Shown: positions 1 to 64,000 of the stretch, piece after piece
Position numbering within the stretch: position 1 is the stretch's first letter
Layout: the number at the start of each line of letters is the position of its first letter
Assembly (NCBI RefSeq): GCF_024832785.1
Contig: NZ_CP116615.1
Location: forward strand, 4,650,001-4,714,000
Origin: Fontisphaera persica
GTDB taxonomy: Bacteria > Verrucomicrobiota > Verrucomicrobiia > Limisphaerales > Fontisphaeraceae
Direction of reading: 5' to 3'
Length of the DNA stretch: 64,000 nt
Made by a program: the position numbers and the translations under genes
The notes under the pieces: model-generated
What the model was told of the DNA's origin: nothing
What the model saw: only the letters and a program-made list of their open reading frames with translations
Databases searched by the model: none

Positions 1-234
1 GAAGCCCCGGGTGGCACGGGGAGTGTGAGTGTTTCCCTGGATACGGTGGCGATGCCGGGGGCGGCGTTGAGCGGCAAGGTGACGTTCAGCGATGGCCAGA
101 AGGCCCAGTGGTATTTGGACCAGTATGGGCGCCTGGGGATTGCTCCTGCCAACAAAGGGTACCGGCCTTCACCGATGGATATCCAAGCTTTTCAGATGCG
201 CCTGCAACAGGAGCTGGAAAAGTTCGGCTACTAG
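1..234 (+). CDS. C-terminal end of an unidentified protein (cut by window edge)
   Basis: The frame is open from base 1 to the TAG at 232-234, so this is the tail of a gene that starts outside the window; the GTG at 25 is only an internal codon. The visible tail is about 77 residues. It has a small beta-rich start, then a segment ending WYLDQYGRLGI, then a helical end rich in Gln and Leu. I do not recognise the family. A soluble C-terminal domain is likely because no membrane segment is visible. Confidence 0.6.
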   Translation, partial: EAPGGTGSVSVSLDTVAMPGAALSGKVTFSDGQKAQWYLDQYGRLGIAPANKGYRPSPMDIQAFQMRLQQELEKFGY

Positions 235-689
235 CTTTTGCGTGGGTCACGGGTGGCGGCAGGCAATTGACGCAGGGTGCAAAAATTTTTCACGCATCGG
301 CGGCGGAGTGGTCTGAAGAGTCAGTGTTGAGGGCTGGGGCTTTGCCTTTGGGGTAAGCTGGGAATCCCTGCAAGGCGCAGGTGCATTTCAGGGACGGCCA
401 TGCGGTCGAAGCCTCGAGGGGCGGATGGTTAAAGAATGAGCCGAGGGAGCATAATGAATAACCACCCGCGCGGGGGCAGAGACCGGCGATAGCCATTTTG
501 AGCTAACCCATTATTGTGCAACAGTTTAGAAATTAAATAGGGATGCCAATGAAGACCGGTAGTTGTATGGCGGTTAGCCAGTTACCGTGAGGAAGGTTAA
601 AGTGCGTCAATTCCGCGCAAAGTGCGCTGTCTTCACGCTGGAGTGGGCGCGAAAATAACGGCTTTAATGGAAAAAAAGTTCTTCAATTC
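235..689. other. Intergenic region upstream of the first pseudopilin
   Basis: No convincing gene is visible in this stretch; short open frames lack recognisable motifs. Two direct copies of AAAGTGCG lie at 599-606 and 619-626, exactly 20 bp apart. They sit 70-90 bp upstream of the sigma-54-type promoter at 690, where an enhancer for a bacterial enhancer-binding protein could lie. That role is inferred from position only. Confidence 0.4.
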
Positions 690-705
690 TGGCATCGTGC
701 TTGCT
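690..705 (+). promoter_or_regulatory. Sigma-54 (-24/-12) promoter of the first pseudopilin
   Basis: The sequence TGGCATCGTGCTTGCT matches the RpoN consensus TGGCAC-N5-TTGCW at all but one position. GG (691-692) and GC (703-704) are separated by the required 10 bases. The expected transcription start is about 12 bases after the GC, leaving a leader of roughly 35 nt before the ATG at 752. Pilin genes are classically RpoN-dependent in proteobacteria. The downstream paralog has an equivalent site at 1580. Confidence 0.7.
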
Positions 706-751
706 AGTACCTAAGCGTCGGACGTAACGAACTGAAGACAACAACGGTTTT

Positions 752-1375
752 ATGAAGCAAACGCGCACTCAAAAATTCGGGGCCTTCACTCTGATCGAGC
801 TGCTGGTCGTCATCGCCATCATCGCCATTCTGGCTGCTCTGCTGCTGCCGGCTCTGGCACAGGCCAAAAAGCGTGCCCAACGCATCTCCTGCGTGAACAA
901 TCTGAAGCAGGTGAGCCTGGGTTTCCGCATTTTCGCCAATGACAACGAAGACCGGTTCCCCTGGCAGTTGACCAACAACACTCCCATTGGCAACTACTTT
1001 ATTTGGGCGGGCAACGAGCTGGCCAACCCCAAGATTTGCGTGTGCCCGGCGGATATGGGGCGCAATCCCGCGCAAAGCTTCTCCAATAACGTCACCTTTG
1101 TGGCCAACCAGCACCTGAGCTACTTCGTGAACCGGCAATCGCGCGATTCTGAGGCGAACAACCTGATGCTGGGTGACCGGGACTTCAGCGGGAACGGCAC
1201 CATCACCGCGTGGAACAACCTGAGCTGGGAAAGCGGCAACGTGGACCTGCACGAGGTTAACGGTAATGCCGCGCTGAGCGACGGCAGCGTGCAGCAATTG
1301 ACCGCCCGCAGCCTCCAAAAGGCGGTGGAATCGGCGCTGCAAGCCGGATACAAGATTGATGTGGTCAAGCCGTAA
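752..1375 (+). CDS. Type II secretion/pilin-like protein with H-X9-DG C-terminus
   Basis: This 207-residue protein starts with a short basic leader, then the prepilin peptidase site G-AFTLIELL. Cleavage before Phe and N-methylation are expected, with Glu at mature position 5. A hydrophobic helix of about 20 residues follows, then [14 protein letters not shown]. The C-terminus has [12 protein letters not shown], that is His, nine residues, Asp-Gly. This is the H-X9-DG (DUF1559-like) pseudopilin type expanded in Planctomycetes and Verrucomicrobia. It is probably assembled by a type II secretion or type IV pilus machine encoded elsewhere. The next gene is a paralog with a nearly identical N-terminus. 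A sigma-54 promoter precedes it and a strong terminator follows, so it is its own transcription unit. Confidence 0.9.
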
Positions 1376-1410
1376 AAGCGAGCGGCCCATTTCAGAGCAG
1401 GTCTTGACTG

Positions 1411-1449
1411 CCACAGGCATCCGTGATGAGCGGATGCCTGCTGGTTTTT
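1411..1449 (+). terminator. Rho-independent terminator after first pseudopilin
   Basis: A perfect 10-bp stem, CAGGCATCCG (1414-1423) with CGGATGCCTG (1431-1440), encloses a 7-nt loop. It is extended by CCA/TGG pairing and followed by five T residues at 1445-1449. It lies 36 bases after the stop codon. Confidence 0.85.
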
Positions 1450-1579
1450 GGGGCAGGCACGGGAAGCGCAAGCACGGGTTGTTGAACCACTTCAGGAGGG
1501 GTCTTTTCAAGCCTTTGGCTGATGGTTGGGCGGGCATGAATGAAGTGGGGCTGCCTTCCTGGATTACCCGCGAAAAAAC

Positions 1580-1595
1580 TGGTATATGACTTGCT
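1580..1595 (+). promoter_or_regulatory. Sigma-54 (-24/-12) promoter of the second pseudopilin
   Basis: The sequence TGGTATATGACTTGCT has GG at 1581-1582 and GC at 1593-1594, separated by exactly 10 bases. The -12 element TTGCT is perfect; the -24 element TGGTAT has two departures from TGGCAC. The start codon at 1659 is 64 bases downstream. Confidence 0.6.
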
Positions 1596-1658
1596 GTTTT
1601 TTGTTGCGTGGCAGTAGAGATTGCTGATACAGTGAAGACATCCAACAACTACCGTTTT

Positions 1659-2417
1659 ATGAAACGCACAACCCAGTCCTCCCGCGGGGCATTCACCCTC
1701 ATCGAACTGCTGGTGGTGATTGCCATCATTGCGATTCTGGCGGCCCTGTTGCTGCCGGCCCTCGCCCAGGCGAAAAAGCGCGCCCAGCGCATTGCATGCG
1801 CCAACAACTTGAAGCAGGTGGGGCTGGCGTTCAAGATTTGGGCTAATGACAACAACGGGCGCTTTCCGTGGCATGTTATTGCCGCCGATGGCGGTTCTTA
1901 TGGAGCAGCGGGAGCTTGGGGCCATTTCATGGCAGCCTCCAATGAGTTGCAAAACCCCAAGGTTATCCAATGCCCCACCGATACGGATGCCATCCGGATT
2001 AACACTTGGGAAAATAGCGGCACCGGCACCGACAGTCTTCGCACTCATCTGGACAATGCCGTCAGCTTTGGCGTGCATTTGGAATCGGTGGAAAAAGGTC
2101 CGGTGATGCACATGGCGATTGACCGCAACATTCGCGGGGGTGAACGGGGTGGGACCTGCAATGGCGGTCCTGCCGGACCGGCCAACCGCAGCGTGCCGGT
2201 GATCAAGCTAAAAGTGCCGCCCGCTGGCAGTTTCAACACCCGTTGGGCGGATGACGTCATGCACATGGGCCAGGGGAATGCGGTGCTGACGGACGGCAGC
2301 GTGCAGCAGCTCACCCAGAATGCCCTGGTGCGCCAATTGCAAACCAAGAACATTGACGGCAGCATTGATGGCAACCTGAGCAATTGCACCCAGATGCCAC
2401 GGGCTTTGACGCCGTAA
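1659..2417 (+). CDS. Type II secretion/pilin-like protein with H-X9-DG C-terminus, paralog
   Basis: This 252-residue paralog of the preceding gene has the same leader, cleavage site (G-AFTLIELL), hydrophobic helix and [16 protein letters not shown] block. Near the C-terminus it has [12 protein letters not shown] (His, nine residues, Asp-Gly). The ATG at 1659 is preferred over an upstream in-frame GTG at 1608. It places the basic leader directly before the cleavage site, and the bases before it (GAAGACA..CAAC..CGTTTTATGAA) match those before the first gene. The middle domain differs between paralogs and contains a Gly-rich stretch. The likely role is a minor pseudopilin or surface fibre subunit. 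Confidence 0.9.
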
Positions 2418-2445
2418 TTTTTCAGGGTATCTGTTTCTTCCTCTC

Positions 2446-2475
2446 AGCGGCCCTCGAACGAGGGCCGCTTTTTTT
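2446..2475 (+). terminator. Rho-independent terminator after second pseudopilin
   Basis: A 10-bp GC-rich stem, AGCGGCCCTC (2446-2455) with GAGGGCCGCT (2460-2469), encloses a GAAC tetraloop. It is followed directly by a run of T residues to 2475. Confidence 0.9.
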
Positions 2476-2538
2476 GTCCCATGATTTCATCTCTCAGCGG
2501 CGGCTTGCAGGGGCCGGCAATTATTGCGATGCTCAGGC

Positions 2539-3387
2539 ATGAGCATGTCACGCCGCAAGGCCTTGCGCTGTCTGAGTGTTGGCGGAATCATGGCGGGGCA
2601 CTGGCTGCCTGCCGCGGCTGCCGCACCAGGGGCGGAGCCGCCGGGGACGTTCACTTTTGCTGTGCTCAATGATCTGCATTATCTCTCCCCTGATTGCGGA
2701 AAATTTTTGCGCGGTGTCCTGCAGCAAGTGCGGGCTCTGCAACCCGAATTATGCCTGGTGCTGGGCGATTTGACCGAAGTGGGCCGCCGCGAAGACCTGG
2801 CGGCGGTGCGGCGTTTGTTGGATGATTCAGGCCTGCGGTATTACACTGTGATTGGCAACCATGATTACACGGCGGCAGGCAGCCCGCGGTATTACAAGTA
2901 CTTTTTCCCCCGGCGCCTCAATTACTACTTTCGTTACAAAGGCTGGCAATGGGTGGGCCTGGATACCAGCGAGGGGTTGAAGTATGAAAACACCCGCATT
3001 GCCGAAGAGACTTTGGCCTGGGCCGACCGGCTTAAATCGCGGCTGTCGCCCGCGGCGCCCACGATTGTGTTCACGCATTTTCCGCTGGGGCCGGGCGTGC
3101 GGTATCGGCCGCAGAATGCCGATGTGCTGCTGGAGAAACTGGCTGGCTTTAACGTGAAGGCGGTTTTTTGCGGCCATTTTCACGGTTACACCTGCAAGCC
3201 GGTGTGGCAGACCCAGGCCTACACCAACCGCTGTTGCGCTCTGAAACGCAACAATCACGACCGCTCGCGCGAAAAGGGATTTTTCCTGTGTGAGGCCACG
3301 CCGGAGGAGGTGCGGGTGCGATTTGTGGAGGTGCCGGTGCCGCCCGCGGGGCCGGCTCAATCCAGTTCCACGCGCAAGCCGTCGTAG
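2539..3387 (+). CDS. Tat-exported calcineurin-like metallophosphoesterase
   Basis: This 282-residue protein starts with a twin-arginine-type signal (SRRKALRCL, a hydrophobic stretch, then an Ala-rich cleavage region), so export to the periplasm in folded form is expected. The dinuclear metallophosphoesterase ligands appear in order: DLH, GD in [13 protein letters not shown] in FTHFPLG, and GHFHG. The substrate cannot be told from sequence; secreted phosphomonoesterases or phosphodiesterases are the usual role. ATG 2539 is chosen, with ATG 2545 as an alternative; the more upstream start would be TTG. Its 3' end overlaps that of the convergent MBL gene by 31 bases. Confidence 0.85.
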
Positions 3388-4139
3388 GCGAACATCATGC
3401 CCGGGGGAAGCTCGGCCTGGGCGGCATCGTGGTCATAATCATCCGACAGGTGCGTGAAATAAGCGCGCTGGGGTTGAATTTGGCGCACGACTTCGATGGC
3501 CTCCGGCAGCGAAAGATGCGTCCAGTGCGGGCGGCGCTGGAGGGCATCCAGCACCAGTACGCGCGCGCCGCGGGCCTGCTCCATGACGGCTGGAGGCACG
3601 GCTTTGCAGTCATTGAGGTAGGCCAGTTGCAGGCGGCCTTTCTGGAAGAACAAAAAGCCCAGACTGCCAATCTGCCCATGCGGCAGGGCCACCGGCACGA
3701 TGCGCAAATCGCCGAGGTGAAAGGGGCCTTCGATGAGGTGGGGCTCCGGGACAAAATAACCATTGGGATGGGGCCCGTCGTGAAAGGCGTAGCTGAAGAT
3801 GCGGCGCAGGGCGGCCATGGTGGGGGCGTCGGCGTACACCGGCAACGGTCCCTGCCGCACCACGCAGACGCGGCGGCAATCGTCAAGTCCCATGACGTGG
3901 TCGGAGTGGGCATGCGTGAACAACACCGCGTCCAGGTAGGACAGGTTCTCGCGCAGCATTTGCGTCCGAAAATCGGGCGGCGTGTCAATGGCCAGCTTGA
4001 CCTGCGGCGTGGCCAGGTACATCGAGCAACGGGTGCGGTGGTTTTTCGGATTGGCCAGGAAGGCGGGCGGATACGTTTTGCCAATGACCGGCACGCCAAT
4101 GGAGGTGCCCGTGCCCAGAAAAATGAACGTCAGCGACAT
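3357..4139 (-). CDS. MBL-fold metallo-hydrolase, PhnP-like
   Basis: This 260-residue metallo-beta-lactamase-fold protein begins [16 protein letters not shown] and carries the metal motif [13 protein letters not shown] (HxHxDH). Further metal ligands include His in VALPHGQ, Asp in AYLNDC and His in YFTHLSDD. This is the layout of the PhnP/YcbX-type COG1235 group, which hydrolyses cyclic phosphodiesters; the substrate here is unknown. The frame extends upstream to 4346, but that part is Pro- and Arg-rich with no homology-like features, so the ATG at 4139 is used. It is convergent with the phosphoesterase gene and overlaps it. Confidence 0.85.
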
Positions 4140-4171
4140 GGGAGGCGAGTCAGGCGGTGAGGGGAGGCAGC

Positions 4172-4645
4172 TCAGGGCAGGGGCCGCGGGAGCATCCGCC
4201 AACTGGCCACCCGTCCTTTGCGAAAGACAATTTCCGCGCGCACGTAAGAGCGGGGCTGGTAATCGCGGGCCAGGTATCGTTCGAGGACTGGCTGGCCATT
4301 GCGGCGGGTTTCGCGGTAGGTCCAATAGCGGGTTTCCTCCGTCCACGAGCCGTAGTAGCGCCAGACGGTTTCCATGCCCTCCGGCCCTTCGGATTCGAGA
4401 ATTTCGTTGGGCTTGCCCCAGGCGATATAGACGGCGTCCTCATTCATGCCGACGCGGATGCGGCCCTGGTCCACCAGCTCGCGTTGCTCCTGGGGCAGGG
4501 CGGAGTAGGCCATCCACTTCTCATGCCGCCGGTTTTCGAGGGTATCCCGCGCGCAGCCCGGCAGCAGGGCCGCCAGGGCGAGGGCCATGAGCCAGAGGTG
4601 GCGCCCTCGCGCGTATTCATGGTTATGTCTTCGCTTCACGTTCAC
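4172..4645 (-). CDS. Small lipoprotein, SmpA/OmlA-like
   Basis: This protein of about 157 residues has a basic N-terminus, a hydrophobic stretch and the lipobox LLPGC, so a lipid-anchored protein is predicted. The mature part contains [22 protein letters not shown], which resembles the conserved helix-turn (GM-x-x-V-x-x-x-x-G-x-P) of SmpA/BamE-type domains. The rest is rich in Tyr, Arg and Trp. The start is uncertain: GTG at 4645 or 4639, or the ATG nearer the hydrophobic segment. It lies 32 bases upstream of the MBL gene on the same strand, so the two may be co-transcribed. Confidence 0.75.
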
Positions 4646-4788
4646 CGCCCTTCATCAACCCTCAAAGCGTCCTAAAAATCAAGCCTTGCCGCACTCCGTC
4701 CCGAGTCCGGTGGCCGGCTAAATACCGGTTGACCCGCAGGGCGGGCAGGTATTTAATAAGATTTGTTTAACAAAAAATCTCCTTGGCT

Positions 4789-6345
4789 ATGAAAAAACTG
4801 CATTCGATGGTTGGCAGGGGAAAGTGGTTTTGTGTTTTCGCCGTGGCCATGTGGAGCATGTCAGCGCTGCTGGCTGATGTGCGCCTGCCGCGGATATTCA
4901 GCGATAACATGGTGTTGCAGCAGGGGGCCAGTGTGCCGGTGTGGGGCTGGGCGGATGAAGGGGAGCAGGTCATCGTCACCTGCCAGGGGCAGCGGGTGAC
5001 CACCGTGGCCAGGAATGGCCGCTGGATGGTGCGGTTGAACAACCTGCGGGTGGCCACGGCCGAGGCGCCGGAAACGTTGACGGTGGACGGCAAGAATCGG
5101 ATACGTTTTCAGAACGTGCTCATTGGCGAGGTGTGGCTGGCCAGCGGGCAGTCCAACATGGAATGGCCGCTTCAGAGCGCGTTTGAACCGGAAAAGGACA
5201 TTGCCACCGCCACCAATGACAACATCCGGCTGTTCACGGTGGACAAGGTGCGGGCCTATGAGCCGCTGGAGGATTTGGATCCCAAGGCGCGCTGGCTGGA
5301 GTGCCGGCCCTTCAACGTGCCCCGGTTTTCGGCGGTGGGGTATTATTTCGCGCGCGCGCTGCAACAGGCGCGGAATGTGCCGGTGGGCATTATTCACACC
5401 TCCTGGGGCGGGTCGCCGGCGGAAGTCTGGATGAGCCTCGAGGCCATCCAGCCTTATCCAGACATCTTGCGGCAGTGGGAGCAGCGGCAGGAGACGCTGG
5501 CCAAGTACGAAGAGGCGTTGAAGAAGTGGCAGGCGGCCTCCCGGGAAGCCAAGGCTCGCGGAGAACAACCCAAGGGCCGGGCGCCGGGGCGGCCGTGGAT
5601 TCCTACGGAGCTTTACAACGGCATGCTTTATCCCTTGGCCCCGTACGCTGTCAAAGGCGCGATTTGGTACCAGGGCGAGTCCAATGCCGGCCGGGCCTGG
5701 CAGTATCGGACGTTGTTCCCGGACATGATTAAAAACTGGCGGGCCACCTGGGGGCAGCCGGAGTTTTATTTCATGGCCGTGCAACTGGCGCCGTTCATGG
5801 CGCGCACGAATGTGCCCACGGAAAGCGCGTGGGCCGAGCTGCGCGAAGCGCAGTTGCTGGCCACCAAAATGCCCGGCGTGGGGCTGGCGGTGATTACCGA
5901 TGTGGGCGAGGAAAATGACATTCACCCGCGCAAGAAGCAGCCGGTGGGCGAGCGGCTGGCACTGGCGGCGCGCGGCATTGCCTACAAGGAACGGGGGCTG
6001 GTTTATTCCGGACCGGTGTTCAAAAAAATGACCGTACGGAAGAATCAGGCGGTGTTGACCTTTGACCATGTGGGCGATGGGTTGGAAGCCCGCGGCGGCG
6101 AATTGAAAGGCTTTGCCATTTGCGGTGAAGACCGCCAATGGGTATGGGGCCAGGCGCAGATTGGCGGCAAGAAAAATGACGAGGTGATTGTCAGCCATCC
6201 CAGCATAGCGAAACCGGTGGCCGTGCGTTATGGTTGGGCCAACTTCCCCGAGGGCAACTTGTGGAATAAAAACGGCCTGCCGGCCTCGCCTTTCCGCACA
6301 GATGATTTTCCGCTGACCACCATGCCCAAACCGAGTACGCCGTAG
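4789..6345 (+). CDS. Sialate O-acetylesterase (SASA family)
   Basis: This 518-residue exported protein has a signal peptide (hydrophobic stretch ending SALLAD), then a beta-sandwich (LPRIFSDNMVLQQG, VPVWGWA) and the SGNH-type esterase domain. The catalytic Ser motif ASGQSNMEWPL is near residue 125. HTSWGGSPAEVW, WYQGESNAG and the Asp-His pair in NDIHPRKKQPVGERLA are also present. The family removes acetyl groups from sialic acids or other acylated glycans in the periplasm. The ATG at 4789 is preferred to TTG 4783. No nearby glycosidase or sugar transporter is present, so the true substrate is open. Confidence 0.9.
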   Translation: MKKLHSMVGRGKWFCVFAVAMWSMSALLADVRLPRIFSDNMVLQQGASVPVWGWADEGEQVIVTCQGQRVTTVARNGRWMVRLNNLRVATAEAPETLTVDGKNRIRFQNVLIGEVWLASGQSNMEWPLQSAFEPEKDIATATNDNIRLFTVDKVRAYEPLEDLDPKARWLECRPFNVPRFSAVGYYFARALQQARNVPVGIIHTSWGGSPAEVWMSLEAIQPYPDILRQWEQRQETLAKYEEALKKWQAASREAKARGEQPKGRAPGRPWIPTELYNGMLYPLAPYAVKGAIWYQGESNAGRAWQYRTLFPDMIKNWRATWGQPEFYFMAVQLAPFMARTNVPTESAWAELREAQLLATKMPGVGLAVITDVGEENDIHPRKKQPVGERLALAARGIAYKERGLVYSGPVFKKMTVRKNQAVLTFDHVGDGLEARGGELKGFAICGEDRQWVWGQAQIGGKKNDEVIVSHPSIAKPVAVRYGWANFPEGNLWNKNGLPASPFRTDDFPLTTMPKPSTP

Positions 6346-6681
6346 GGCAAAGGGGCCCGGGAGGGTGGCCCAAACGATTCCCTTGGGCGCCCCATCGTGG
6401 CCGGTGCATGCGGCGGGCGGGTGGTGTTGGGTCGTCCCGTGTGGGTGGTTATTTCTCGGGGCCGGCCTGCGGGGCCGCCGGCGCCGGTCGAAAAATAATT
6501 GCAAAAAACATTTGCAATTGGGGGCAGGTGGCGTAGGTTTCCCGCGTCTGACAGATAGCTCCAGGCTTCCAAGACATGGTAAATCTTCAGGTGAACTCGG
6601 TTCAGTGATGATTTGAAACCCGGCAGTCGGGAACAGTTTGGGAACAGCAGGACTGGTCTGGGGACAGAAAGCAAACATCAC
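6346..6681. other. Intergenic region and leader of the RRM gene
   Basis: No gene is seen. The region holds an AT-rich perfect inverted repeat at 6497-6519 (listed separately) and about 160 bases of possible leader before the RRM start codon. Confidence 0.5.
6497..6519. promoter_or_regulatory. Inverted repeat, possible operator/promoter of the RRM gene
   Basis: AATTGCAAA and TTTGCAATT form perfect 9-bp arms separated by 5 bases in an otherwise GC-rich region. The right arm overlaps a possible -35 (TTGCAA, 6512-6517) followed 16 bases later by TAGGTT (6534-6539). Transcription from there would give a leader of about 130 nt. Operator function is inferred. Confidence 0.4.
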
Positions 6682-7002
6682 ATGAGCACGAAGTTATTCG
6701 TAGGCAACCTCTCGTTCAACACGACGGAAAACGACCTGCAGGACTCCTTTGCCGCGCACGGCACGGTGGTAGAAGCCACTTTGATGACCGATCGCATGAG
6801 CGGGCGTCCACGCGGTTTTGGATTCGTCACCATGAGCACGCCGGAAGAGGCCCAGAAGGCCATTGAGGCGATGCATGGCAAGATGCTGGACGGGCGTAAC
6901 CTGACCGTCAATCTGGCGCGTCCGCGTGAGGAGCGCCCCACTTCGCAGGGGCCGCGCCGGGGCAGCCGGCGCGAGCACCGCGGTTCGTTTGGCCGCTATT
7001 AA
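6682..7002 (+). CDS. Single-RRM RNA-binding protein
   Basis: This 106-residue protein is one RNA recognition motif plus a basic tail. RNP2 is KLFVGNLSF near the N-terminus, and RNP1 is RGFGFVTM around residue 45-55; aromatic residues there stack on RNA bases. The tail (about residues 85-106) is rich in Arg, Gly and Ser, like the Rbp proteins of cyanobacteria and other bacteria, which are often cold- or stress-regulated RNA chaperones. An upstream in-frame extension to 6613 is unlikely because the domain begins right after ATG 6682. It is monocistronic, with a long leader upstream and a strong terminator downstream. Confidence 0.93.
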
Positions 7003-7042
7003 GAAAGCCTGGCGCTAGATGCGCCTGACTTGATTTCACGCA

Positions 7043-7079
7043 CCTGGCGTCATGGCAACATGGCGCCGGTTTTTTTTTT
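7043..7079 (+). terminator. Rho-independent terminator after RRM gene
   Basis: The stem GGCGTCATG (7046-7054) pairs with CATGGCGCC (7059-7067) across a GCAA tetraloop, with one G-U pair, and extends outward through T-G and C-G pairs. A run of ten T residues follows at 7070-7079. Confidence 0.92.
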
Positions 7080-7174
7080 GAGGGGAGGGGTCATGATGTA
7101 CTCAGCTTTTCCCAGACCCCGGCCCTTTGCGCTTGCCCGCTTGCGGCAGGGGCGTGATGATAAAGCCCCAGCGC

Positions 7175-8242
7175 ATGAAAATCCTGATTACGGGCGTTTG
7201 CGGGTTTGTGGGGGCCACCCTGGCGGAGAGCATCCGCGCCGCCGGCTGGCCGTGCTCGATTGTTGGGGTGGATAATTTCACCCGGCCGGGCAGCGAAGCC
7301 AACCGCCAACGCCTGCGGCGACTGGGAGTGGACGTCCGCGCCGGCGACCTGCGGCAGGCCAGCGATTTGGCCGCGCTGCCGGCGGTGGACTGGGTGATTG
7401 ATGCGGCGGCCAATGCCAGTGTGCTGGCTGGCGCCGATGGGCAAACCAGCAGCCGCCAGCTTTTGGAGCACAATTTGTGGGGGACTGTGGAAATCCTGGA
7501 GTATTGCAAGCGGCACCGTGCCGGCCTCATTTTGCTCAGCACCAGCCGGGTGTACGCGATTGAGCCGCTGGCGCGGTTGCCGGTGGTGGTGAAAGAGGGG
7601 GCCTTTGTGCCGCAAGCTGGCGTGAAGTGGCCGGCGGGCCTGACGGAGGAGGGCCTCAGCGAAACTTTTTCCACCGACGCCCCCCGCTCCGTGTATGGCG
7701 CGAGCAAACTGGCCTCTGAAGTGCTCGCGCTGGAGTACGGCGCGGATTTTGATTTTCCGGTGTGGATCAACCGCTGCGGGGTGATGGCCGGGGCCGGGCA
7801 ATTTGGCCGGCCGGACCAGGGCATTTTCTCCTACTGGATTCACAGTCATTGCCGGCGGCGGCCGTTGCGTTATGTGGGTTTTGATGGCCAGGGCCATCAA
7901 GTGCGTGATTGCCTGCATCCGCGGGATTTGTTGCCCCTGCTGCGGCAGCAGATGGAGCATCCGAGGGCGGACAAACCGCGCATCCTCAATGTATCCGGGG
8001 GACGGGCTTCGGCGACTTCGCTGCGCCAGCTCACGGCGTGGTGTGATGCTCGATTCGGGCCGCATCCCGTGCAAAGCGACCCGCGACCCCGGCCCTTTGA
8101 TTTGCCGTGGGTGGTGCTGGATGCCACCCTGGCGCGGGAGGCCTGGGGCTGGCAGCCGGAAACGGCGGCCCCTGCCATTTTTGAGGAAATCGCCCGGCAC
8201 GCGGAGCAAAACCCGGCCTGGCTGGAGTTATCCGAGGCTTGA
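7175..8242 (+). CDS. NAD-dependent sugar epimerase/dehydratase (extended SDR)
   Basis: This 355-residue extended short-chain dehydrogenase starts MKILITGVCGFVGATL, with the Rossmann glycine motif. It has GVDNF at the second strand, DAAANASVLAG in place of the usual HxAA segment, and the catalytic YGASK (Tyr-x-x-x-Lys) around residue 175-180. Its layout resembles CDP-paratose/CDP-tyvelose 2-epimerases and related nucleotide-sugar epimerases. The likely role is making a nucleotide sugar for cell-surface polysaccharide. ATG 7175 begins exactly at the Rossmann fold; the longer frame from 7127 adds only unlikely residues. Confidence 0.87.
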   Translation: MKILITGVCGFVGATLAESIRAAGWPCSIVGVDNFTRPGSEANRQRLRRLGVDVRAGDLRQASDLAALPAVDWVIDAAANASVLAGADGQTSSRQLLEHNLWGTVEILEYCKRHRAGLILLSTSRVYAIEPLARLPVVVKEGAFVPQAGVKWPAGLTEEGLSETFSTDAPRSVYGASKLASEVLALEYGADFDFPVWINRCGVMAGAGQFGRPDQGIFSYWIHSHCRRRPLRYVGFDGQGHQVRDCLHPRDLLPLLRQQMEHPRADKPRILNVSGGRASATSLRQLTAWCDARFGPHPVQSDPRPRPFDLPWVVLDATLAREAWGWQPETAAPAIFEEIARHAEQNPAWLELSEA

Positions 8243-8256
8243 GGGGGCGGTGGGGG

Positions 8257-9366
8257 TCAGGAGACCGCGGATTGCACGGGGAGGCTGAAGGAAATCACCG
8301 CGCCGCCGGCGGGAGCATTGCGCGCCTCGATGGTGCCCTGGTGGTCTTCGATGATGCGTTTGCAGATGCTCAAGCCCAAGCCGGTGCCCTGGGCTTTGCC
8401 GTGGGTGAAAAAAGGCTCGAACATGCGCGGCAAGATTTCCTCGGGAATGCCTGTGCCGGAATCCTGGATTTCCGTGATGACCCGGCCGTCGCGCACCCGA
8501 AAGCGCACGGTGATGTCCCCGCCCTGGGGCATGGCATCGGTGGCATTGTGGACGAGGTTGTAGAAGACCCGCGACAGGCGCTGGGGATTGGCGGCGATGA
8601 TGACGGAGGGGGCCGGCTCAGGCACTTTGAGGTTGGCCCGTTTCACGGTGATTTCCGCGGCGATTTCCTCCAGGAGCGGCATGACGAAGGCCGCGTAATC
8701 CGTGGCGGCCAGCACGGTGGTGGTTTGGGCGGTGCGGGTGTATTCCAGCAGCTCGTTGACCATGGCGCTGATGCGGTCCACCTGTTTGCGAATGCGTTTT
8801 CGCGCGATGGCGCGGGACTCGGCCGTGGCATTTTCCAGGCCCATCATGTCGGCGGCGATGCCGATGATGTTCAAGGGATTTTTGAGGTCGTGGACAATGG
8901 AGCGGGCAAAGCGGCCCACCAGCGCCAGCCGCTCCGCCTGAATGACCTCACGGATGTATTGGCGGTTGAACTCGCGCAGCCGGCGGCTGATTTCGCGCAT
9001 CAAATGGCGGGAAAGCACCGGGGAGCGCTCCAACAAGCTCCATAATTCGTCCCGGGAAATGAACCAGGCCTGGACGTCGCCCACGGCGGTGGCGCTGGCG
9101 GAGCGGGGCTCGCTGTCAATGACGGCCATTTCGCCAAACATTTCTCCCGGGCCAATGCGGCTGATGGGCCGGCGGTCGCCCTGGCCGACGAGTGCGGAGA
9201 TTTCCACCTCGCCGGCGCGGACCAGGTACACGCCGTCGCCTTGGTCCCCTTCCTTGAAGATGGTCTGGCCGGGGGCAAAGGAGAGCTCGCGCGCCGCCTG
9301 TCGGATTTGCGCCAGCTCGTGGGGGGGCAAATCGGCCAGCAGCTTGCAGTCTTCCAGGTTCATCAT
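8257..9366 (-). CDS. Cyclic-nucleotide-binding domain sensor histidine kinase
   Basis: This 369-residue protein has no transmembrane segment. Residues about 1-130 form a CRP-type cyclic nucleotide-binding domain (PGQTIFKEGDQGDGVYLVRAG, then FGEMAVIDSEPRSASATA, close to the phosphate-binding cassette). Next comes a HisKA dimerisation helix with the phospho-acceptor in SIVHDLKNPLN. The HATPase domain has an N box NLVHNATDAMP, G1 DSGTGIPEE and G2 GTGLGLSICK. It is a soluble kinase probably tuned by a nucleotide or by protein contact. No response regulator lies next to it, so it is an orphan. It runs convergent to the epimerase gene, 14 bases away. Confidence 0.92.
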   Translation of the reverse strand: MMNLEDCKLLADLPPHELAQIRQAARELSFAPGQTIFKEGDQGDGVYLVRAGEVEISALVGQGDRRPISRIGPGEMFGEMAVIDSEPRSASATAVGDVQAWFISRDELWSLLERSPVLSRHLMREISRRLREFNRQYIREVIQAERLALVGRFARSIVHDLKNPLNIIGIAADMMGLENATAESRAIARKRIRKQVDRISAMVNELLEYTRTAQTTTVLAATDYAAFVMPLLEEIAAEITVKRANLKVPEPAPSVIIAANPQRLSRVFYNLVHNATDAMPQGGDITVRFRVRDGRVITEIQDSGTGIPEEILPRMFEPFFTHGKAQGTGLGLSICKRIIEDHQGTIEARNAPAGGAVISFSLPVQSAVS

Positions 9367-9406
9367 GACACTTATAATTTAGACCAGATTGGCCGCGGGT
9401 AAAGGG

Positions 9407-10258
9407 TTATCGCTTCTCCATGGGGCCAGCCATTTCCCGCACCCGCTCCAAAATGACCTCCACCATCAACGGCTCCCGTCCAATGCTGGCGGCGTACCAC
9501 ACCCGCTTGCCGTGGCGGAGGGTGGGATTGGGAAAGGTGGGCTGTCCGGCCTGGTAACGGGCATGTACAGCTTGGGGGTCTTCGCCAAGCAACACCGGAA
9601 TATCTTCATAGGAGTGCAGTCCGTCACTGATGAAAAACGGCACCACCACCAGGTTTTCGCACGGGGCCAGGCGGTAGCAGTCTTCAATGCGCGGCTCCTC
9701 TTCCATGAAAATGGCATGGACGGCGGCATATTCCGCGCGGGCGCGGATTAACTCCGCCTGGTGTTCGATGATTTTGCGCGAGTTCTCATTGTTGCCCGTG
9801 CCATGTCCGGCAATGAACAGAGCCGTCTGCGCGGGGGGTGGTGCGGGGGGATGGGCCGCCACCACTTCGCGCGCGCGCGCCAGCAAGACTTCGGTCATGC
9901 GGTCATGGGTGCCTACGGGGCGGGTGTAATGGAGGATTTGAGGTCCCCGCCGTTGGACCCGCGCAAACGCCGTCTGCCCCGGCGCGCACAGTCCCAGTTC
10001 GCGCGGCAGCACTTCCTCGGTGAAGTAACCCTCGGAGATGAACAGGGGCACCAGAAACACCCGCGGCGCAAAGGCTCCGCGCAACACGCCGGCAATGAAA
10101 GGCTCCTGTTTCCAAAAGCCGGTCAGCACCTGGGCAAACAAGCGGCGTTGGCGCAGCGCCTCCGCATGCTGATAGGTGGGCAGGGCCGACTCCGCGTTCA
10201 AGGTGGAGCCGTGCCCCAGCAGTACCAGAGCCGCGTCTGAGTAATCATCGTTCTTCAT
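9407..10258 (-). CDS. Sirohydrochlorin cobaltochelatase CbiX-like, two-domain
   Basis: This protein of about 283 residues contains two CbiX/SirB-like halves. The first starts ALVLLGHGST and the second TALFIAGHGTGNNENS; each has the conserved Gly-His-Gly strand end where the metal-binding His sits. Further His/Glu-rich motifs include FISEGYFTEEVLP and FFISDGLHSYEDIPVLLG. The family inserts Co2+ or Fe2+ into sirohydrochlorin for cobalamin or siroheme. No other tetrapyrrole gene is nearby and no cobalamin riboswitch was seen upstream. ATG 10258 is chosen because the longer frame to 10549 adds an Arg/Pro-rich stretch of non-coding character. Confidence 0.82.
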   Translation of the reverse strand: MKNDDYSDAALVLLGHGSTLNAESALPTYQHAEALRQRRLFAQVLTGFWKQEPFIAGVLRGAFAPRVFLVPLFISEGYFTEEVLPRELGLCAPGQTAFARVQRRGPQILHYTRPVGTHDRMTEVLLARAREVVAAHPPAPPPAQTALFIAGHGTGNNENSRKIIEHQAELIRARAEYAAVHAIFMEEEPRIEDCYRLAPCENLVVVPFFISDGLHSYEDIPVLLGEDPQAVHARYQAGQPTFPNPTLRHGKRVWYAASIGREPLMVEVILERVREMAGPMEKR

Positions 10259-10507
10259 GTCCCAATCCCAAGCATAACTCACCTGGCGGCACGTACCAAG
10301 TGCGGAGCGCGGACGGCGCGGCTGGAGATTGGGGGGCGAGCGTGCCGAAGGAAAAGGGCGGCGCATGGCTGCCCAACTTTTTTGCCACCTGGCCGGTGGT
10401 TTGCGTGTCGTCTCATGATAAAACAGGCGTTGGAAGCTTGACGCCAGGCTGCCCCCGATGGAAATTGGGCGAGTACACATTAACAAAAAACAGCACGACA
10501 TACGCCT

Positions 10508-11794
10508 ATGAATTCTGCGTCTCTTCCTTCGCGCCGCCGTTTCCTGCAAACCACTTCCGCGGCGGTGGTGGCCGCGCCATGGATTTTATCGAGCGCCCGG
10601 GCTGCGGCGATGGAAACGCCCTTGAAAATTGGACTGGTGGGTTGTGGGGGTCGTGGGTCGGGGGCGGCGCTGAATGCCTTGCGGGCCGATCCGAATGTGC
10701 AATTGACGGCGTTGGGGGATGTGTTTGAGGCGCCGCTGAGAAACTCGCTGGCCGATTTGCAAAGCAAGCATCCGGACAAGGTCAAGGTGACGCCGGAGCA
10801 TTGTTTTGTGGGGTTGGACGCCTACAAGAAAGTCATCGAGAGCGGGGTGGACGTGGTGCTGCTGGCGACCCCGCCGGGTTTTCGCCCCCAACACCTGGCT
10901 GCCGCCGTGGCCGCCGGCAAACATGTGTTTTGCGAGAAGCCCATGGCCACCGATGCTCCGGGCGTGCGGTCGGTCATGGAGTCGGCCAAAATCGCCCGGC
11001 AAAAGAAGCTGGCCATCGTGGCTGGTTTTTGCTGGCGGTACAACCAGGCGCGGCGGGAGTTTTACAAGCGGGTGCATGACGGGGCGCTGGGGGCGATTCG
11101 CGCCATATACGCCACCTACCTGACCAGTCCGGTAAAACCGATGCCGCCCGCGAGTAGCCGCCCGCCGGGGATGGGGGACGTGGAATGGCAGTTGCGGAAT
11201 TGGTACAACTTTGTGTGGCTCTCGGGGGATGGCCTGGTGGAGCAGGCCTGCCATAGTGTGGACAAAATTGCGTGGGCCATGCAGGACAAACCGCCGCTTA
11301 AAGCCGTGGCCAATGGGGGGCGCAACGTGCCCAACGGCGAGGGCAACATTTACGACCACATTGACGTGTTTTACGAGTATCCAAACGGGGTGCGGGCCTT
11401 CATGGCGCAGCGTCAAATATCCAACTGTGTGGGGGATAACTCGGATTATTTGATGGGGGAGAAGGGCACGGGGACCATCAAGGGGTGGAATGTGCCGGTG
11501 ATTCAAACGACGGAATTGTGGCGCTACCGGGGCGAAAGCAAAGACATGTATCAGATGGAGCACGATGAACTGTTTGCCTCCATCCGGAAGGGTGAACCGA
11601 TTAATGACGGTGAGTGGATGGCCACCAGCACGTTGATGGCCATCATGGGGCGCATGGCGGCGTACACCGGCAAGGAAATCACCTGGGAAATGGCCCTGAA
11701 TTCCAAAGAACAGCTCGTGCCCGAAAACCTGACGTGGGACATGAAGCTGCCCATCAAGCCTTTGGCGGTGCCGGGTAAGACAGAGTTCATTTGA
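10508..11794 (+). CDS. Tat-exported Gfo/Idh/MocA family oxidoreductase
   Basis: This 428-residue protein has a twin-arginine signal (SRRRFLQTTSAAVVAAPW, cleaved after an Ala-rich segment). An NAD(P)-binding Rossmann domain follows (KIGLVGCGGRGSGAA), then the family signature CEKPMATD around residue 145. The C-terminal alpha/beta domain includes the H in EQACHSVDKIAW. Family members oxidise or epimerise sugars, inositols or glycosides with tightly bound NAD. Tat export, carrying the folded cofactor, is common for the many paralogs in Verrucomicrobia and Planctomycetes. The substrate is unknown. A second member is at 57601-58920. Confidence 0.92.
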   Translation: MNSASLPSRRRFLQTTSAAVVAAPWILSSARAAAMETPLKIGLVGCGGRGSGAALNALRADPNVQLTALGDVFEAPLRNSLADLQSKHPDKVKVTPEHCFVGLDAYKKVIESGVDVVLLATPPGFRPQHLAAAVAAGKHVFCEKPMATDAPGVRSVMESAKIARQKKLAIVAGFCWRYNQARREFYKRVHDGALGAIRAIYATYLTSPVKPMPPASSRPPGMGDVEWQLRNWYNFVWLSGDGLVEQACHSVDKIAWAMQDKPPLKAVANGGRNVPNGEGNIYDHIDVFYEYPNGVRAFMAQRQISNCVGDNSDYLMGEKGTGTIKGWNVPVIQTTELWRYRGESKDMYQMEHDELFASIRKGEPINDGEWMATSTLMAIMGRMAAYTGKEITWEMALNSKEQLVPENLTWDMKLPIKPLAVPGKTEFI

Positions 11795-11904
11795 GCGGGC
11801 CGCGCAGGAGCCGGCAGGCGGGGATGGGGGGGGGAGGCGGTCCCCGGCCTTTGCTACTGGCAAGGGATGAGGCAGCTTGGGGGAGCCAGTGGGCACACTG
11901 CCCG

Positions 11905-12546
11905 TCAGGCGGGCACCAGGCCTGGCAGGCGGCAACATTCCCGCCAGATGGCCGCTTCAATTTCCTCCACGGTGCCGGTGGCCTCCAGCCACTTGACCCG
12001 CCCCGGCTCGGCGGCGGCAATGCGGCGATAACCTTCCTCCACCCGTGCAAAAAAATCACGCCCGGCTTCTTCCATGCGGTCGCGAGCCGGCGGCTGACCG
12101 CGCGCCATGCGGCGGACTTCACTGACGGCCAGCGGCACATGCAAGACGAAGGTTAAATCGGGCCGCGTGCCGTCCACGGCAAAATCAATGATGGACTGGA
12201 CCTGCTGCAAATCCAGTTGCCGGCCGTATCCCTGATATGCCGTGGTGGAATCATAAAAGCGGTCGCACAACACACACCGGCCGGCCAGCAGGGCGGGGCG
12301 GATGACCTCGCGCACCAATTGGGCGCGCGCGGCGCAGATAAGCAGCAGCTCGGTTTCTGGCGTCATGGCGCCCCCCTCGAAGTAGTGTTTGACCAACTCG
12401 CGGATTTGCTCGCTGATGGCCGTGCCGCCGGGTTCACGGAGGGTGAGGACTTCGCGCCCGCTTTGGCGCAGGCGCCGCGCCAGCCGCTCGATTTGGGTGG
12501 ACTTGCCGCTGCCTTCCGTGCCCTCGAAGGTGATGAACCAGCCCAT
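11905..12546 (-). CDS. tmk: Thymidylate kinase
   Basis: This 213-residue dTMP kinase begins with the P-loop FEGTEGSGKSTQ. It carries REPGGTAISE (substrate-binding Arg) and CDRFYDSTTAYQGYGR (the DRx motif). A LID region near ARGQPPARDRMEEAGRDFF carries the basic residues of the E. coli-type enzyme. It makes dTDP for DNA synthesis. It follows the DUF1573-cytochrome gene by 5 bases on the same strand, so the two are very likely co-transcribed, although their functions are unrelated. Confidence 0.96.
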   Translation of the reverse strand: MGWFITFEGTEGSGKSTQIERLARRLRQSGREVLTLREPGGTAISEQIRELVKHYFEGGAMTPETELLLICAARAQLVREVIRPALLAGRCVLCDRFYDSTTAYQGYGRQLDLQQVQSIIDFAVDGTRPDLTFVLHVPLAVSEVRRMARGQPPARDRMEEAGRDFFARVEEGYRRIAAAEPGRVKWLEATGTVEEIEAAIWRECCRLPGLVPA

Positions 12547-12551
12547 GCGGC

Positions 12552-13523
12552 TTAATGTGCGGGTTGGGTGGGTGTGGCGGCCGGTTGCGGGGGCTGGCTT
12601 TGCTGAAAAGGCCCCACCAAATACTCCACCAGGGAGAAAATCTGGTCATCGGTCAGTGGCCCGCCGTGGCTGCGAGCGAAGGCGGGCATGAGCGTGCCCG
12701 GCTTGCCAAACATCACCCACTGCAACCAGTACTCCCGTTGGGCGGGGCGCTTGGGATTGCGCAAGTCGGGGACCATTTGGGCGCGATGGGGGGCGTCATG
12801 GCAGACGCCGCAGGCCGCCGCAAACAATTCCGCCCCCATCTTGCCGCGGGCGGGCTCGGCGTGGCAGGTGGCGCAGCCGCCCTTGAAGACGAGTTGGCGG
12901 TCATTCTTGGCCAGTTCCAGGTTCATCTGGCGTTGCTGCGCGCTCATGGCGTTGCCGGCGGCGTTGGGGTTGTTGAGCACGGGGTCCGGCACGCGGGCGC
13001 TCACGGTCAGGTATTGGGGGCCGTGAGAGGTGTTGAGGGTGACGGTTTTGGTGACCAGGCCATATTTGCCGCGCACGTCCATGTTGACTTCAATCTTGCC
13101 CGTGCCGCCTGGAGGAATGCGATAGGGGTAACTGGGCAGGGTGGCCACGGTGCAGCCACAGGAGGAATGGGTGTTGATAATCAAGATTTCCGCCGGTCCC
13201 TGATTGGTGCATAAAAAAACAAAATGCACGTTGGTTTCCCCGCTTTTGACCCGGATTTCCTTGGCCATGGCGTCCCACACCAGGGTGTTGGGCGGCAGGG
13301 TGGGCAGGGCCGGGGGTGGGGTGGCCGGCACCACGGCCGGCGCGGGCGCGGGCGCAGTGGCGGGGGGCAGCGCGGGCGGCGGCACGGGCACAGGAATGGG
13401 CTGAGGCGCGGGAAGAGGCGGAGGCGGTGGGACGGGCTGCGGCGCCGGTTGAGTTTGGCTCAACAAACCCCAGCCGGTGATTAGCACCACCGCGTAAAAG
13501 ACGGGCAACAGGCAGCGCTTCAT
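12552..13523 (-). CDS. Exported DUF1573 protein fused to a two-motif cytochrome c domain
   Basis: This 323-residue protein has an N-terminal hydrophobic signal or anchor. A proline-rich spacer of about 60 residues follows, then a DUF1573 Ig-like domain (about 85-190) with the conserved SSCGCTVA. The C-terminal cytochrome c module has two CxxCH sites, CATCH and CGVCH, and a possible Met ligand in GTLMPAFARS. It is probably periplasmic and electron-carrying. It lies between a multiheme TPR cytochrome (91 bases upstream) and tmk (5 bases downstream). The two closely spaced haem motifs fit either a dihaem domain or one truncated domain next to a complete one. Confidence 0.85.
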   Translation of the reverse strand: MKRCLLPVFYAVVLITGWGLLSQTQPAPQPVPPPPPLPAPQPIPVPVPPPALPPATAPAPAPAVVPATPPPALPTLPPNTLVWDAMAKEIRVKSGETNVHFVFLCTNQGPAEILIINTHSSCGCTVATLPSYPYRIPPGGTGKIEVNMDVRGKYGLVTKTVTLNTSHGPQYLTVSARVPDPVLNNPNAAGNAMSAQQRQMNLELAKNDRQLVFKGGCATCHAEPARGKMGAELFAAACGVCHDAPHRAQMVPDLRNPKRPAQREYWLQWVMFGKPGTLMPAFARSHGGPLTDDQIFSLVEYLVGPFQQSQPPQPAATPTQPAH

Positions 13524-13614
13524 GGCCTTCTAAATTACCACAAATCTACCGCCGAAAAAGCCAAAAAAGCTCACCCGGAGTAAAAGCCCCCGGGATGCGC
13601 TGGGGCGGCTGGGC

Positions 13615-16074
13615 CTAACGTTGCGCCTCCAGATATTGCAACAGCCGCAGGGTATCGGCGTCCTGGGGATGGATGGCCAGGGCGCGGCGGGCGGCGGCGC
13701 GGGCATCGGCCAGGCGCCCCATGCGGGCGAAGATGGTGGCGGCGGCATAGGGAATGCGGGCATCAGCAGGCGCGAGGGCCTCCGCGCGGCGCAAGGCCTC
13801 CACGGCTCCGGAAGGATCGCCCAGGGCGTTGCGGGCCAGGCCCAGGTTGTACCAGGCGCGATGATGGTTGGGGTCCAGGTGCACGGCGTGTTCCAACTCG
13901 GTGGCGCAAGCGCGAAGGTCATTGGCTTCATTCAAGGCCAGCCCGAGTTTGTAACGCATCTCGGCATCCTGAGGCGCCAGCCGCACGGCTTCGCGCAGGT
14001 GGCGCACGGCCTCTTGAATGTGGCCGGCCTGGCTGAGGATGACGGCGTATTCATGGCGGATGGCGGGCGAGCGCGGGTCCCATTCCACCGCTTTTTGGAA
14101 GTGGGCCGCGGCCTGCGCGTTATCATTGCGGGCCAGGTGAAAGAGTCCGAGCTGCATCTGGCCGGCGGGTTGATCGGCGTTGAGTTGCAGGGTGTGCAGG
14201 TATTCGCGCATCACCGGAGCGTGGGGGTCAAGCTGGCCCCGCAGGGCGGAGGCGGCCTGAAAGCGCACGGCGCGAATGGGGTCCGCCAACGCTTCCCGGA
14301 GCGCCTTTTCCACCGTCGGCGGCGCCCGGGTTCCGTCGCGGGTCAAACCGCCCAACGCCTGCGCGACGTGGGCGCGCACCAGCTCGTTGGTGTCGGCAAG
14401 CTGGCGCACCAGGGCGGCGGTGACGTCAGGCTCGTGCAGCCAGGGGTCCAACAAGGCAGCGGCGGCCGCGCGCCAGTAGGGGATGGGGTCGCGGGCGAGC
14501 ATTTCCAGCAAGGGCGCGCGGGCGGCCGGGTCGCCGCGGCGGGCGCGGGCGGCGGTCTGGGCGCGCTGGCGGTAGGGACGATTCATTTTATCACCGTACC
14601 ATTTGTCCACCCATTCGATGGCCCAGTCCACGGTGTTGGTGGTGTGGCAGCGGTTGCAGGCGTTGGGGATGCCGAATTGTTTGGTGAGGAGCGGGTCGGG
14701 GATGGTCCAGCCGTGGTCATGGCGCCAATGGCGTTGCATGAAGGGGGTTTGGGGCATGTGGCAATTCACGCATTGTCCGCCCGTTTCCTTGATGTTCTTA
14801 AAATCAGTGGTGTTCAGGTCCACCTCCACCAGCTCGCCATTGGTGTTCACGAAAGGGTTGAACACCTTGTGGAAACTGTGTTTAACGGGGTCAATGATGG
14901 GGGCGTTGGTGTGGGAGCCTTCGTGGCAGCGGGCGCACAACAGATTGCCCGGCAGCAGGGGTTTCATGGTGTGGGGATGGTGGCAGTCGGCGCAGGTGAC
15001 TCCGCCCTGGGCGTGCATGCGGCTGCCGAGGAAGGGGGCAAATTCATAGTCTTCATCGCGAATCTGGCCGTCGGGATAAAAGATGTCGGTCTGGTCCACG
15101 ATTTGGAGCATGAAATGGTCCCAGAAGTTGTCGCCGGGCTTGAAATCGCCAGTGAGGTCCATGCGGCGGGCATGACAAAAGGCGCAGGTATGCAGGGTTT
15201 GCTGGCGGGTGGGTTTGCGCAGGGTGGGGTCGGGGAGGCCGGAGCCTTTGTGTTGGTACTGCCATTGGTTGTGGTCTTTCATGGGGCCGTGGCAGGCTTC
15301 GCAGCCCACGCTCATTTCAGCCATGGTGGTGCGGTAGGCATCGGTGCGGGCGTCGTAATTTTTGCGCAGGCGCGTATTGTGGCAGCCGGCGCACATGCTG
15401 TTCCAGTTCATGCCACGGCCGGACCAGTGGCCCCATTCACCGGGCTGGCGGTCCTCCTGGCCAAAGACATTGAACCATTCATTGGAAACGGGGTCATAGG
15501 AGGCTTCCAAGGTTTGCCAGCGCCCGCCGGGAAAAGGCGTGAGGTATTGGAGCAGGGGGAAGTTGCCAATGACTCGCTCCACGACAAAAGGCCCGTGGTT
15601 GGTGGGGCCGGGGGTGCGCACTTCAAAACGGCCGTTTTCATACCGGACGCCGGTGAATTGGGTGCCATGGTGGAAGGCTCGGGGCGGGTCAAAGGCGGGC
15701 CGGTCTCGTGCGGGGTCCACGGGCCGCTCGGCGAGGGCGTGATTGGAGTGCCGCCAATGCGCATAGGCTTCGGCATGACATTCGCGGCAACTTTCGGAGC
15801 CGCCATATTGGGCAAAGACTTCTTTTTCCGGCGCCAACTGAAAAAAGTTCACCTTGGGGATGTCCTGGTTGGCGGCGGAGGCGGCGGAGGCGGCGGATGG
15901 CGAAGCGGGGGGCTGAGCGGGGGGGGATGGATGCGGAGTTCGCCAATGCCACCAGCAGAGCGCCAAGGCGATGACCGCGAGGAGGCCGGTTCCCCAAGGC
16001 AGCCAACGCCGGCGTGGGGCCGAAGCGTGCCGGGGGTGCCGGGAGGCGCGATGCGGAGCAGCGCTCATGGCCAT
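13615..16074 (-). CDS. Multiheme (8 CxxCH) cytochrome c with HEAT-like and TPR repeats
   Basis: This protein of about 819 residues has an N-terminal basic segment and one transmembrane helix (GTGLLAVIALALCWWHW), then a Pro/Ala linker. The cytochrome region has eight CxxCH motifs: CRECH, CAGCH, CEACH, CAFCH, CADCH, CARCH, CVNCH and CNRCH. After these come HEAT-like repeats (about 470-590) and several TPR units to the end. This architecture is the cytochrome c554-like multiheme/TPR type seen in Planctomycetes and Verrucomicrobia. It is probably anchored in the inner membrane facing the periplasm. The start at 16074 (or ATG 16068) avoids an implausible 63-residue extension. Confidence 0.88.
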   Translation of the reverse strand: MAMSAAPHRASRHPRHASAPRRRWLPWGTGLLAVIALALCWWHWRTPHPSPPAQPPASPSAASAASAANQDIPKVNFFQLAPEKEVFAQYGGSESCRECHAEAYAHWRHSNHALAERPVDPARDRPAFDPPRAFHHGTQFTGVRYENGRFEVRTPGPTNHGPFVVERVIGNFPLLQYLTPFPGGRWQTLEASYDPVSNEWFNVFGQEDRQPGEWGHWSGRGMNWNSMCAGCHNTRLRKNYDARTDAYRTTMAEMSVGCEACHGPMKDHNQWQYQHKGSGLPDPTLRKPTRQQTLHTCAFCHARRMDLTGDFKPGDNFWDHFMLQIVDQTDIFYPDGQIRDEDYEFAPFLGSRMHAQGGVTCADCHHPHTMKPLLPGNLLCARCHEGSHTNAPIIDPVKHSFHKVFNPFVNTNGELVEVDLNTTDFKNIKETGGQCVNCHMPQTPFMQRHWRHDHGWTIPDPLLTKQFGIPNACNRCHTTNTVDWAIEWVDKWYGDKMNRPYRQRAQTAARARRGDPAARAPLLEMLARDPIPYWRAAAAALLDPWLHEPDVTAALVRQLADTNELVRAHVAQALGGLTRDGTRAPPTVEKALREALADPIRAVRFQAASALRGQLDPHAPVMREYLHTLQLNADQPAGQMQLGLFHLARNDNAQAAAHFQKAVEWDPRSPAIRHEYAVILSQAGHIQEAVRHLREAVRLAPQDAEMRYKLGLALNEANDLRACATELEHAVHLDPNHHRAWYNLGLARNALGDPSGAVEALRRAEALAPADARIPYAAATIFARMGRLADARAAARRALAIHPQDADTLRLLQYLEAQR

Positions 16075-16269
16075 GGATGTTAGGACGGGCAATGGGCTGG
16101 TGGCAACGTCAAGATGGGAAGACGGCGGGCAAAAGGGGGCAATGGAGGAGCGAAAAAATGGCCGGAAAGTGCCCCAAGTTTCTCTGCACGGGGGCTTGTA
16201 AAATGTTACATTCAAGTGACGGAAAAATGGCGCAGCCGTAACAGAAGCGGCAAGAAAGGGCACAGGTTT

Positions 16270-16479
16270 ATGGATAAAGTCATTTTTTATACGATGATTC
16301 TGTCAGGCATCATCTTCGGCTGGATGATTTACCTGCACAATCAGCGCGATGTGGAGCCGGCCTGGTCGCCGAAGTATGTGGAACCGGCACGCCCGACGTT
16401 GGGGTCGGTGTTGCGGCAATCGGAGGCGTGGGTGTTCCTGATGGCGCTGGGGCTGGCCATGAGCATCACCCGGCTGTAA
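16270..16479 (+). CDS. Small two-helix membrane protein
   Basis: This 69-residue protein has a first membrane helix at about residues 4-22 (VIFYTMILSGIIFGWMIYL). A Pro-rich hydrophilic loop (AWSPKYVEPARPTLG) follows, then a second helix near the end (WVFLMALGLAMSITRL). I do not recognise a family. It is divergent from the multiheme cytochrome gene with 195 bases between them, so a shared promoter region or an accessory role in that electron-transfer system is possible, but this is only positional. A strong terminator follows. Confidence 0.65.
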   Translation: MDKVIFYTMILSGIIFGWMIYLHNQRDVEPAWSPKYVEPARPTLGSVLRQSEAWVFLMALGLAMSITRL

Positions 16480-16500
16480 CACGCCAAACGCACGGCTTTC

Positions 16501-16546
16501 TAAAAAAACCAACGCCGTGGGGCGGGTTGCCCCACGGCGTTTTGTT
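16501..16546. terminator. Bidirectional Rho-independent terminator
   Basis: A perfect 13-bp inverted repeat, AACGCCGTGGGGC (16511-16523) with GCCCCACGGCGTT (16529-16541), encloses a GGGTT loop. T residues follow on the plus side, and a seven-A run on the left (16502-16508) gives a U-tract on the minus strand. It serves both the small membrane gene (+) and the beta-helix gene (-). Confidence 0.92.
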
Positions 16547-16582
16547 CTAGTGCGGGCGGCTTGCCGCCCTGGTTGGATTCAA

Positions 16583-19528
16583 TTACTGCCCAATACCTTG
16601 CAACCGGTAGAACCTGCCAGGTCCCAGCATGGGCACCACAAACTGCCCCCGGCCCTGCGGGTCAAGCACCAGCGGCTCGCCCACGTTGACCCACGGCTGG
16701 CCAAGCTGCTCCACACTCTGCAATTGATAGCGGCCATTGGGTGACCCGCTCACCCCAATCAGCAGGTTGCCATTCTGTTTGCCCGCAGCCAGGTTCGCAG
16801 CCACAGGAATTACCACCGGCAACACTGCCGGCGGCGTTCCCCCACCAGCGGCACTCAGGATGCCGTAGCGGGTAAGGGCGGACCAGTCACTGGCCCAATT
16901 GATGTCCCCGAAGGCGCCCTTGAAGGCGACCGGCGTATAGAACCCATTATTGGGCGCGGTGCGCGCGCTGGTCAGCGCCGGACTGCCCGCCTGCGGGCGC
17001 GGGTCCAGGCCAAACGCCGGCTGGTTCGTCCGGCTGATCCCCCGCAGCAGGGGATCGGCCACCACGTTGTTGCGGTTGGTGTCGGTGAACAACAACTCTG
17101 CCGCCGCTGTTTCGGCCACCGGCACCGGCACGCCGTTGGTGGCGAAGTTCCACCAGAGGTTGTCGCGGAGGTCCAGCAACCCGTTGGTCAGGTGTGTCGC
17201 CGCCGTGGTGTCAATGCGGATGCCGCGGCCGCCGAATTCGGTGAGGATGCTGTTGTAGATTCGTGGCGCCGCATAGTCGCGGATTTGCAAGCCGCGGTTG
17301 CCGGCGGTGTTGGTGCCCGCCCCGATCCAGGTGGCGTTGTAGATTTCATAGTTGCCAATGGGGCGCTCGTTGCCGGTCACCGCTCCGTTGATTTCCCCGT
17401 TCAACTCGGCGCCGTTGTCCTTGGCGCCGCGCTCCTGGATGGCCAGCCAGAACTGGTTTTTGCCGGTGTAGCCCATGTCGGCGTCGAAGGCGTCGTCGTC
17501 GCAGAAGGCGCTGACGCAGTACTTGGTGTTGACGGTGCCGCCGAAGAACTCGAAGCCGTCGTCGGCAATGGCGTAGGCCTCCACAAATTCGATGACGGTG
17601 CCGCGGCCCACGCCGCAGAGGGAGAGGCCGTTGATTTCCTTGTTGGGGAGGATTTTAACGCCGCCGTGGCGGATGGAGACGTAGCGGAGGACGCCGGAGT
17701 TGTCGTTGGGGTCATTGCCGCCGTAACGGTGGACGTGCTGGCCGTTGATTTGGATGTCGGAGAGGCCTTCATAGACCTCGTATTTGGGGTTGGCGGCGTT
17801 GCCGGCGCTGTCGGCGGCCATGTTGATGGGGGCATGGCCCAAGAGGACGAGGCCGCCCCATTTGCCGCGGTCATAAATGCCCAGGTCGGCCGGGTCGTTC
17901 ACATCGTCCTCTTCCGCCGTGAAGATAATCGGCTGCGAAGGCGAGCCGTTGGCGTAGATTTTGCCGCCCTGGCAAATAACCAGATAGGAGGCGTCATTGG
18001 TGCCGCCGGGACGTCCCTTAATCACTGTGCCCGCCTCAATGGTCAGGGTGGCGTTACTGAGGACATACACGGGACCGCTCAGCAGGTAGACGTTGGTGCG
18101 CGCCCAGAAATGATTGCCCGTGAGAGCGCCGGATATCGTGACCACGTCCAGCGGTTTATCCGGCAGGAAATTATAGGCTGACAAGGCCGTCCAGCCGCCA
18201 ATCCACAGGTCATTGGCGTCAAACGCGCCCTTGTAGGCGACCGGCGTGTAAAACCCGTCATTGGGCGCGGTGCGCGCGCTGGTCAGCGCCGGACTGCCCG
18301 CCTGCGGGCGCGGGTCCAGCCCGCCCGGCACGGTATTGTTGCGAGCCGTGCCGCGCAACATCGGGTTCGCCACCACGTTGTTGCGGTTGGTGTCGGTGAA
18401 CAACAACTCTGCCGCCGCTGTTTCGGCCACCGGCACCGGCACGCCGTTGGTGGCGAAGTTCCACCAGAGGTTGTCGCGGAGGTCCAGCAACCCGTTGGTC
18501 AGGTGTGTCGCCGCCGTGGTGTCAATGCGGATGCCGCGGCCGCCGAATTCGGTGAGGATGCTGTTGTAGATTCGTGGCGCCGCATAGTCGCGGATTTGCA
18601 AGCCGCGGTTGCCGGCGGTGTTGGTGCCCGCCCCGATCCAGGTGGCGTTGTAGATTTCATAGTTGCCAATGGGGCGCTCGTTGCCGGTCACCGCTCCGTT
18701 GATTTCCCCGTTCAACTCGGCGCCGTTGTCCTTGGCGCCGCGCTCCTGGATGGCCAGCCAGAACTGGTTTTTGCCGGTGTAGCCCATGTCGGCGTCGAAG
18801 GCGTCGTCGTCGCAGAAGGCGCTGACGCAGTACTTGGTGTTGACGGTGCCGCCGAAGAACTCGAAGCCGTCGTCGGCAATGGCGTAGGCCTCCACAAATT
18901 CGATGACGGTGCCGCGGCCCACGCCGCAGAGGGAGAGGCCGTTGATTTCCTTGTTGGGGAGGATTTTAACGCCGCCGTGGCGGATGGAGACGTAGCGGAG
19001 GACGCCGGAGTTGTCGTTGGGGTCATTGCCGCCGTAACGGTGGACGTGCTGGCCGTTGATTTGGATGTCGGAGAGGCCTTCATAGACCTCGTATTTGGGG
19101 TTGGCGGCGTTGCCGGCGCTGTCGGCGGCCATGTTGATGGGGGCATGGCCCAAGAGGACGAGGCCGCCCCATTTGCCGCGGTCATAAATGCCCAGGTCGG
19201 CCGGGTCGTTCACATCGTCCTCTTCCGCCGTGAAGATAATCGGCTGGGTCGGCGTGCCGTTGGCGTAAATCTTGCCACCCTGGCAAATGACCAGATACGA
19301 GGCGTCATTGGTGCCGCCCGGCTTGCCTTTGATGACAGTGCCGGCTTCGATGGTCAGGACGGCATTGCTTAGGACGTAAATTGGTCCGTTAAGAAAATAG
19401 GTATTAGTGCGATGCCACGTCACCTGATTGGTGATGGGCTGGGTGACCTGCACATCTGCCGCGGGGAGGGCCAGCGGTAGAAGGGCAGCCGTCAGGAGGG
19501 CCATGCCTTGCTGAATTTTCGTCTTCAT
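16583..19528 (-). CDS. Secreted right-handed beta-helix protein with two near-identical 437-residue repeats
   Basis: This protein of about 981 residues has a signal peptide (MKTKIQQGM, then a Leu/Ala stretch ending ALPAAD). It contains two tandem copies of a 437-residue unit. Each unit begins with LTIEAGTVIKG and KPIIFTAEED-like strands and carries VLRYVSIRHGG, EINGLSLCGVGRGTVIE, DDGFEFFGGTVN and DDDAFDADMGYTGKN, the pattern of a large parallel beta-helix family common in Bacteroidetes and Verrucomicrobia. A separate C-terminal beta domain ends in RFYRLQG. ATG 19528 is chosen over the frame start at 19594. The gene is last in the exbB-exbD-receptor cluster, so it may be a surface or secreted partner of that receptor. 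Confidence 0.85.
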   Translation of the reverse strand: MKTKIQQGMALLTAALLPLALPAADVQVTQPITNQVTWHRTNTYFLNGPIYVLSNAVLTIEAGTVIKGKPGGTNDASYLVICQGGKIYANGTPTQPIIFTAEEDDVNDPADLGIYDRGKWGGLVLLGHAPINMAADSAGNAANPKYEVYEGLSDIQINGQHVHRYGGNDPNDNSGVLRYVSIRHGGVKILPNKEINGLSLCGVGRGTVIEFVEAYAIADDGFEFFGGTVNTKYCVSAFCDDDAFDADMGYTGKNQFWLAIQERGAKDNGAELNGEINGAVTGNERPIGNYEIYNATWIGAGTNTAGNRGLQIRDYAAPRIYNSILTEFGGRGIRIDTTAATHLTNGLLDLRDNLWWNFATNGVPVPVAETAAAELLFTDTNRNNVVANPMLRGTARNNTVPGGLDPRPQAGSPALTSARTAPNDGFYTPVAYKGAFDANDLWIGGWTALSAYNFLPDKPLDVVTISGALTGNHFWARTNVYLLSGPVYVLSNATLTIEAGTVIKGRPGGTNDASYLVICQGGKIYANGSPSQPIIFTAEEDDVNDPADLGIYDRGKWGGLVLLGHAPINMAADSAGNAANPKYEVYEGLSDIQINGQHVHRYGGNDPNDNSGVLRYVSIRHGGVKILPNKEINGLSLCGVGRGTVIEFVEAYAIADDGFEFFGGTVNTKYCVSAFCDDDAFDADMGYTGKNQFWLAIQERGAKDNGAELNGEINGAVTGNERPIGNYEIYNATWIGAGTNTAGNRGLQIRDYAAPRIYNSILTEFGGRGIRIDTTAATHLTNGLLDLRDNLWWNFATNGVPVPVAETAAAELLFTDTNRNNVVADPLLRGISRTNQPAFGLDPRPQAGSPALTSARTAPNNGFYTPVAFKGAFGDINWASDWSALTRYGILSAAGGGTPPAVLPVVIPVAANLAAGKQNGNLLIGVSGSPNGRYQLQSVEQLGQPWVNVGEPLVLDPQGRGQFVVPMLGPGRFYRLQGIGQ
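17058..17935. repeat. Long tandem duplication, downstream copy
   Basis: This segment matches 18369-19246 at an offset of 1311 bases. The translations of the two segments agree in more than one reading frame on both strands, so DNA identity is essentially complete over 878 bases. Sequence diverges immediately outside both ends. Confidence 0.9.
18369..19246. repeat. Long tandem duplication, upstream copy
   Basis: This is the partner of 17058-17935 (offset 1311 bases, 437 codons, in frame). Both lie inside the beta-helix gene. The flanking parts of the 1311-base unit are recognisably homologous but diverged, which suggests an old duplication whose core was later homogenised. Confidence 0.9.
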
Positions 19529-19677
19529 GATGGTTTTTGCGTTGCTGTCTTTGAACACCACGAAGGCAGGGTGCCGCAGGCAATTGACGCGCAAATAGCG
19601 GGCGGGTGACGATTGCGTAAAATGGGGTGGACCGAAAAGTGCGCGGAGGCAGGAGCGGGCCGCGCAGGCTAAACGTC

Positions 19678-22600
19678 TTAGAAATCGTAGGAAAAGGAAA
19701 GGCCCAAGGTCACGCCGCGTTTGTATTTGCCATAATACAGGGCTTCGCTGCCGGTTTTGTCGCCGTAGGTGCGCTCGTAGGGGGGGTCCAGGAGGTTGCG
19801 GGCGGTGAAGCGCACGGTGGCTTTGCGTCCCAATTTCTGGCTGAGGACGAAATCGAGGGTTAGTGGCGGATGTTCATAAACATCTTCCGCCACGGGGCTG
19901 GCCACGATGATGCGCGAGCCGGCGGCGCTGAGGATGAGCGAAGCGCTCGTGCCCAGGCGCGGGTTATCATAGCTCAAGTCGGCGTTGAGGATGTAGGGCG
20001 ACTGGTCGTAGAGCGCGCGGGTGCGTTTGGCGTTGCTGAGGTATTGCTGCTTGTTCTTGAATTCGTATTCAAACAGCTCGGTTTCGGATTGGATGTAGGA
20101 GAAGTTACCGCCGATGCTGAAGTAGCGGAGGTCATGCGCGAGGAAATCCAGGTTTTTGCGTGCCTCCAGCTCGAAGCCCATGACGGTGGCGGTGGGGCGG
20201 TTGATGAAGGTCACGCTGTCGGCCAGGTTGTCAGTGGCAATGCGCTCGATGGCATTTTCCAGTTGTTTGTAGTAAAAGCTCACGCTGTAGATTTCCCCCG
20301 GGCGCGGAAACCACTCCCAGCGGAGGTCGTAATTTTGCGCGAGGCTCATCTGCAGGCTGGGATTGCCATCCAGCAGCACGTCGAGGAGCGGGTCATAACT
20401 GCGGTAGCCGGCCAGCTCGCGGAAGGAGGGGCGCGCGATGGTCTGGCTGTAGTGGAGGCGCAGGCTCATGTTGGTGCGGAGGGAGTAGATGAGGCCGACG
20501 GCGGGGAGCAGGTCGGTTTGCGAAAGATTGCTTTTGTTGTCGCGGCGCCCGGCAATGGCGACGTCGCTGTAGGAGTCCACTTCCATTTCGGTGCTCTCGA
20601 TGCGAGCGCCGCCGACCAGACGCAACCGGCTGCTCACCGGGAAATCGAGCATGGCATAGTAGGCATAGATGCGGTTGGCGGCTTCGTATTTGCTGTCGTA
20701 GGTGGCGAGGTAACGCATCCAGTCGTAGCGGATGCGGCCGGTGGCGAGGTTGGTGGAGGGGGGGCGGATGTAACCGAGGTTGTCGGCGCGCAGGTAATTA
20801 TTCGGGTTGCCGTCAAACCCCATGGTATCGGGATAGTAAATCTGGCGCTCGGTGAAGGTGCGGTCAGAGGCGCTGGCGAACCAGCCGGCCTTGAGGAAGC
20901 CCTCGCGTCCATTGGGCTGCCGAATGGGAAGGGTGAAATCCAGCTTCAAATTGTTGTTCTGCTCGTCCAGGTTGCGCCAATAGCGCGTGGGTTCCTTGGG
21001 GTCGGGAATGCTGGCCAGACCGACGGCAAAGCTGCCGCCATCGGAGCGGTAATTGAAGAAGCGCACATCCGGCTCATATTGGCGGGTGAGCGAAATTCCG
21101 GCCAGCCAGTCCAGTTTCAAATCGGCCAGCGCGGGAAACTTGTCCGCGCCCTTAAGCTGGAAGGTTTGCAAATTGCGCTCGGTGAATTGCAGGCGGTTTT
21201 GGTGGATTTCCGCGCCGGGGTCGCTGGCCTGGGTGCCTTCCTGATAGCGGACGTAATCAACGCCATTTTGATTGTACAAAAAATTAAAGGCCAGCTCGTG
21301 GTCGGGATGCCACTGGCTGGCCAGGCTGACCATGCCGCCCCAGTTCACCACCGATTGCGAAAGGACTTCATCGCTGTCCTTATAGACCTGAAACGTCCCT
21401 CCGCCGCCGGGCGCGTAGCGGCGGGAAATCCCATCCTTGTAAAAACTGTAATCATGTCGGTAGTTCCAGTTGCCGAAGACGCCCAGCGGCCGCCCCAAAA
21501 AGTGGGTGGTATCGCCAAAAGAAAACGCAAAATTGTGATTCCACGGTGGCGCCTCGCCGCGGTCGGGCGCGAATTGCGCCGTGCCTAACAGCTTGGTGTA
21601 GCGGTCCAATGTGTTGGCTTGGGCAATGCGGTCGCGATAAGCTGGATTGGACGGGTTGTTTGGCCCGGTGTTGGCCACCACCACGGGGATTTTTACATTC
21701 AAATCATCGAGGGGCGCAGGCAGCTTGCGGGTGCCGTCGTCCATGCCCAGCCAGTCCAGACTGCCGCCCTTGTAGGAGAGGTATTCTTTGTTGCCGGTGG
21801 TCTGGGTGTTGTAGGAGCCGCCGAGGGAGAAATTGGCGAAGGGGCGGTCGGGAAAGGATTTGCTGATGATGTTGATGCCGCCGCCGGTGAAGGCGCCCTG
21901 CTGGTCCGGGGTGAAGGTTTTGGCCACCACCACGCGGTCAATGACCTGGGCGGGAAACAGGTCGAGCGAGGCCGAGCGGCGGTAGGGGTCGGCGGAGGGG
22001 ATTTCGCCGCCGTTGAAGGTGGTGGTCACGTAGCGGTCGCTGAGGCCGCGGATGACGGCAAATTTGCCTTCCACAATGGTGGCGCCCGAAACTTTGGTGA
22101 CAATGGCGCCGGCATCGGAGGAGCCGGTTTTGGAGATTTGCTCGGTGCCCACCGCTTCTGTGGCGGCTGCCTCTTTGGCGCGCTCCATCAGCAGTTGCTT
22201 GATGGTGGCCCTGGGTGGCGGCGCAAACGAGGGCTTGGGTGGCGGCGGAGGGGGCGGCGCCACGACGAGGCGCGGGGGCGGGTTGCTGGGCGCGGCGGCG
22301 GTGGTGGGGCGGCCGGTGCCGGTGGAGGGGCCTTCGCCCTGCGTGCGGGTGTCGGCAAAAAAAGTGCCGCCGCCCACGGCTTCGGGGGCGTCGGCGGCCA
22401 CGGCGCGGCGGGTGCCGCCGCTGCTGGGGGGCGGAGGCAAGCCTTCATTGATTTTCGGGAGCGGGGCCTGGCGTTGCTGGACTTTGGGCTGGATGGCCTT
22501 GATTTCCTTGACGGGCTTTTCCTGCTTTTCGCCCTGGGCCAGTTTAAGAATGGTTTCCTTCAACGCTTCCAGCCGGCCGGTGGTGTGCATCCAGTACCCC

Positions 22601-22683
22601 ACGCCGGCAATGATGATGGCGTGGAGTACGGCCGAGATAATCAGGCTGGTCCGGTCGCGGCGGGGTTTGCGTGCTTGGGACAT
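19678..22683 (-). CDS. TonB-dependent receptor with N-terminal TonB-like membrane anchor (fusion)
   Basis: This 1001-residue protein begins with a short basic segment. One membrane helix follows, containing S17 and H21 in SAVLHAIIIAGVGYW; the Ser-x-x-x-His spacing is that of the TonB transmembrane helix, where Ser16 and His20 are needed for ExbB/ExbD coupling. Residues about 50-155 form a Lys/Glu then Pro-rich linker (VAPPPPPPPKP). The receptor plug starts near 160 (GATIVEGKFAVIRGLSDRY, TFTPDQQGAFTGGG), then a large beta-barrel ends in LGLSFSYDF with terminal Phe, the usual outer-membrane assembly signal. No TonB C-terminal domain and no obvious TonB box are seen. exbD and exbB lie just upstream on the same strand. 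Confidence 0.88.
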   Translation of the reverse strand: MSQARKPRRDRTSLIISAVLHAIIIAGVGYWMHTTGRLEALKETILKLAQGEKQEKPVKEIKAIQPKVQQRQAPLPKINEGLPPPPSSGGTRRAVAADAPEAVGGGTFFADTRTQGEGPSTGTGRPTTAAAPSNPPPRLVVAPPPPPPPKPSFAPPPRATIKQLLMERAKEAAATEAVGTEQISKTGSSDAGAIVTKVSGATIVEGKFAVIRGLSDRYVTTTFNGGEIPSADPYRRSASLDLFPAQVIDRVVVAKTFTPDQQGAFTGGGINIISKSFPDRPFANFSLGGSYNTQTTGNKEYLSYKGGSLDWLGMDDGTRKLPAPLDDLNVKIPVVVANTGPNNPSNPAYRDRIAQANTLDRYTKLLGTAQFAPDRGEAPPWNHNFAFSFGDTTHFLGRPLGVFGNWNYRHDYSFYKDGISRRYAPGGGGTFQVYKDSDEVLSQSVVNWGGMVSLASQWHPDHELAFNFLYNQNGVDYVRYQEGTQASDPGAEIHQNRLQFTERNLQTFQLKGADKFPALADLKLDWLAGISLTRQYEPDVRFFNYRSDGGSFAVGLASIPDPKEPTRYWRNLDEQNNNLKLDFTLPIRQPNGREGFLKAGWFASASDRTFTERQIYYPDTMGFDGNPNNYLRADNLGYIRPPSTNLATGRIRYDWMRYLATYDSKYEAANRIYAYYAMLDFPVSSRLRLVGGARIESTEMEVDSYSDVAIAGRRDNKSNLSQTDLLPAVGLIYSLRTNMSLRLHYSQTIARPSFRELAGYRSYDPLLDVLLDGNPSLQMSLAQNYDLRWEWFPRPGEIYSVSFYYKQLENAIERIATDNLADSVTFINRPTATVMGFELEARKNLDFLAHDLRYFSIGGNFSYIQSETELFEYEFKNKQQYLSNAKRTRALYDQSPYILNADLSYDNPRLGTSASLILSAAGSRIIVASPVAEDVYEHPPLTLDFVLSQKLGRKATVRFTARNLLDPPYERTYGDKTGSEALYYGKYKRGVTLGLSFSYDF

Positions 22684-22778
22684 GCGCTAGAGGGCAGGGA
22701 TGTTCCTGCAGGGGGCGGCGTGGGTCTGGAGCGAACCGCGGCCGCGAGGCTTGCCAGGAGGAAAATTCATGCAGGGGG

Positions 22779-23192
22779 TTATTGCTGGCCGTAAGTTTCG
22801 GTGGCCAGGCCCACCTTTTCAATTTTGGCGGACACCAGGACGTCCAACACGTCAATGATCTTCTGGTAGTTGATGCGGGAGTCGCCGCGCACCACCACGT
22901 TGAGGTCGGGGTCCACCTTGCGGAAATCCACCAGGGTCTTGAGCAACTGGTCGAGGTTCATGGGGACGGTGTTGAGGAAGATGTTGCCGGAGCGGTCCAC
23001 GGTGATGTAATTGGCCTTGGAGGGGGCTTCCTTGGGCCGGCCGGCGGCGGTGGGCAGGGAGATGTTGATGTCATTCACCGGCGGGGCGGTGGTGATGATG
23101 AAGATGACCAGCAGCACGAAAGCCAGGTCCAGCAGCGGCGTGATGTTCAGCTCGCTCAGCGTGTGATGCTTGTTCTCTGAATACTTCTTCAT
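22779..23192 (-). CDS. exbD: ExbD/TolR-type biopolymer transport protein
   Basis: This 137-residue protein has a short cytoplasmic tail and one transmembrane helix with the proton-path Asp (TPLLDLAFVLLVIFIIT). The periplasmic domain includes YITVDRSGNIFLN and VVVRGDSRINYQKIIDVLD. With ExbB it uses the proton gradient to energise a TonB protein. It is 39 bases after exbB and 95 bases before the TonB-like receptor fusion, in one apparent operon. The TolR alternative is less likely because no tolA, tolB or pal is present. Confidence 0.93.
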   Translation of the reverse strand: MKKYSENKHHTLSELNITPLLDLAFVLLVIFIITTAPPVNDINISLPTAAGRPKEAPSKANYITVDRSGNIFLNTVPMNLDQLLKTLVDFRKVDPDLNVVVRGDSRINYQKIIDVLDVLVSAKIEKVGLATETYGQQ

Positions 23193-23231
23193 AGGACTTC
23201 ACCTGCGATGCATGAACTGGACGGGGTGGGA

Positions 23232-24038
23232 TTAAAGGTTGTGCGGCGCCAGCTCCTCGCGTGGGGTTTCCGTGTCCCGCAATTTCAGCTTGCTGAGGGC
23301 GTCGGCGATTTCCTCGGAGACGGGGCGGTTGTCCACGTACACGTGCTCGATGGCGGTGGCATATTCGGTGACGTAGTTGTCCAGCTCCTGGGTGATGGCG
23401 CGGATGGTGGTGACCATGTAGTTGTAAGCGAACATGGCCGGGATGGCGACAAAGAGGCCCACCACGGTGGCAATCAGCGCGCCGGCCACGCCAGGGGCCA
23501 TGGCAATGAGGCTGGCCGCCTGCACTTTGGCGATGCCGGAGAAGGTTTCCATGACGCCCCATACAGTGCCGAGCAGGCCGATGAAGGGGCCGCCGGCCAC
23601 GGCGGTGCTGAGGATAATCATGCCTTTTTCCAGAGACAGCGCCTGGGCGCTGACGGCGCGCTCGAGGGCCACTTTGACGGATTCAAAACTGGCGTTGCTG
23701 ATTTTGGTGCGCCCCTTGACCATGACCGGATTGTGCTTGAGGTGGTAGCTCAGTTCCTCCGCGCCGGTGAAGTACACTTCATAGGCGGGCGAGCCGCTGA
23801 AGTCCTGCTGTTTCTGATACAGCTCAAGGGGGTCGCGAGTGGCCCGGTAGGCGCTGAAGAAGCGTTTGGTCCATTTGCGGGCCAGGTAGAGCTGGCGGGC
23901 CTTGCGGATGATTACGGTCCAACTGAACAGTGAAACCAAAACCAGCATGGTAATGGTGATTTTCCCTTCGGTGGTGGCTTTTTCAAAGGCGAACTGCAAG
24001 GCATTGGCCAGCAGCGGTGTGGTCATCAATTCAGCCAT
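23232..24038 (-). CDS. exbB: ExbB/TolQ/MotA-type proton channel protein
   Basis: This 268-residue membrane protein has a first helix at about residues 28-46 (ITITMLVLVSLFSWTVI) and a cytoplasmic loop of about 120 residues. The paired helices carry the family signature GGPFIGLLGTVWGVMETF and GVAGALIATVVGLFVAIPAMFAYN. It forms the pentameric motor with ExbD. It is the first gene of the exbB-exbD-receptor-beta-helix cluster. Confidence 0.94.
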   Translation of the reverse strand: MAELMTTPLLANALQFAFEKATTEGKITITMLVLVSLFSWTVIIRKARQLYLARKWTKRFFSAYRATRDPLELYQKQQDFSGSPAYEVYFTGAEELSYHLKHNPVMVKGRTKISNASFESVKVALERAVSAQALSLEKGMIILSTAVAGGPFIGLLGTVWGVMETFSGIAKVQAASLIAMAPGVAGALIATVVGLFVAIPAMFAYNYMVTTIRAITQELDNYVTEYATAIEHVYVDNRPVSEEIADALSKLKLRDTETPREELAPHNL

Positions 24039-24363
24039 AAATCAGTCGTGTCATCTTGCGTGTTGATGTTGTCGGCGGCGCGGCAGGCGGGGCCAAGACC
24101 CGCCGGCCGCACGATGTAATTCTTGAACCAGCCTGTGACAGCGCAACGGCGGCCACGTTACAATTTTGCAAGTTTCCGGCAGGGGTTGGCCTGCCTCAGA
24201 CAAGCACAAAAATTTCGGCGTTGGCGTGTCTATGCACCGCGCCTGCCGGATATGTGACAACCGCATGACTGGCGCGTGGCTGAGGCGTTACAGGAGCGCA
24301 AAATCTTCGTGAACCGCCGTTTATTTTTTGACACCCCCATGGGCGCGTGGCAGTAGGGATTTG
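24039..24363. other. Divergent intergenic region between exbB and a lipoprotein gene
   Basis: No gene is seen in this stretch of about 325 bases. It must hold the promoter of the exbB operon on the minus strand, but I see no convincing element there. On the plus strand a TTGACA lies at 24328-24333, but the matching -10 position (24351-24356, CAGTAG) is poor and would sit almost on the start codon. Confidence 0.4.
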
Positions 24364-25389
24364 ATGCAAAAAGTGTTTATTTTGACTGCAGCCGTGGTGG
24401 GGCTGGCCGGCTGCGCGGTTTTTGAGAAGAAGTCCAGCGCCTGGAATGATCCCTTCGAGCAGGTGAAAGTCGCCCAGATGGTGGGCAACAACGTGTCGCG
24501 CGCTCCGCTGCAGCGGACCATACTCTGTCTCAATGCGCGGCGGGAAACGCGGGTGATCACGGCCGAAACCAACGTGGTGGTGCTCTACCAGACCAACCAG
24601 GTGGTCACCTATCTCACCAATTATTCCATCAACAGCGTGACGAATTTGCAGGCCAACCTTTCCACCAACCAACTGACGCCGGTGGCTCCGCCGCTGCCGG
24701 TGGACACGAATGACCCCACCGCGGTGATTGTGCAGGCGCCGCCGCCCCAGGGGCTGAGCACGAACACCTCCCTCACGCGGACGACCGACCAGTATTTGAC
24801 GGTGAATACGGGCAAGGACCAATCGGTCACCACGCTGAATTTGCAATCGAGCGTGACGCACAATCATCAGTTGACGGCCACGTTTGGCAATCTGGCGGTG
24901 ACCGTGGCGACGAATCAGACCATTCGGAATGAAACCATTGTGACGGTGACGGCCGTCACGAATTACGCGGTGACCGCCCGGACCAACGTGGTGGTCACGC
25001 CGGTCACGCGGGTGATTCACGACCACTATTTATTTACTGAATTGACGCCGCCGCCGGATTTCACGCTGGCCCCCGGGGAGAATCTCATTCTGGTGCTGGA
25101 TGGGCAGCGGTATGGATTGACCCCCACCAACAGTCCGGCGTTTCAGGGCCGCCGCGAGTTTGTGTCCACCTTGTACAAGGTGAGTCCGGAGGTGCTGGTG
25201 CAACTGGCCAATGCGCGGGAGGCGAAGTTGCGCTTGCGGGGTGTCAACTACGCCATTGAGCGCAACATCAGCCGGAGCTGCCAGCAGAAAATCCGCCAGT
25301 TTTTGGTGCGGTACACCCCCGCCTCGGCCACGCTGGAGGAGCTGAAAACCCTGGCGCAGGGAGCGCCGTCCACGCCGCCCGCGCCGTGA
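24364..25389 (+). CDS. Lipoprotein rich in Thr/Asn/Val repeats, function unknown
   Basis: This 341-residue protein has a signal peptide with lipobox LAGCAVF, so it is lipid-anchored. Residues about 60-230 are low in charge and dominated by alternating Thr/Asn/Val (TNVVVLYQTNQVVTYLTNY and similar), suggesting a beta-solenoid or fibrous stalk. The last 100 residues form a globular domain with LILVLDGQRYGL and FVSTLYKVSPEVLVQLANA. I do not recognise a family. The next gene, another lipoprotein 53 bases downstream, is probably co-transcribed. Confidence 0.75.
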   Translation: MQKVFILTAAVVGLAGCAVFEKKSSAWNDPFEQVKVAQMVGNNVSRAPLQRTILCLNARRETRVITAETNVVVLYQTNQVVTYLTNYSINSVTNLQANLSTNQLTPVAPPLPVDTNDPTAVIVQAPPPQGLSTNTSLTRTTDQYLTVNTGKDQSVTTLNLQSSVTHNHQLTATFGNLAVTVATNQTIRNETIVTVTAVTNYAVTARTNVVVTPVTRVIHDHYLFTELTPPPDFTLAPGENLILVLDGQRYGLTPTNSPAFQGRREFVSTLYKVSPEVLVQLANAREAKLRLRGVNYAIERNISRSCQQKIRQFLVRYTPASATLEELKTLAQGAPSTPPAP

Positions 25390-25442
25390 AGCCAACGCCC
25401 GTTGTGAAATCCTGAAACAGAAGACCCTCATTGAATTGTCGC

Positions 25443-26156
25443 ATGAAAAAAATCATCGCCCTCACCCTGGCCGTCACCGGCTGTGTTTGGTTCACCGGCT
25501 GCAACAAGACCGCCGAGCCGGATAACAGCGCGCTGGAAGCGGCGCGCAAGGACGCAGCGGCCGTTTCCAATCAGTTGACCGAGGTCAGCATGAAGCTCAA
25601 CCATTTTGAACAGATGGTGAAGGTGCTGGAGCTGGAGGTCACCAACCTGACCCACACGGTGCATCAATATTCCAACCGGGTGGTGGAATTGCGCGCGCAT
25701 TTGGCGGACCAGCAAAAGCAGCTCATTGCCGCGCAAACCGAGGTGCCCAAGCGCGATTTGCGCATTGCCGAATTGGAAAGCAAGCTTCAGGAGCAGGCGC
25801 TGCAGATGAGCCGGCTGATTGCGCAACTGGGGGAGGGTAACAGCCGGGTGCCGGTGCTGGAGAAACAACTGGCCGCGCTGGAGGAGCAAAAATCCCACTG
25901 GCAGGCGGACATGGCCCGGTTGAAGTATGAGCGGGATGAATTGCTCCGTTTGTGGGATGACGCGCAGGCGCTGGAGGCGCGATTAAACGTGGTGGACCCG
26001 CAGCGGCTGAAGAAAAACCTTCCCAAGGTGGATAAAAACACGCGCCTGACGCTTAGCCCGCAGGGCGGGGTGAAGGTAAGTCCCGCTTCGGCCATTCCGC
26101 CCGCCAAGTCGAAGGACAAGAAGCCCGCGGCCAAAACCACGGGGCAAAACTCCTGA
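25443..26156 (+). CDS. Coiled-coil lipoprotein, function unknown
   Basis: This 237-residue protein has a signal peptide ending in a lipobox-like WFTGCNK. Residues about 30-190 form one long heptad-patterned coiled coil (SNQLTEVSMKLNHFEQMVKV, AELESKLQEQALQMSRLI, LAALEEQKSHWQADMARLK). The Lys/Pro/Ala-rich tail ends KKPAAKTTGQNS, a possible cell-wall-contacting segment. ATG 25443 is chosen over the TTG at 25431. It sits between the Thr/Asn-rich lipoprotein and the convergent tail-specific protease gene. An envelope spacer or scaffold role is inferred. Confidence 0.75.
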   Translation: MKKIIALTLAVTGCVWFTGCNKTAEPDNSALEAARKDAAAVSNQLTEVSMKLNHFEQMVKVLELEVTNLTHTVHQYSNRVVELRAHLADQQKQLIAAQTEVPKRDLRIAELESKLQEQALQMSRLIAQLGEGNSRVPVLEKQLAALEEQKSHWQADMARLKYERDELLRLWDDAQALEARLNVVDPQRLKKNLPKVDKNTRLTLSPQGGVKVSPASAIPPAKSKDKKPAAKTTGQNS

Positions 26157-26328
26157 CCGCCAACCCTTCTGACGCCATCCGCAGGGTTCAACTTAGGCGG
26201 TTGGAAGAGCGGAGGAGTCAGGGCGATGGTGGCGTATTCAGTGACTTCCGCTGAGTGCGGCGCCATGCCCTTGCGCGCCTGCGGCCCTCGACCGGGCAGG
26301 GCGGGTTGGCACCAGACTTCGGTTAATC

Positions 26329-26392
26329 AAAAAACCATCGCCGGCGGTGGCCAGGCTGGCGAGTTATTCGCGCCCCGTTTTGCTGGCGATGG
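26329..26392 (-). terminator. Terminator-like hairpin overlapping the protease stop region
   Basis: On the minus strand CCATCGCC (26392-26385), inside the last codons of the protease gene, pairs with GGCGATGG (26342-26335). It is followed by six U residues (26334-26329). The loop is long (42 nt) and may fold further. The stem overlaps the coding end, which is unusual but known. Confidence 0.5.
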
Positions 26393-28589
26393 CTTTTTCC
26401 TTGCCCAGTAAATTGATGAGGTCCAGCAAAATGCGACGGGCTTCGTTGAGATGCGGGTCCACGTTGGGCACGGGCTCATCCTTGTCGGCGTCCGCGTCGT
26501 CCTCGCTCACCTCGACCGTGGCGCTGGCGGGGGGCTTGTTGGAAGCTGACGCCAGGAGGTTGGTCACCGCCATTGGCGGAGGCAGGCCGGGCTGGTCGGC
26601 CAATTTGAGGGTTAATTCGTACACTTTGTAATCGGGAGCCGGACGGGCCTTGAGTTCTTTTTTGCGGGCGGCGTTCCGTGCTTCCTGGTCGGCGCGCTCC
26701 TTGAGCCGTTCCGCTTCGTTCAGGGATACGGTTTTATCCTGTTTGAGCTTGAGGAAGCGGTCGGATTCCTGGCGAATCCAAACGAAGTCGGGGTCTTTGG
26801 CGGTGCGCTCCTCGCTGCGGCGGCGCAACTCGGTGAGGTAGGGGCTGACCAGGTTCACGGGGTCAAACTTGGCGGGGGGGATGGTGTCCCAGGACATGGC
26901 GCCAGGGATGGATGCCTCGCCCACTTCGGCGTGATTATTGACCGAGGGCAGAATGATGTCGGGGATGATGCCCTTGAGCTGGGTGGAGGAGCCGCTGGCG
27001 CGATAGAACTTGCGGATGGTGAATTTGAGCGCGCCGAGCGAATTGGTGGTGCGGGCGAAGCGGTTCAGCTCCTGCACGGTTTGGACGGTCCCCTTGCCGT
27101 GGGTGGAGGAATCGCCCACCACCACGGCGCGCCCATAATCTTGCAGAGCGCCGGCAAAAATCTCCGAGGCGGAGGCGCTGAAGCGGCTGGTCAGGATGAC
27201 CAGGGGACCGTCGTAGGCGACGGCGGGGTCGGTATCCTTGTCCACGGTGATGGTGCCGTCGGGGTCTTTAACCTGGACGACAGGGCCCTCCTTGATGAAG
27301 AGGCCGGTGAGGTTGATGGCTTCTTCCAAGGAGCCGCCTCCATTGCGGCGCAAATCCATGATGACGCCGGCGACTTTTTCCTGGGTTAATTTTTTGAGCA
27401 GCTTGGCGACGTCGGAGGTGGTGCTTTTGTGGCCGGCGGAACGGTCGGTCATGTCGGCATAGAAGGAGGGCAGGTCAATGACGCCCACGCGGATGCTGGA
27501 CTGGCCGTTGGCGGCGGGCAGCTCGAAGATTTTGGCCTTGGCTTCGGCGTCCTCCAGCTTGATTTCCTTGCGGACGAGGGTGACTTCTTTGCGGGCGGAG
27601 CTGTCGGAGGTGTTGGCGGGAAGGATTACCAGGCGGACGACGGTATCCTTGGGGCCGCGAATCATCTCGACGACCTTGTTAAGTTTCATGTCCACGACGT
27701 CCACAAAGTCATTGGTGCCCTGGGCCACCATGACGATGCGGTCCTTGGGCTTGATTTGGCCGGAGCGCTCCGCCGGCCCGCCGGGGCTGAGGGATTGGAT
27801 GGTGCAATAACCATCCTCCATGCTGAGCACGGCGCCGATGCCAAAGAGCGCCAGCTTCATGTTAATGTTAAAGTTTTCCAGGGTGGACTTGCTCATGTAT
27901 TCGGAGTGCGGGTCATAGACATGAGCCAGGGAGGAGAGGTAAATCTGCAAGACTTCCTGGGTTTCCAGTTCGCTCAAGGTACGCACCTGCCGGGCGTAGC
28001 GGCGCAGGATGGTTTTCTGGATTTCTTCGGGTGATTTTTTGGCAAGCTTTTCATTCAAATACTCCCACCGCAGGCGGGTGCGCCACAGGGCCTGGGCTTC
28101 CTGCATGTCCTTGGGGCGTTCGGCTTCGCGGCGGTTGGGGTTGAAGCGTTCCTGGGTGTCAAAAACAAACTTTTCGGTGGCCAGCAGGTTGGTTACATAG
28201 AGCGCCTGCTGCACGACGCGGTCCAGAAACCGCGCATAGATGATTTCCGCCGGCATGGAATCGCCCAGCACCTTGGTCAGGTGGTGCAGGGTGCGGCGGT
28301 ATTTGGAGAATTCCTCGACGTCGGATTGGAGGAACAACATGCGCTGGGGGTCCAGGGCGTCGAGGTAGCGGTCGAGGAATTTGGCGGCGATTTCCTGGTC
28401 GAAGGGTTTTTGGGCGTAGTGCATCCGCTCCAGGAGGGTGGCGGTGAGCCGGCAAATGAGCCGGTCATCCGGGCCGGGCAAACGCGGCACGTGATTGGTC
28501 TCGGCTTGTCCTAAAACCGAGAGGTCATCGGCAGCCCGGAGGGGACATACCGCCCATAGGAGGCATAACGCCAGTAAGAAACGCTTCAT
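26364..28589 (-). CDS. Carboxy-terminal (tail-specific) processing protease, S41 family
   Basis: This 741-residue protein of the long Prc type has a signal peptide (KRFLLALCLLWAVCPLRAAD), then an N-terminal helical domain. A PDZ domain at about residues 240-320 includes IGAVLSMEDGYCTIQSLSPGGPAE. The protease domain has the catalytic Ser in SRFSASASEIFAGALQ and the Lys in STHGKGTVQ, and a helical C-terminal domain follows. It degrades or trims periplasmic proteins from their C-termini. ATG 28589 is used; TTG two codons upstream is the alternative. A possible promoter lies at 28639-28668. Confidence 0.93.
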   Translation of the reverse strand: MKRFLLALCLLWAVCPLRAADDLSVLGQAETNHVPRLPGPDDRLICRLTATLLERMHYAQKPFDQEIAAKFLDRYLDALDPQRMLFLQSDVEEFSKYRRTLHHLTKVLGDSMPAEIIYARFLDRVVQQALYVTNLLATEKFVFDTQERFNPNRREAERPKDMQEAQALWRTRLRWEYLNEKLAKKSPEEIQKTILRRYARQVRTLSELETQEVLQIYLSSLAHVYDPHSEYMSKSTLENFNINMKLALFGIGAVLSMEDGYCTIQSLSPGGPAERSGQIKPKDRIVMVAQGTNDFVDVVDMKLNKVVEMIRGPKDTVVRLVILPANTSDSSARKEVTLVRKEIKLEDAEAKAKIFELPAANGQSSIRVGVIDLPSFYADMTDRSAGHKSTTSDVAKLLKKLTQEKVAGVIMDLRRNGGGSLEEAINLTGLFIKEGPVVQVKDPDGTITVDKDTDPAVAYDGPLVILTSRFSASASEIFAGALQDYGRAVVVGDSSTHGKGTVQTVQELNRFARTTNSLGALKFTIRKFYRASGSSTQLKGIIPDIILPSVNNHAEVGEASIPGAMSWDTIPPAKFDPVNLVSPYLTELRRRSEERTAKDPDFVWIRQESDRFLKLKQDKTVSLNEAERLKERADQEARNAARKKELKARPAPDYKVYELTLKLADQPGLPPPMAVTNLLASASNKPPASATVEVSEDDADADKDEPVPNVDPHLNEARRILLDLINLLGKEKAIASKTGRE

Positions 28590-28902
28590 GCTCAAACTTC
28601 AGCCTGCCCCGGGCCTCATGGCGGGGGCAGCGCGCTCTAATTTACATGCTATTTATCACAAATGCCAAAAGATTGTCTTGCGTAAAGTGCCGGAAAGAAC
28701 GCCCTCCTCCATCGCCAGGGGAGTGAAGGGGAGCGGCTGGCGGACCTGCCCGGAACCATGCCTGGCCGATACGGGCAGGGATAGCGATTGGGAGCAGTTG
28801 AGCGAGCGCAAGCTGAGCCTCAGGCGGAGAAGTGGTTCTTCCAACCTGTTGGTGGGCGGACAGCCGCTTTGGCTCAGGTGTCCAAGGCTGGCGGTTGAGG
28901 GC
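28590..28902. other. Intergenic region upstream of the protease gene
   Basis: No gene is seen. It holds the protease promoter candidate; the remainder is GC-rich and without visible motifs up to the end of the Ig/BNR gene. Confidence 0.4.
28639..28668 (-). promoter_or_regulatory. Sigma-70-type promoter candidate for the protease gene
   Basis: On the minus strand TTGGCA (28668-28663) is separated by 18 bases from TAAATT (28644-28639), about 50 bases before the start codon. The surrounding block is the only AT-rich part of this gap. Confidence 0.45.
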
Positions 28903-31617
28903 TCAGGGCATTTCAAGCCGGATGCGCAGGAATTGGACGGGCTGCGCGGTGGCACTGACGGGTGAGCGCAAGAACACGCGCTCCCTGCCGCCGCCCAGGT
29001 CGAAAACGGTTTCCACTGGCGCCCCGAGTAGTTGATTGAAGGTGGGTGTTGCAGAAATCTGGGCAGACAGGGTTACCCCTGTGGTTCCCCTTTGCCGCAC
29101 GAACGAAATGGCTGGAAACTTTTCCGCGCCCACCTGCACGTGGGCGGCTGTGGGCCGGTTGCCGGAGGCGGCATCGGAGGGGTTGCTGCCAAAGTAGTAT
29201 TCAAAGATGTTGGGGATGCCGTCGCCGTCGGCGTCGGCGCCGGCGGCCTGATGGGCTTGGGCCAGGCCGAATTGGGTGACCCACTCGGCAAAGCCGCCCG
29301 TGGAGGCCGGCTGGCTGACACCGGCAAAGAGGCGGTGAGGGCCGCGGGGCTGGGAGGAGGTGGTGAGGTAGAGATAGCCGCGGGGGTCATAGGCCAGGCT
29401 GATAACGTTGCCCGAGCCGGTGTTGTTCACAAAAGACAGGTCTTCCTGGCCGTTGGGAAGCAGGCGCAGGTAGCCGGCGTTGTTGTTGGTGCCGTACCGG
29501 GAGAAAGTGCCGCCGAAGTAAAGCTTGTTGCTTTCGCCGAGGGCCATGCCGTTGACAAAAGAATTAAATCTGAGGTTGGCGGGATTAAAATTGGTGTCCA
29601 CGACGCCCTGGGCCGTGAGCATGGTGGGGTAGGCGGTGTTATTGCCCACCAGAGCCAGGATTTTATCGGGCGGCAGGGAGTAGAATTTGGTGGTGCCATC
29701 GGTGAGGGGGGCGGTGGGGGCGAAGGCTGGGTCACGGGTCAATGTCGGCGTCAATTTCACCAGCCCGCTGTTTTGGTAAAGTTGGGTGCCTGACCAGGCG
29801 GTGAAGGCGCCGTGCACAAAGAGATTGGTGCCGGAGGCTACGGCGACGTTGTAGATGGAAGAATTGGGGCCGTTGGTGAGGAAATTAAAAGCGGTTTCCA
29901 CCACGCCGGCGTAGTTGATTAACACCAGATACCAGGCGGTGTTGGTGCTGATGCCCGCGTTGGTGACGGCGGTGAAGTCACCCCCCACAAAATAACCGCG
30001 GCCCGGCCATTCGGTGACGGTGCGGATGGTGCCGTTGGCGGTCATTTGGTTGAAGGTGGGGTCATTGGCGAGGGTGTCGGGAAGAATGCGCCACAGACGC
30101 TGGGGCGAGCCACTGACCAGCAACACGCGGTTGCTGCTGTCCCGCAGGCTGAAGCTGGTAAAAGTGTTCACGCCGCTGACGGTGCGGCTGGCCAGGGTGG
30201 CGCCCTCCGGGCTGAGGCGGTAAAACGCGTTGTTATTAAAAACCAGCAGCTCGCCATTGGGCAGCAGTTGCAACTGCCCGCCGAGGTTGAGTGAAGGGTA
30301 GGTGATGTCCCTGCGGCCTTCCTCACGCAAAACCACAGTGACATTGGCCACCGTGCTGGTCACCACGCCGCGGCTGCCGGTGACCATGACGCGGTAGCTG
30401 CCGCTGTCATTGGTGGCGGCGGGGGCCACGGAATAAACCGCGCTGGTGGCGTCGGGAATATTCACGCCATTTCGCTGCCATTGGTAGGAGAGATTCACGC
30501 CGCCCGCCGTCACGGAAAGCGACAGCGGCTGGCCGGCGATGAGGTTGACGTTGGTGGGGGGGTGATGGGCGATTTGGGTGGTGGGGGTGAAATCCATCCC
30601 GGCGATGTTCAAGCGATACAGTTTTTGTGGGCCGGGCACATGCAGAAAAAGGTAATCTCCCAGCCGGACGATGCGACTATCCAACACCGTGACGGCCAGG
30701 CCATTGGTGGGCAGCGGGTCCCAGGTAAGTCCGTCGGTGGCGGAAAATTTGAGGTTGTCGGCGCCGAAATAGCCCAGACCCGCCGCGGCGAAGAGCAGGT
30801 TGCCGTCACCGGAAATGTCGTTGGCCCGGCCGCCTTTGAGGCCGGTATGGGATTTCCAGGTTGCTCCGCTGTCGTCCGAGTAATAAACGAAATCGCCTGG
30901 GGCCAGCAGCAGCCGTCCGCGGTGGTAGTAAAGGAAACTGGCGCCGCCTGGGTAGGAGGTCAGGGGTGACCAGGACTGTCCCTGGTTGGTGCTGCGATGG
31001 ATGGTGGCCAGGGGGCGCAGGAAGAAAGCGGTGCCATTGGCGGCCACCACGGTGCAGGGCAGGCCAATGCCGCCCAGTCCGTTGGTGCGCTGCTGCCAGT
31101 CGGCGCCGTTGGTGGAAACCATGGCGCCCCCAATGGCGGCGGCCACGTAATAAGTGCCGGTGGCAGGGTCGTAGGTGATGTCGTCGGCCTGATTGCCCGT
31201 GGTGAGGAGAGGAAAGCCGCTGGAGCTTTTCACCCACACGGATTGCCCGGGCGTGAGGCGGTGGAGCGTGGCAAAACCTTCGTTCACCGCGCGGCTGCCG
31301 GGGTCCGAGCCCAACCATACGAAGCCGTTGACGTATTTGATGAAACGGTGCCCGATATTGGTCAGTGAGTAGGTGGCATCCTGCACGGTGTTCAAGGGCT
31401 GGAAAGTGGCTCCATTATCGGCTGAGACATAGACGCCGGTTGTGCCCAGCACATAAAGCCGCTGGCCGTCGGTGTCCATGGGGCGGTGGTTGCCCATGGA
31501 CAAGGGGCCGGGGACGTTGGGGGTGATGTCCTGCCAGGTTTGGGCGTGGAGGAGGGTTACGAGGGTGGTGGATAATAAACCAGCGAAAAGAAAGCCCTGC
31601 CGTGTACTGCTGACCAT
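28903..31617 (-). CDS. Large secreted protein with BNR/Ig-like domains and calcium-repeat motif
   Basis: This protein of about 904 residues has a signal peptide (LFAGLLSTTLVTLLHAQ). The N-terminal half has sialidase/VPS10-type beta-propeller features (VYVSADNGATF, RSTNQGQSWSPL, YYSDDSGATWKS). An immunoglobulin-like domain follows at about residues 360-450 (LSYQWQRNGVNIPDATSAVY, GSYRVMVTG), then a second repeat region of delta-60/propeller character. A thrombospondin-type-3-like segment (DADGDGIPNIFEYYFGSNP) comes next, and the C-terminal beta domain ends FLRIRLEMP. This is a typical Verrucomicrobia cell-surface protein. The substrate or ligand is unknown. ATG 31617 fits the signal peptide better than the TTG at 31677. 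Confidence 0.83.
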   Translation of the reverse strand: MVSSTRQGFLFAGLLSTTLVTLLHAQTWQDITPNVPGPLSMGNHRPMDTDGQRLYVLGTTGVYVSADNGATFQPLNTVQDATYSLTNIGHRFIKYVNGFVWLGSDPGSRAVNEGFATLHRLTPGQSVWVKSSSGFPLLTTGNQADDITYDPATGTYYVAAAIGGAMVSTNGADWQQRTNGLGGIGLPCTVVAANGTAFFLRPLATIHRSTNQGQSWSPLTSYPGGASFLYYHRGRLLLAPGDFVYYSDDSGATWKSHTGLKGGRANDISGDGNLLFAAAGLGYFGADNLKFSATDGLTWDPLPTNGLAVTVLDSRIVRLGDYLFLHVPGPQKLYRLNIAGMDFTPTTQIAHHPPTNVNLIAGQPLSLSVTAGGVNLSYQWQRNGVNIPDATSAVYSVAPAATNDSGSYRVMVTGSRGVVTSTVANVTVVLREEGRRDITYPSLNLGGQLQLLPNGELLVFNNNAFYRLSPEGATLASRTVSGVNTFTSFSLRDSSNRVLLVSGSPQRLWRILPDTLANDPTFNQMTANGTIRTVTEWPGRGYFVGGDFTAVTNAGISTNTAWYLVLINYAGVVETAFNFLTNGPNSSIYNVAVASGTNLFVHGAFTAWSGTQLYQNSGLVKLTPTLTRDPAFAPTAPLTDGTTKFYSLPPDKILALVGNNTAYPTMLTAQGVVDTNFNPANLRFNSFVNGMALGESNKLYFGGTFSRYGTNNNAGYLRLLPNGQEDLSFVNNTGSGNVISLAYDPRGYLYLTTSSQPRGPHRLFAGVSQPASTGGFAEWVTQFGLAQAHQAAGADADGDGIPNIFEYYFGSNPSDAASGNRPTAAHVQVGAEKFPAISFVRQRGTTGVTLSAQISATPTFNQLLGAPVETVFDLGGGRERVFLRSPVSATAQPVQFLRIRLEMP

Positions 31618-31798
31618 AAATAATATTAATGCTTGAGTTAAGCCGGCGAAAAGTAGCGCCAAATATTTTGCTGTCAAAGGGTGCCGGGGGAAGGCCCGCG
31701 GTGAAGGGGGTTCAGGCTGGGGCGCGATTTAAGATTGCAGAATTGCGGCCAGTTGTTTCTACTGCGCCCACACCGCCGGAAAGCAGGGCGGTGGGACT

Positions 31799-32977
31799 AT
31801 GGCAACCTTTGAAGCACAGCGTTTTGTCGCGAGCCACGTGCGCAGCATACCGCGCTCGGGCATTCGCGATTTTTTTGACATCGTCCAGGGGATGAAGGAT
31901 GTGATTTCCCTGGGGGTGGGCGAACCGGATTTTGTCACGCCGTGGCACATACGGGAGGCTGCCATTTACGCGCTGGAGAAGGGGCGCACGACGTACACCT
32001 CGAATCTGGGGCTGCCGCGCTTGCGCGCCGTGCTGGCGGAGCATCTGGCGGAGCGGTTTGGGGTGAAGTACCAGCCGCAAACGCAAATTCTCATTGCCGT
32101 GGGAGTGAGCGAGGCGATGGATTTGGCGCTGCGCGCGCTGGTAAATCCGGGCGATGAGGTCATTTACCATGAGCCTTGTTATGTGAGCTATTCGCCGAGC
32201 ATCGTTTTGGCGTATGGGGTGCCGGTGGCGGTGTCGTGCCGTCCGGAGGATGGTTTTTCGGTGACAGCGGAGGCCATTGAGCGGGCCATTACGCCGCGCA
32301 GCAAGGTGTTAATCCTGAATTTTCCCACCAACCCCACCGGGGGGACGATGACGCGGGAGGAATTGTTGAAGATAGCCGAAGTGGCCTGCCGCCATAATCT
32401 GGTGGTGTTGACGGACGAGATTTATTCGGAGCTGACCTTTGAGGGCGAGCACGTCAGCATTGCCGCGCTGCCGGGGATGGAGGAGCGCACGATTTTCCTG
32501 CATGGTTTTTCCAAGGCGTATGCGATGACCGGTTTTCGGATTGGTTATGCCTGCGGCCCGGCGGAGTTGATTGAGGCGATGATGAAGATTCATCAGTACT
32601 CCATGCTGTGCGCGAGCATCATCAGCCAGGAGGCGGCCATTGAGGCAATTCTGCATGGGCGCGGGGACACCGAGCGGATGCGGGAGCAATACCGCCTGCG
32701 GCGGAATGTCATTGTCAAGGCGCTCAACGACATGGGGCTGAGCTGCCATTTGCCGCGGGGTTCGTTTTATGCTTTTCCGTGCATTCGCAGCACGGGCTTG
32801 AGCAGCAAGGAGTTTGCCGTGCGCTTGTTGCAGGAGGAAAAGGTGGCATGCGTGCCCGGCGGCGCTTTTGGGCCGACGGGGGAGGGGTTCGTGCGCTGTT
32901 GCTTTGCGACGTCCCTGGAGCAGATTGAGGAGGCCATGCGGCGCATGGCGCGGTTTGTGGAGCGCGTGCGGCGGTAA
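31799..32977 (+). CDS. Class I/II pyridoxal-phosphate aminotransferase
   Basis: This 392-residue fold-type I enzyme has SLGVGEPDFVTP at the N-terminus and YTSNLGLPRLRAVLAEHL. FPTNPTGGTM carries the Asn of the PLP pocket, LTDEIYSEL the Asp contacting the pyridine nitrogen, and HGFSKAYAMTGFRIGY the PLP-binding Lys, with Arg nearby. It resembles archaeal and thermophile aspartate/aromatic aminotransferases of the PatA/AraT type. The amino donor cannot be assigned. DapL-type hallmarks are absent, so it is probably not the diaminopimelate aminotransferase. It stands alone, followed by a 9-bp hairpin (32985-33005 region) without a T run. Confidence 0.9.
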   Translation: MATFEAQRFVASHVRSIPRSGIRDFFDIVQGMKDVISLGVGEPDFVTPWHIREAAIYALEKGRTTYTSNLGLPRLRAVLAEHLAERFGVKYQPQTQILIAVGVSEAMDLALRALVNPGDEVIYHEPCYVSYSPSIVLAYGVPVAVSCRPEDGFSVTAEAIERAITPRSKVLILNFPTNPTGGTMTREELLKIAEVACRHNLVVLTDEIYSELTFEGEHVSIAALPGMEERTIFLHGFSKAYAMTGFRIGYACGPAELIEAMMKIHQYSMLCASIISQEAAIEAILHGRGDTERMREQYRLRRNVIVKALNDMGLSCHLPRGSFYAFPCIRSTGLSSKEFAVRLLQEEKVACVPGGAFGPTGEGFVRCCFATSLEQIEEAMRRMARFVERVRR

Positions 32978-33097
32978 GCTGGAGCCGGTGGAGCGGTCCA
33001 CTGGCCGCACAGCATGAGGGGGCGCCCGGGCGCCGCTTTACATTTTTTCCTTTTCCAACCGCGGAGTGTCCGCGCACAATCCCGGCGTCATTTCAGG

Positions 33098-34762
33098 ATG
33101 CTCACCACGTTGCGCATTAAAAATCTGGCGCTGGTCGAGGAGCTCACCCTCGAGCTGGCGCCCGGGCTGACGGTGATTACTGGCGAGACCGGCGCCGGCA
33201 AATCCATGCTCATAGGCGCGCTTAATCTGGTGCTGGGGGAGCGGGCGGACCGCACACTCCTGCGCGCGGGCTGCGAGCAGTGCGTGGTGGAGGCGGTGTT
33301 TGAAGTGGGCCAACTGCGCGCCCCCCTCAAGGCATTGCTGGAGGAAAATGGCCTGGAACCTTGTGAAGGCGGGGAACTGCTGCTCAAGCGGGTGTTTACC
33401 GCTGCCGGCGCCAACCGCCAGTTCATCAACGGCTCGCCCGCCGCCCTGGCCATACTGGCTGAGCTGGGCCAATGGTTGGTGGACATTCACGGCCCGCATG
33501 ATCATCAGTCGCTGTTGCATCCGGCCCGGCAGCTTGAATTGCTGGACGCCTTTGGCCGGTTGGAGCCACAGCGGCAGGCGTTTGCCGAGGCTTTGCGGCG
33601 CCGCCAGGAGCTGTTGTCGGCCCGGGCGGCGCTCATTGTGGATGAACGCACTTATGCCCAGCGCCTGGATTTGCTGCGCCATCAAGTCCGCGAAATCACC
33701 GCTGCCCGCCTGCAGCCTGGCGAAGAGGAAACCCTGGCCGCCGAGCATGCCCGCGCCAGCAATGCCGCCCGCCTGGCCGAGCTGGCCCAGGGGGCGCTGG
33801 AGGCGCTGGCGGAGAGCGATGAAGCGGCGCTCTCGCGGCTGGGAGCGGTGGGCCGCGCCTTGCAGGAATTGCAGCGGCTGGATGCCACCGCCGCGCCGCT
33901 CGCTGTGGCCCATCAGGAGGCGGTGGAGCGGTTGCAGGAGCTGCAACGGGAGCTGCGGCATTACGCGGACCATCTCGATTTGGACCCGGGGCGGTTGCAG
34001 GAGCTGGAGGAGCGGGTCAACCTGCTGCACTCCCTGCGCCGCAAATATGGCGCCACGGTGGAGCAAATCCTCGAGTTTGGCCGGCAGGCCGCGCAGGAGT
34101 TGCAACAGCTTGAGCAGCGCGACGTGGAGCTGGAGCGCCTGCAGCGTGAGCTGGCGGAGGTGGAGAAGGCGTTGAAACGCGCCGGGGCGGAGTTGACGCG
34201 CCTGCGGCAACAAAGCATTCCCCGCCTGTGCCGGGCGGTGGCGGCTCAGCTCAAGGATTTGGGCTTCAAGGAAAGCCGCCTGGAAGCCACGCTGGCCACT
34301 GGGGAGGCCGTGGAGGCGGCGACGTTGAGCGGGCTTGACACGGTGGAGTTTTTATTCGCTCCCAACCCGGGGGAACCGCCGCGGCCGCTGCGGGCCATTG
34401 CCTCCAGCGGGGAAATGGCGCGGGTGATGCTGGCCATTAAAACGGTGCTGGCGGAGGAGGACCGGGTGCCGGTGCTGGTTTTTGATGAAGTGGACGCCAA
34501 TGTGGGTGGCGAGACGGCCCGGGCGGTGGGTGAGAAAATGGCCCATATTGCCCGCCGGCATCAGGTCTTGTGCATTACCCATCTTCCGCAAGTGGCGGCC
34601 GCCGCCACGCACCATTACCGGGTAACCAAGGAGACTGTGGGGGGACGCACGGTGACGCGCATCGAACGCCTCGATAAAAAAGGACGCATTGAGGAGTTGA
34701 CCCGAATGTTGGGCGGGGGGACGGCAGCGCGCCGCCACGCGGAAGAGATGATTCAGCCTTGA
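33098..34762 (+). CDS. recN: DNA repair protein RecN
   Basis: This 554-residue SMC-like ATPase begins LTTLRIKNLALVEELTLELAPG, then the Walker A GETGAGKSML. The signature segment has INGSPA and VDIHGPHDHQSLL. A long coiled coil runs through about residues 160-380. The C-terminal half has IASSGEMARVMLAIK (ABC signature) and VLVFDEVDANVGG (Walker B), then CITHLPQVAA. It acts at double-strand breaks with RecA. The length is normal for the family. ATG 33098 is exact for the family N-terminus; the upstream frame is not conserved in character. Confidence 0.96.
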   Translation: MLTTLRIKNLALVEELTLELAPGLTVITGETGAGKSMLIGALNLVLGERADRTLLRAGCEQCVVEAVFEVGQLRAPLKALLEENGLEPCEGGELLLKRVFTAAGANRQFINGSPAALAILAELGQWLVDIHGPHDHQSLLHPARQLELLDAFGRLEPQRQAFAEALRRRQELLSARAALIVDERTYAQRLDLLRHQVREITAARLQPGEEETLAAEHARASNAARLAELAQGALEALAESDEAALSRLGAVGRALQELQRLDATAAPLAVAHQEAVERLQELQRELRHYADHLDLDPGRLQELEERVNLLHSLRRKYGATVEQILEFGRQAAQELQQLEQRDVELERLQRELAEVEKALKRAGAELTRLRQQSIPRLCRAVAAQLKDLGFKESRLEATLATGEAVEAATLSGLDTVEFLFAPNPGEPPRPLRAIASSGEMARVMLAIKTVLAEEDRVPVLVFDEVDANVGGETARAVGEKMAHIARRHQVLCITHLPQVAAAATHHYRVTKETVGGRTVTRIERLDKKGRIEELTRMLGGGTAARRHAEEMIQP

Positions 34763-35005
34763 AGCGAGCCGACGGGGAGTGGGGAAGCGGAAAAGTTTTC
34801 GCATGACGCGGAGGGGCGGGCCGGGTTCACCTGCTTCAATCAAGTCCTTTGGATTTGGAGGAAGAAGAGTGGAAGGGAGAACTGTGCCAAAAAATGCAGG
34901 TGAAGCGCCAAATTGACACACTTTAATGGGTTTCAAGGAATGGACAGCCAGCCATTAAATGCTCCAAGTTGTTCATTATCAGCAACATAAAAGAAATTGC
35001 GGTGA
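34763..35005. other. Upstream region of dnaK with distant inverted repeat
   Basis: No gene is seen. TTCACCTGC (34826-34834) and GCAGGTGAA (34896-34904) are perfect 9-bp inverted copies 61 bases apart. They sit about 100-180 bases upstream of the sigma-54 promoter at 35006, in the range used by enhancer-binding proteins. A TTGACA occurs at 34913 but without a good -10. No CIRCE element (TTAGCACTC-N9-GAGTGCTAA) was found. Confidence 0.45.
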
Positions 35006-35021
35006 TGGCACCGTGATTGCT
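35006..35021 (+). promoter_or_regulatory. Sigma-54 (-24/-12) promoter of dnaK
   Basis: TGGCACCGTGATTGCT matches the RpoN consensus TGGCAC-N5-TTGCW at every fixed position. GG is at 35007-35008 and GC at 35019-35020, 10 bases apart. Transcription would start near 35032, giving a leader of about 20 nt that includes AGG (35044-35046) before ATG 35053. Confidence 0.75.
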
Positions 35022-35052
35022 TGGGAGAGGGTGGATTTAACATAGGTTGACT

Positions 35053-36999
35053 ATGGCAAAAGTTTTGGGAATTGACTTGGGAACCACCAACTCCTGCATG
35101 GCGGTGATGGAAGGCGGGGAGCCGGTGGTTTTGGAAAACAGCGAGGGCAAACGGACGACGCCCTCGGTGGTGGCTTTTACAAAATCGGGCGAGCGTTTGG
35201 TGGGCGAGGCGGCCAAGCGGCAGGCGGTCACCAACCCGCGCAATACGATTTTCTCCATCAAGCGCTTCATGGGGCGGAAGTACGACGAGGTGCAGGAAGA
35301 AATCAAGCGGGTGCCGTACAAGGTGGTGCGGGCGGCCAACGGCGACGCCCACGTGGAGGTGGAGGTGGAGGGCAAGCCGCGGACGTTCAGCCCGCCGGAG
35401 ATTTCGGCCATGATTTTGGCCAAGTTGAAAGCGGACGCCGAAATGCGTTTGGGCGAGCCAATCACGCAGGCAGTAATCACGGTGCCGGCGTATTTCAATG
35501 ACTCGCAGCGGCAGGCCACCAAGGACGCCGGGCGCATTGCCGGCCTGGAGGTATTGCGCATCATCAACGAGCCGACCGCTGCCTCGCTGGCCTACGGTCT
35601 GGACAAGAAGAAGGATGAGCGGATTGCGGTGTATGACCTGGGGGGCGGCACGTTTGACATTTCGGTGCTGGAGATTGGGGACGGGGTGTTTGAGGTGAAG
35701 GCCACCAATGGCGACACCCACCTGGGCGGTGACGACTGGGACAACCGCATCATGGACTGGGTGCTGGATAATTTCAAACGCGAGCATGGCATAGACCTGC
35801 GCAAGCAGCCGGATGCCTTGCAGCGCATCAAAGAAGAGGCGGAGAAGGCCAAGATTGCGTTGTCGAGCGCGCAGGAGTACGAAATCAACCTGCCGTTCAT
35901 CACCGCCGATGCCTCCGGGCCGAAGCACATCAGCATGAAGCTGACGCGGGCGAAGATGGAGCAGTTGTGTGATGATTTGTTTGAGCGTACGGTGGTGCCG
36001 GTGCGCAACTGTTTCAAGGATGCAGGCATCACGCCGGAACAGGTGGATGAGCTGGTGCTGGTGGGGGGCATGACCCGCATGCCGCGGGTGGTGGAGACGG
36101 CCCGGCGGCTGGTGAACAAGACTCCGCACCAGGGGGTGAACCCGGACGAGGTGGTGGCGGTGGGCGCGGCCATTCAGGGCGGCGTGCTCAAGGGCGAGGT
36201 GAAGGATGTGTTGCTGCTGGATGTGACGCCGCTGTCCCTGGGGATTGAGACCATGGGCAAGGTGTTCACCAAGATGATTGAGCGCAACACCACCATACCC
36301 ACGCGCAAGAGCGAGATTTTCAGCACGGCTTCGGACAACCAGCCGGCGGTCACCATCCGGGTGGCGCAGGGCGAGCGGCCCATGTTCGACGACAACAAGC
36401 TGCTGGGGCAGTTTGACCTGGTGGACATTCCGCCGGCTCCGCGGGGCGTGCCACAGATTGAGGTTACGTTTGACATTGACGCCAACGGCATCCTCAGCGT
36501 GAGCGCCAAGGATTTGGGCACCGGCAAACAGCACAGCATCAAAATCACGCCCAGCAGCGGCTTGAACAAGGAAGAGGTGGAGCGCATGCGCCGGGAGGCC
36601 GAGCTGCATGCGGAGGAGGACCGCCGCCGGCGCGAGGAGGTGGAGGCGCGCAACGAGGCCGACTCCACCATCTATCGCACGGAAAAAATGTTGCGCGAGC
36701 ATGGGGACAAGATTCCGGCGGGCGAGAAGGCGAAAATCGAGTCGGCGGTCAATACGTTGAAGGACGCCTTGAAGGGCAAGGACACGGCGGCCATCCGGCA
36801 GGCGCTGGAGAAGGTCATCGAGGCCAGCTCCGCGGCGTGGTCGGAGGTGTACAAGACGGCCGGGGCCGAGCGGATGAAGGCCGGGGCGGCGGGCGCCGCG
36901 GGCGCGGAAACGCGCGGTGGCGGCGGCAGCGGCAGCGCGAATGAGAAGCCGGGCGAGACCATCATTGACGCCGAAGTGGTGGACGAGAAGAAGAAATAA
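35053..36999 (+). CDS. dnaK: Molecular chaperone DnaK (Hsp70)
   Basis: This 648-residue Hsp70 starts [21 protein letters not shown]. It has the phosphate-2 motif [17 protein letters not shown], the adenosine motif [14 protein letters not shown], the linker [18 protein letters not shown] and a substrate-binding domain. A lid and a Gly/Ala-rich tail end EVVDEKKK, as expected for bacterial DnaK. The ATG at 35053 is preferred over the TTG at 35047. groES and groEL follow directly, but grpE and dnaJ are not in the window. Expression is likely RpoN-driven, given the promoter at 35006. Confidence 0.97.
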
Positions 37000-37005
37000 A
37001 TTTCG

Positions 37006-37064
37006 CCCGTTCCACCCGGACGCGCGCGCGGGGTGCAGGGGCAGCGCAGGCCGGGTGGGACGGG
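37006..37064. promoter_or_regulatory. Long hairpin between dnaK and groES
   Basis: CCCGTTCCACCCGG (37006-37019) pairs along all 14 bases (one G-U) with CCGGGTGGGACGGG (37051-37064) around a 31-nt GC-rich loop. It starts 7 bases after the dnaK stop. No T run follows, so it is more likely an mRNA-stabilising or attenuating element than an intrinsic terminator. Confidence 0.55.
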
Positions 37065-37153
37065 CGGCATTCTGATTTCCCCCGCGGGTGCGGTGGGAGT
37101 TGTTTCAAGAACCCTGAACAACAAGCAGTCAACCAAAACCGAAAACAAACATT

Positions 37154-37447
37154 ATGGCAGTCAAAGTGAAACCTCTCGGGGACCGTGTTCTGGTGGAACC
37201 GGTGGAAGAGAAAGAAGTGAAAAAGGGCGGGATCATCATCCCCGACACCGCCAAGGAAAAACCGATGGAAGCGGTGGTCGTGGCCCTGGGCACCGGCAAA
37301 ACCGATGACAACGGCAAGAAAATCCCCTTTGAGGTCAAAGTGGGCGATCACGTCCTGACCAGCAAGTATGGCGGGACGGAAATCAAGCTGGACGACAAGG
37401 AATACAAGATCCTGAATTCGGACGACATCCTTGCCGTTTTGGAATAA
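37154..37447 (+). CDS. groES: Co-chaperonin GroES
   Basis: This 97-residue Hsp10 begins [19 protein letters not shown]. It carries the mobile loop [15 protein letters not shown], and the roof and end strands [26 protein letters not shown]. It caps the GroEL ring. It is 43 bases upstream of groEL, in the standard order. Confidence 0.97.
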
Positions 37448-37490
37448 CTCCCTGAATCAATCCGAACCTTAACCCGTAAGCAAACCGACT

Positions 37491-39128
37491 ATGGCAGCAA
37501 AACAACTTCTGTTTGACGATCAAGCCCGGCAGGCCATCCTCCGGGGTGTCACCAAGCTCTCCAAGGCCGTCACGGCCACGCTCGGCCCCAAGGGCCGCAA
37601 CGTGGTGCTGGACAAGAAATTTGGCTCGCCCACCGTCACCAAGGACGGTGTGACCGTGGCCAAGGAAATCGAGCTGGAGTGCCCGTTTGAAAACATGGGC
37701 GCCCAGATGGTGCGGGAAGTCGCCAGCAAGACCAGCGACACCGCGGGCGACGGCACGACCACGGCGACGATTCTGGCCGAGGCGATTTATCGCGAAGGCC
37801 TGAAGTTCGTCACCGCGGGGGGCAACCCCATTGGCATCCAGCGCGGCATTGCCAAGGCTGTGGACGCGGCGGTGCAGCAGCTCGACAAGATTGCCAAGAA
37901 GGTGAAGGACAAAGAGGAAATCAAGCAGGTGGCGACGGTATCGGCCAACTGGGACACGGCCATTGGCGAAATCATCGCCGATGCCATGGACAAGGTGGGC
38001 AAGGACGGCACCATCACTGTCGAGGAGGCCAAGTCCATCGAAACCACGCTCGAAGTGGTGGAAGGCATGCAGTTTGACAAGGGGTATCTGTCGCCCTACT
38101 TCGTGACCAACGCGGAGACCATGGAGTGCAAGCTCGAGGATCCGTACATCCTCGTGTATGAGAAGAAGATCAGCAGCCTGAAGGACCTGTTGCCGCTGTT
38201 GGAGAAAGTGGCCAAGGTCGGCAAGCCGCTGTTGATCATCGCGGAGGAAGTGGAAGGTGAAGCGCTGGCCACGCTGGTGGTGAACAAGCTGCGGGGCGTA
38301 CTCAACGTCTGCGCGGTGAAGGCGCCGGGCTTTGGCGATCGCCGCAAGGCCATGTGCGAGGACATTGCCATCCTGACGGGCGGCAAGTTCATCAGCGAAG
38401 ACCTGGGCATCAAGCTGGAGAATGTGGAGATCTCCGACCTCGGCCGCGCCAAGAGCGTGGTGGTGGACAAGGAGAACACGACGATTGTGGAAGGCTGCGG
38501 CAAGACCGCGGACATCCAGGGCCGGGTGAACCAGATTCGCCGCCAGATCGAGGAGACCACCTCGGACTACGACCGCGAGAAATTGCAGGAGCGCCTGGCC
38601 AAGCTGGCCGGTGGCGTGGCCGTCATCAATGTCGGCGCCGCGACCGAGACCGAGATGAAGGAGAAGAAGGCCCGCGTGGAGGACGCGCTGCATGCGACCC
38701 GCGCCGCGGTGGAGGAAGGCATCGTGGCCGGTGGTGGCGTGGCGCTCATTCGCTGCCAGGCCGCCATTGCCGCGGTCAAGGGCGACAATGAGGACGAGCA
38801 GATTGGCGTGGACATCGTCAAACGCGCCGTCGAGTACCCGCTGCGCGCGCTGGCGGACAACGCCGGGGTGCAGGGCGAAGTGGTGGTCGAGGAAGTCAAG
38901 CGCCGCAAGGGTAACGAAGGTTACAACGTGGCCACGGGCGTGTACGAAGACCTCGTGAAGGCGGGGGTGGTGGATCCCAAGAAGGTCACCCGCACCGCGC
39001 TGCAGAACGCGGCTTCGATTGCCGGCCTGTTGCTGACCACGGAATGCCTCGTGACCGAGATTCCGGAAAAGGAAAAGAAACCGGCCGGTGGCGGTCATGG
39101 CGGCATGGGCGGTGATATGGATTATTAA
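37491..39128 (+). CDS. groL: Chaperonin GroEL
   Basis: This 545-residue Hsp60 starts [19 protein letters not shown]. It has the ATP-site segment [30 protein letters not shown] and [20 protein letters not shown] (with the catalytic Asp), and [18 protein letters not shown]. The C-terminal Gly/Met-rich tail contains GGHGGMGG. The length is standard, and it looks like the main functional copy. A strong terminator follows 40 bases after the stop. Confidence 0.97.
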
Positions 39129-39167
39129 TCCGCCTGTTTTTGAGGAACCAGGGAAACCCCCTGCGCC

Positions 39168-39199
39168 ACGCGGGGCTGAGACATCAGCCCCGCGTTTTT
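39168..39199 (+). terminator. Rho-independent terminator after groEL
   Basis: A perfect 12-bp stem, ACGCGGGGCTGA (39168-39179) with TCAGCCCCGCGT (39184-39195), encloses a GACA tetraloop. T residues follow to 39199. It ends 5 bases before the stop of the convergent response regulator gene. Confidence 0.95.
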
Positions 39200-39203
39200 A
39201 TTG

Positions 39204-40679
39204 TCATTGGACGGATATTTGCCGGCGGATGCCGTAGCGCTCAATCCGTTTGCGCAAGGTGGCCCTGGTCATGCCCAGCAGCCGGGCCGCCTGCACCTGG
39301 TTGCCGCCGGTTTCGCGCAGGGCCTGCAGCACCAGCTCGCGCTCCACGGCCGGCAGCAAGCGGCGCCGGGGGTCCTGGCGCGCCCATTCAAACAGCCCCT
39401 GCACCAGCGCTGCGATGTCGCCGGTGGCGGGCGCGGGCGGGGGGGCGGCGGGCGCCGGGGGAGCAGCGGCATGGGGCAGGGCGGCGGGGGTTACGGTCTG
39501 GGAGGGGGCGGCGCCGCGCAATTCGGCGGGCAGGTCCTCCGGCAAGAGGGTGTCGCCCTTGGCAACCACCAGGGCGCGGTGCATGACGTTTTCCAGCTCA
39601 CGCACGTTGCCCGGCCAGTCGTGCCGTGTGAGGAGCGCCAGGGTTTGCGGCGCGACGCCCGGCCGCGGGCGGCCGGAAGCGCGGGCCAGTTTGCGCAGGA
39701 AAAACTCGACCAGCAGGGGCAAATCCTCCTTGCGCTCGCGCAGCGGCGGCAGGTGCAGCCGCACCACATTCAGGCGATAGAACAAATCTTCCCTGAACTT
39801 TTTTTCCGCCACGGCTTGCTCGAGCGGGCGGTTGGTGGCGGCGATGACGCGCACATCCACCTTGACCGTCTGATTGCCGCCCACGCGCTCAAACTCGCCG
39901 GATTGCAACACGCGCAGGATTTTGGTTTGGGTGGCGGGGCTCATGTCGCCGATTTCATCCAGGAACAGGGTGCCGCCGTGGCATTGCTCAAACTTGCCGA
40001 TGCGCTGGGTGGTGGCGCCGGTGAAGGCGCCTTTTTCATGGCCGAAGAGTTCGCTTTCCAGCAGCGTTTCCGGGATGGCGGCGCAGTTGATGGCCAGAAA
40101 CGGCTGCTGGGCGCGCCGGCTGTGGCTGTAAATGGCGCGGGCGGCCAGCTCTTTGCCGGTGCCGCTTTCGCCGGTGATGAGCACGGTGGCATCAGAGGCG
40201 GCGAGTTGGCCGATGAGCTTGAACACCTCCTGCATGGCGGCGCTGCGGCCCACCATGCCGGTGGCCACATCTTCGGCCGAAAGTGCGGTCTCCAGAGTGA
40301 CCGTTTGCCGCATGGCCTGTGAAGCGCGCAGGGCGGCCGCCACCACCTCTTTGAGTTTGGGGACGTCAAACGGCTTGAGCAAATAATCGTAAGCCCCCAG
40401 TTTCATCGCTTCGATGGCGGTCTGGGTGGTGCCGTAGGCGGTCATGATGATGACCGGCAGGCGGGCATCGGTCTGGCGCAGGCGGCGGAGGGTTTCCAGT
40501 CCGCTCATGCCCGCCATGCGCACGTCCATGAGGACGAGGTCGGGTTTGATTCGGGGAATGAGGCGCAGGCCTTCCTCGCCGCTGGAGGCGGTGGCCACCT
40601 CGATTTCCGGCCCTTCAAACAACCGGCGAAACGAGTACTGCACATCAGCCTCGTCATCTATGAGCAACAGGCGGTACAT
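39204..40679 (-). CDS. NtrC-family sigma-54-dependent response regulator
   Basis: This 491-residue protein has three domains. The receiver (1-120) has acidic pocket DDE and phospho-acceptor Asp in LVLMDVRM. The AAA+ sigma-54 activation domain (about 145-380) has Walker A GESGTGKE, the sigma-54-contact loop EKGAFTGA, Walker B GTLFLDEIGD and the arginine-finger region FREDLFYRLNV. After a Pro/Ala-rich linker, a Fis-type helix-turn-helix (GGNQVQAARLLGMTRATLRKRI) ends the protein. It activates RpoN promoters such as the three found in this window, though which ones is unknown. No partner kinase is adjacent. Confidence 0.96.
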   Translation of the reverse strand: MYRLLLIDDEADVQYSFRRLFEGPEIEVATASSGEEGLRLIPRIKPDLVLMDVRMAGMSGLETLRRLRQTDARLPVIIMTAYGTTQTAIEAMKLGAYDYLLKPFDVPKLKEVVAAALRASQAMRQTVTLETALSAEDVATGMVGRSAAMQEVFKLIGQLAASDATVLITGESGTGKELAARAIYSHSRRAQQPFLAINCAAIPETLLESELFGHEKGAFTGATTQRIGKFEQCHGGTLFLDEIGDMSPATQTKILRVLQSGEFERVGGNQTVKVDVRVIAATNRPLEQAVAEKKFREDLFYRLNVVRLHLPPLRERKEDLPLLVEFFLRKLARASGRPRPGVAPQTLALLTRHDWPGNVRELENVMHRALVVAKGDTLLPEDLPAELRGAAPSQTVTPAALPHAAAPPAPAAPPPAPATGDIAALVQGLFEWARQDPRRRLLPAVERELVLQALRETGGNQVQAARLLGMTRATLRKRIERYGIRRQISVQ

Positions 40680-40775
40680 GGTATTGCAGCCCGGCCCATC
40701 TTACAGGACCGGCCCAAAAATTTCATGGCCTAAATCGCCTTTTCGGCAGGCGCGTGGGAAGCCGTCCGGATGGCC

Positions 40776-41594
40776 TCAGCTCTCCCGCTGCGCCTCGGCC
40801 TGCGCGGAGGGTTCATGGTCCGCGCCGCGCCGCCCGTAAAACACCTTCCACAACACCAGTCCGTGCGCGGGGGCGGTCATGCCGGCCACGCGCCGGTCCC
40901 GTTTTTCGAGCATGGCGGGAATGGCCTCGGGAGGAATGCGGCCCAGCCCCACCTGCACCAGCGTGCCCACGATGCCGCGGCACATTTTGTAGAGGAAACC
41001 ATCGCCCTCAATGATGAACGTCCATTGCGGGCCGGCGCGCCGGATATCGAGCCGGGTGAGGGTGCGCACGGTGTTTTCCATTTCGTAGTTGCGGTTGGCG
41101 GCGAAGGAGCGGAAGTCATGACGGCCGAGGAAAAAGCGCGCCGCCCGGCGCATGGGCGCGATGTCCAGGGGCCGCGGCACATGCCAGGTGAGATGGCGCA
41201 ACAGCGGGTGATGGGCGGAATGGTTCCAGATGAAATAGCGGTATTGCTTGCCGCGGGCATGAAAACGCGCATGAAAATCCGGCGCGCAGCGGCGGACGCT
41301 CAACACGCGGATGTCCTCGGGCAGGTGAGCGTTGAGGGCCAGCGGCCACTTGGCTTCCGGCAGCCGGAGCGCGGCGTCTGGCACTTCGACGTGGGCCACC
41401 ATGCCCAGCGCATGCACGCCGGTATCCGTGCGGCTGGAGCCATGCACGCGCACTGGCTCCGGCAGCAGGCGGGCGAGGGCTTCCTCGATTTTCTGCTGCA
41501 CGCCCACCCCGATTTTCTGCACCTGCCAGCCCTGGTAGCGGGTGCCGTCGTAAGCAATGACCAGTTTGAGTTTGACCACGCCGGAGGCGCTCAT
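40776..41594 (-). CDS. truA: tRNA pseudouridine(38-40) synthase TruA
   Basis: This 272-residue enzyme begins LKLVIAYDGTRYQGWQVQK. Its catalytic Asp is in HGSSRTDTGVHALGMVAHVE, and it carries FHARFHARGKQYRYFIWN and FLYKMCRGIVGTLVQVG. It converts uridines 38-40 of the tRNA anticodon arm to pseudouridine. Its ATG overlaps the stop of ruvX by 4 bases (ATGA), showing translational coupling. The gene ends with an acidic/Gln-rich tail. Confidence 0.96.
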   Translation of the reverse strand: MSASGVVKLKLVIAYDGTRYQGWQVQKIGVGVQQKIEEALARLLPEPVRVHGSSRTDTGVHALGMVAHVEVPDAALRLPEAKWPLALNAHLPEDIRVLSVRRCAPDFHARFHARGKQYRYFIWNHSAHHPLLRHLTWHVPRPLDIAPMRRAARFFLGRHDFRSFAANRNYEMENTVRTLTRLDIRRAGPQWTFIIEGDGFLYKMCRGIVGTLVQVGLGRIPPEAIPAMLEKRDRRVAGMTAPAHGLVLWKVFYGRRGADHEPSAQAEAQRES

Positions 41595-42019
41595 GGGGCC
41601 GGGGGACGTTGTGCGCGGGCATCCAGAAAGCTTTGCAACAAAATCGCGGCCGCCATGCGGTCCACCGTTTCCTTGCGTTGTTGGCGGCGCATGCCGCCCT
41701 GAATCAACATACGGTGGGCCTGCGCGGTGGTGAGCCGTTCATCCCAGGTTTGGATGGGGACGGCGAGGGCATCTTTGAGAATGGCGACAAATTCCTGCAC
41801 TTTGAGGGCGGCCGGGCCATAGCTGCCGTCCATGTTGCGGGGCATGCCCACGACGATCAGTTCGACTTCCTTTTCTTTGATCAAGGTTTTGAGGCGCGCC
41901 AGAAACTGATCAAAAGGCTCCGCCGCGATGTATTCCAGCGGCTGAGCAATCAGCTCCAGCTCATCGCAAATGGCCACCCCGATTCGCTTGGTGCCATGGT
42001 CCAGGGCAAGAATGCGCAT
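41591..42019 (-). CDS. ruvX: Holliday junction resolvase RuvX (YqgF)
   Basis: This 142-residue RNase H-fold protein starts MRILALDHGTKRIGVAIC (first catalytic Asp). It has IVVGMPRNMDGSYGPAA, QTWDERLTTAQA and a C-terminal Asp in VDRMAAAILLQSFL. The family is essential in many bacteria and also processes the 5' end of pre-16S rRNA. It is co-transcribed with truA. Upstream lies AT-rich sequence that begins the mobile-element island; a small palindrome TCTAAA-N3-TTTAGA occurs near 42025. Confidence 0.93.
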   Translation of the reverse strand: MRILALDHGTKRIGVAICDELELIAQPLEYIAAEPFDQFLARLKTLIKEKEVELIVVGMPRNMDGSYGPAALKVQEFVAILKDALAVPIQTWDERLTTAQAHRMLIQGGMRRQQRKETVDRMAAAILLQSFLDARAQRPPAP

Positions 42020-42206
42020 AGTAAATCTAAAATATTTAGAAATCGGTCATTATTAGTAATATTAAACTTTCGGATTTTAGATGCTTATATTTATTCATGG
42101 GTCTTTTAATTTCATTCTTCCATTCCAAAGTGGAAACGTAAAACAAATCTTGTGTTAAACAATCTGTTAATCATCGAAACCATGCAATTCTTTTACAATG
42201 TATAAA

Positions 42207-42257
42207 GAAACCTCTGCGAAACGGGTTTTGAATGAGTTGTTCGCTATTCAAATTATT
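42207..42257 (+). repeat. Terminal inverted repeat of IS copy 1, left
   Basis: This is the inverted partner of 43231-43281, with two mismatches over 51 bases. That is far longer than the usual 15-25 bp ends of IS5-group elements. Confidence 0.85.
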
Positions 42258-42369
42258 ATCTAGTATTCTAGGGTGCGCTATTCCATGGCGTTTTCAGGTC
42301 ACACGGCCCCTTGCCGGCCTGGCCGGTGGCCTCTGGCGGACCATTCTTGGCCCGCCCGAGCACACCGCT

Positions 42370-43175
42370 TCAGCCAGCCGCTACTTTCACCAGCCGTTTC
42401 ATCTTCCAACAAAGACTCTTGAACTCCAATTCCAGCCGGTTGGGCTCCCGCCCCAGGTAGCGCACCCGCCGGTATCCGGCCCAGTGTTTCATCCCCCCAA
42501 TCACCCGTTCCACCCCGCTCCGCATCCGGCTCAGCACCCAGTTGAATGGCCGCTGCCCCGGCCGCAGCTTCTCCCCGCGCTTGGCTCGTCGGCGGATCCC
42601 GTTGGCCACTTGGTGCTTCACACACCATTGTCTTTGTGCCTCCCCCCAGTACGCCTTGTCGGCTACCACCATCTGTTCATCCCCCACCGCCACCCGCGCA
42701 AACTCCCGGCTGTCATGCACGTGGGCCCCCGTCAGACTCACCCGACGGATCATCAAGTGCGTCCGATCCACCCCCACATGCGCTTTGTAGCCGTAGTGCG
42801 GCTGGCCACGCTTGACCGTAAAACGGGCGTCGGGGTCGCCCGTCGTCCCCGCTCTCCGGGAAGGCGGCCGCCGCGCCGCCTGCACCAAGGTGGCGTCCAC
42901 CAAAGTGCAGGTCTTCAAAATCAACCCCCGCTCTACCAGTGGTTGGTTGACTGACGGTCTGAAAGGTCATAGCATTGCTTCAAGAGGCACATCTTGAACC
43001 GCCCCAAGGGGGGATGCGGCGGACGCCCCGTGCGGGCCGGGTACATGCGGTGCAGGACCTGCTCGATCGGTTGCCAGTTCACCGCGGCCTGAAGTTGGTC
43101 CAGAAAAGAATTGCTCGGCGGGGTGGGCATCAGGCAGTCCAAGAGTCCTTGCTGGGGATTGAGGGTCGTTCGCAT
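42370..43175 (-). pseudogene. IS5-family transposase, internally deleted and frameshifted
   Basis: The N-terminal 80 residues (43175-42933; LMPTPPSNSFLDQLQAAVNW, then HPPLGRFKMCLLKQCYDLSD) end at a stop. The C-terminal 184 residues (42924-42370) carry LVDATLVQA with the first catalytic Asp, HYGYKAHVGVD, VADKAYWG with another Asp, and the DDE Glu near SGVERVIGGMKHWAG. Compared with intact IS5-group enzymes, roughly 50 codons between these parts (the DRLSFRRF and FRN-L segment) are missing. The reading frame also changes near 42930. It is therefore inactive. Confidence 0.85.
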
Positions 43176-43230
43176 ATACTACTTGGACGCACCTCATCAC
43201 CCTTTGTTCAATGAGTTTTGCAGCGATTTC

Positions 43231-43281
43231 AATAATTTGAATGGCGAACAACTCATTCAAAACCTGTTTCGCAGAGGTTTC
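43231..43281 (-). repeat. Terminal inverted repeat of IS copy 1, right
   Basis: This is the inverted partner of 42207-42257 and defines the right end of the element. Confidence 0.85.
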
Positions 43282-43364
43282 GAAGTATAAGTCGCAACAG
43301 AGCACTAGATAACATTTTAAATGGCTATCAACTAATCCAAAGCCGGTTTAGGGTAGGTCTCATA

Positions 43365-44356
43365 TTAACTGCGCGATTTTCTTATTCTTCTCAAGAATCT
43401 CTTTAATGCTTTTCCAAAATACCGTTCCTCATATAGGCTGAATGTGCCTCGACAATACTTTCCATGCAGTATATTCCAAATCATTAAGAAGAACGATGCT
43501 ACGGGCCCGGTATTTATGATACTGACTTGCTCAAGCATATTGGTATACCTATTTTCCAAAGACAAAAATTTATCTATCCTGTTTGGCATATAATTCTTTG
43601 CAGTGTTCAAGCAATTTAAGAATTCTCGATAAGCTTCTTCCATATCTGCGAAATCTCTGCCTCGCTTTCGCACCGGTGATTCTAGCTGATAAGTGTTATT
43701 ATTATGCCTTCTTTAAATACTAAAACATCAGGAAAGTATCTCAACTCACCAATAAGAATGCTACGAAAGCCGAGCCGAATGTCCTCTTTTATTCCCATTT
43801 TTGAAAGGGGTCCGAACGTAGTGAATAAATCTCTTGTATAAGCCATAGTACAACCAAAAGTTAAAAACTGATCTCCACGAAGCATTGAATCGATATCATA
43901 AACAAATGGGTTCATCATATCCGTACGCATCAATTGTATGTGCTCACCCTTGTCGTTTATTACACTAGCATTGGTCATCAAGGCTAATCCGGCTTTCCTA
44001 AAATCAAGCCACTTGCCCGCTAGATAGGAAGTTCTTCCAGGAATAGATATGTCATCCCCAGCTGCGCAAACGATAAGTTCACCGTGGGTTAATTCAACGC
44101 AGCGATTGACGTGGCTGCAAATGCCGAGGTTTCGCTCATTTCGGTTCAGGATGATTCGGTGGGGGCCTTTATATTGTGCCGACATCTCCTTCATGATTTC
44201 AAAGGTGCGATCTGTGGAACAATCATCGGATAGGATGATTTCCAATGGGCTGTAGGTTTGGGCAAAGGCCCCTTCTACTGCCTCACGTATGAATTGTTCC
44301 TGATTGTAGGCGATGAGCATGAACGTTACCAAGGGTTTGTCGTTTGAAATTCCCAT
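43365..44356 (-). pseudogene. Family 2 glycosyltransferase, broken by a frameshift
   Basis: The 5' part (44356-43682, 224 codons) is a GT-A glycosyltransferase: VTFMLIAYNQEQFIREAV, LEIILSDDCSTDRT, the metal-binding region ELIVCAAGDDIS and a later FGCTMAYTRDLF. It runs out of frame near 43707. The 3' part (ending 43365) continues in another frame without a gap (HNNNTYQLESP, then RGRDFADMEEAYREFLN). One missing G in the minus-strand run GGC would explain the break. The repaired protein would be about 330 residues, normal for the family. Base composition is clearly more AT-rich than the rest of the window, which suggests transfer. It may be a true pseudogene or a one-base sequence error. Confidence 0.75.
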
Positions 44357-44377
44357 ATTTCCATCGGCTAATGGATT

Positions 44378-45060
44378 AATTGAAATCGCTGGAAAATCAA
44401 CGGAGGACGGGTGGTTGGGCTTGCCCCGGTTTGATGCACACCCCGCCGGACAAAACCTTCATGTACAAGCTTCAGGCCGTGGGGAGCTGGCCACCGATGA
44501 ATCAGCCCATGAGCTGTCGGTGCAAGGCCAATACCGGTCATCGGCCGCGTTTGCCGCTGGTGCTGTAAGGAAAATGCCTGTTGTAGCCCGGTTGTCGGCT
44601 TTTCGTTACCTCTAGCACAGAGCAGGTGCTCGACCGGATGAAATGGTGGGCATGCTTGAGGCTTGGACAGCAAGAGTCGGAACCCGGTGCCATGGCCTTG
44701 GTGCGCTCCTGCCGCCGGCAGCAGGAGGGGAGCCAGCATGGAGCGTTGTCGCAATTCCTTAACCAACAACTGGAAGCTCGCAGAGTGATTTTGAAGCCAT
44801 GCGCGTTGATGAGTGCCGTGCTGGTGCAGGCGGGCCGGCGCACGCCACTCCTTGGCCGAAAACGCTTTCACCGCGAGACGCAGCGGATATTTGGGTTTGT
44901 GGAACCTTGAGCACGGCATGGGCGGGTGGACTAGCAGGGGCATGACCCCAACCGGCTGGAATTGGAGGGTACGGGCATTGTTTGGAAGTTGAAACGGCTG
45001 GTGCAATTGGAGGCTGGATGAAGCGGTGTGGCCGGCCGGGCCAAAAATAACCCGACAGTG
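44378..45060 (+). mobile_element. Decayed IS5-family element (copy 2), opposite orientation
   Basis: Translated pieces on the plus strand match the transposase of copy 1 through several frames. HTPPDKTFMYKLQAVGSW (from 44434) corresponds to PTPPSNSFLDQLQAAVNW. FLNQQLEARRVILKP with AVLVQAGRR (near 44755-44850) corresponds to the first catalytic-Asp block. DPNRLELEG with WKLKRLVQLEAG (near 44946-45021) corresponds to the C-terminus. Many stops and shifts make it a dead fossil. It retains the middle part that copy 1 has lost, so the two are separate insertions. Confidence 0.7.
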
Positions 45061-45514
45061 GCCGCCAAGCAGGCTAGCAAGCGTATGCGTGGCCCGAAAG
45101 AGTAGTCTTAGAGCTCTTAATAAATTACCCAGTAACAGTTTAGGTTCTGAGAAATTCACATTATGATGCTGTTCGCAACAACTTTTATAGAAACCAAGTC
45201 CTTTAAGGTCAAATAAAAAGGAGGGCACAACGACACCGATAGTAACAGCTTAAATCAACTATTAGCTGCAAGGCCAGATGCCAAGTAAAGTAATACAATA
45301 TTCTTCATGTGATATTGCAAATTAATGTATGGATGGCGAGGGATGTCGGAGGGGGAAAGCTGTCACCAGGTCAATCAAGATGACAGGGCGGCGACCGGAG
45401 GGGACGCTGGTCGCAATCCACAAGTGCGTCGCAACCAAGGGGATGAGGGGGCGGATGGTGGGCGCTGTGAGCTTGCGGTTTGGGAATTTGGGATTTTATT
45501 TGTCAAGTACACAC
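45061..45514. other. Gap between the IS island and the flavoprotein gene
   Basis: No gene is seen in about 450 bases. The first half is AT-rich and probably belongs to the island; from about 45325 the composition returns to the GC-rich chromosome type. An open frame in phase with the flavoprotein extends back to 45329, but its residues show no domain. Confidence 0.4.
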
Positions 45515-46828
45515 ATGGACTACGAGGCCATTGTTTTAGGCGGGGGTCCGGCAGGCAGCACGGCAGCAGCGCTTCTGGCGCGTGCCGGGCAGCGGGTGTT
45601 GGTGCTGGAGAAGGAGCGTTTTCCGCGCTTTCACATTGGGGAGTCGCTGCTGCCCTACAATCAAGCCATTTTCGCAGAGCTGGGAGTGGTGCCGGCGTTG
45701 GAGGCGGCGGGATTTCCGCGGAAATACGGGGCGCAATTTCATTTGGGCAATGACACCCGGCATCGGCGGTTCGAGTTTCGGCAGGGGCGGTTCACTCGTT
45801 ACACCGAGACGTGGCAGGTGGAGCGCGCGGTGTTTGATGAACTGTTGTTGAACAATGCGCGGCGTTGGGGATCGGAGGTGCGCGAGGGATGGGCCGCCCT
45901 GCGTTGTGGCCTTGATGAGCGGGGCAGGTGGGTCGAGGCGGCGGAAATAACGGGGGGCAAACCGGTGCGGTTGCACGCCGCTTTTGTGGTGGATGCCACG
46001 GGCCGGGCCAATTTCACCGGCAATCAGGAAGGGTTGCGGGTGGTGCATCCGCAACTGAAAAAGGTGGCCATATTTGCTCATTTTCATGGGGTGCGCCGTG
46101 ACCGCGGGGAAGCCGCCGGGGACACGGTCATCATCCGGCTGGCGCGGGGGTGGTTTTGGTTGATTCCCATCGGCGCGGAGAAAACGAGCGTGGGATTGGT
46201 GATGGACCAGGAGGATTTGGCGCGCGCGGGCGAGCCGCCGGAGCGGGTGTTTGAACGCCATTTATCTCAGGCGCGGCCCTTGCAGCGGCGCATGGAGCGG
46301 GCCGAGCGGGTGGGGCCGTGGCGGACGACGAGTGATTTTTCTTATTACAACCGCCGGCTGGTGGGGCCGCGTTTGTTGCGCACAGGCGATGCGGCTGGTT
46401 TCATGGACCCGATTTTTTCCGCGGGGGTGTTTCTGGCGATGCGCTCGGGCAAACTGGCGGCGGCGGCCGTGCAAGAGGCGTTGAAACAAGGCACGGACGG
46501 CCGCTTTTTGCTGGCGCACTATGAGCGCGAAATCTGGCGCAGCATGCGTTTTTACTGGCGCATGGTGGAGGGATTTTACACCACGCCTTTTTTGGAGATT
46601 TTCATGGAGCCACGGGAGAATTTCTCGCTGGTTTCGGCGGTCAATGCCGTGTTGGCGGGGGAGGTGGAGGGCGGTTGGAAGTTGCGGTGGCGGCTGGAAT
46701 TGTTTTTTGCGCTGGTGCGTTTGCAGCGGCGGTGGGCGTTGACGCCACGCATTAATTTTGATGCGTCAACCGCCCCGGACCCATTTGCCTTTTTGAGCCG
46801 TGGTTTTCCCCAGAAGGCGATGAAGTAA
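45515..46828 (+). CDS. FAD-dependent oxidoreductase, tryptophan halogenase/geranylgeranyl reductase-like
   Basis: This 437-residue flavoprotein begins with the dinucleotide-binding motif YEAIVLGGGPAGSTAAALLARAG, followed by VLVLEKERFPRFHIGESLLP. It has VVDATGRANF, WFWLIPIGAEKTSVGLVM and the second FAD motif RLLRTGDAAGFMDPIFSAGVFLAM. This is the halogenase/geranylgeranyl-reductase branch of the PHBH fold. The Lys typical of true flavin-dependent halogenases is not recognisable, so a reductase or hydroxylase acting on a lipid or carrier-bound substrate is as likely. ATG 45515 sits directly at the FAD fold. Confidence 0.85.
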   Translation: MDYEAIVLGGGPAGSTAAALLARAGQRVLVLEKERFPRFHIGESLLPYNQAIFAELGVVPALEAAGFPRKYGAQFHLGNDTRHRRFEFRQGRFTRYTETWQVERAVFDELLLNNARRWGSEVREGWAALRCGLDERGRWVEAAEITGGKPVRLHAAFVVDATGRANFTGNQEGLRVVHPQLKKVAIFAHFHGVRRDRGEAAGDTVIIRLARGWFWLIPIGAEKTSVGLVMDQEDLARAGEPPERVFERHLSQARPLQRRMERAERVGPWRTTSDFSYYNRRLVGPRLLRTGDAAGFMDPIFSAGVFLAMRSGKLAAAAVQEALKQGTDGRFLLAHYEREIWRSMRFYWRMVEGFYTTPFLEIFMEPRENFSLVSAVNAVLAGEVEGGWKLRWRLELFFALVRLQRRWALTPRINFDASTAPDPFAFLSRGFPQKAMK

Positions 46829-47232
46829 TTGGAGGCGAAGGATAAAGGAGGCGTCTGGGCAGGGAAACTGGCGCCAGGCTAAGGAGCACGGCGCTGAAGT
46901 TGCCCAACGAAATTCAGGTTTTGGCCCCTTTTTCGGGGTGCTCACGCTCATGTTCATTGCAGGCTTCCCGGAAGAGGGTTGAAGACCTCAGCGGGGCCAA
47001 TCTTCCTGGAATAAAACAGATGCAAGGGTTGGCTGGTCATGATCGTTGTCCCAAGTGGATGGCCTTTGCCGGTCGCAGGATCAGACCAGCATATTCCCTA
47101 ATGCAAAATATAAGCCGTAGTTCTCAATGCCCACGTTGATAACAAGCAGAAAAAAGTGCTTGACTTGTCAATGGGAATATGTATCGCATTAAAGTTGCCG
47201 AGAAAAGTAAAAACTCCAAAGGTCAGCGCCCT
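46829..47232. other. Intergenic region before the PEP-CTERM gene
   Basis: No gene is supported in about 400 bases. TTGAC-TT-GTCAA at 47160-47171 is a small inverted repeat overlapping a possible -35, but no good -10 follows at the right distance. Confidence 0.4.
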
Positions 47233-47919
47233 ATGAAAGGATTCATTTCGACGACTGTATTGCTTGCCTCATTTCTCACCGTCATGGTCAATCGCGGGCA
47301 AGCCGCGATCATTAACGGCAGTTTTGAACAGGGGCCTACGATTAGTGGGGATGCCCAATTTGTTGGGGCAGGGTCCACGGTGATCACAGGTTGGACAGTC
47401 ACCGGCCATTCAGTCGAGGTGCTGGGGCCCCCGTGGCTGGCTTCTGATGGGCAACGCGCAATTGATCTTAGCGGCTATTATGCGGGCGGGATTCAGCAAT
47501 CCTTTTCAACGGTTGCTGGGGTAACTTACTGGGTAACCTTCGACCTGAGCGGGAACCCTGCAGGAGGGGCGCAGTTCAAAACCGTGCGCGTCACGATTGA
47601 TTCATTTCAGCAGGATTATTCCGTTGACACCGCCAATCAAACAATCTCCACCCTGATATGGCATCCCATTGGTTTCTCGTTTGTTGCGTCGGGTACAAGC
47701 GCCACGCTGTCGTTCACCAGCCTTGAGGGGGATTGTTACGGGCCGCTTCTTGACGATGTGGCGGTATGGCCGGTCCCCGAGCCGTCCAGCTCGCTTTTTG
47801 CGGTGGCAACGCTGGTTGTGTTTACTGCCATGCACTGCTGTCGGCGGCTAGTCACATGGTGGCCGACAAGGACGGGGCGCAATTATTCAAGTCCTCCTTT
47901 TGCTGCAAAGGCAGGTTGA
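47233..47919 (+). CDS. Choice-of-anchor C family PEP-CTERM protein
   Basis: This 228-residue exported protein has a signal peptide (FISTTVLLASFLTVMVNRGQAA). The choice-of-anchor C beta-sandwich has IINGSFEQGP, TVITGWTVTGHSVEVLG, DGQRAIDLSGYYAGGIQQSF, YWVTFDLSGNPAGG and GPLLDDVAV. The sorting tail is VPEPSSS plus a hydrophobic helix ending HCCRR. PEP-CTERM tails are cut by exosortase for release to the surface or biofilm matrix. About 27 residues follow the basic pair, which is unusual because the tail normally ends there. ATG 47233 is chosen, with AAAGGT 9 bases upstream; the frame opens earlier at 47179. Confidence 0.85.
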   Translation: MKGFISTTVLLASFLTVMVNRGQAAIINGSFEQGPTISGDAQFVGAGSTVITGWTVTGHSVEVLGPPWLASDGQRAIDLSGYYAGGIQQSFSTVAGVTYWVTFDLSGNPAGGAQFKTVRVTIDSFQQDYSVDTANQTISTLIWHPIGFSFVASGTSATLSFTSLEGDCYGPLLDDVAVWPVPEPSSSLFAVATLVVFTAMHCCRRLVTWWPTRTGRNYSSPPFAAKAG

Positions 47920-48105
47920 GGGGCATAAATATCCAATTGAGAGGCCGAGCGGATTTGGTCACAAGGAAAGTGTAGTTTTCACACAAAACAACCTTAAACA
48001 CCGATAAAAAACGGTGTATTTGTTATGACTTTTGTTATGACTTTGCCTGTTTTTGAGGTGTGAAAATTGCGTTATCGCCTTTATTATCAGGGGTTTATAA
48101 AGATT

Positions 48106-48198
<93 letters not shown>

Positions 48199-48291
48199 GC
48201 CGGCGTATCCCGTGAAAGCAGGGCAGGGCATGCCTTGCGCCCGGGCACGGGCGTAAGACTGGCACAGCTTGCGGCTGCGTCAAGCCTCAAT

Positions 48292-48843
48292 TCAGTCGCG
48301 ATATTGAAAGGGGTTGGGCGGCGTGTGGAGGGAGCGGGGCCGGGGGTTGGCGGTTTTCCAGAAGAAGAGGATTAATCCGCCTGCCAGGAGGAGATTGGCG
48401 CCCTGGCTGATGCCATGCCACATGCGGAAGCTGCGGGCGGCCAGCTCCACTTGTTCGGGTTTGGCACGGGGGTCGTAGCGGGCGGCATGCAATTTTTTGA
48501 GGATGGGATGCACGCCCCAGGCGCCCGCCAGGCAAAGCGCCAGCAGGCCCATGGCCAGGAGGTTGCGGGCCTGGCGCCAGGGGAGGCCCTGGTAGGCGGA
48601 TTCCGCCAGCGCCTGGAGCACGGCGATGACGCCGCAGACTTGCAGCCAGACGAAATAGCGGTCCATCATGTAAATGGCGGCCAGGCCGGAGCGGGCACGG
48701 CTGAAGGGGGCGTTGACGCCGCCAAAGAGGTTGAGCATGGCATCTTGAAAAAAGGCGGGGGCGACGGCGACGGTAAAAAAGAGCACCGCGCCCAACCAGG
48801 CGGCCGCGTTGACGAGGCCCACGAATCTTAAAATACCCAGCAC
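48292..48843 (-). CDS. DUF4149-like membrane protein
   Basis: This 183-residue protein has four predicted membrane helices: about residues 3-28 (FVGLVNAAAWLGAVLFFTVA), 58-80, 93-112 and 148-165. Between the first two is GGVNAPFSRARSGL, with charged residues facing one side. The pattern resembles DUF4149/TMEM205-type proteins, whose role is unknown. The start codon is GTG. It is divergent from dapF with a gap of 80 bases. Confidence 0.7.
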   Translation of the reverse strand: MLGILRFVGLVNAAAWLGAVLFFTVAVAPAFFQDAMLNLFGGVNAPFSRARSGLAAIYMMDRYFVWLQVCGVIAVLQALAESAYQGLPWRQARNLLAMGLLALCLAGAWGVHPILKKLHAARYDPRAKPEQVELAARSFRMWHGISQGANLLLAGGLILFFWKTANPRPRSLHTPPNPFQYRD

Positions 48844-48923
48844 GGAGGGGGAGTGTAGGCGTTTTTGGGCGGCGGCTCAACCTTAAGTGGTTTTTGGCAT
48901 TGCGCCGCCGCGGCCCTTGGTTT

Positions 48924-49745
48924 ATGTCACCCCGCATGCGGTTGAACTTTTGGAAGATGAATGGGGCGGGCAATGATTTTGTGCTGGCGGACAACCGGCA
49001 GCAAAATCTTTGTCTGACTCCGGAACAGGTCGCCCGTTTATGTCATCGGCAGCGGGGCATTGGGGCGGATGGGTTGATTTTGTGGGTGCCATGCCGCTCG
49101 GGCCGGGCGGACTGGGCATGGCAGTTTTGGAACAGCGACGGCAGTGTGGCGGAGATGTGCGGCAACGGGGCGCGGTGTTTCGCGCGGTTTGTGCAGCGGC
49201 ATACCGGCGCGCAGGGGGCCATCACGTTCGAGACGCTGGCGGGCGTCATTACGGCGCGGTTTCGGGGGGAGCAGGTGACGATTGGGCTGACGGCGCCGCA
49301 GGGGTTGCAATTGCATCAGGCGCTGGAGACCTCGGTGGGGAAGGTGGTGTGTCATTCGGTGAACACCGGCGTGCCGCACGCGGTCATTTTTGTGCCAGAT
49401 GCAGACCGGGCGCGGGTGAGCGAGCTGGGGCCGCAGATTCGGCATCATGCGGCCTATGCCCCGAAGGGCACCAATGTGAATTTTGTGCAGACCTTGGGGC
49501 CGGGCAGCATCCGCGTGCGCACGTATGAGCGCGGGGTGGAGGGCGAGACGCTGGCTTGTGGGACGGGCGTGACGGCATCAGCCCTGATTGCGGCGCGGCT
49601 GCATCATTTTTCCTCGCCCATCCAGGTGCGGGTGCAGGGGGGGGATGTTTTGGAGGTGGGGTTCCGGGAGGAGAATGGGCAGTTCACGGATGTGACGTTG
49701 ACCGGCCCGGCGGACTTTGTGTTTGAGGGCACGATTGAGCTTTAA
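48924..49745 (+). CDS. dapF: Diaminopimelate epimerase
   Basis: This protein of about 273 residues starts RLNFWKMNGAGNDFVLADN. The first catalytic Cys is in AEMCGNGARCFARF and the second in ETLACGTGVTASALIAAR; HAVIFVPD, GTNVNFVQ and RTYERGVEGET are also present. It converts LL- to meso-diaminopimelate for peptidoglycan and lysine. ATG 48924 or 48936 can both serve as start; the family usually begins 2-4 residues before the LNFWKM block, which slightly favours 48936. dapA and dapB follow on the same strand. Confidence 0.95.
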   Translation: MSPRMRLNFWKMNGAGNDFVLADNRQQNLCLTPEQVARLCHRQRGIGADGLILWVPCRSGRADWAWQFWNSDGSVAEMCGNGARCFARFVQRHTGAQGAITFETLAGVITARFRGEQVTIGLTAPQGLQLHQALETSVGKVVCHSVNTGVPHAVIFVPDADRARVSELGPQIRHHAAYAPKGTNVNFVQTLGPGSIRVRTYERGVEGETLACGTGVTASALIAARLHHFSSPIQVRVQGGDVLEVGFREENGQFTDVTLTGPADFVFEGTIEL

Positions 49746-49787
49746 TCATGGTGGATAGCCCGGTATATTGAACGAAACGGACACGAT

Positions 49788-50687
49788 ATGTCGTTGCTCA
49801 AAAAATCGTATTACGGCACCTACACCGCGCTGGTGACACCCTTCAAAGAAGGCAGGGTGGACGAGGCTGCCTTTGCCAATTTAATTCGCCTGCAAATCAA
49901 GGCGGGGGTGGAGGGCATTGTGCCGGTGGGCACCACCGGCGAATCGCCCACGCTCGATTATGAGGAGCACCTGAAGGTCATCGAGCTGGCGGTGAAATAC
50001 GCCAAAGGCAAGGTGCACGTGGTGGCGGGCACCGGCGCCAATTCCACCAAGGAAGCCGTTTATCTGACGCGCGAGGCTGAGAAATTGGGCGCCAACGCCT
50101 CGCTGCAGGTGGCGCCGTATTACAACAAGCCCACGCAGGAGGGGTTGTACCAGCATTTTCGCCAGGTGGCGGAGGCCACGCGCCTGCCCATCATTTTGTA
50201 CAGCATCCCGGGGCGCTGTGGGGTGGAGATTGGGGTGGAGACGGTGGCGCGGCTGGCCAAGGATTGCGCGAACATCATCGGCCTCAAGGAGGCGGGAGGC
50301 AATGCGGACCGGGTGAGCCAGTTGCGCATGGTGGTGCCGGAGAAGTTTGTCATTTTGAGCGGTGACGATTCGCTGACGCTGCCGTTCATGGCGGTGGGGG
50401 CGGTGGGGGTGGTGAGTGTGGCGTCCAATCTGATTCCCAAGCAGGTGGCGCAGATGGTGCGGGCGCATTTGGAGGGTGACCTGCTGAAAGCGCAACTGTT
50501 GCATCAGAAGTATTATCCGCTGTTCAAGGATTTGTTCATCGAGACCAATCCCGTGCCGGTGAAGGCGGCGTTGGCCATGATGGGATTGATCGAGGAGGAA
50601 GTGCGGCTGCCGCTGGTGGGCATGAACGCGAAAAACCGCGAAGTGCTGCGGCAGACGCTAGTCCGATGCGGGCTGCTCGCGCAATAA
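49788..50687 (+). CDS. dapA: 4-Hydroxy-tetrahydrodipicolinate synthase
   Basis: This 299-residue TIM-barrel class I aldolase starts with a TALVTPF strand. It has PVGTTGESPTL, the catalytic Tyr in APYYNKPTQEGLYQHF, and the Schiff-base Lys in NIIGLKEAGGNADR. It condenses pyruvate and aspartate semialdehyde. It lies 42 bases after dapF and 14 bases before dapB. Confidence 0.96.
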   Translation: MSLLKKSYYGTYTALVTPFKEGRVDEAAFANLIRLQIKAGVEGIVPVGTTGESPTLDYEEHLKVIELAVKYAKGKVHVVAGTGANSTKEAVYLTREAEKLGANASLQVAPYYNKPTQEGLYQHFRQVAEATRLPIILYSIPGRCGVEIGVETVARLAKDCANIIGLKEAGGNADRVSQLRMVVPEKFVILSGDDSLTLPFMAVGAVGVVSVASNLIPKQVAQMVRAHLEGDLLKAQLLHQKYYPLFKDLFIETNPVPVKAALAMMGLIEEEVRLPLVGMNAKNREVLRQTLVRCGLLAQ

Positions 50688-50701
50688 TCTGCACACTGGC
50701 C

Positions 50702-51436
50702 ATGCTTAAAATCATCATCAACGGCGCCCGCGGGCGCATGGGACAGGCGATTCAAACGTGCGCCGGCCGGATGCCGGAGGTGCAGGTCATCGCGGCCATT
50801 GATTTGGGCAATGACCTGGCGGCCGTGATTGAACAGGGGGACGTCGTCATTGAGTTCAGCACGCATCACGTGACGCCCGGGGTGGCGACACTGTGCGCGC
50901 AACACCGCAAACCGCTGGTTATCGGCACCACGGGCCACACCGCCGAGGAGCGGCGGGCCATTCTCCAGCAGGCGCAAAGCATTCCGATGGTTTGGACGGC
51001 CAATTTCTCCACCGGAGTCAACACGCTGTTCTGGCTGACGCGCAAGGCGGCCGAGATTCTGGGGCCGGGCTATGACCTGGAAATCGTGGAGATGCACCAC
51101 CGGCACAAGAAGGACGCGCCCAGTGGCACAGCCAAGGCGCTGGGCGAGATTTTAGCGCAGGTGCGGCGGCTGCAATACGAAGAAGCGGTGCGGCACGGCC
51201 GGGCAGGGCTGGTGGGCGAGCGCACGCCGGCGGAGATTGGCATGCACGCGGTGCGGGGCGGGGATGTGGTGGGGGATCATACTGTGATCTTTGCCACGGC
51301 CGGCGAGCGGTTGGAGCTGACGCACAAGGCCAGCAGCCGTGAGACTTTCGCACAGGGCGCCCTGCGGGCGGCGCAATGGGTGGTGGGGCGTCCGCCGGGG
51401 GTGTATGACATGCAGGATGTGTTGGGGCTGAAATAG
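50702..51436 (+). CDS. dapB: 4-Hydroxy-tetrahydrodipicolinate reductase
   Basis: This 244-residue enzyme starts LKIIINGARGRMGQAI (NAD(P)-binding). It carries VVIEFSTHHVTPGV, GTTGHTAEER and NFSTGVNTLFWLTRKAAEIL, then the substrate motif EMHHRHKKDAPSGTAKAL and GEVG-like GDHTVIFATAGERLELTHKA. ATG 50702 fits the family start; the longer frame overlaps dapA. It performs the second step specific to the diaminopimelate pathway. Confidence 0.96.
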   Translation: MLKIIINGARGRMGQAIQTCAGRMPEVQVIAAIDLGNDLAAVIEQGDVVIEFSTHHVTPGVATLCAQHRKPLVIGTTGHTAEERRAILQQAQSIPMVWTANFSTGVNTLFWLTRKAAEILGPGYDLEIVEMHHRHKKDAPSGTAKALGEILAQVRRLQYEEAVRHGRAGLVGERTPAEIGMHAVRGGDVVGDHTVIFATAGERLELTHKASSRETFAQGALRAAQWVVGRPPGVYDMQDVLGLK

Positions 51437-51463
51437 CCTTGCCATTCGGAGGGTTGCGCCGCC

Positions 51464-51934
51464 ATGTCTGCCGCCTCTCAACCCCCTGAATCAAAAGCTG
51501 AGGCGCGCCGATTGGTGGTGGTGGCGCTGGGGTCCAATTTGGGCGACTCCGAGCGGATTTTGCGGGCGGCGGCCCGGGAGCTGGAGAGACTGGCCGCTCG
51601 TGGCTTCAAAGTTTCTTCTTTTCATCGCACCGAGCCGGTGGATTGCCCTCCCGGTTCGCCGCCGTTTCTCAATGCGGTGGCCGTGTTTGAACCGCGGCCG
51701 GAGGAAACGCCGGAAACCTTGCTCGAGAAATTGCAGGCGTTGGAGCGGCACTTTGGCCGGCAGCCCAAAAAAGTTCACAATGAACCTCGCCCGCTGGATT
51801 TGGATTTGATTGCCTTCGGCGAGGAGAAACGCCACACGCCGCAACTGACACTGCCGCATCCACGCGCCCGCCAGCGGGCGTTTGTGCTGGAGCCGCTCCG
51901 TGAAGTGGCGCCGGATTTTGTGTGGCCGGAGTAA
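51464..51934 (+). CDS. folK: 6-Hydroxymethyl-7,8-dihydropterin pyrophosphokinase
   Basis: This 156-residue HPPK has VVVALGSNLGDSERILRAA, SSFHRTEPVDCPPGSPPFLNAV, the ATP/magnesium loop NEPRPLDLDLIAFG and LPHPRARQRAFVLEPL. It makes the pyrophosphorylated pterin for folate. It is 27 bases after dapB and is likely the last gene of the dapF-dapA-dapB-folK unit. Confidence 0.95.
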   Translation: MSAASQPPESKAEARRLVVVALGSNLGDSERILRAAARELERLAARGFKVSSFHRTEPVDCPPGSPPFLNAVAVFEPRPEETPETLLEKLQALERHFGRQPKKVHNEPRPLDLDLIAFGEEKRHTPQLTLPHPRARQRAFVLEPLREVAPDFVWPE

Positions 51935-52105
51935 GAGGGCAGGTTGGATGCGAGGGCGCCCGTGGCGCTGGGCCGGGGCAGGGAAGGGAGGGAGGGAAGA
52001 CGTGAGCGCCACTGGGCGGTAAAATTATTTGGGGCAAGGCCAATTCAAGGCTACCTTTGACCGCAAGAACCCAACCACCAGACCGGGATTTCTAGGCGTG
52101 GGCCT

Positions 52106-52915
52106 ATGAGGCGCCAACTTGGCAGTGCTGCAGGGGCGCGATTTGCGCAAACTTTGCTGGCCGCGGCGGCTGGTGTGGCGGTGGTGTCCTTCCTGGTTTC
52201 CTGCGCCTCCGTGGACCGCGTGGTGGTGCGTCCGCCGGACATACCCGGCGCCAGTTTTGTGGGCAACGCCGCGTGTGCGGATTGTCATTCCAACCTGGTG
52301 CAGCAGTTTCCCTTGAGTCCTCATGCACGAGTGCATTTTGAGGGGGCGTCGCTGGCGGGCCAGACCAGTTGCGAGGCCTGCCACGGGCCGGGCAGCCTGC
52401 ACATGGCCAGCGGGGGCGGGCGCCAAAATATCATCAACCCCGGCAAGGACCCGGTGGCCTGCCTGGCGTGCCATAAGGACATTGAGATGGAGTTTCGGCT
52501 GTCTTCGCATCATCCGGTGCTGGAGGGCAAGATGAATTGCGTGCAGTGCCATGACCCCCACGGGCGCGACATCATGAAAACCGCCGGCGGCCTGGCCATG
52601 GCGCGGGTGAATCAGCAATGCGCCGCATGTCATCAAGAGCAAAGCAAACCGCATGTATTTGAGCATGAAGCGCTGCGCGAGGGCTGCACGGTCTGCCATC
52701 GCCCGCATGGCACGGTGGGCGCGAAGCTGCTGCTGGAGCGCGATGCCAATCTCTGCCTGAAATGCCACGCGCAAACGCCCGGGCCGGGGGCGGCGGGGGA
52801 TATTTACATCGGCAAGGTGGCGCATGGCGCTTATTTGCGCCAGGGGACGTGCTGGTCTGCCGGCTGCCACAGCGCCGTGCATGGCTCGAACCTGAACCCG
52901 CGTTTGAGGTACTGA
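52106..52915 (+). CDS. MtrA/DmsE-like octaheme cytochrome c lipoprotein
   Basis: This 269-residue protein has a signal segment ending FLVSCAS (lipobox-like). It has seven CxxCH sites (CADCH, CEACH, CLACH, CVQCH, CAACH, CTVCH, CLKCH) and an eighth CWSAGCH with four residues between the cysteines. The closing HSAVHGSN is characteristic of the MtrA/DmsE/PioA family, periplasmic haem wires that plug an outer-membrane porin. Family members usually have ten haems; this one is shorter. The next gene encodes a porin-like barrel and starts one base after this stop, so the two are translationally coupled. Confidence 0.88.
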   Translation: MRRQLGSAAGARFAQTLLAAAAGVAVVSFLVSCASVDRVVVRPPDIPGASFVGNAACADCHSNLVQQFPLSPHARVHFEGASLAGQTSCEACHGPGSLHMASGGGRQNIINPGKDPVACLACHKDIEMEFRLSSHHPVLEGKMNCVQCHDPHGRDIMKTAGGLAMARVNQQCAACHQEQSKPHVFEHEALREGCTVCHRPHGTVGAKLLLERDANLCLKCHAQTPGPGAAGDIYIGKVAHGAYLRQGTCWSAGCHSAVHGSNLNPRLRY

Positions 52916-52916
52916 C

Positions 52917-55340
52917 ATGTGCCGTCCTTTCCTAACCGTTTGGTTGTTGGCCGGCGTGGCCGCGGGGATGGCTGCGCCCGCGGAAACGGGCAAGTTGCCC
53001 GCGCCGGCAGCGTTTCAGGTGGATTACCTGCGGGACATCAAGCCGATTTTTGACCGTTCCTGTTTGCGGTGTCATGGGACGGAGCGGCCCAAAAGCGATT
53101 TCAGCCTGGTCACGCGCGAAGCGATGCTGCGGGGAGGGGCCGAGGGGAAAGCGGTGATACCGGGCAATAGCGCGGCGAGTCCGCTGGTGCATTACATTGC
53201 GGGGCTGGTGCCGGACATGGAGATGCCGCCGCCGGGTAAGGCGCCGCCGGTCAGCGCGCAGGAGCTGGCATTAATTCGCGCCTGGATTGACCAGGGGGTG
53301 GCGTGGGATGAAACGGCGGATGCGCTGGCTTATGCGCCGCGGCTGACGCTCACCACCCAATTGGGCGGATACTGGGTGGGGGGCCGGCAAAATCTTTTCC
53401 GTGAGCATGCCGGCCAGCGGGAGGGGGCATGGGGCGGGGTGCAGGAGTTGGCGTATTCACAGCGCTTCACGAATGGGGCCTTGCTTGAGGTGGAGGCGCG
53501 CGCGCTGCTTGGCACGCCGGATTATGCCGCACGTTTGTCGCTCAGCCGGCCCAAGATAGGTTTTGTGCGCGCGGGCATGGAGCAATACCGGCGTTATTAC
53601 GAGGACAGCGGGGGGTATTATGGCGGGATGGCCAGCGAGGCCTGGAGTCTGGGACGCGAACTGAAACTGGACGTAGGGCGCGCGTGGTTGGAAGTGGGAC
53701 TGACGCGGCCCGCGCTGCCGCAAATCACGCTGGGCTATGAACACCGCTACCGTCAGGGGGACAAATCCTTGACGCAATGGGGGGATGTGACGGACGCCGC
53801 CGGAGAGGTGCGGCGGATTTATCCGGCCTGGAAGCGGCTGGATGAGGAAACGCATTTAGTGCGTTTGGACGTGGCCCACCAGTGGCACGGATGGCGGTTT
53901 AGCGACCAATTGCGTCTGGAATTTTCGCGGCTGCATCAGGAGCGCGAGCAGGAGACGTATGTGGTGGGAAAGGACGGGCCGGACAAGGTGGCGCGCATCG
54001 TGGAGCAACTGCGCTCCTTTCAGGCCGTCAACACGCTCCAGGTGGAGAAACAATTGCGTCCGTGGTTGTTTGGGGCCGCGGGTTATCTGTATCAGACCTA
54101 CGATGCGCGCGCAGGCCATGAGCAAGGGGTGACGTATCTGCCACCCAGCCTGGCACCGCCCGCGCCGGGGCCCTGGCCGGATGACAAATTTTGGTCCTTC
54201 AACCACCTAATCCTGCGGCAGGAGTCGCACGTGGCCAACCTGAACGTGCAGCTTAAACCGTGGCGGCATCTCACGCTGGCGGCGGGCTTGCAACCCGAAT
54301 GGCAAAGCCAGGAGGGGCTGGGCCATGTAATCCTGGACGAGGGGGTGCCGGTGTTTGCACAAACCGCGTGGATTAATGCCACCCATGACCGGGTGTCCCT
54401 GACGGAAGACGCCGGCCTGCGCTTCACGGCCATACCCTACACGGTGTTGTTTGCCGATGCGCGTTTCCGGCAGGAGAGTCTGGAGCAATATGAGTTCATG
54501 GGGCCGGGCAATTTTTACGAGTTTGGCCGGCGCATGGATGCCTCGGCGGATCAGCGGGATTATCGCGCTGGGGTGAGCATTTCGCCGTGGAGCCGGTTCT
54601 CGTGGACGGGCCATTTCCGCCGGCGCGAGCGGTACAACCATTATCATCACCCGGAGGACATTGCTTTCATGAGCGCGGGCGGATTTCCCAATGACGGTTA
54701 CTCGGCCTTCATCACCAGCCGACGGGATTTGACGGATGAATGGGAAACGAAACTGGCGTGGCGCGCTCACAAGGCGCTGAAGGTTTCCCTGGGCTACCGC
54801 TACCGCATGACGGACTGGTTTAGCGCCACCGACCCGTTGCCGTGGGATGTGTCACCGGGCGGGGGCTTACAAACCGCCGTCACGCGGGGGCATACTTTTA
54901 CCGCCACGCTAACCTTGACGCCGCATCCGCGTTTTTATGTGTCTTCCACACTGGCTTGGACGGAGAGCAAAACGGCGGCCTTTGCGGCGGAGTCGCCCTC
55001 GGTGGCTCCGTGGAGGGGCACGACGTGGACGCTGATGAACAGCGCCACTTATCTGGTCAGCCGCACCACTGATGTGCATGCAGGATATTCCGTCACGCAT
55101 TCGGATTTTCGCCAGCCCCAGGGCGCGGAAGGCCTGCCGCTGGGCAGCGCGTTCACCAGCCATGTGGCGCAGGCGGGTTTAATGCGCCGTTTTGGCGGGC
55201 GCATGACCGCGGGGTTGAACTATGTGTTTTACCACTTTGATGAGGCATGGGACGGCGCCGGACGGTCCTATGTGGCCCATGGCGTGTTGGCCACGCTGCG
55301 CATGGATTTTACGCCGCGCCGGACGGCGCCAGCGCCGTAA
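52917..55340 (+). CDS. MtrB-like outer-membrane beta-barrel with N-terminal monoheme cytochrome c domain
   Basis: This 807-residue protein has a signal peptide (VWLLAGVAAGMAAP). Residues about 30-145 form a planctomycete-type cytochrome c domain (PSCyt1) with DIKPIFDRSCLRCHG and a likely axial Met in DMEMPPPGKAPP. The remaining 660 or so residues are continuous alternating-pattern beta strands with many Tyr/Arg/Trp girdle residues and turns, matching MtrB/PioB-type porins (about 26 strands). With the octaheme protein upstream it forms a porin-cytochrome conduit that could carry electrons across the outer membrane. A haem domain on the porin itself is not part of the classical MtrB. Confidence 0.83.
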   Translation: MCRPFLTVWLLAGVAAGMAAPAETGKLPAPAAFQVDYLRDIKPIFDRSCLRCHGTERPKSDFSLVTREAMLRGGAEGKAVIPGNSAASPLVHYIAGLVPDMEMPPPGKAPPVSAQELALIRAWIDQGVAWDETADALAYAPRLTLTTQLGGYWVGGRQNLFREHAGQREGAWGGVQELAYSQRFTNGALLEVEARALLGTPDYAARLSLSRPKIGFVRAGMEQYRRYYEDSGGYYGGMASEAWSLGRELKLDVGRAWLEVGLTRPALPQITLGYEHRYRQGDKSLTQWGDVTDAAGEVRRIYPAWKRLDEETHLVRLDVAHQWHGWRFSDQLRLEFSRLHQEREQETYVVGKDGPDKVARIVEQLRSFQAVNTLQVEKQLRPWLFGAAGYLYQTYDARAGHEQGVTYLPPSLAPPAPGPWPDDKFWSFNHLILRQESHVANLNVQLKPWRHLTLAAGLQPEWQSQEGLGHVILDEGVPVFAQTAWINATHDRVSLTEDAGLRFTAIPYTVLFADARFRQESLEQYEFMGPGNFYEFGRRMDASADQRDYRAGVSISPWSRFSWTGHFRRRERYNHYHHPEDIAFMSAGGFPNDGYSAFITSRRDLTDEWETKLAWRAHKALKVSLGYRYRMTDWFSATDPLPWDVSPGGGLQTAVTRGHTFTATLTLTPHPRFYVSSTLAWTESKTAAFAAESPSVAPWRGTTWTLMNSATYLVSRTTDVHAGYSVTHSDFRQPQGAEGLPLGSAFTSHVAQAGLMRRFGGRMTAGLNYVFYHFDEAWDGAGRSYVAHGVLATLRMDFTPRRTAPAP

Positions 55341-55418
55341 TGCCCGGCTGGTTCGGCCGGAGGGGCGAACGCATTTTGGGCTTGCATGGGCGGATGGGGA
55401 GGTTAACTTGCGTCAACT

Positions 55419-56501
55419 ATGAGTTACATGACAGTTGACGCCGATGTTTCCACGCGCATTGCCGCCCTGGGTCGCCGCATTTTGGCGGGCGGCCAGATTG
55501 AGCGCGAGGAGGCGCTGGAATTGTTCAACCTCGAGCGTAGCGCGGACATATATGATTTGATGGCGTGGGCCAACCGCATCCGCGAGCATTTCAAGGGCAA
55601 CCGCGTTCACTTGTGCTCCATCGTCAATGCCAAGGCGGGGGGGTGTCCGGAGGACTGCAAATTTTGCGCGCAATCGGCCTTCTATAACACGAATTCTCCC
55701 CGGTATGGTTTTGTGGAGCCGGAACCGGTGCAGCAGGCCGCCGAGGAGGCCATGCGGCATGGCGTGACGGCGGTAGGGCTGGTGGCGGCATGGAAGGGCC
55801 TGAGCGAAGGCCGGATGCTGGACGAGGTCTGCGAGCGGGTGCGGGAGCTGGCGCGCAGCGGGAAGGCACGGGCGGACGTGTCACTGGGCATCATCAAAAG
55901 CCAGCGGGTGGCGGACCGGTTGAAGGAGGCAGGGGTGCAGGTGTATGGGCACAATCTGGAGACCTCGCGGCGGTTTTTCCCGCAGCAATGCACGACGCAC
56001 ACCTATGATGACCGCATTCAGACGCTCAAGTATTTGCGCAACGCCGGGATTCGCATTTGTTCCGGGGGCATCATCGGGATGGGCGAGACCCGGGAGGATC
56101 GTTGCGATTTGGCGCTGAGTCTGCGCGAAGTGGGCGCCAGCGTGGTGCCCATCAACATCCTGAATCCCATACCGGGCACGCCGTTTGAGCATGTGCCGCC
56201 GCTGCCGCCGCTGGAAATTCTCAAGACGATTGCATGTTTCCGGTTCATTTTGCCGCGGCAGGAAATCATGGTGGCGGGGGGGCGGACGGTGAATTTGCGG
56301 GATTTGCAGAGCATGATTTTCATGGCGGGCGCCAGCGCGTTGATGGTGGGCAATTATCTGACCACCCTGAACCGTCCGGTGGAGCAGGATTTACAGATGC
56401 TCAAGGATTTGGGCCTGGAGCCGGCGGGCAGTGAGCATGATTTCAGTGACCAGCCGGAAACGGCGCCGAGAGTCAAGACGCCCGAGCCGGTCATGGTCTG
56501 A
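55419..56501 (+). CDS. bioB: Biotin synthase
   Basis: This 360-residue radical SAM enzyme has the cluster motif GGCPEDCKFCAQSAFYNT (Cys-x3-Cys-x2-Cys). It also has the second-cluster ligands typical of BioB (a Cys in HLCSIVNAKAG and Arg/Cys segments further on), GHNLETSRRFF, SGGIIGMGET, INILNPIPGTPFE and GNYLTT. It inserts sulfur into dethiobiotin. No other biotin gene is adjacent. The start is ATG 55419, with a second ATG at 55428. Confidence 0.94.
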   Translation: MSYMTVDADVSTRIAALGRRILAGGQIEREEALELFNLERSADIYDLMAWANRIREHFKGNRVHLCSIVNAKAGGCPEDCKFCAQSAFYNTNSPRYGFVEPEPVQQAAEEAMRHGVTAVGLVAAWKGLSEGRMLDEVCERVRELARSGKARADVSLGIIKSQRVADRLKEAGVQVYGHNLETSRRFFPQQCTTHTYDDRIQTLKYLRNAGIRICSGGIIGMGETREDRCDLALSLREVGASVVPINILNPIPGTPFEHVPPLPPLEILKTIACFRFILPRQEIMVAGGRTVNLRDLQSMIFMAGASALMVGNYLTTLNRPVEQDLQMLKDLGLEPAGSEHDFSDQPETAPRVKTPEPVMV

Positions 56502-56536
56502 GCGCCGGGCACGGGGGCATCGGTGGCGCGGCTACT

Positions 56537-57556
56537 TTATGGCCGCCAGGCGCGCAGGATGTAGGCGTGGGGGTTGTGGGTAGGCTCACCGCCGAATTGC
56601 CGCACCAGGAAGGTATCGAGGTGAATAGCCTGCACTTGGAAGCCGGCTTGTTCGAGCTTTTCGCGGATGCGCGGCAAGCTCAAACGATTCCAAAAGTACT
56701 CATCCACCGGCCGCACCAGGTGCTCCGGCTCCTCGTGCATTTGGAAGAAGCCCAGGCACACGGCGTGGCGGGTCACGCGGAGGACTTCCGCCAGGGCTTG
56801 TTCGAGGGCGGTGGGGCTGAGGTGCTCAAACAGATCATGCGCGATGAGCACGTCCACGGATTGATCGGGGCGTTCGATTTCCAGCACGTTGCCCACCTGA
56901 AAATCAAGCTGGGGGCAGAGGGCGCGGGCATTGAGGATGTTTTTTTCACACAAATCAAAGCCGGTGTAATGGAGGAAGCGAGACAGGCCAAAGGCTGCCA
57001 GGAAGCGGGCGTCATTGGCGGAGCCGCAGGCTGGCTCCAGCACACTGAGCGGGGGGGCTTCGAGGCCTGCCAGCGCTTGTTGCCATAGCTGGGCAAAGGT
57101 GTTCAGGACGCGCTCCGGCAGGCGGATGGGGGTCATGGCCAGCAAGTCTGGCGTTAGCAGGGCATCCAGGTAATTGGGGACTTCGACTTCCGCCGCCGTC
57201 TCTGGCAGGCGGGTATAGAGGAGGTGCAGGAAGGGGGGGAGGGTGACGCCTTCGACCACCGCCATGGGGCGTTGCAGACCGAGCCGCAGGCTTTCCACAT
57301 CTTCATCAATCATGGGATGCTCGAAGCGTTGCAGCATCCAGTTCATGGCCATGGAAAAGCGCACTTCGGCCTCCTGCAGCGGGACCAAGCGCTGGCCGAA
57401 GAGCAACTCCGCCAGAAAATGGCGGGTGAGAATGCTGGAAAGATTCAGGCGGGGGTCTTCGACGCTGGCCACCAGATAATCGCGCAAATCTTCGGCGGCA
57501 TGGCGGTCCCACATGCGGCGGAGGGCCTCGGTTTCTTTTTGCAGCGCAGGGTCCAT
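56537..57556 (-). CDS. SAM-dependent methyltransferase with helical N-terminal domain
   Basis: This 339-residue protein has about 150 helical N-terminal residues. A class I methyltransferase fold follows: motif I LSVLEPACGSANDARFL, motif II FDLCEKNI, and the post-I acidic region VDVLIAHDLFEHLSPTALEQAL. The substrate is unknown; the fold and the FEHLS motif resemble methylases of small molecules or of surface-glycan precursors. ATG 57556 is used. Its start codon lies directly after the terminator of the upstream oxidoreductase gene. Confidence 0.85.
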   Translation of the reverse strand: MDPALQKETEALRRMWDRHAAEDLRDYLVASVEDPRLNLSSILTRHFLAELLFGQRLVPLQEAEVRFSMAMNWMLQRFEHPMIDEDVESLRLGLQRPMAVVEGVTLPPFLHLLYTRLPETAAEVEVPNYLDALLTPDLLAMTPIRLPERVLNTFAQLWQQALAGLEAPPLSVLEPACGSANDARFLAAFGLSRFLHYTGFDLCEKNILNARALCPQLDFQVGNVLEIERPDQSVDVLIAHDLFEHLSPTALEQALAEVLRVTRHAVCLGFFQMHEEPEHLVRPVDEYFWNRLSLPRIREKLEQAGFQVQAIHLDTFLVRQFGGEPTHNPHAYILRAWRP

Positions 57557-57559
57557 AAC

Positions 57560-57582
57560 AAAAAGGCGGCCCGCAGGCCGCC
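57560..57582 (-). terminator. Rho-independent terminator after the second Gfo/Idh/MocA gene
   Basis: On the minus strand GGCGGCC (57582-57576) pairs with GGCCGCC (57571-57565) across a four-base loop. Five U residues (57564-57560) follow, ending just before the methyltransferase start codon. Confidence 0.85.
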
Positions 57583-57600
57583 GTGAGCAATGGGTGAAGC

Positions 57601-58920
57601 TTACACTGGCAACTTCCAGGGTGGCCGGTATTCCTTGGTGGCCCAGTGCGCCAGGGAAGGATCGGTGATGACTTCCTTGACGGGGTCCCAGGTGATTTTC
57701 TTGCCGGTGCGCGCCGCAATATTTCCCAGATGGCAGGCGGTGGCGGTACGATGGCCGATTTCCACCGAGCAGATGGGGTCTTTGCGGGTTTTGATGCACT
57801 CGAGCCAGTTGCCGTAATGGTCATTGCTGATATACACCAGCTTGATGTCCGCGTCTTTCATCGGGGGGATGTCATCCAAATCCTCTTCTTTTTCCGTGGC
57901 CCCCATCTTGAGCACGCCGCGGTTGACGTAGATGACGCCCTTGTCGCCGATGAAGGTGGTGCCCATTTTGGCGCCCTGCTCCAAAATCACCTGCACGCCG
58001 TTGGGGTACTTGTAATGGATGAGGCTCCACACCGGCACTTCGAAGCGTTTTTTCTCGTCGTACCGTGCCTGGCCGGTGATTTCCACCGGGCCGGTGTGGT
58101 CCACGTCCATGCCCCAGTGGGCGATGTCCAGGTGATGGGCGCCCCAGTTGGTCATCTGGCCGCCGGAGTAATCCCAGAAGAACCGGAAAAAATAATGGAC
58201 GCGGGCGCGATTGTAGGGGCGGTAGGGTGCGGGACCCAGCCACATGTCGTAATCCAGTTCGGGCGGCGGGTCACTGTCCTTGACGTCGTCCAGTTTGTTG
58301 TCCCAATTCACCGTGGTGATGCCGACTTTGACGGTGTGCAACTTGCCGATTTTGCCGGAGCGCACCATTTCGACGGCGGTGCGAAAGCGCTGGTCGGAGC
58401 GCTGCTGGCTGCCGGTTTGCAACACGCGTTTGTACTGGCGCACGGCTTTGACCATGGCCTTGCCTTCCTCGATGAACAGGGTGAGCGGCTTTTCGCAATA
58501 GACATCCTTGCCGGCCTGGCAGGCGTGGATGGCCTGGAGGGCATGCCAGTGGTCTGGGGTGGAAATCACCACGGCGTCCACGCTTTTGTCCTCCAGCAGC
58601 TTGCGGTAATCCCGGTAGGCCGGCACTTCCTTGCCCTGGGCCTTGACGACGGCCTTTTGCCCATTCGCCAGGTTGGTGGCATCCACATCGCAAACGGCGG
58701 CGACGTTCTTCTTCTTCAGGAAATACCCCATGTTTTGCACGCCCCGTCCGCCGGTGGCGATGAACCCCACCCGCACCAGCTCCGAGGGGTTTTCACCGGT
58801 GGCGGCGCGGGTTTCATTCAGGAAGATGTTGGGACCGGCGAGGACGGCGCCCATGCCGAGCGAAAGGTTGCGTGCCTGCCGCAAAAACGAGCGGCGCGAG
58901 AGGTGCTGCGTGTTTTTCAT
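57601..58920 (-). CDS. Tat-exported Gfo/Idh/MocA family oxidoreductase (second)
   Basis: This 439-residue protein has a twin-arginine signal (LSRRSFLRQARNLSLGMGAVLAG). A Rossmann fold follows (VRVGFIATGGRGVQNMG), then STPDHWHALQ and the signature YCEKPLTLFIEEG. The C-terminal domain contains NWGAHHLDIAHWGMDVD (His residues of the active site). This NAD-dependent sugar or cyclitol oxidoreductase is exported folded. The substrate is unknown. ATG 58920 is chosen over the longer frame. It has its own promoter and operator-like repeat at 58927-58976 and a terminator at its 3' end. Confidence 0.92.
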   Translation of the reverse strand: MKNTQHLSRRSFLRQARNLSLGMGAVLAGPNIFLNETRAATGENPSELVRVGFIATGGRGVQNMGYFLKKKNVAAVCDVDATNLANGQKAVVKAQGKEVPAYRDYRKLLEDKSVDAVVISTPDHWHALQAIHACQAGKDVYCEKPLTLFIEEGKAMVKAVRQYKRVLQTGSQQRSDQRFRTAVEMVRSGKIGKLHTVKVGITTVNWDNKLDDVKDSDPPPELDYDMWLGPAPYRPYNRARVHYFFRFFWDYSGGQMTNWGAHHLDIAHWGMDVDHTGPVEITGQARYDEKKRFEVPVWSLIHYKYPNGVQVILEQGAKMGTTFIGDKGVIYVNRGVLKMGATEKEEDLDDIPPMKDADIKLVYISNDHYGNWLECIKTRKDPICSVEIGHRTATACHLGNIAARTGKKITWDPVKEVITDPSLAHWATKEYRPPWKLPV

Positions 58921-58926
58921 AAGGTT

Positions 58927-58976
58927 GTTATTGCGTGTCAGCCGGGCCTTGTCAACGTTTCTTGCCGCTGACACGC
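58927..58976 (-). promoter_or_regulatory. Promoter with flanking inverted repeat (operator candidate)
   Basis: On the minus strand TTGACA (58955-58950) and AATAAC (58932-58927) are 17 bases apart, a good housekeeping promoter close to the ATG. The -35 is bracketed by perfect 10-bp inverted repeats GCGTGTCAGC (58933-58942) and GCTGACACGC (58967-58976). The half-site positions on either side of the -35 suggest a dimeric regulator. Confidence 0.6.
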
Positions 58977-59045
58977 CCGCGTGCATTCACAGGATTGGAC
59001 GCCGAATCCCCACCGCCTATTGAAGGCTGGCCGCTCTAAAAATGC

Positions 59046-59696
59046 TTAATCTTCGGCGGCTGCCCAGGCTTTGGCGCGCTGGGGGGGCGGGCGGAGGCCG
59101 GTGGCTTCGAGCTGGCGCAGGAGGAAGCGGCCGGCTTCCTGAGTTTGGGCGGGGCTGAAGTTCAGACGCGGGAGTTGTTCCCAGGGCAGGGCCAGGCAGT
59201 GTTGCAGGAGGGCACGGGTGCCGGCCGAAAGGGAGGCGGTGTGCCAGTCCGGCCCCAGTCCGAGGGCGGCGAGGAGTTTCAATTCCCAAGCGGCCATGGT
59301 GTGGGCGGCTGGGGGGTGTTGTGGCAAGGCAAGCAGCAGGGACTCCAGCAGGTCAAACAGCTCGGGCACGGGTGTGTCCCGTTCAATGAGCCGCTCGAGC
59401 AGGGCGGCGGCGTACACGGCCTGGGTGAGGAGGGCATAATTTTGGCGCAGGGCGGGGTGGGTTTCCTGAACCTCCACCTCGCGCAGATGGTGCAAATCCG
59501 AGCGGCGACTGCGGGCAAAACTGAACCGGGCTTTGAAGAACAAATCCAGCTTGCCGCGGAAGGGAGACTTGGGACGGCGGGCGCCTTTGGCCACGGTGGC
59601 CAGATGGCCGGCCTCCGAGGTCAGCCAGTGGACAATGAGGCTGGTTTCCGTAAGGGGATAGGAGCGCAGAACAATGCCATGGGCGCGTTCCTCCAT
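59046..59696 (-). CDS. recO: DNA repair protein RecO
   Basis: This 216-residue protein begins with an OB-fold (HGIVLRSYPLTETSLIVHWLTSEAGHLATVAKGARRPKSPFRG), then the helical domain. The zinc-binding cysteines of some RecO proteins are absent (only one Cys), as in E. coli RecO. It is a little short but complete. It is last in the HIT-phoH-ybeY-DUF502-recO operon, 9 bases after the DUF502 gene. Confidence 0.9.
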   Translation of the reverse strand: MEERAHGIVLRSYPLTETSLIVHWLTSEAGHLATVAKGARRPKSPFRGKLDLFFKARFSFARSRRSDLHHLREVEVQETHPALRQNYALLTQAVYAAALLERLIERDTPVPELFDLLESLLLALPQHPPAAHTMAAWELKLLAALGLGPDWHTASLSAGTRALLQHCLALPWEQLPRLNFSPAQTQEAGRFLLRQLEATGLRPPPQRAKAWAAAED

Positions 59697-59705
59697 GCGC
59701 GCGGA

Positions 59706-60383
59706 TTATTGGGATTTTTCCAGAGTTTTCAAGCTGCCCAGGGATTCTTGCTGCGCCTCAGGGGCAAGCGAGCCAAGGCTGATTACAAACTTGATGGCAT
59801 CTTGTACGGGCATTGGGATGTGGTGCAGACTGGAGGCGGGCACGAGCACGATAAACCCACTGGTGGGGTTGGGGGTGGTGGGGACAAAGACGCTTTGCAA
59901 GGGGCCGGAATTGGGGGTGGAAATTTCCGGCTGGTCATTGGTGATGAAGCCCAGCGAGTACACGCCCTGCCGCGGGTATTCGAGCAGGACCACTTGTTTG
60001 AACGAGGCGCGCTGGCCGGAGAAGGCTTCGTTGACCTGTTTGATGGTGCTGTAAATTTTATTAATCAGCGGCACGCGCATCATGAAGCGGTCGCCCATTT
60101 CGAGGAGCTTGCGGCCGATGTAGTTCTTGGTGAGATGGCCAATGCCGGTGATGAGCAGCACGGCCAGCAGGAGGGCCAGCAGGCTGTAATACCAATAGAG
60201 CGGGCCGTCTCCGCCGTCCTTGTGGGTCCATTCGCGCGGGAGGAAAATCAGGAGGGTATCGGTGATGCTGGTGATGTTTTTCAGAATCCAGATGGCGACC
60301 ATGATGGAAACGGCGGTGGGCAGAATCACCAGCAATCCCGCCACAAAACTGGCACGCCATTTGGCCAAAAGCGGATGTTTCAT
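59706..60383 (-). CDS. DUF502 family membrane protein
   Basis: This 225-residue protein has two membrane helices: about 10-35 (FVAGLLVILPTAVSIMVAIWIL) and 65-85 (YYSLLALLLAVLLITGIGHL). A conserved segment KLLEMGDRFMMRVPLINKIYSTIKQVNEAF follows, then a soluble C-terminal domain with QSVFVPTTPNPTSGFIVLVP. This is the DUF502 family, of unknown molecular function. Its ATG overlaps the ybeY stop by 4 bases (ATGA), and recO follows after 9 bases. Confidence 0.9.
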   Translation of the reverse strand: MKHPLLAKWRASFVAGLLVILPTAVSIMVAIWILKNITSITDTLLIFLPREWTHKDGGDGPLYWYYSLLALLLAVLLITGIGHLTKNYIGRKLLEMGDRFMMRVPLINKIYSTIKQVNEAFSGQRASFKQVVLLEYPRQGVYSLGFITNDQPEISTPNSGPLQSVFVPTTPNPTSGFIVLVPASSLHHIPMPVQDAIKFVISLGSLAPEAQQESLGSLKTLEKSQ

Positions 60384-60895
60384 GATTTAGCGGTGCTTCC
60401 CAACAGGTGCACAGGCTGATGAGTGGTCAGCCAGCGCAGAGCGCGGTTTTCGGCGGCTTTCATTCGCCGCCGGGCGGCGGGGGCCTGGTCATCGTGGCCC
60501 AGGAGATGCAGCACGCCGTGAATGACGTAGCGCATCAATTCCTCCTGCCAGGGGCAGGCGAATTGCCGGGCCTGGTCCACCGCCACTTTGGGACAGATGA
60601 AGATTTCGCCGTACAACCAGCCGGGTTCGCCTTCGCTGAAGTCGAAGGTGATGACATCGGTGGGACCGGGATGCCCCAGAAAATGTTCGTTAAGGCTGGC
60701 CATGCGCGCCGGGGTGACCAGGTGCACGCACAAATCCGCCACGGCGCCGGGGGCGAGGCGCGCCACCACCATGCTGGTGAGATACCGGAGCCGGCCGGCA
60801 TGGATGCGCCGGTCTTTTTGCCGGTTTTGAATGGCCACCTGCACTCCCACCGGCTTATCCGGAGATGCCGGTCCCGCGGTGTTGTTCGTAGGCAT
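60380..60895 (-). CDS. ybeY: Endoribonuclease YbeY (rRNA maturation)
   Basis: This 171-residue metalloprotein has the catalytic motif VIHGVLHLLGHDD (the three His zinc ligands). It also has PTDVITFDFSEGE and LYGEIFIC, typical of YbeY, which matures the 16S rRNA 3' end and helps ribosome quality control. Its start overlaps the 3' end of phoH by 41 bases, and its stop overlaps DUF502 by 4 bases. Confidence 0.93.
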   Translation of the reverse strand: MPTNNTAGPASPDKPVGVQVAIQNRQKDRRIHAGRLRYLTSMVVARLAPGAVADLCVHLVTPARMASLNEHFLGHPGPTDVITFDFSEGEPGWLYGEIFICPKVAVDQARQFACPWQEELMRYVIHGVLHLLGHDDQAPAARRRMKAAENRALRWLTTHQPVHLLGSTAKS

Positions 60896-61820
60896 GGATG
60901 ATGCGCTGCACTAAAGGATGGCGGACAACGTCCCGCCGCTGAAATTCCACCACGGCTACGCCCTCGACGTGTTTGAGGGCCAGGCGGGCCTCCAGCAGGC
61001 CGCTGGGTTTGGCCTTGGGGAGGTCAATCTGGGTGGGGTCGCCGGTGACCACGGTCTTGGAATTGTGGCCCAGACGGGTCAGGAACATGAACATCTGCTC
61101 CATGGTGCAGTTCTGGGCTTCATCCAGGATGATGAAGGCATTGTTCAAGGTGCGCCCGCGCATGTAGGCCAGCGGGGCAATTTCGATGGTGCCGCGCTCC
61201 ATGTGCCGCTGGATTTCCTCCGGCGGGAGCATGTCCATGAGGGCGTCATGCAGGGGGCGCAGGTAGGGCGCCAGTTTTTCCTGCAAATCGCCGGGCAGGA
61301 AGCCCAGCGCCTCGCCGGCTTCGACGGCGGGGCGGGTGAGGATGATGCGGTTGACCTTTTGCTCGCGCAAATGCCAGACAGCCATGGCCATGGCCAGGTA
61401 GGTTTTGCCGGTGCCGGCGGGGCCCACGCCCAGGGTGACGTCGTGCGTGCGGATGGCCTCCAGGTATTTTTTTTGCCCGAGGGTTTTGGGGGTGATGTTG
61501 GCCTTGCGGGTGGAGGTGACGATGCGGTCGGTCATCAGGCTTTTGAGGGCCGAGGCGCCGTCCTCGCTGACGACATTCAGGGCGAAGGCAAATTCGCGGT
61601 TGCGGATGTGGCCGCCGGCCTTGATGGAATGCTCGAGCATTTCAAACAGTTGTTTGGCCTGCCGGACCGACTCGGCTTCGCCCTCCAGTTTAATCCATCC
61701 CTCCCGCGCGGTGGCTTTGACGCCCAGCCGTTGCTCGAGGGCGGCCAGGTTGGCCGGGTCATTATTGAACAACTGCTGGGCCAGCCGCGCGGTTTCAAAA
61801 TGCAGTATCTCGCTGGTCAT
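60855..61820 (-). CDS. phoH: PhoH family ATPase
   Basis: This 321-residue protein has an N-terminal KH-like domain (about 1-100). The ATPase core follows: Walker A GVGPAGTGKTYLAMAM, ILTRPAVEAGEALGFLPGD, RGRTLNNAFIILDEAQNCT (Walker B) and VVTGDPTQIDLP. It belongs to the PhoH/YlaK group usually genetically linked to ybeY, with a role in RNA handling. The order phoH-ybeY is conserved in many bacteria. Confidence 0.94.
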   Translation of the reverse strand: MTSEILHFETARLAQQLFNNDPANLAALEQRLGVKATAREGWIKLEGEAESVRQAKQLFEMLEHSIKAGGHIRNREFAFALNVVSEDGASALKSLMTDRIVTSTRKANITPKTLGQKKYLEAIRTHDVTLGVGPAGTGKTYLAMAMAVWHLREQKVNRIILTRPAVEAGEALGFLPGDLQEKLAPYLRPLHDALMDMLPPEEIQRHMERGTIEIAPLAYMRGRTLNNAFIILDEAQNCTMEQMFMFLTRLGHNSKTVVTGDPTQIDLPKAKPSGLLEARLALKHVEGVAVVEFQRRDVVRHPLVQRIIHAYEQHRGTGISG

Positions 61821-61826
61821 GCTGCG

Positions 61827-62327
61827 TTATTCGGGCGTTTCGGCCAGGGCGGCCCGCAGGCGCGCGGCAATGTCCGCCAGGGCTTGGGGGACCACCGAGG
61901 TCTGGCCGATGACGGGCATGAAATTGGTGTCGCCGTTCCACCGGGGCACGACGTGAATATGCAGGTGCTCGGCGATGCCTGCGCCGGCCACCTTGCCAAG
62001 GTTGATGCCCACGTTGAAACCATCCGGGCGCATCACCCGGGTGAGCGCATTCATGCACCGGCGGGTGAGTTTCATCAGGTCGGTCAGCTCCCCGTCGGTC
62101 AGCCCGTTCAAATCGGGCGTTTGTTTGTAAGGCACCACCATCAAATGGCCGCCATTGTAAGGGTAGGTGTTGAGCACGGCGTAGCACGTGCGCTCCCGCA
62201 CCAGCACGTAATTGGCCTCGTCATCGTTGGACTGGGCGATGCGTACAAACAGGGACTCCCCCTCTCCCGCAGGTGGTTTGGGAGCGAGGATGTATTCAAT
62301 TCGCCACGGCGCGTGCAATACTTCCAT
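61827..62327 (-). CDS. HIT family (histidine triad) hydrolase
   Basis: This 166-residue protein has NTYPYNGGHLMVVPYKQTPDL and, at about residue 115-125, the triad EHLHIHVVPRWNGDTNFMP. The subgroup resembles AP4A phosphorylase-like or FHIT-like nucleotide hydrolases. It is first in the five-gene operon running to recO, with 6 bases between it and phoH. Confidence 0.92.
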   Translation of the reverse strand: MEVLHAPWRIEYILAPKPPAGEGESLFVRIAQSNDDEANYVLVRERTCYAVLNTYPYNGGHLMVVPYKQTPDLNGLTDGELTDLMKLTRRCMNALTRVMRPDGFNVGINLGKVAGAGIAEHLHIHVVPRWNGDTNFMPVIGQTSVVPQALADIAARLRAALAETPE

Positions 62328-62333
62328 TACCCT

Positions 62334-62362
62334 ACGCTACCCAATAGACGGGGGATTGTCAA
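62334..62362 (-). promoter_or_regulatory. Promoter candidate of the HIT-phoH-ybeY-DUF502-recO operon
   Basis: On the minus strand a perfect TTGACA (62362-62357) is followed after 17 bases by TAGCGT (62339-62334). This is directly before the ATG at 62327, so the transcript would be nearly leaderless. The -35 is strong, the -10 weak. Confidence 0.45.
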
Positions 62363-62389
62363 AGCCGCGCGCCCCGGCCGGGCGGGAGC

Positions 62390-63274
62390 CTAGACGTCGC
62401 AGATTTGGATGGCCTGCCGCAGCGAGGCCAGCGGCTCGCGCTTGGGCACAAATTCCTGGCCCACAAAGCCCTTGTAGCCCGTGGCCACAATGGCCTTCAT
62501 GATGGCCGGATAATTCAGCTCCTGGGTCTCGTCAATTTCATTGCGGCCCGGGTTGCCGCCGGTGTGGTAATGGGCGAAATACTGGTGATGGGTCTGGATG
62601 GTGCGGATGATGTCGCCCTCCATGATTTGCATGTGGTAGATGTCATAGAGCAGCTTCAGCCGCTCCGACCCCACCCGCTTGCACAATTCCACGCCCCAGG
62701 CGGAATGGTCGGCCATGTAGTCCTTGTGGTTCACCTTGCTGTTTAGCAGCTCCAGCACCACGGTGACCTTGTGCTTTTCGGCAATGGGCATGAGGCGCTT
62801 CAAGCCCTTCACGCAGTTCTCCAGGCCTTCCTCGTCGGAGACCTTGTAATTCTTGCCCACGCGGTTGCCGGAGAAGGTGATGATGTTGGGGAAGCCGTAC
62901 TGGGCCACTTTGGGAATGGCCTGCTCGAAACCGGCCAGCAACTTGTCGTGGTGCTCCACGCGATTCCACCCGTAGCCGATGCTGTCCGGGCCGTTGCACA
63001 TGGCGCAGGTCAGGCCGTGTTTCACCACAGTGGGCCACTCGTTTTCCCCGAGCAGCTCCACGGACTCAATGCCCATGGCCTTGACTGCCACGCAGAACTC
63101 CTCCAGCGGGATTTTGCCATAGCACCACTTGGAGACGGAGTGCCGGATGTTGCCCTTGAGTTTGGCGGGGGCGTCAGCGGCGGAGACGGGCAGGACGGCG
63201 GGCGCGGCGGCAGCCAGCAGGGCGGCGCCAGCGGCCCGGTTCAAAGCGTTGCGGCGGGAGATTTTCATGGTCAT
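62390..63274 (-). CDS. Tat-exported hydroxypyruvate isomerase-like TIM-barrel protein
   Basis: This 294-residue protein has a twin-arginine signal (MKISRRNALNRAAGAALLAAA, Ala-rich) and the xylose-isomerase-like barrel of hydroxypyruvate isomerases: HSVSKWCYGKIPLEEF, VELLGENEWP, VLELLNSKVNHKDY, LLYDIYHMQIMEGD, HYHTGGNPGRNEIDETQELNY and FVGQEFVPKRE. Metal-ligand Glu, Asp, His and Glu residues are in place. Cytosolic Hyi lacks a signal, so this paralog probably acts on another sugar in the periplasm. Start is ATG 63274 or 63268. Confidence 0.88.
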   Translation of the reverse strand: MTMKISRRNALNRAAGAALLAAAAPAVLPVSAADAPAKLKGNIRHSVSKWCYGKIPLEEFCVAVKAMGIESVELLGENEWPTVVKHGLTCAMCNGPDSIGYGWNRVEHHDKLLAGFEQAIPKVAQYGFPNIITFSGNRVGKNYKVSDEEGLENCVKGLKRLMPIAEKHKVTVVLELLNSKVNHKDYMADHSAWGVELCKRVGSERLKLLYDIYHMQIMEGDIIRTIQTHHQYFAHYHTGGNPGRNEIDETQELNYPAIMKAIVATGYKGFVGQEFVPKREPLASLRQAIQICDV

Positions 63275-63510
63275 GTGTAATTAATGTATTTGTTGGCCCA
63301 CACCTTAGACGCTGAGCCGCTTGCCGTCAATCATGCCCGTGCCGCGTGTTTTGGCACATGCCGTCCTCTGGCTGAAAGGTGGGCGCTGTGGGGGATGGTA
63401 ATATGTGGCTCGCGAACATGGCAGCAAGAGTCGCTTGCCAGTTCAACCATAGCAGGGCATGGGCGCGGGAGGGGTTTTAGTGAGGTTGAATTCAGGTTGT
63501 GCAGGGGTTT

Positions 63511-63735
63511 GGTTCACGCGAAGACGCGAAGACGCGAAGGAGGGGTGATGATTGACGATGCGTCGGCAGCCGTCTTTGAAGGTGAGGAGCACCAAAGTTG
63601 ATCAGCAGCCCCAGCGAAAGGCCCAGCAGAGGAAGGCGGGTGAGCCGTTGTTTGTAGGCATGGGAGGTCGCATCAAGATTACCGCTGAAATTTCTTCTGC
63701 ATTCTTTGTCTTTGCGTTCTTCGCGGCTTCGCGTG
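63511..63735 (-). pseudogene. GxxExxY protein remnant, copy A
   Basis: On the minus strand a start like MNSREAAKNAK leading to EEISAVIL is joined, after an internal deletion and a frame change, to the family C-terminus LSLGLLINFGA. A one-base insertion relative to copy B breaks the tail before KDGCRRIVN. The family (GxxExxY) is normally about 125 residues; here most of the middle is gone. The flank GCGAAGACGCGAAGACGCGAAG is a short tandem motif. Confidence 0.65.
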
Positions 63736-63806
63736 AGTTCATAGTCATGAGTGTACTAGTGGGTGACTTTGGTTTGGGGGTGATTTATGGGATTTCTGCT
63801 GGGGTT

Positions 63807-64000
63807 GGTTCACGCGAAGACGCGAAGACGTGAAGGAGGGGTGATGATTGATGATGCGCCGACAGCCGTCCTTGAAGGTGAGGGCACCAAAATTGATCAG
63901 CAGCCCCAGAGAGAGGCCCAGTAGAGGAAGGCGGGTGAGCCGTTGTTTGTGGGCATGGGAGGTCGCATCAAGATTACCGCTGAAACTTCTTCTGCATTCA
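63807..64000 (-). pseudogene. GxxExxY protein remnant, copy B (runs off the window)
   Basis: This is a direct repeat of copy A at an offset of 296 bases with about 90 percent identity. It retains the uninterrupted tail LSLGLLINFGALTFKDGCRRIIN. Its 5' part lies beyond base 64000, so whether the gene is complete there cannot be seen. Confidence 0.6.

Follow-up and report, generated by a model that had tools for sequence, protein, structure and literature searches.

In E. coli-type Ton systems the ExbBD motor and TonB serve a separate TonB-dependent transporter (TBDT), and TonB is usually a protein of its own, owning both the inner-membrane anchor and the cable. Ser34 and Trp38 of E. coli ExbB contact Ser16 and His20 of TonB (PMC12215075), and in BtuB, force delivered by TonB unfolds the initial portion of the plug, and a channel opens (PMC5413942). 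How force travels from ExbBD to the receptor remains open in the field, as does the question of whether TonB has to be recruited by a ligand-occupied receptor. In operons of the TonB2/TtpC type (Vibrio TonB2, PMC6957404), such as those beside the nearest unfused relatives of the gene described here, a dedicated motor lies directly upstream of a receptor of its family, and Oar of Myxococcus is a TBDT encoded with its own Ton system (PMC6434023). Inner-membrane-tethered force transducers with a vWA domain (PMC12204202) carry a TonB/TolA-type anchor helix with a conserved His and a different end domain. The relevant sections of that paper make no mention of a receptor fusion, and term look-up in PMC12204202, PMC11658791 and PMC2771747 returned no natural TonB-receptor fusion; nor was one found in the open-access PubMed Central literature searched, a scope that leaves out most subscription papers and all bioRxiv preprints.

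Here we describe, in some Verrucomicrobiota, an outer-membrane nutrient gate joined to the anchor and cable of TonB, which a proton-driven motor could pull directly. The gene lies in a 64,000-nucleotide stretch of Fontisphaera persica DNA (the window; Table 1). Its locus shares with the E. coli-type system the motor family, the S-x3-H helix, the Pro-rich linker and the plug-in-barrel fold, but anchor, linker and receptor form one chain, which lacks a TonB C-terminal domain, a TonB-box motif and a CarboxypepD domain, and one motor is tied to one receptor. Unlike the TonB2/TtpC-type operon, whose six genes include a separate TonB, fused loci comprise exbB, exbD and the fused gene. The vWA transducers differ in that their end domain is periplasmic rather than an outer-membrane barrel, and Oar in having a TonB box, an N-terminal extension and a separate TonB1.

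Table 1. Features of the fused locus and its neighbours (window coordinates)
Feature	Coordinates	Strand	Details
Fused gene: TonB-type anchor, Pro-rich linker, plug, TBDT-type barrel	19678..22683	(-)	1001 aa
Inner-membrane anchor helix, Ser17-x3-His21	22582..22650	(-)	Residues 12-34; AlphaFold2 helix 12-34
Second predicted helix	22534..22575	(-)	Residues 37-50; AlphaFold2; D-box-like stretch of free TonBs at the same place
Pro/Lys/Glu linker	22213..22533	(-)	Residues 51-157; predicted disordered; no hydrophobic stretch
Conserved island within linker, GTRRAVAADAPEAVGGGTFFADTRTQ	22339..22416	(-)	Residues 90-115
Receptor plug domain	21784..22203	(-)	Residues ~161-300; Pfam Plug 171-269; no TonB-box motif before plug
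Outer-membrane barrel	19678..21783	(-)	Residues 301-1001; C-terminal Phe; Pfam 543-964, AlphaFold2, Foldseek
exbD, motor subunit	22779..23192	(-)	137 aa; Pfam ExbD 9.3e-27; transmembrane Asp = residue 22
exbB, motor subunit	23232..24038	(-)	268 aa; Pfam MotA_ExbB 3.9e-29
Downstream partner	16583..19525	(-)	Signal-peptide-like start (by eye); beta-rich; AlphaFold2 modelled

The fused gene is a single, uninterrupted, ATG-started frame whose product begins MSQARKPRRDRTSLIISAVLHAIIIAGVGYW, with S17 and H21, and ends in Phe. Pfam matches to Plug (1.3e-7) and to the TonB_dep_Rec barrel (7.8e-29) both exceed their cut-offs. The AlphaFold2 model (mean pLDDT 83.9) is mostly of high confidence in plug and barrel, and Foldseek ranks TonB-dependent transporters highest among PDB structures, PhuR, PfeA and FecA being examples. 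By these three lines the protein fulfils the TBDT criterion of a plug followed by a barrel; it is a TBDT homologue, but one without a recognisable TonB box. It is related to NCBIfam TIGR01782 (TonB-Xanth-Caul) without being a member, scoring 207.7 bits against a curated cut-off of 310. No TonB_C or TonB_2 match was found in Pfam at E up to 0.1.

The motor genes lie directly upstream on the same strand, with gaps of 39 bases between exbB and exbD and 95 bases between exbD and the fused gene; the next two frames upstream of exbB are on the opposite strand. The first transmembrane helix of ExbB holds S-x3-W (S36, W40), with the spacing of E. coli Ser34/Trp38. Both proteins thus meet what is expected of an energiser: the MotA_ExbB and ExbD domains, the transmembrane Asp and the TonB-contact residues. 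A first-pass annotation had proposed one frame joining a TonB-type helix, a linker, a plug and a barrel ending in Phe, had read the N-terminus as S17-x3-H21, and had placed the gene behind its own exbB-exbD; all three claims held.

The anchor helix is the sole hydrophobic stretch at the N-terminus and satisfies the TonB criterion of an N-terminal transmembrane helix with S-x3-H. In the alignment its His is retained in all 13 distinct intact fused loci (the window's own and 12 homologues), and the Ser position is Ser in nine and Ala in four. The second predicted helix lies where free TonBs have their D-box (motif as described in PMC10907165), which is TonB's second contact with ExbD. By eye, the free TonB of L108 shows ITVTMVP here and the fused chains weaker patterns.

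The linker, with pLDDT below 50 throughout, fulfils the further TonB criterion of a Pro-rich linker, its periplasmic location being inferred. Measured separately, it spans 114 aa, of which 23% are Pro and 12% Lys+Glu, within the range of all fused proteins (101-130 aa, 15-25% Pro), and its most hydrophobic 15-mer averages 0.71; in L018 the late part of the linker includes a moderately hydrophobic stretch (mean 1.91 over 15 residues). The conserved island aligns partially with the residues that immediately precede the C-terminal domain in free TonBs: A99, P100 and F108 are invariant in 16/16 aligned rows, and R113 is kept in all 13 fused proteins.

The fusion is conserved beyond the window. In a genome of the same genus the 1001-codon frame is matched at 96% identity with no length change, and dN/dS is 0.06 for the anchor, 0.042 for the linker, 0.006 for the plug and 0.028 for the barrel; anchor and linker are therefore under purifying selection. 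An exbB-exbD pair of one subfamily lies directly upstream in 13/13 loci (exbB 67-100% and exbD 54-100% identical), so the first-pass suggestion to check that the fusion stays beside exbBD in other genomes was borne out. S-x3-W is present in 12/12 fused loci with contig coverage (L006 is uncovered) and in 25/25 other covering rows; the ExbD Asp is conserved in 13/13 fused and 24/25 other rows. A TonB C-terminal domain was found in none of the 13 fused proteins (own, E up to 0.1; other 12, E up to 0.01). One of them, L112, has a plug match and no Pfam barrel match at E 0.01, and its barrel aligns with the rest. Two further fused rows, L016 and L028, are cut at the 5' end and enter only the receptor trees and the partner count.

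How widespread the fusion is can be judged better from our order sample than from the contig scan, in which the share of fused loci is meaningless because only the best 80 of 327 relatives were kept and one of the six search patterns lay inside the anchor. Full-length matches were confined to our genome and its genus in the class sample (93 genomes, 20 with matches) and to our genome in the phylum sample (96 genomes, 18 with matches). As partial samples, they do not demonstrate that the fusion is missing outside the order, and no order is established for the named records L024, L027 and L028.

Relatives of the two halves of the fused gene exist separately. Free TonBs of the same ExbBD subfamily (L104, L105, L108 and others) represent the donor form and occur in the order exbB-exbD-tonB; the three scanned, from close operons in related genomes, have a similar anchor, are 226-230 aa long and all end in a TonB_2 domain, and their anchor and linker can be aligned with the fused chains, including the A-P...F before the C-terminal domain. 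Many free-TonB loci then have a second exbD, whereas a single exbD is seen at every one of the 13 fused loci within the available stretch.

Unfused receptors represent the recipient form. CarboxypepD_reg is found in 79/79 of their N-termini (E up to 0.01) versus 0/13 fused. A profile of the TonB box, built from 39 unfused proteins, scored all 40 held-out unfused proteins above all 13 fused ones, which lie at -2.6 to 4.3 (our protein, 0.0), under the value of 4.6 that marks the 95% point for shuffled tails. The lowest held-out score, 6.2, falls within the extreme of the shuffled tails (maximum 13.3 of 2600), and the TonB box is therefore shown for the group and not for each protein. As a group, the unfused relatives carry a TonB-box-like motif and a signal-like hydrophobic stretch. 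The nearest have a TonB2/TtpC-like operon with its own tonB: Pfam identifies DUF3450, a TtpC-like MotA/ExbB protein, ExbB, ExbD, a separate TonB and a TPR protein at L012, and where 4.4 kb or more is available upstream, as in 17 unfused Verrucomicrobial loci, TtpC, ExbB, ExbD, TonB and TPR are found in 12 and DUF3450 in 11. DUF3450, TPR and a separate TonB are absent upstream of all four fused relatives with 4.4 kb available; the TtpC and ExbB matches there (29-40% identity) coincide with the subfamily exbB.

Homologues lacking the anchor, which the first-pass annotation had listed as a refuting sign, do occur (79 intact unfused rows), with CarboxypepD_reg in its place. We consider that they probably resemble the ancestral form rather than support a late start. 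Translation from near residue 150, also among its refuting signs, is rejected because the linker holds no export signal and because anchor and linker are under purifying selection.

We propose that the locus probably encodes a transporter with a dedicated ExbBD drive, coupled by a covalent link rather than by TonB-box docking. What the analysis shows is a conserved fused frame that lacks both the TonB-box motif and the TonB C-terminal domain, motor genes that match it, and the separate forms of donor and recipient; that the anchor stays uncleaved, that the chain lies in both membranes, that force is transmitted and that transport is inward are inferred. In this view, the signal peptide, CarboxypepD domain and TonB box of the receptor would have given way to TonB's inner-membrane anchor and periplasmic cable. 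The chain would be exported by its N-terminal helix, which would then remain in the inner membrane with His21 docked on the S-x3-W face of the co-encoded ExbB, and the linker would cross the periplasm and lead without a break into the beginning of the plug. Powered by proton flow, ExbB-ExbD would pull the linker, so that the plug unfolds or moves as in ordinary Ton transport, the pull passing through a covalent bond and not through a TonB C-terminal domain gripping a TonB box. The testable sequence-level predictions of the first-pass annotation were borne out: domain and motif are absent where the anchor is present, although that neither is needed remains inference, as does its single chain spanning both membranes and energised directly by ExbBD, which is supported at sequence level.

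Several points weigh against this mechanism, and the case for a fused transporter rests on no protein data. By eye, the D-box cannot be made out with certainty in the fused proteins. With the link permanent, the docking that ligand is known to trigger disappears, and how leakage would be avoided is without explanation. The hydrophobic stretch in the L018 linker, the low end of the held-out TonB-box scores and the missing Pfam barrel match of L112 also count on this side. An uncleaved signal sequence on E. coli LamB tethers it to the inner membrane, prevents outer-membrane assembly and is toxic (PMC4817254); the long linker may avoid such toxicity, which is again inferred without protein data. 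If the proposal is correct, the recruitment step has seemingly been removed while motor and plug are kept, making pulling separable from docking. The fixed 1:1 link would open a complete motor-cable-gate assembly to cryo-EM and force measurements, and the protein would probe how a barrel assembles while anchored in the inner membrane.

Downstream lies a partner gene whose product consists of two near-identical halves of ~437 aa each. A homologue occurs within 6 kb downstream in 46/51 unfused and 2/5 fused loci with at least 1.5 kb available; none was found downstream of 6/15 fused rows, namely L024, L027 and L028 (2.5 to 6 kb available), L098 and L112 (1.5 kb) and L035 (0.25 kb). Assigning a substrate from its fold was dropped, as the Foldseek matches were weak (best E 1.9e-5, TM-scores 0.11 and 0.20).

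The most serious rival is that the whole chain is made and then cut in the periplasm, leaving the anchor as a signal peptide or released stub and the free barrel to be energised by an ordinary TonB. Three TonB_C genes elsewhere in the genome, a tail-specific protease gene near the operon (26364-28595) and the toxicity of a tethered barrel in E. coli speak for it. We nevertheless find it unlikely: no TonB-box motif remains for a separate TonB, the alignment shows no obvious processing motif by eye, and a mere signal peptide would not need the conserved TonB-type His, ExbB contact pair, linker composition and adjoining exbBD. An assembly error, or loss of the stop codon separating a tonB from a receptor gene, might be suspected as most homologues come from metagenome bins (record titles). 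Such an artefact is all but ruled out by the same join in 13 distinct loci, purifying selection on either side of it, the constant length between two genomes and the single contig of our own.

Two readings keep the chain intact and change its purpose; we hold both to be very improbable. One retains the proposed mechanics for export, as an Oar/PopC-like secretion machine with the beta-rich partner as cargo. PopC secretion in Myxococcus does require a TBDT and its Ton system (PMC6434023), and a partner with a secretion-type start adjoins many receptors of this family. However, 4/6 partner homologues scanned, in relatives from other phyla, bear type IX sorting tails, which point to another route to the surface there and make a surface ligand-binding partner the simpler view, and the six fused rows without a detected partner also count against export. 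The other makes the anchor an inter-membrane tether or a signal to ExbBD, the barrel serving only as a passive grip on the outer membrane. A permanent link would suit a tether, while a permanent pull poses the leakage problem (an inference), yet a tether needs neither the plug, the most constrained part, nor the motor pair retained in all 13 loci.

Returning to the dedicated transporter, we compared the histories of barrel and motor. Among 108 classified receptor loci, 97 entered the receptor tree, omitting identical-protein repeats (L109, of L006; L099, L111, L114, L118, L120, L121), partial or split matches (L070, L075, L127) and one row with a cut end (L102); the 79-row unfused set additionally excludes rows cut at the 5' end, and a 53-row tree most non-Verrucomicrobial rows as well, for speed. 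The 15 fused rows require four changes in both trees, starred branches alone forcing at least four in the quick and at least three in the careful tree, and the AU test rejects a single clade of fused receptors (p 1.3e-11). One origin with simple whole-gene descent is thus rejected for the barrels; repeated capture, barrel exchange and reversion all remain possible, and the trees do not tell them apart. In the ExbB+ExbD tree the 13 fused loci form one group with L132, a row not known as fused; its support (91/97) is below the program's star, and the 13 stand alone in 0/200 bootstrap trees. Since the two trees disagree, barrels and motor cassette have seemingly recombined. A bolder reading, towards which we lean by a narrow margin, is of one natural polypeptide integral to both membranes, a motor-driven gate without docking, in which exbB-exbD-anchor-linker is a plug-and-play module joined to receptors of several subclades and replacing the six-gene TonB2-type operon. 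The conflict between barrel and motor trees suggests that a Ton energy module is exchangeable as one cassette.

The first-pass annotation had claimed that a single uninterrupted frame joins a TonB-type anchor helix, a Pro-rich linker, a plug and a barrel, and that this fusion stands beside exbBD. Both claims held: the frame is real and as described, and in other genomes exbB and exbD lie directly upstream in 13 of 13 distinct fused loci. The fusion is thus real and conserved, and the literature we searched holds no prior description of a natural one. It is best named a Ton-system variant, in which a TonB-dependent transporter (TBDT) homologue lacking a recognisable TonB box is fused to a TonB without its C-terminal domain. 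Plug and barrel match Pfam over cut-off, and the top Foldseek matches in the PDB are TonB-dependent transporters; TIGR01782 is the nearest NCBIfam subfamily, yet the protein scores below its cut-off. The AlphaFold2 model (mean pLDDT 83.9, input alignment of 51 sequences) shows helices at residues 12-34 and 37-50, pLDDT under 50 for residues 51-157, and beyond them a plug and barrel modelled for the most part with confidence. The otherwise disordered linker contains a conserved island, which is partly common to free TonBs and there directly precedes the C-terminal domain.

Features of the window discussed in the text
Feature	Position	Strand	Remarks
Fused gene	19678-22683	-	1001 aa
Linker island	22339-22416	-	DAPxAxGxxFFxDTR
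Partner gene	16583-19525	-	downstream of fused gene
Overlapping frame, one partner half	17401-17874		157 aa
Overlapping frame, other partner half	18712-19185		same 157 aa
CxxCH-rich frame	13615-16263	-	close downstream of partner gene
Tail-specific protease	26364-28595	-	S41, TSP_NTD, PDZ, DUF3340; ~2.3 kb upstream of exbB

A genome-contig scan returned 327 relatives, of which the best 80 were kept, and whole-genome searches gave a match in 14 of 39 relatives and, at the level of the order, in 31 of 97 genomes. Within the order sample, seven genomes (G000, G001, G022, G038, G039, G041, G083) encode the full-length fused protein and 21 an unfused plug and barrel relative; these 28 genomes yielded a single such receptor apiece, with at most eight candidates scored per genome. 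The remaining three have weaker matches only, namely free TonBs in G010 and G017 and a fragment with an anchor-like stretch in G095. Of the 108 receptor loci classified, 14 were fused and complete at the start (13 of them distinct, L109 being identical to L006), 89 were unfused and five were cut short; an over-strict domain pattern left many unfused loci unlabelled, and Pfam decided those scanned. One record, L018, bears the name Klebsiella pneumoniae although both its receptor and its exbBD cluster with Verrucomicrobiota, and it is likely a misnamed metagenome bin.

Full-length Pfam scans of the 13 fused proteins found the plug in all and the barrel in 12 (exception L112), with CarboxypepD_reg and a TonB C-terminal domain in none. 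CarboxypepD_reg precedes the plug in 79/79 unfused relatives scanned (E up to 0.01) and a signal-like hydrophobic stretch in 78/79; unfused relatives also carry a TonB-box-like motif before the plug (profile consensus MEEVEVTA). With the profile trained on 39 unfused sequences, scores for the other 40 (6.2 to 25.4) did not overlap those of the 13 fused (-2.6 to 4.3). Because shuffled fused tails scored up to 13.3, with their 95% point at 4.6, the lowest-scoring unfused boxes lack significance when taken singly. The annotation's claim of independence from TonB box and C-terminal domain therefore held in its sequence part, as the fused proteins have no recognisable box and no such domain. Their anchors carry [S/A]-x3-H (His in 13, Ser in nine, Ala in four) and their linkers comprise 101-130 residues with 15-25% Pro.

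The two upstream genes are ExbD and ExbB by Pfam, with gaps of 39 bases between exbB and exbD and 95 bases between exbD and the fused gene. Across the 13 loci the motors form one subfamily (67-100% identity to the window's exbB, 54-100% to its exbD). By cryo-EM, ExbB Ser34 and Trp38 contact TonB Ser16 and His20 (PMC12215075); S-x3-W is kept at this site in the window's ExbB and in 12/12 fused loci with contig coverage, the ExbD Asp is conserved in 13/13, and a fixed His with a variable Ser in the anchors is consistent with those contacts. Two opposite-strand frames separate exbB from the tail-specific protease gene.

The window's ExbB matched 88 of 97 genomes of the order (E 1e-40). Of the 30 loci that this search yielded, most had a free TonB as the next gene behind a close exbB-exbD pair (exbB 59-75% identical); of the rest, some were the fused loci themselves and a few ended at a contig or stretch limit. 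These free TonBs have an anchor and linker of the same kind as the fused proteins, three align with them via an A-P...F stretch just before the C-terminal domain, and TonB_2 exceeded the Pfam cut-off in 3/3 scanned. The fusion therefore resembles a tonB whose C-terminal domain was exchanged for plug and barrel. A second exbD follows tonB (exbB-exbD-tonB-exbD) in L104, L107, L139, L143 and other free-TonB loci, whereas each of the 13 fused loci has only one in the stretch covered.

The nearest unfused relatives also own a local motor. In one, L012, Pfam identified DUF3450, a TtpC-like MotA/ExbB, ExbB, ExbD, TonB with TonB_C and a TPR protein directly before the receptor. The Vibrio TonB2 system (PMC6957404) is composed in this way, its TtpB2 presumably corresponding to DUF3450. 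Queries with the L012 genes found TtpC, ExbB, ExbD, TonB and TPR upstream in 12 (DUF3450 in 11) of 17 unfused loci that have at least 4.4 kb upstream and count as Verrucomicrobial by their record titles. All 12 fall within the barrel clade containing the fused proteins; the other five lie outside. None of the six genes was found in 31 further loci, except one distant ExbB-type match, and DUF3450, TonB and TPR were not found upstream in four fused loci. Dedicated motors of this receptor family in Verrucomicrobiota thus take the form of a six-gene operon or of the fused minimal form.

Four changes of the fused label are required on the 97-row barrel tree, and four again in a careful 53-row tree. 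A single barrel clade of the 15 fused rows, two of them 5'-cut, was rejected (log-likelihood 137 lower, p-AU 1.3e-11). The ExbB+ExbD tree places the 13 fused loci in one group (91/97), separate from pairs with free TonB. L132, a G042 locus that is not known to be fused and whose exbB comes from the same genus as G083, sits inside this group, so the 13 never stand by themselves in any bootstrap tree. The simplest account is that the motor-anchor cassette arose once and barrels were exchanged later; the same donor operon could also have been fused repeatedly, or fusions could have reverted, and neither is excluded. L132 has a close fused-clade-type exbB, and the 785 bases that follow contain no exbD; a fused system may have been lost there and left this exbB behind, or the contig may simply end. 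Two genomes of the genus indicate purifying selection (dN/dS 0.06 for anchor, 0.042 for linker, 0.006 for plug, 0.028 for barrel), although dS near 1 for the last three makes the values rough.

The genome also encodes three other plug-bearing receptors and three ordinary TonB_C genes. Two of the TonB_C genes have another receptor less than 4 kb away, and two of the receptors start, as judged by eye, with signal peptides of the usual kind. The fused system therefore supplements normal Ton systems and does not replace them. BtuB opens when force applied via TonB to the plug's N-terminal end unfolds the plug (PMC5413942); in the fused chain that end would be the periplasmic linker itself. A polyproline helix extends ~0.3 nm per residue and the periplasm is about 20-25 nm wide. 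By these dimensions the linkers would reach 30-40 nm, long enough for the periplasm. A permanently attached motor poses a leakage problem for the proposed drive, and its avoidance is unexplained. LamB with an uncleaved signal is toxic and fails to assemble in the E. coli outer membrane (PMC4817254); by analogy, barrel assembly from an anchored chain would be an unsolved difficulty. The D-box, a TonB contact with ExbD (PMC10907165), is plain in free TonBs and merely hinted at in fused chains (alignment, by eye).

The partner gene occurs within 6 kb downstream in 46 of 51 unfused and two of five fused loci when 1.5 kb or more of downstream sequence is required (72/86 and 9/15 without that condition). 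A type IX sorting tail ends four of six homologues scanned, so the partner probably binds ligand at the cell surface or outside the cell; the window's own protein has no match to the tail. Its AlphaFold2 model is beta-rich (mean pLDDT 87.1), with weak Foldseek PDB matches, mostly beta-helix proteins, that indicate no function. We lean, by inference, towards import as the transport direction, with the substrate unnamed. The partner gene consists of two near-identical halves sharing an overlapping frame, which points to about 437 codons having been duplicated recently within the gene. The long frame beyond it contains many CxxCH motifs and TPR-like repeats; judged by eye and from sequence alone, its product is likely a multihaem cytochrome.
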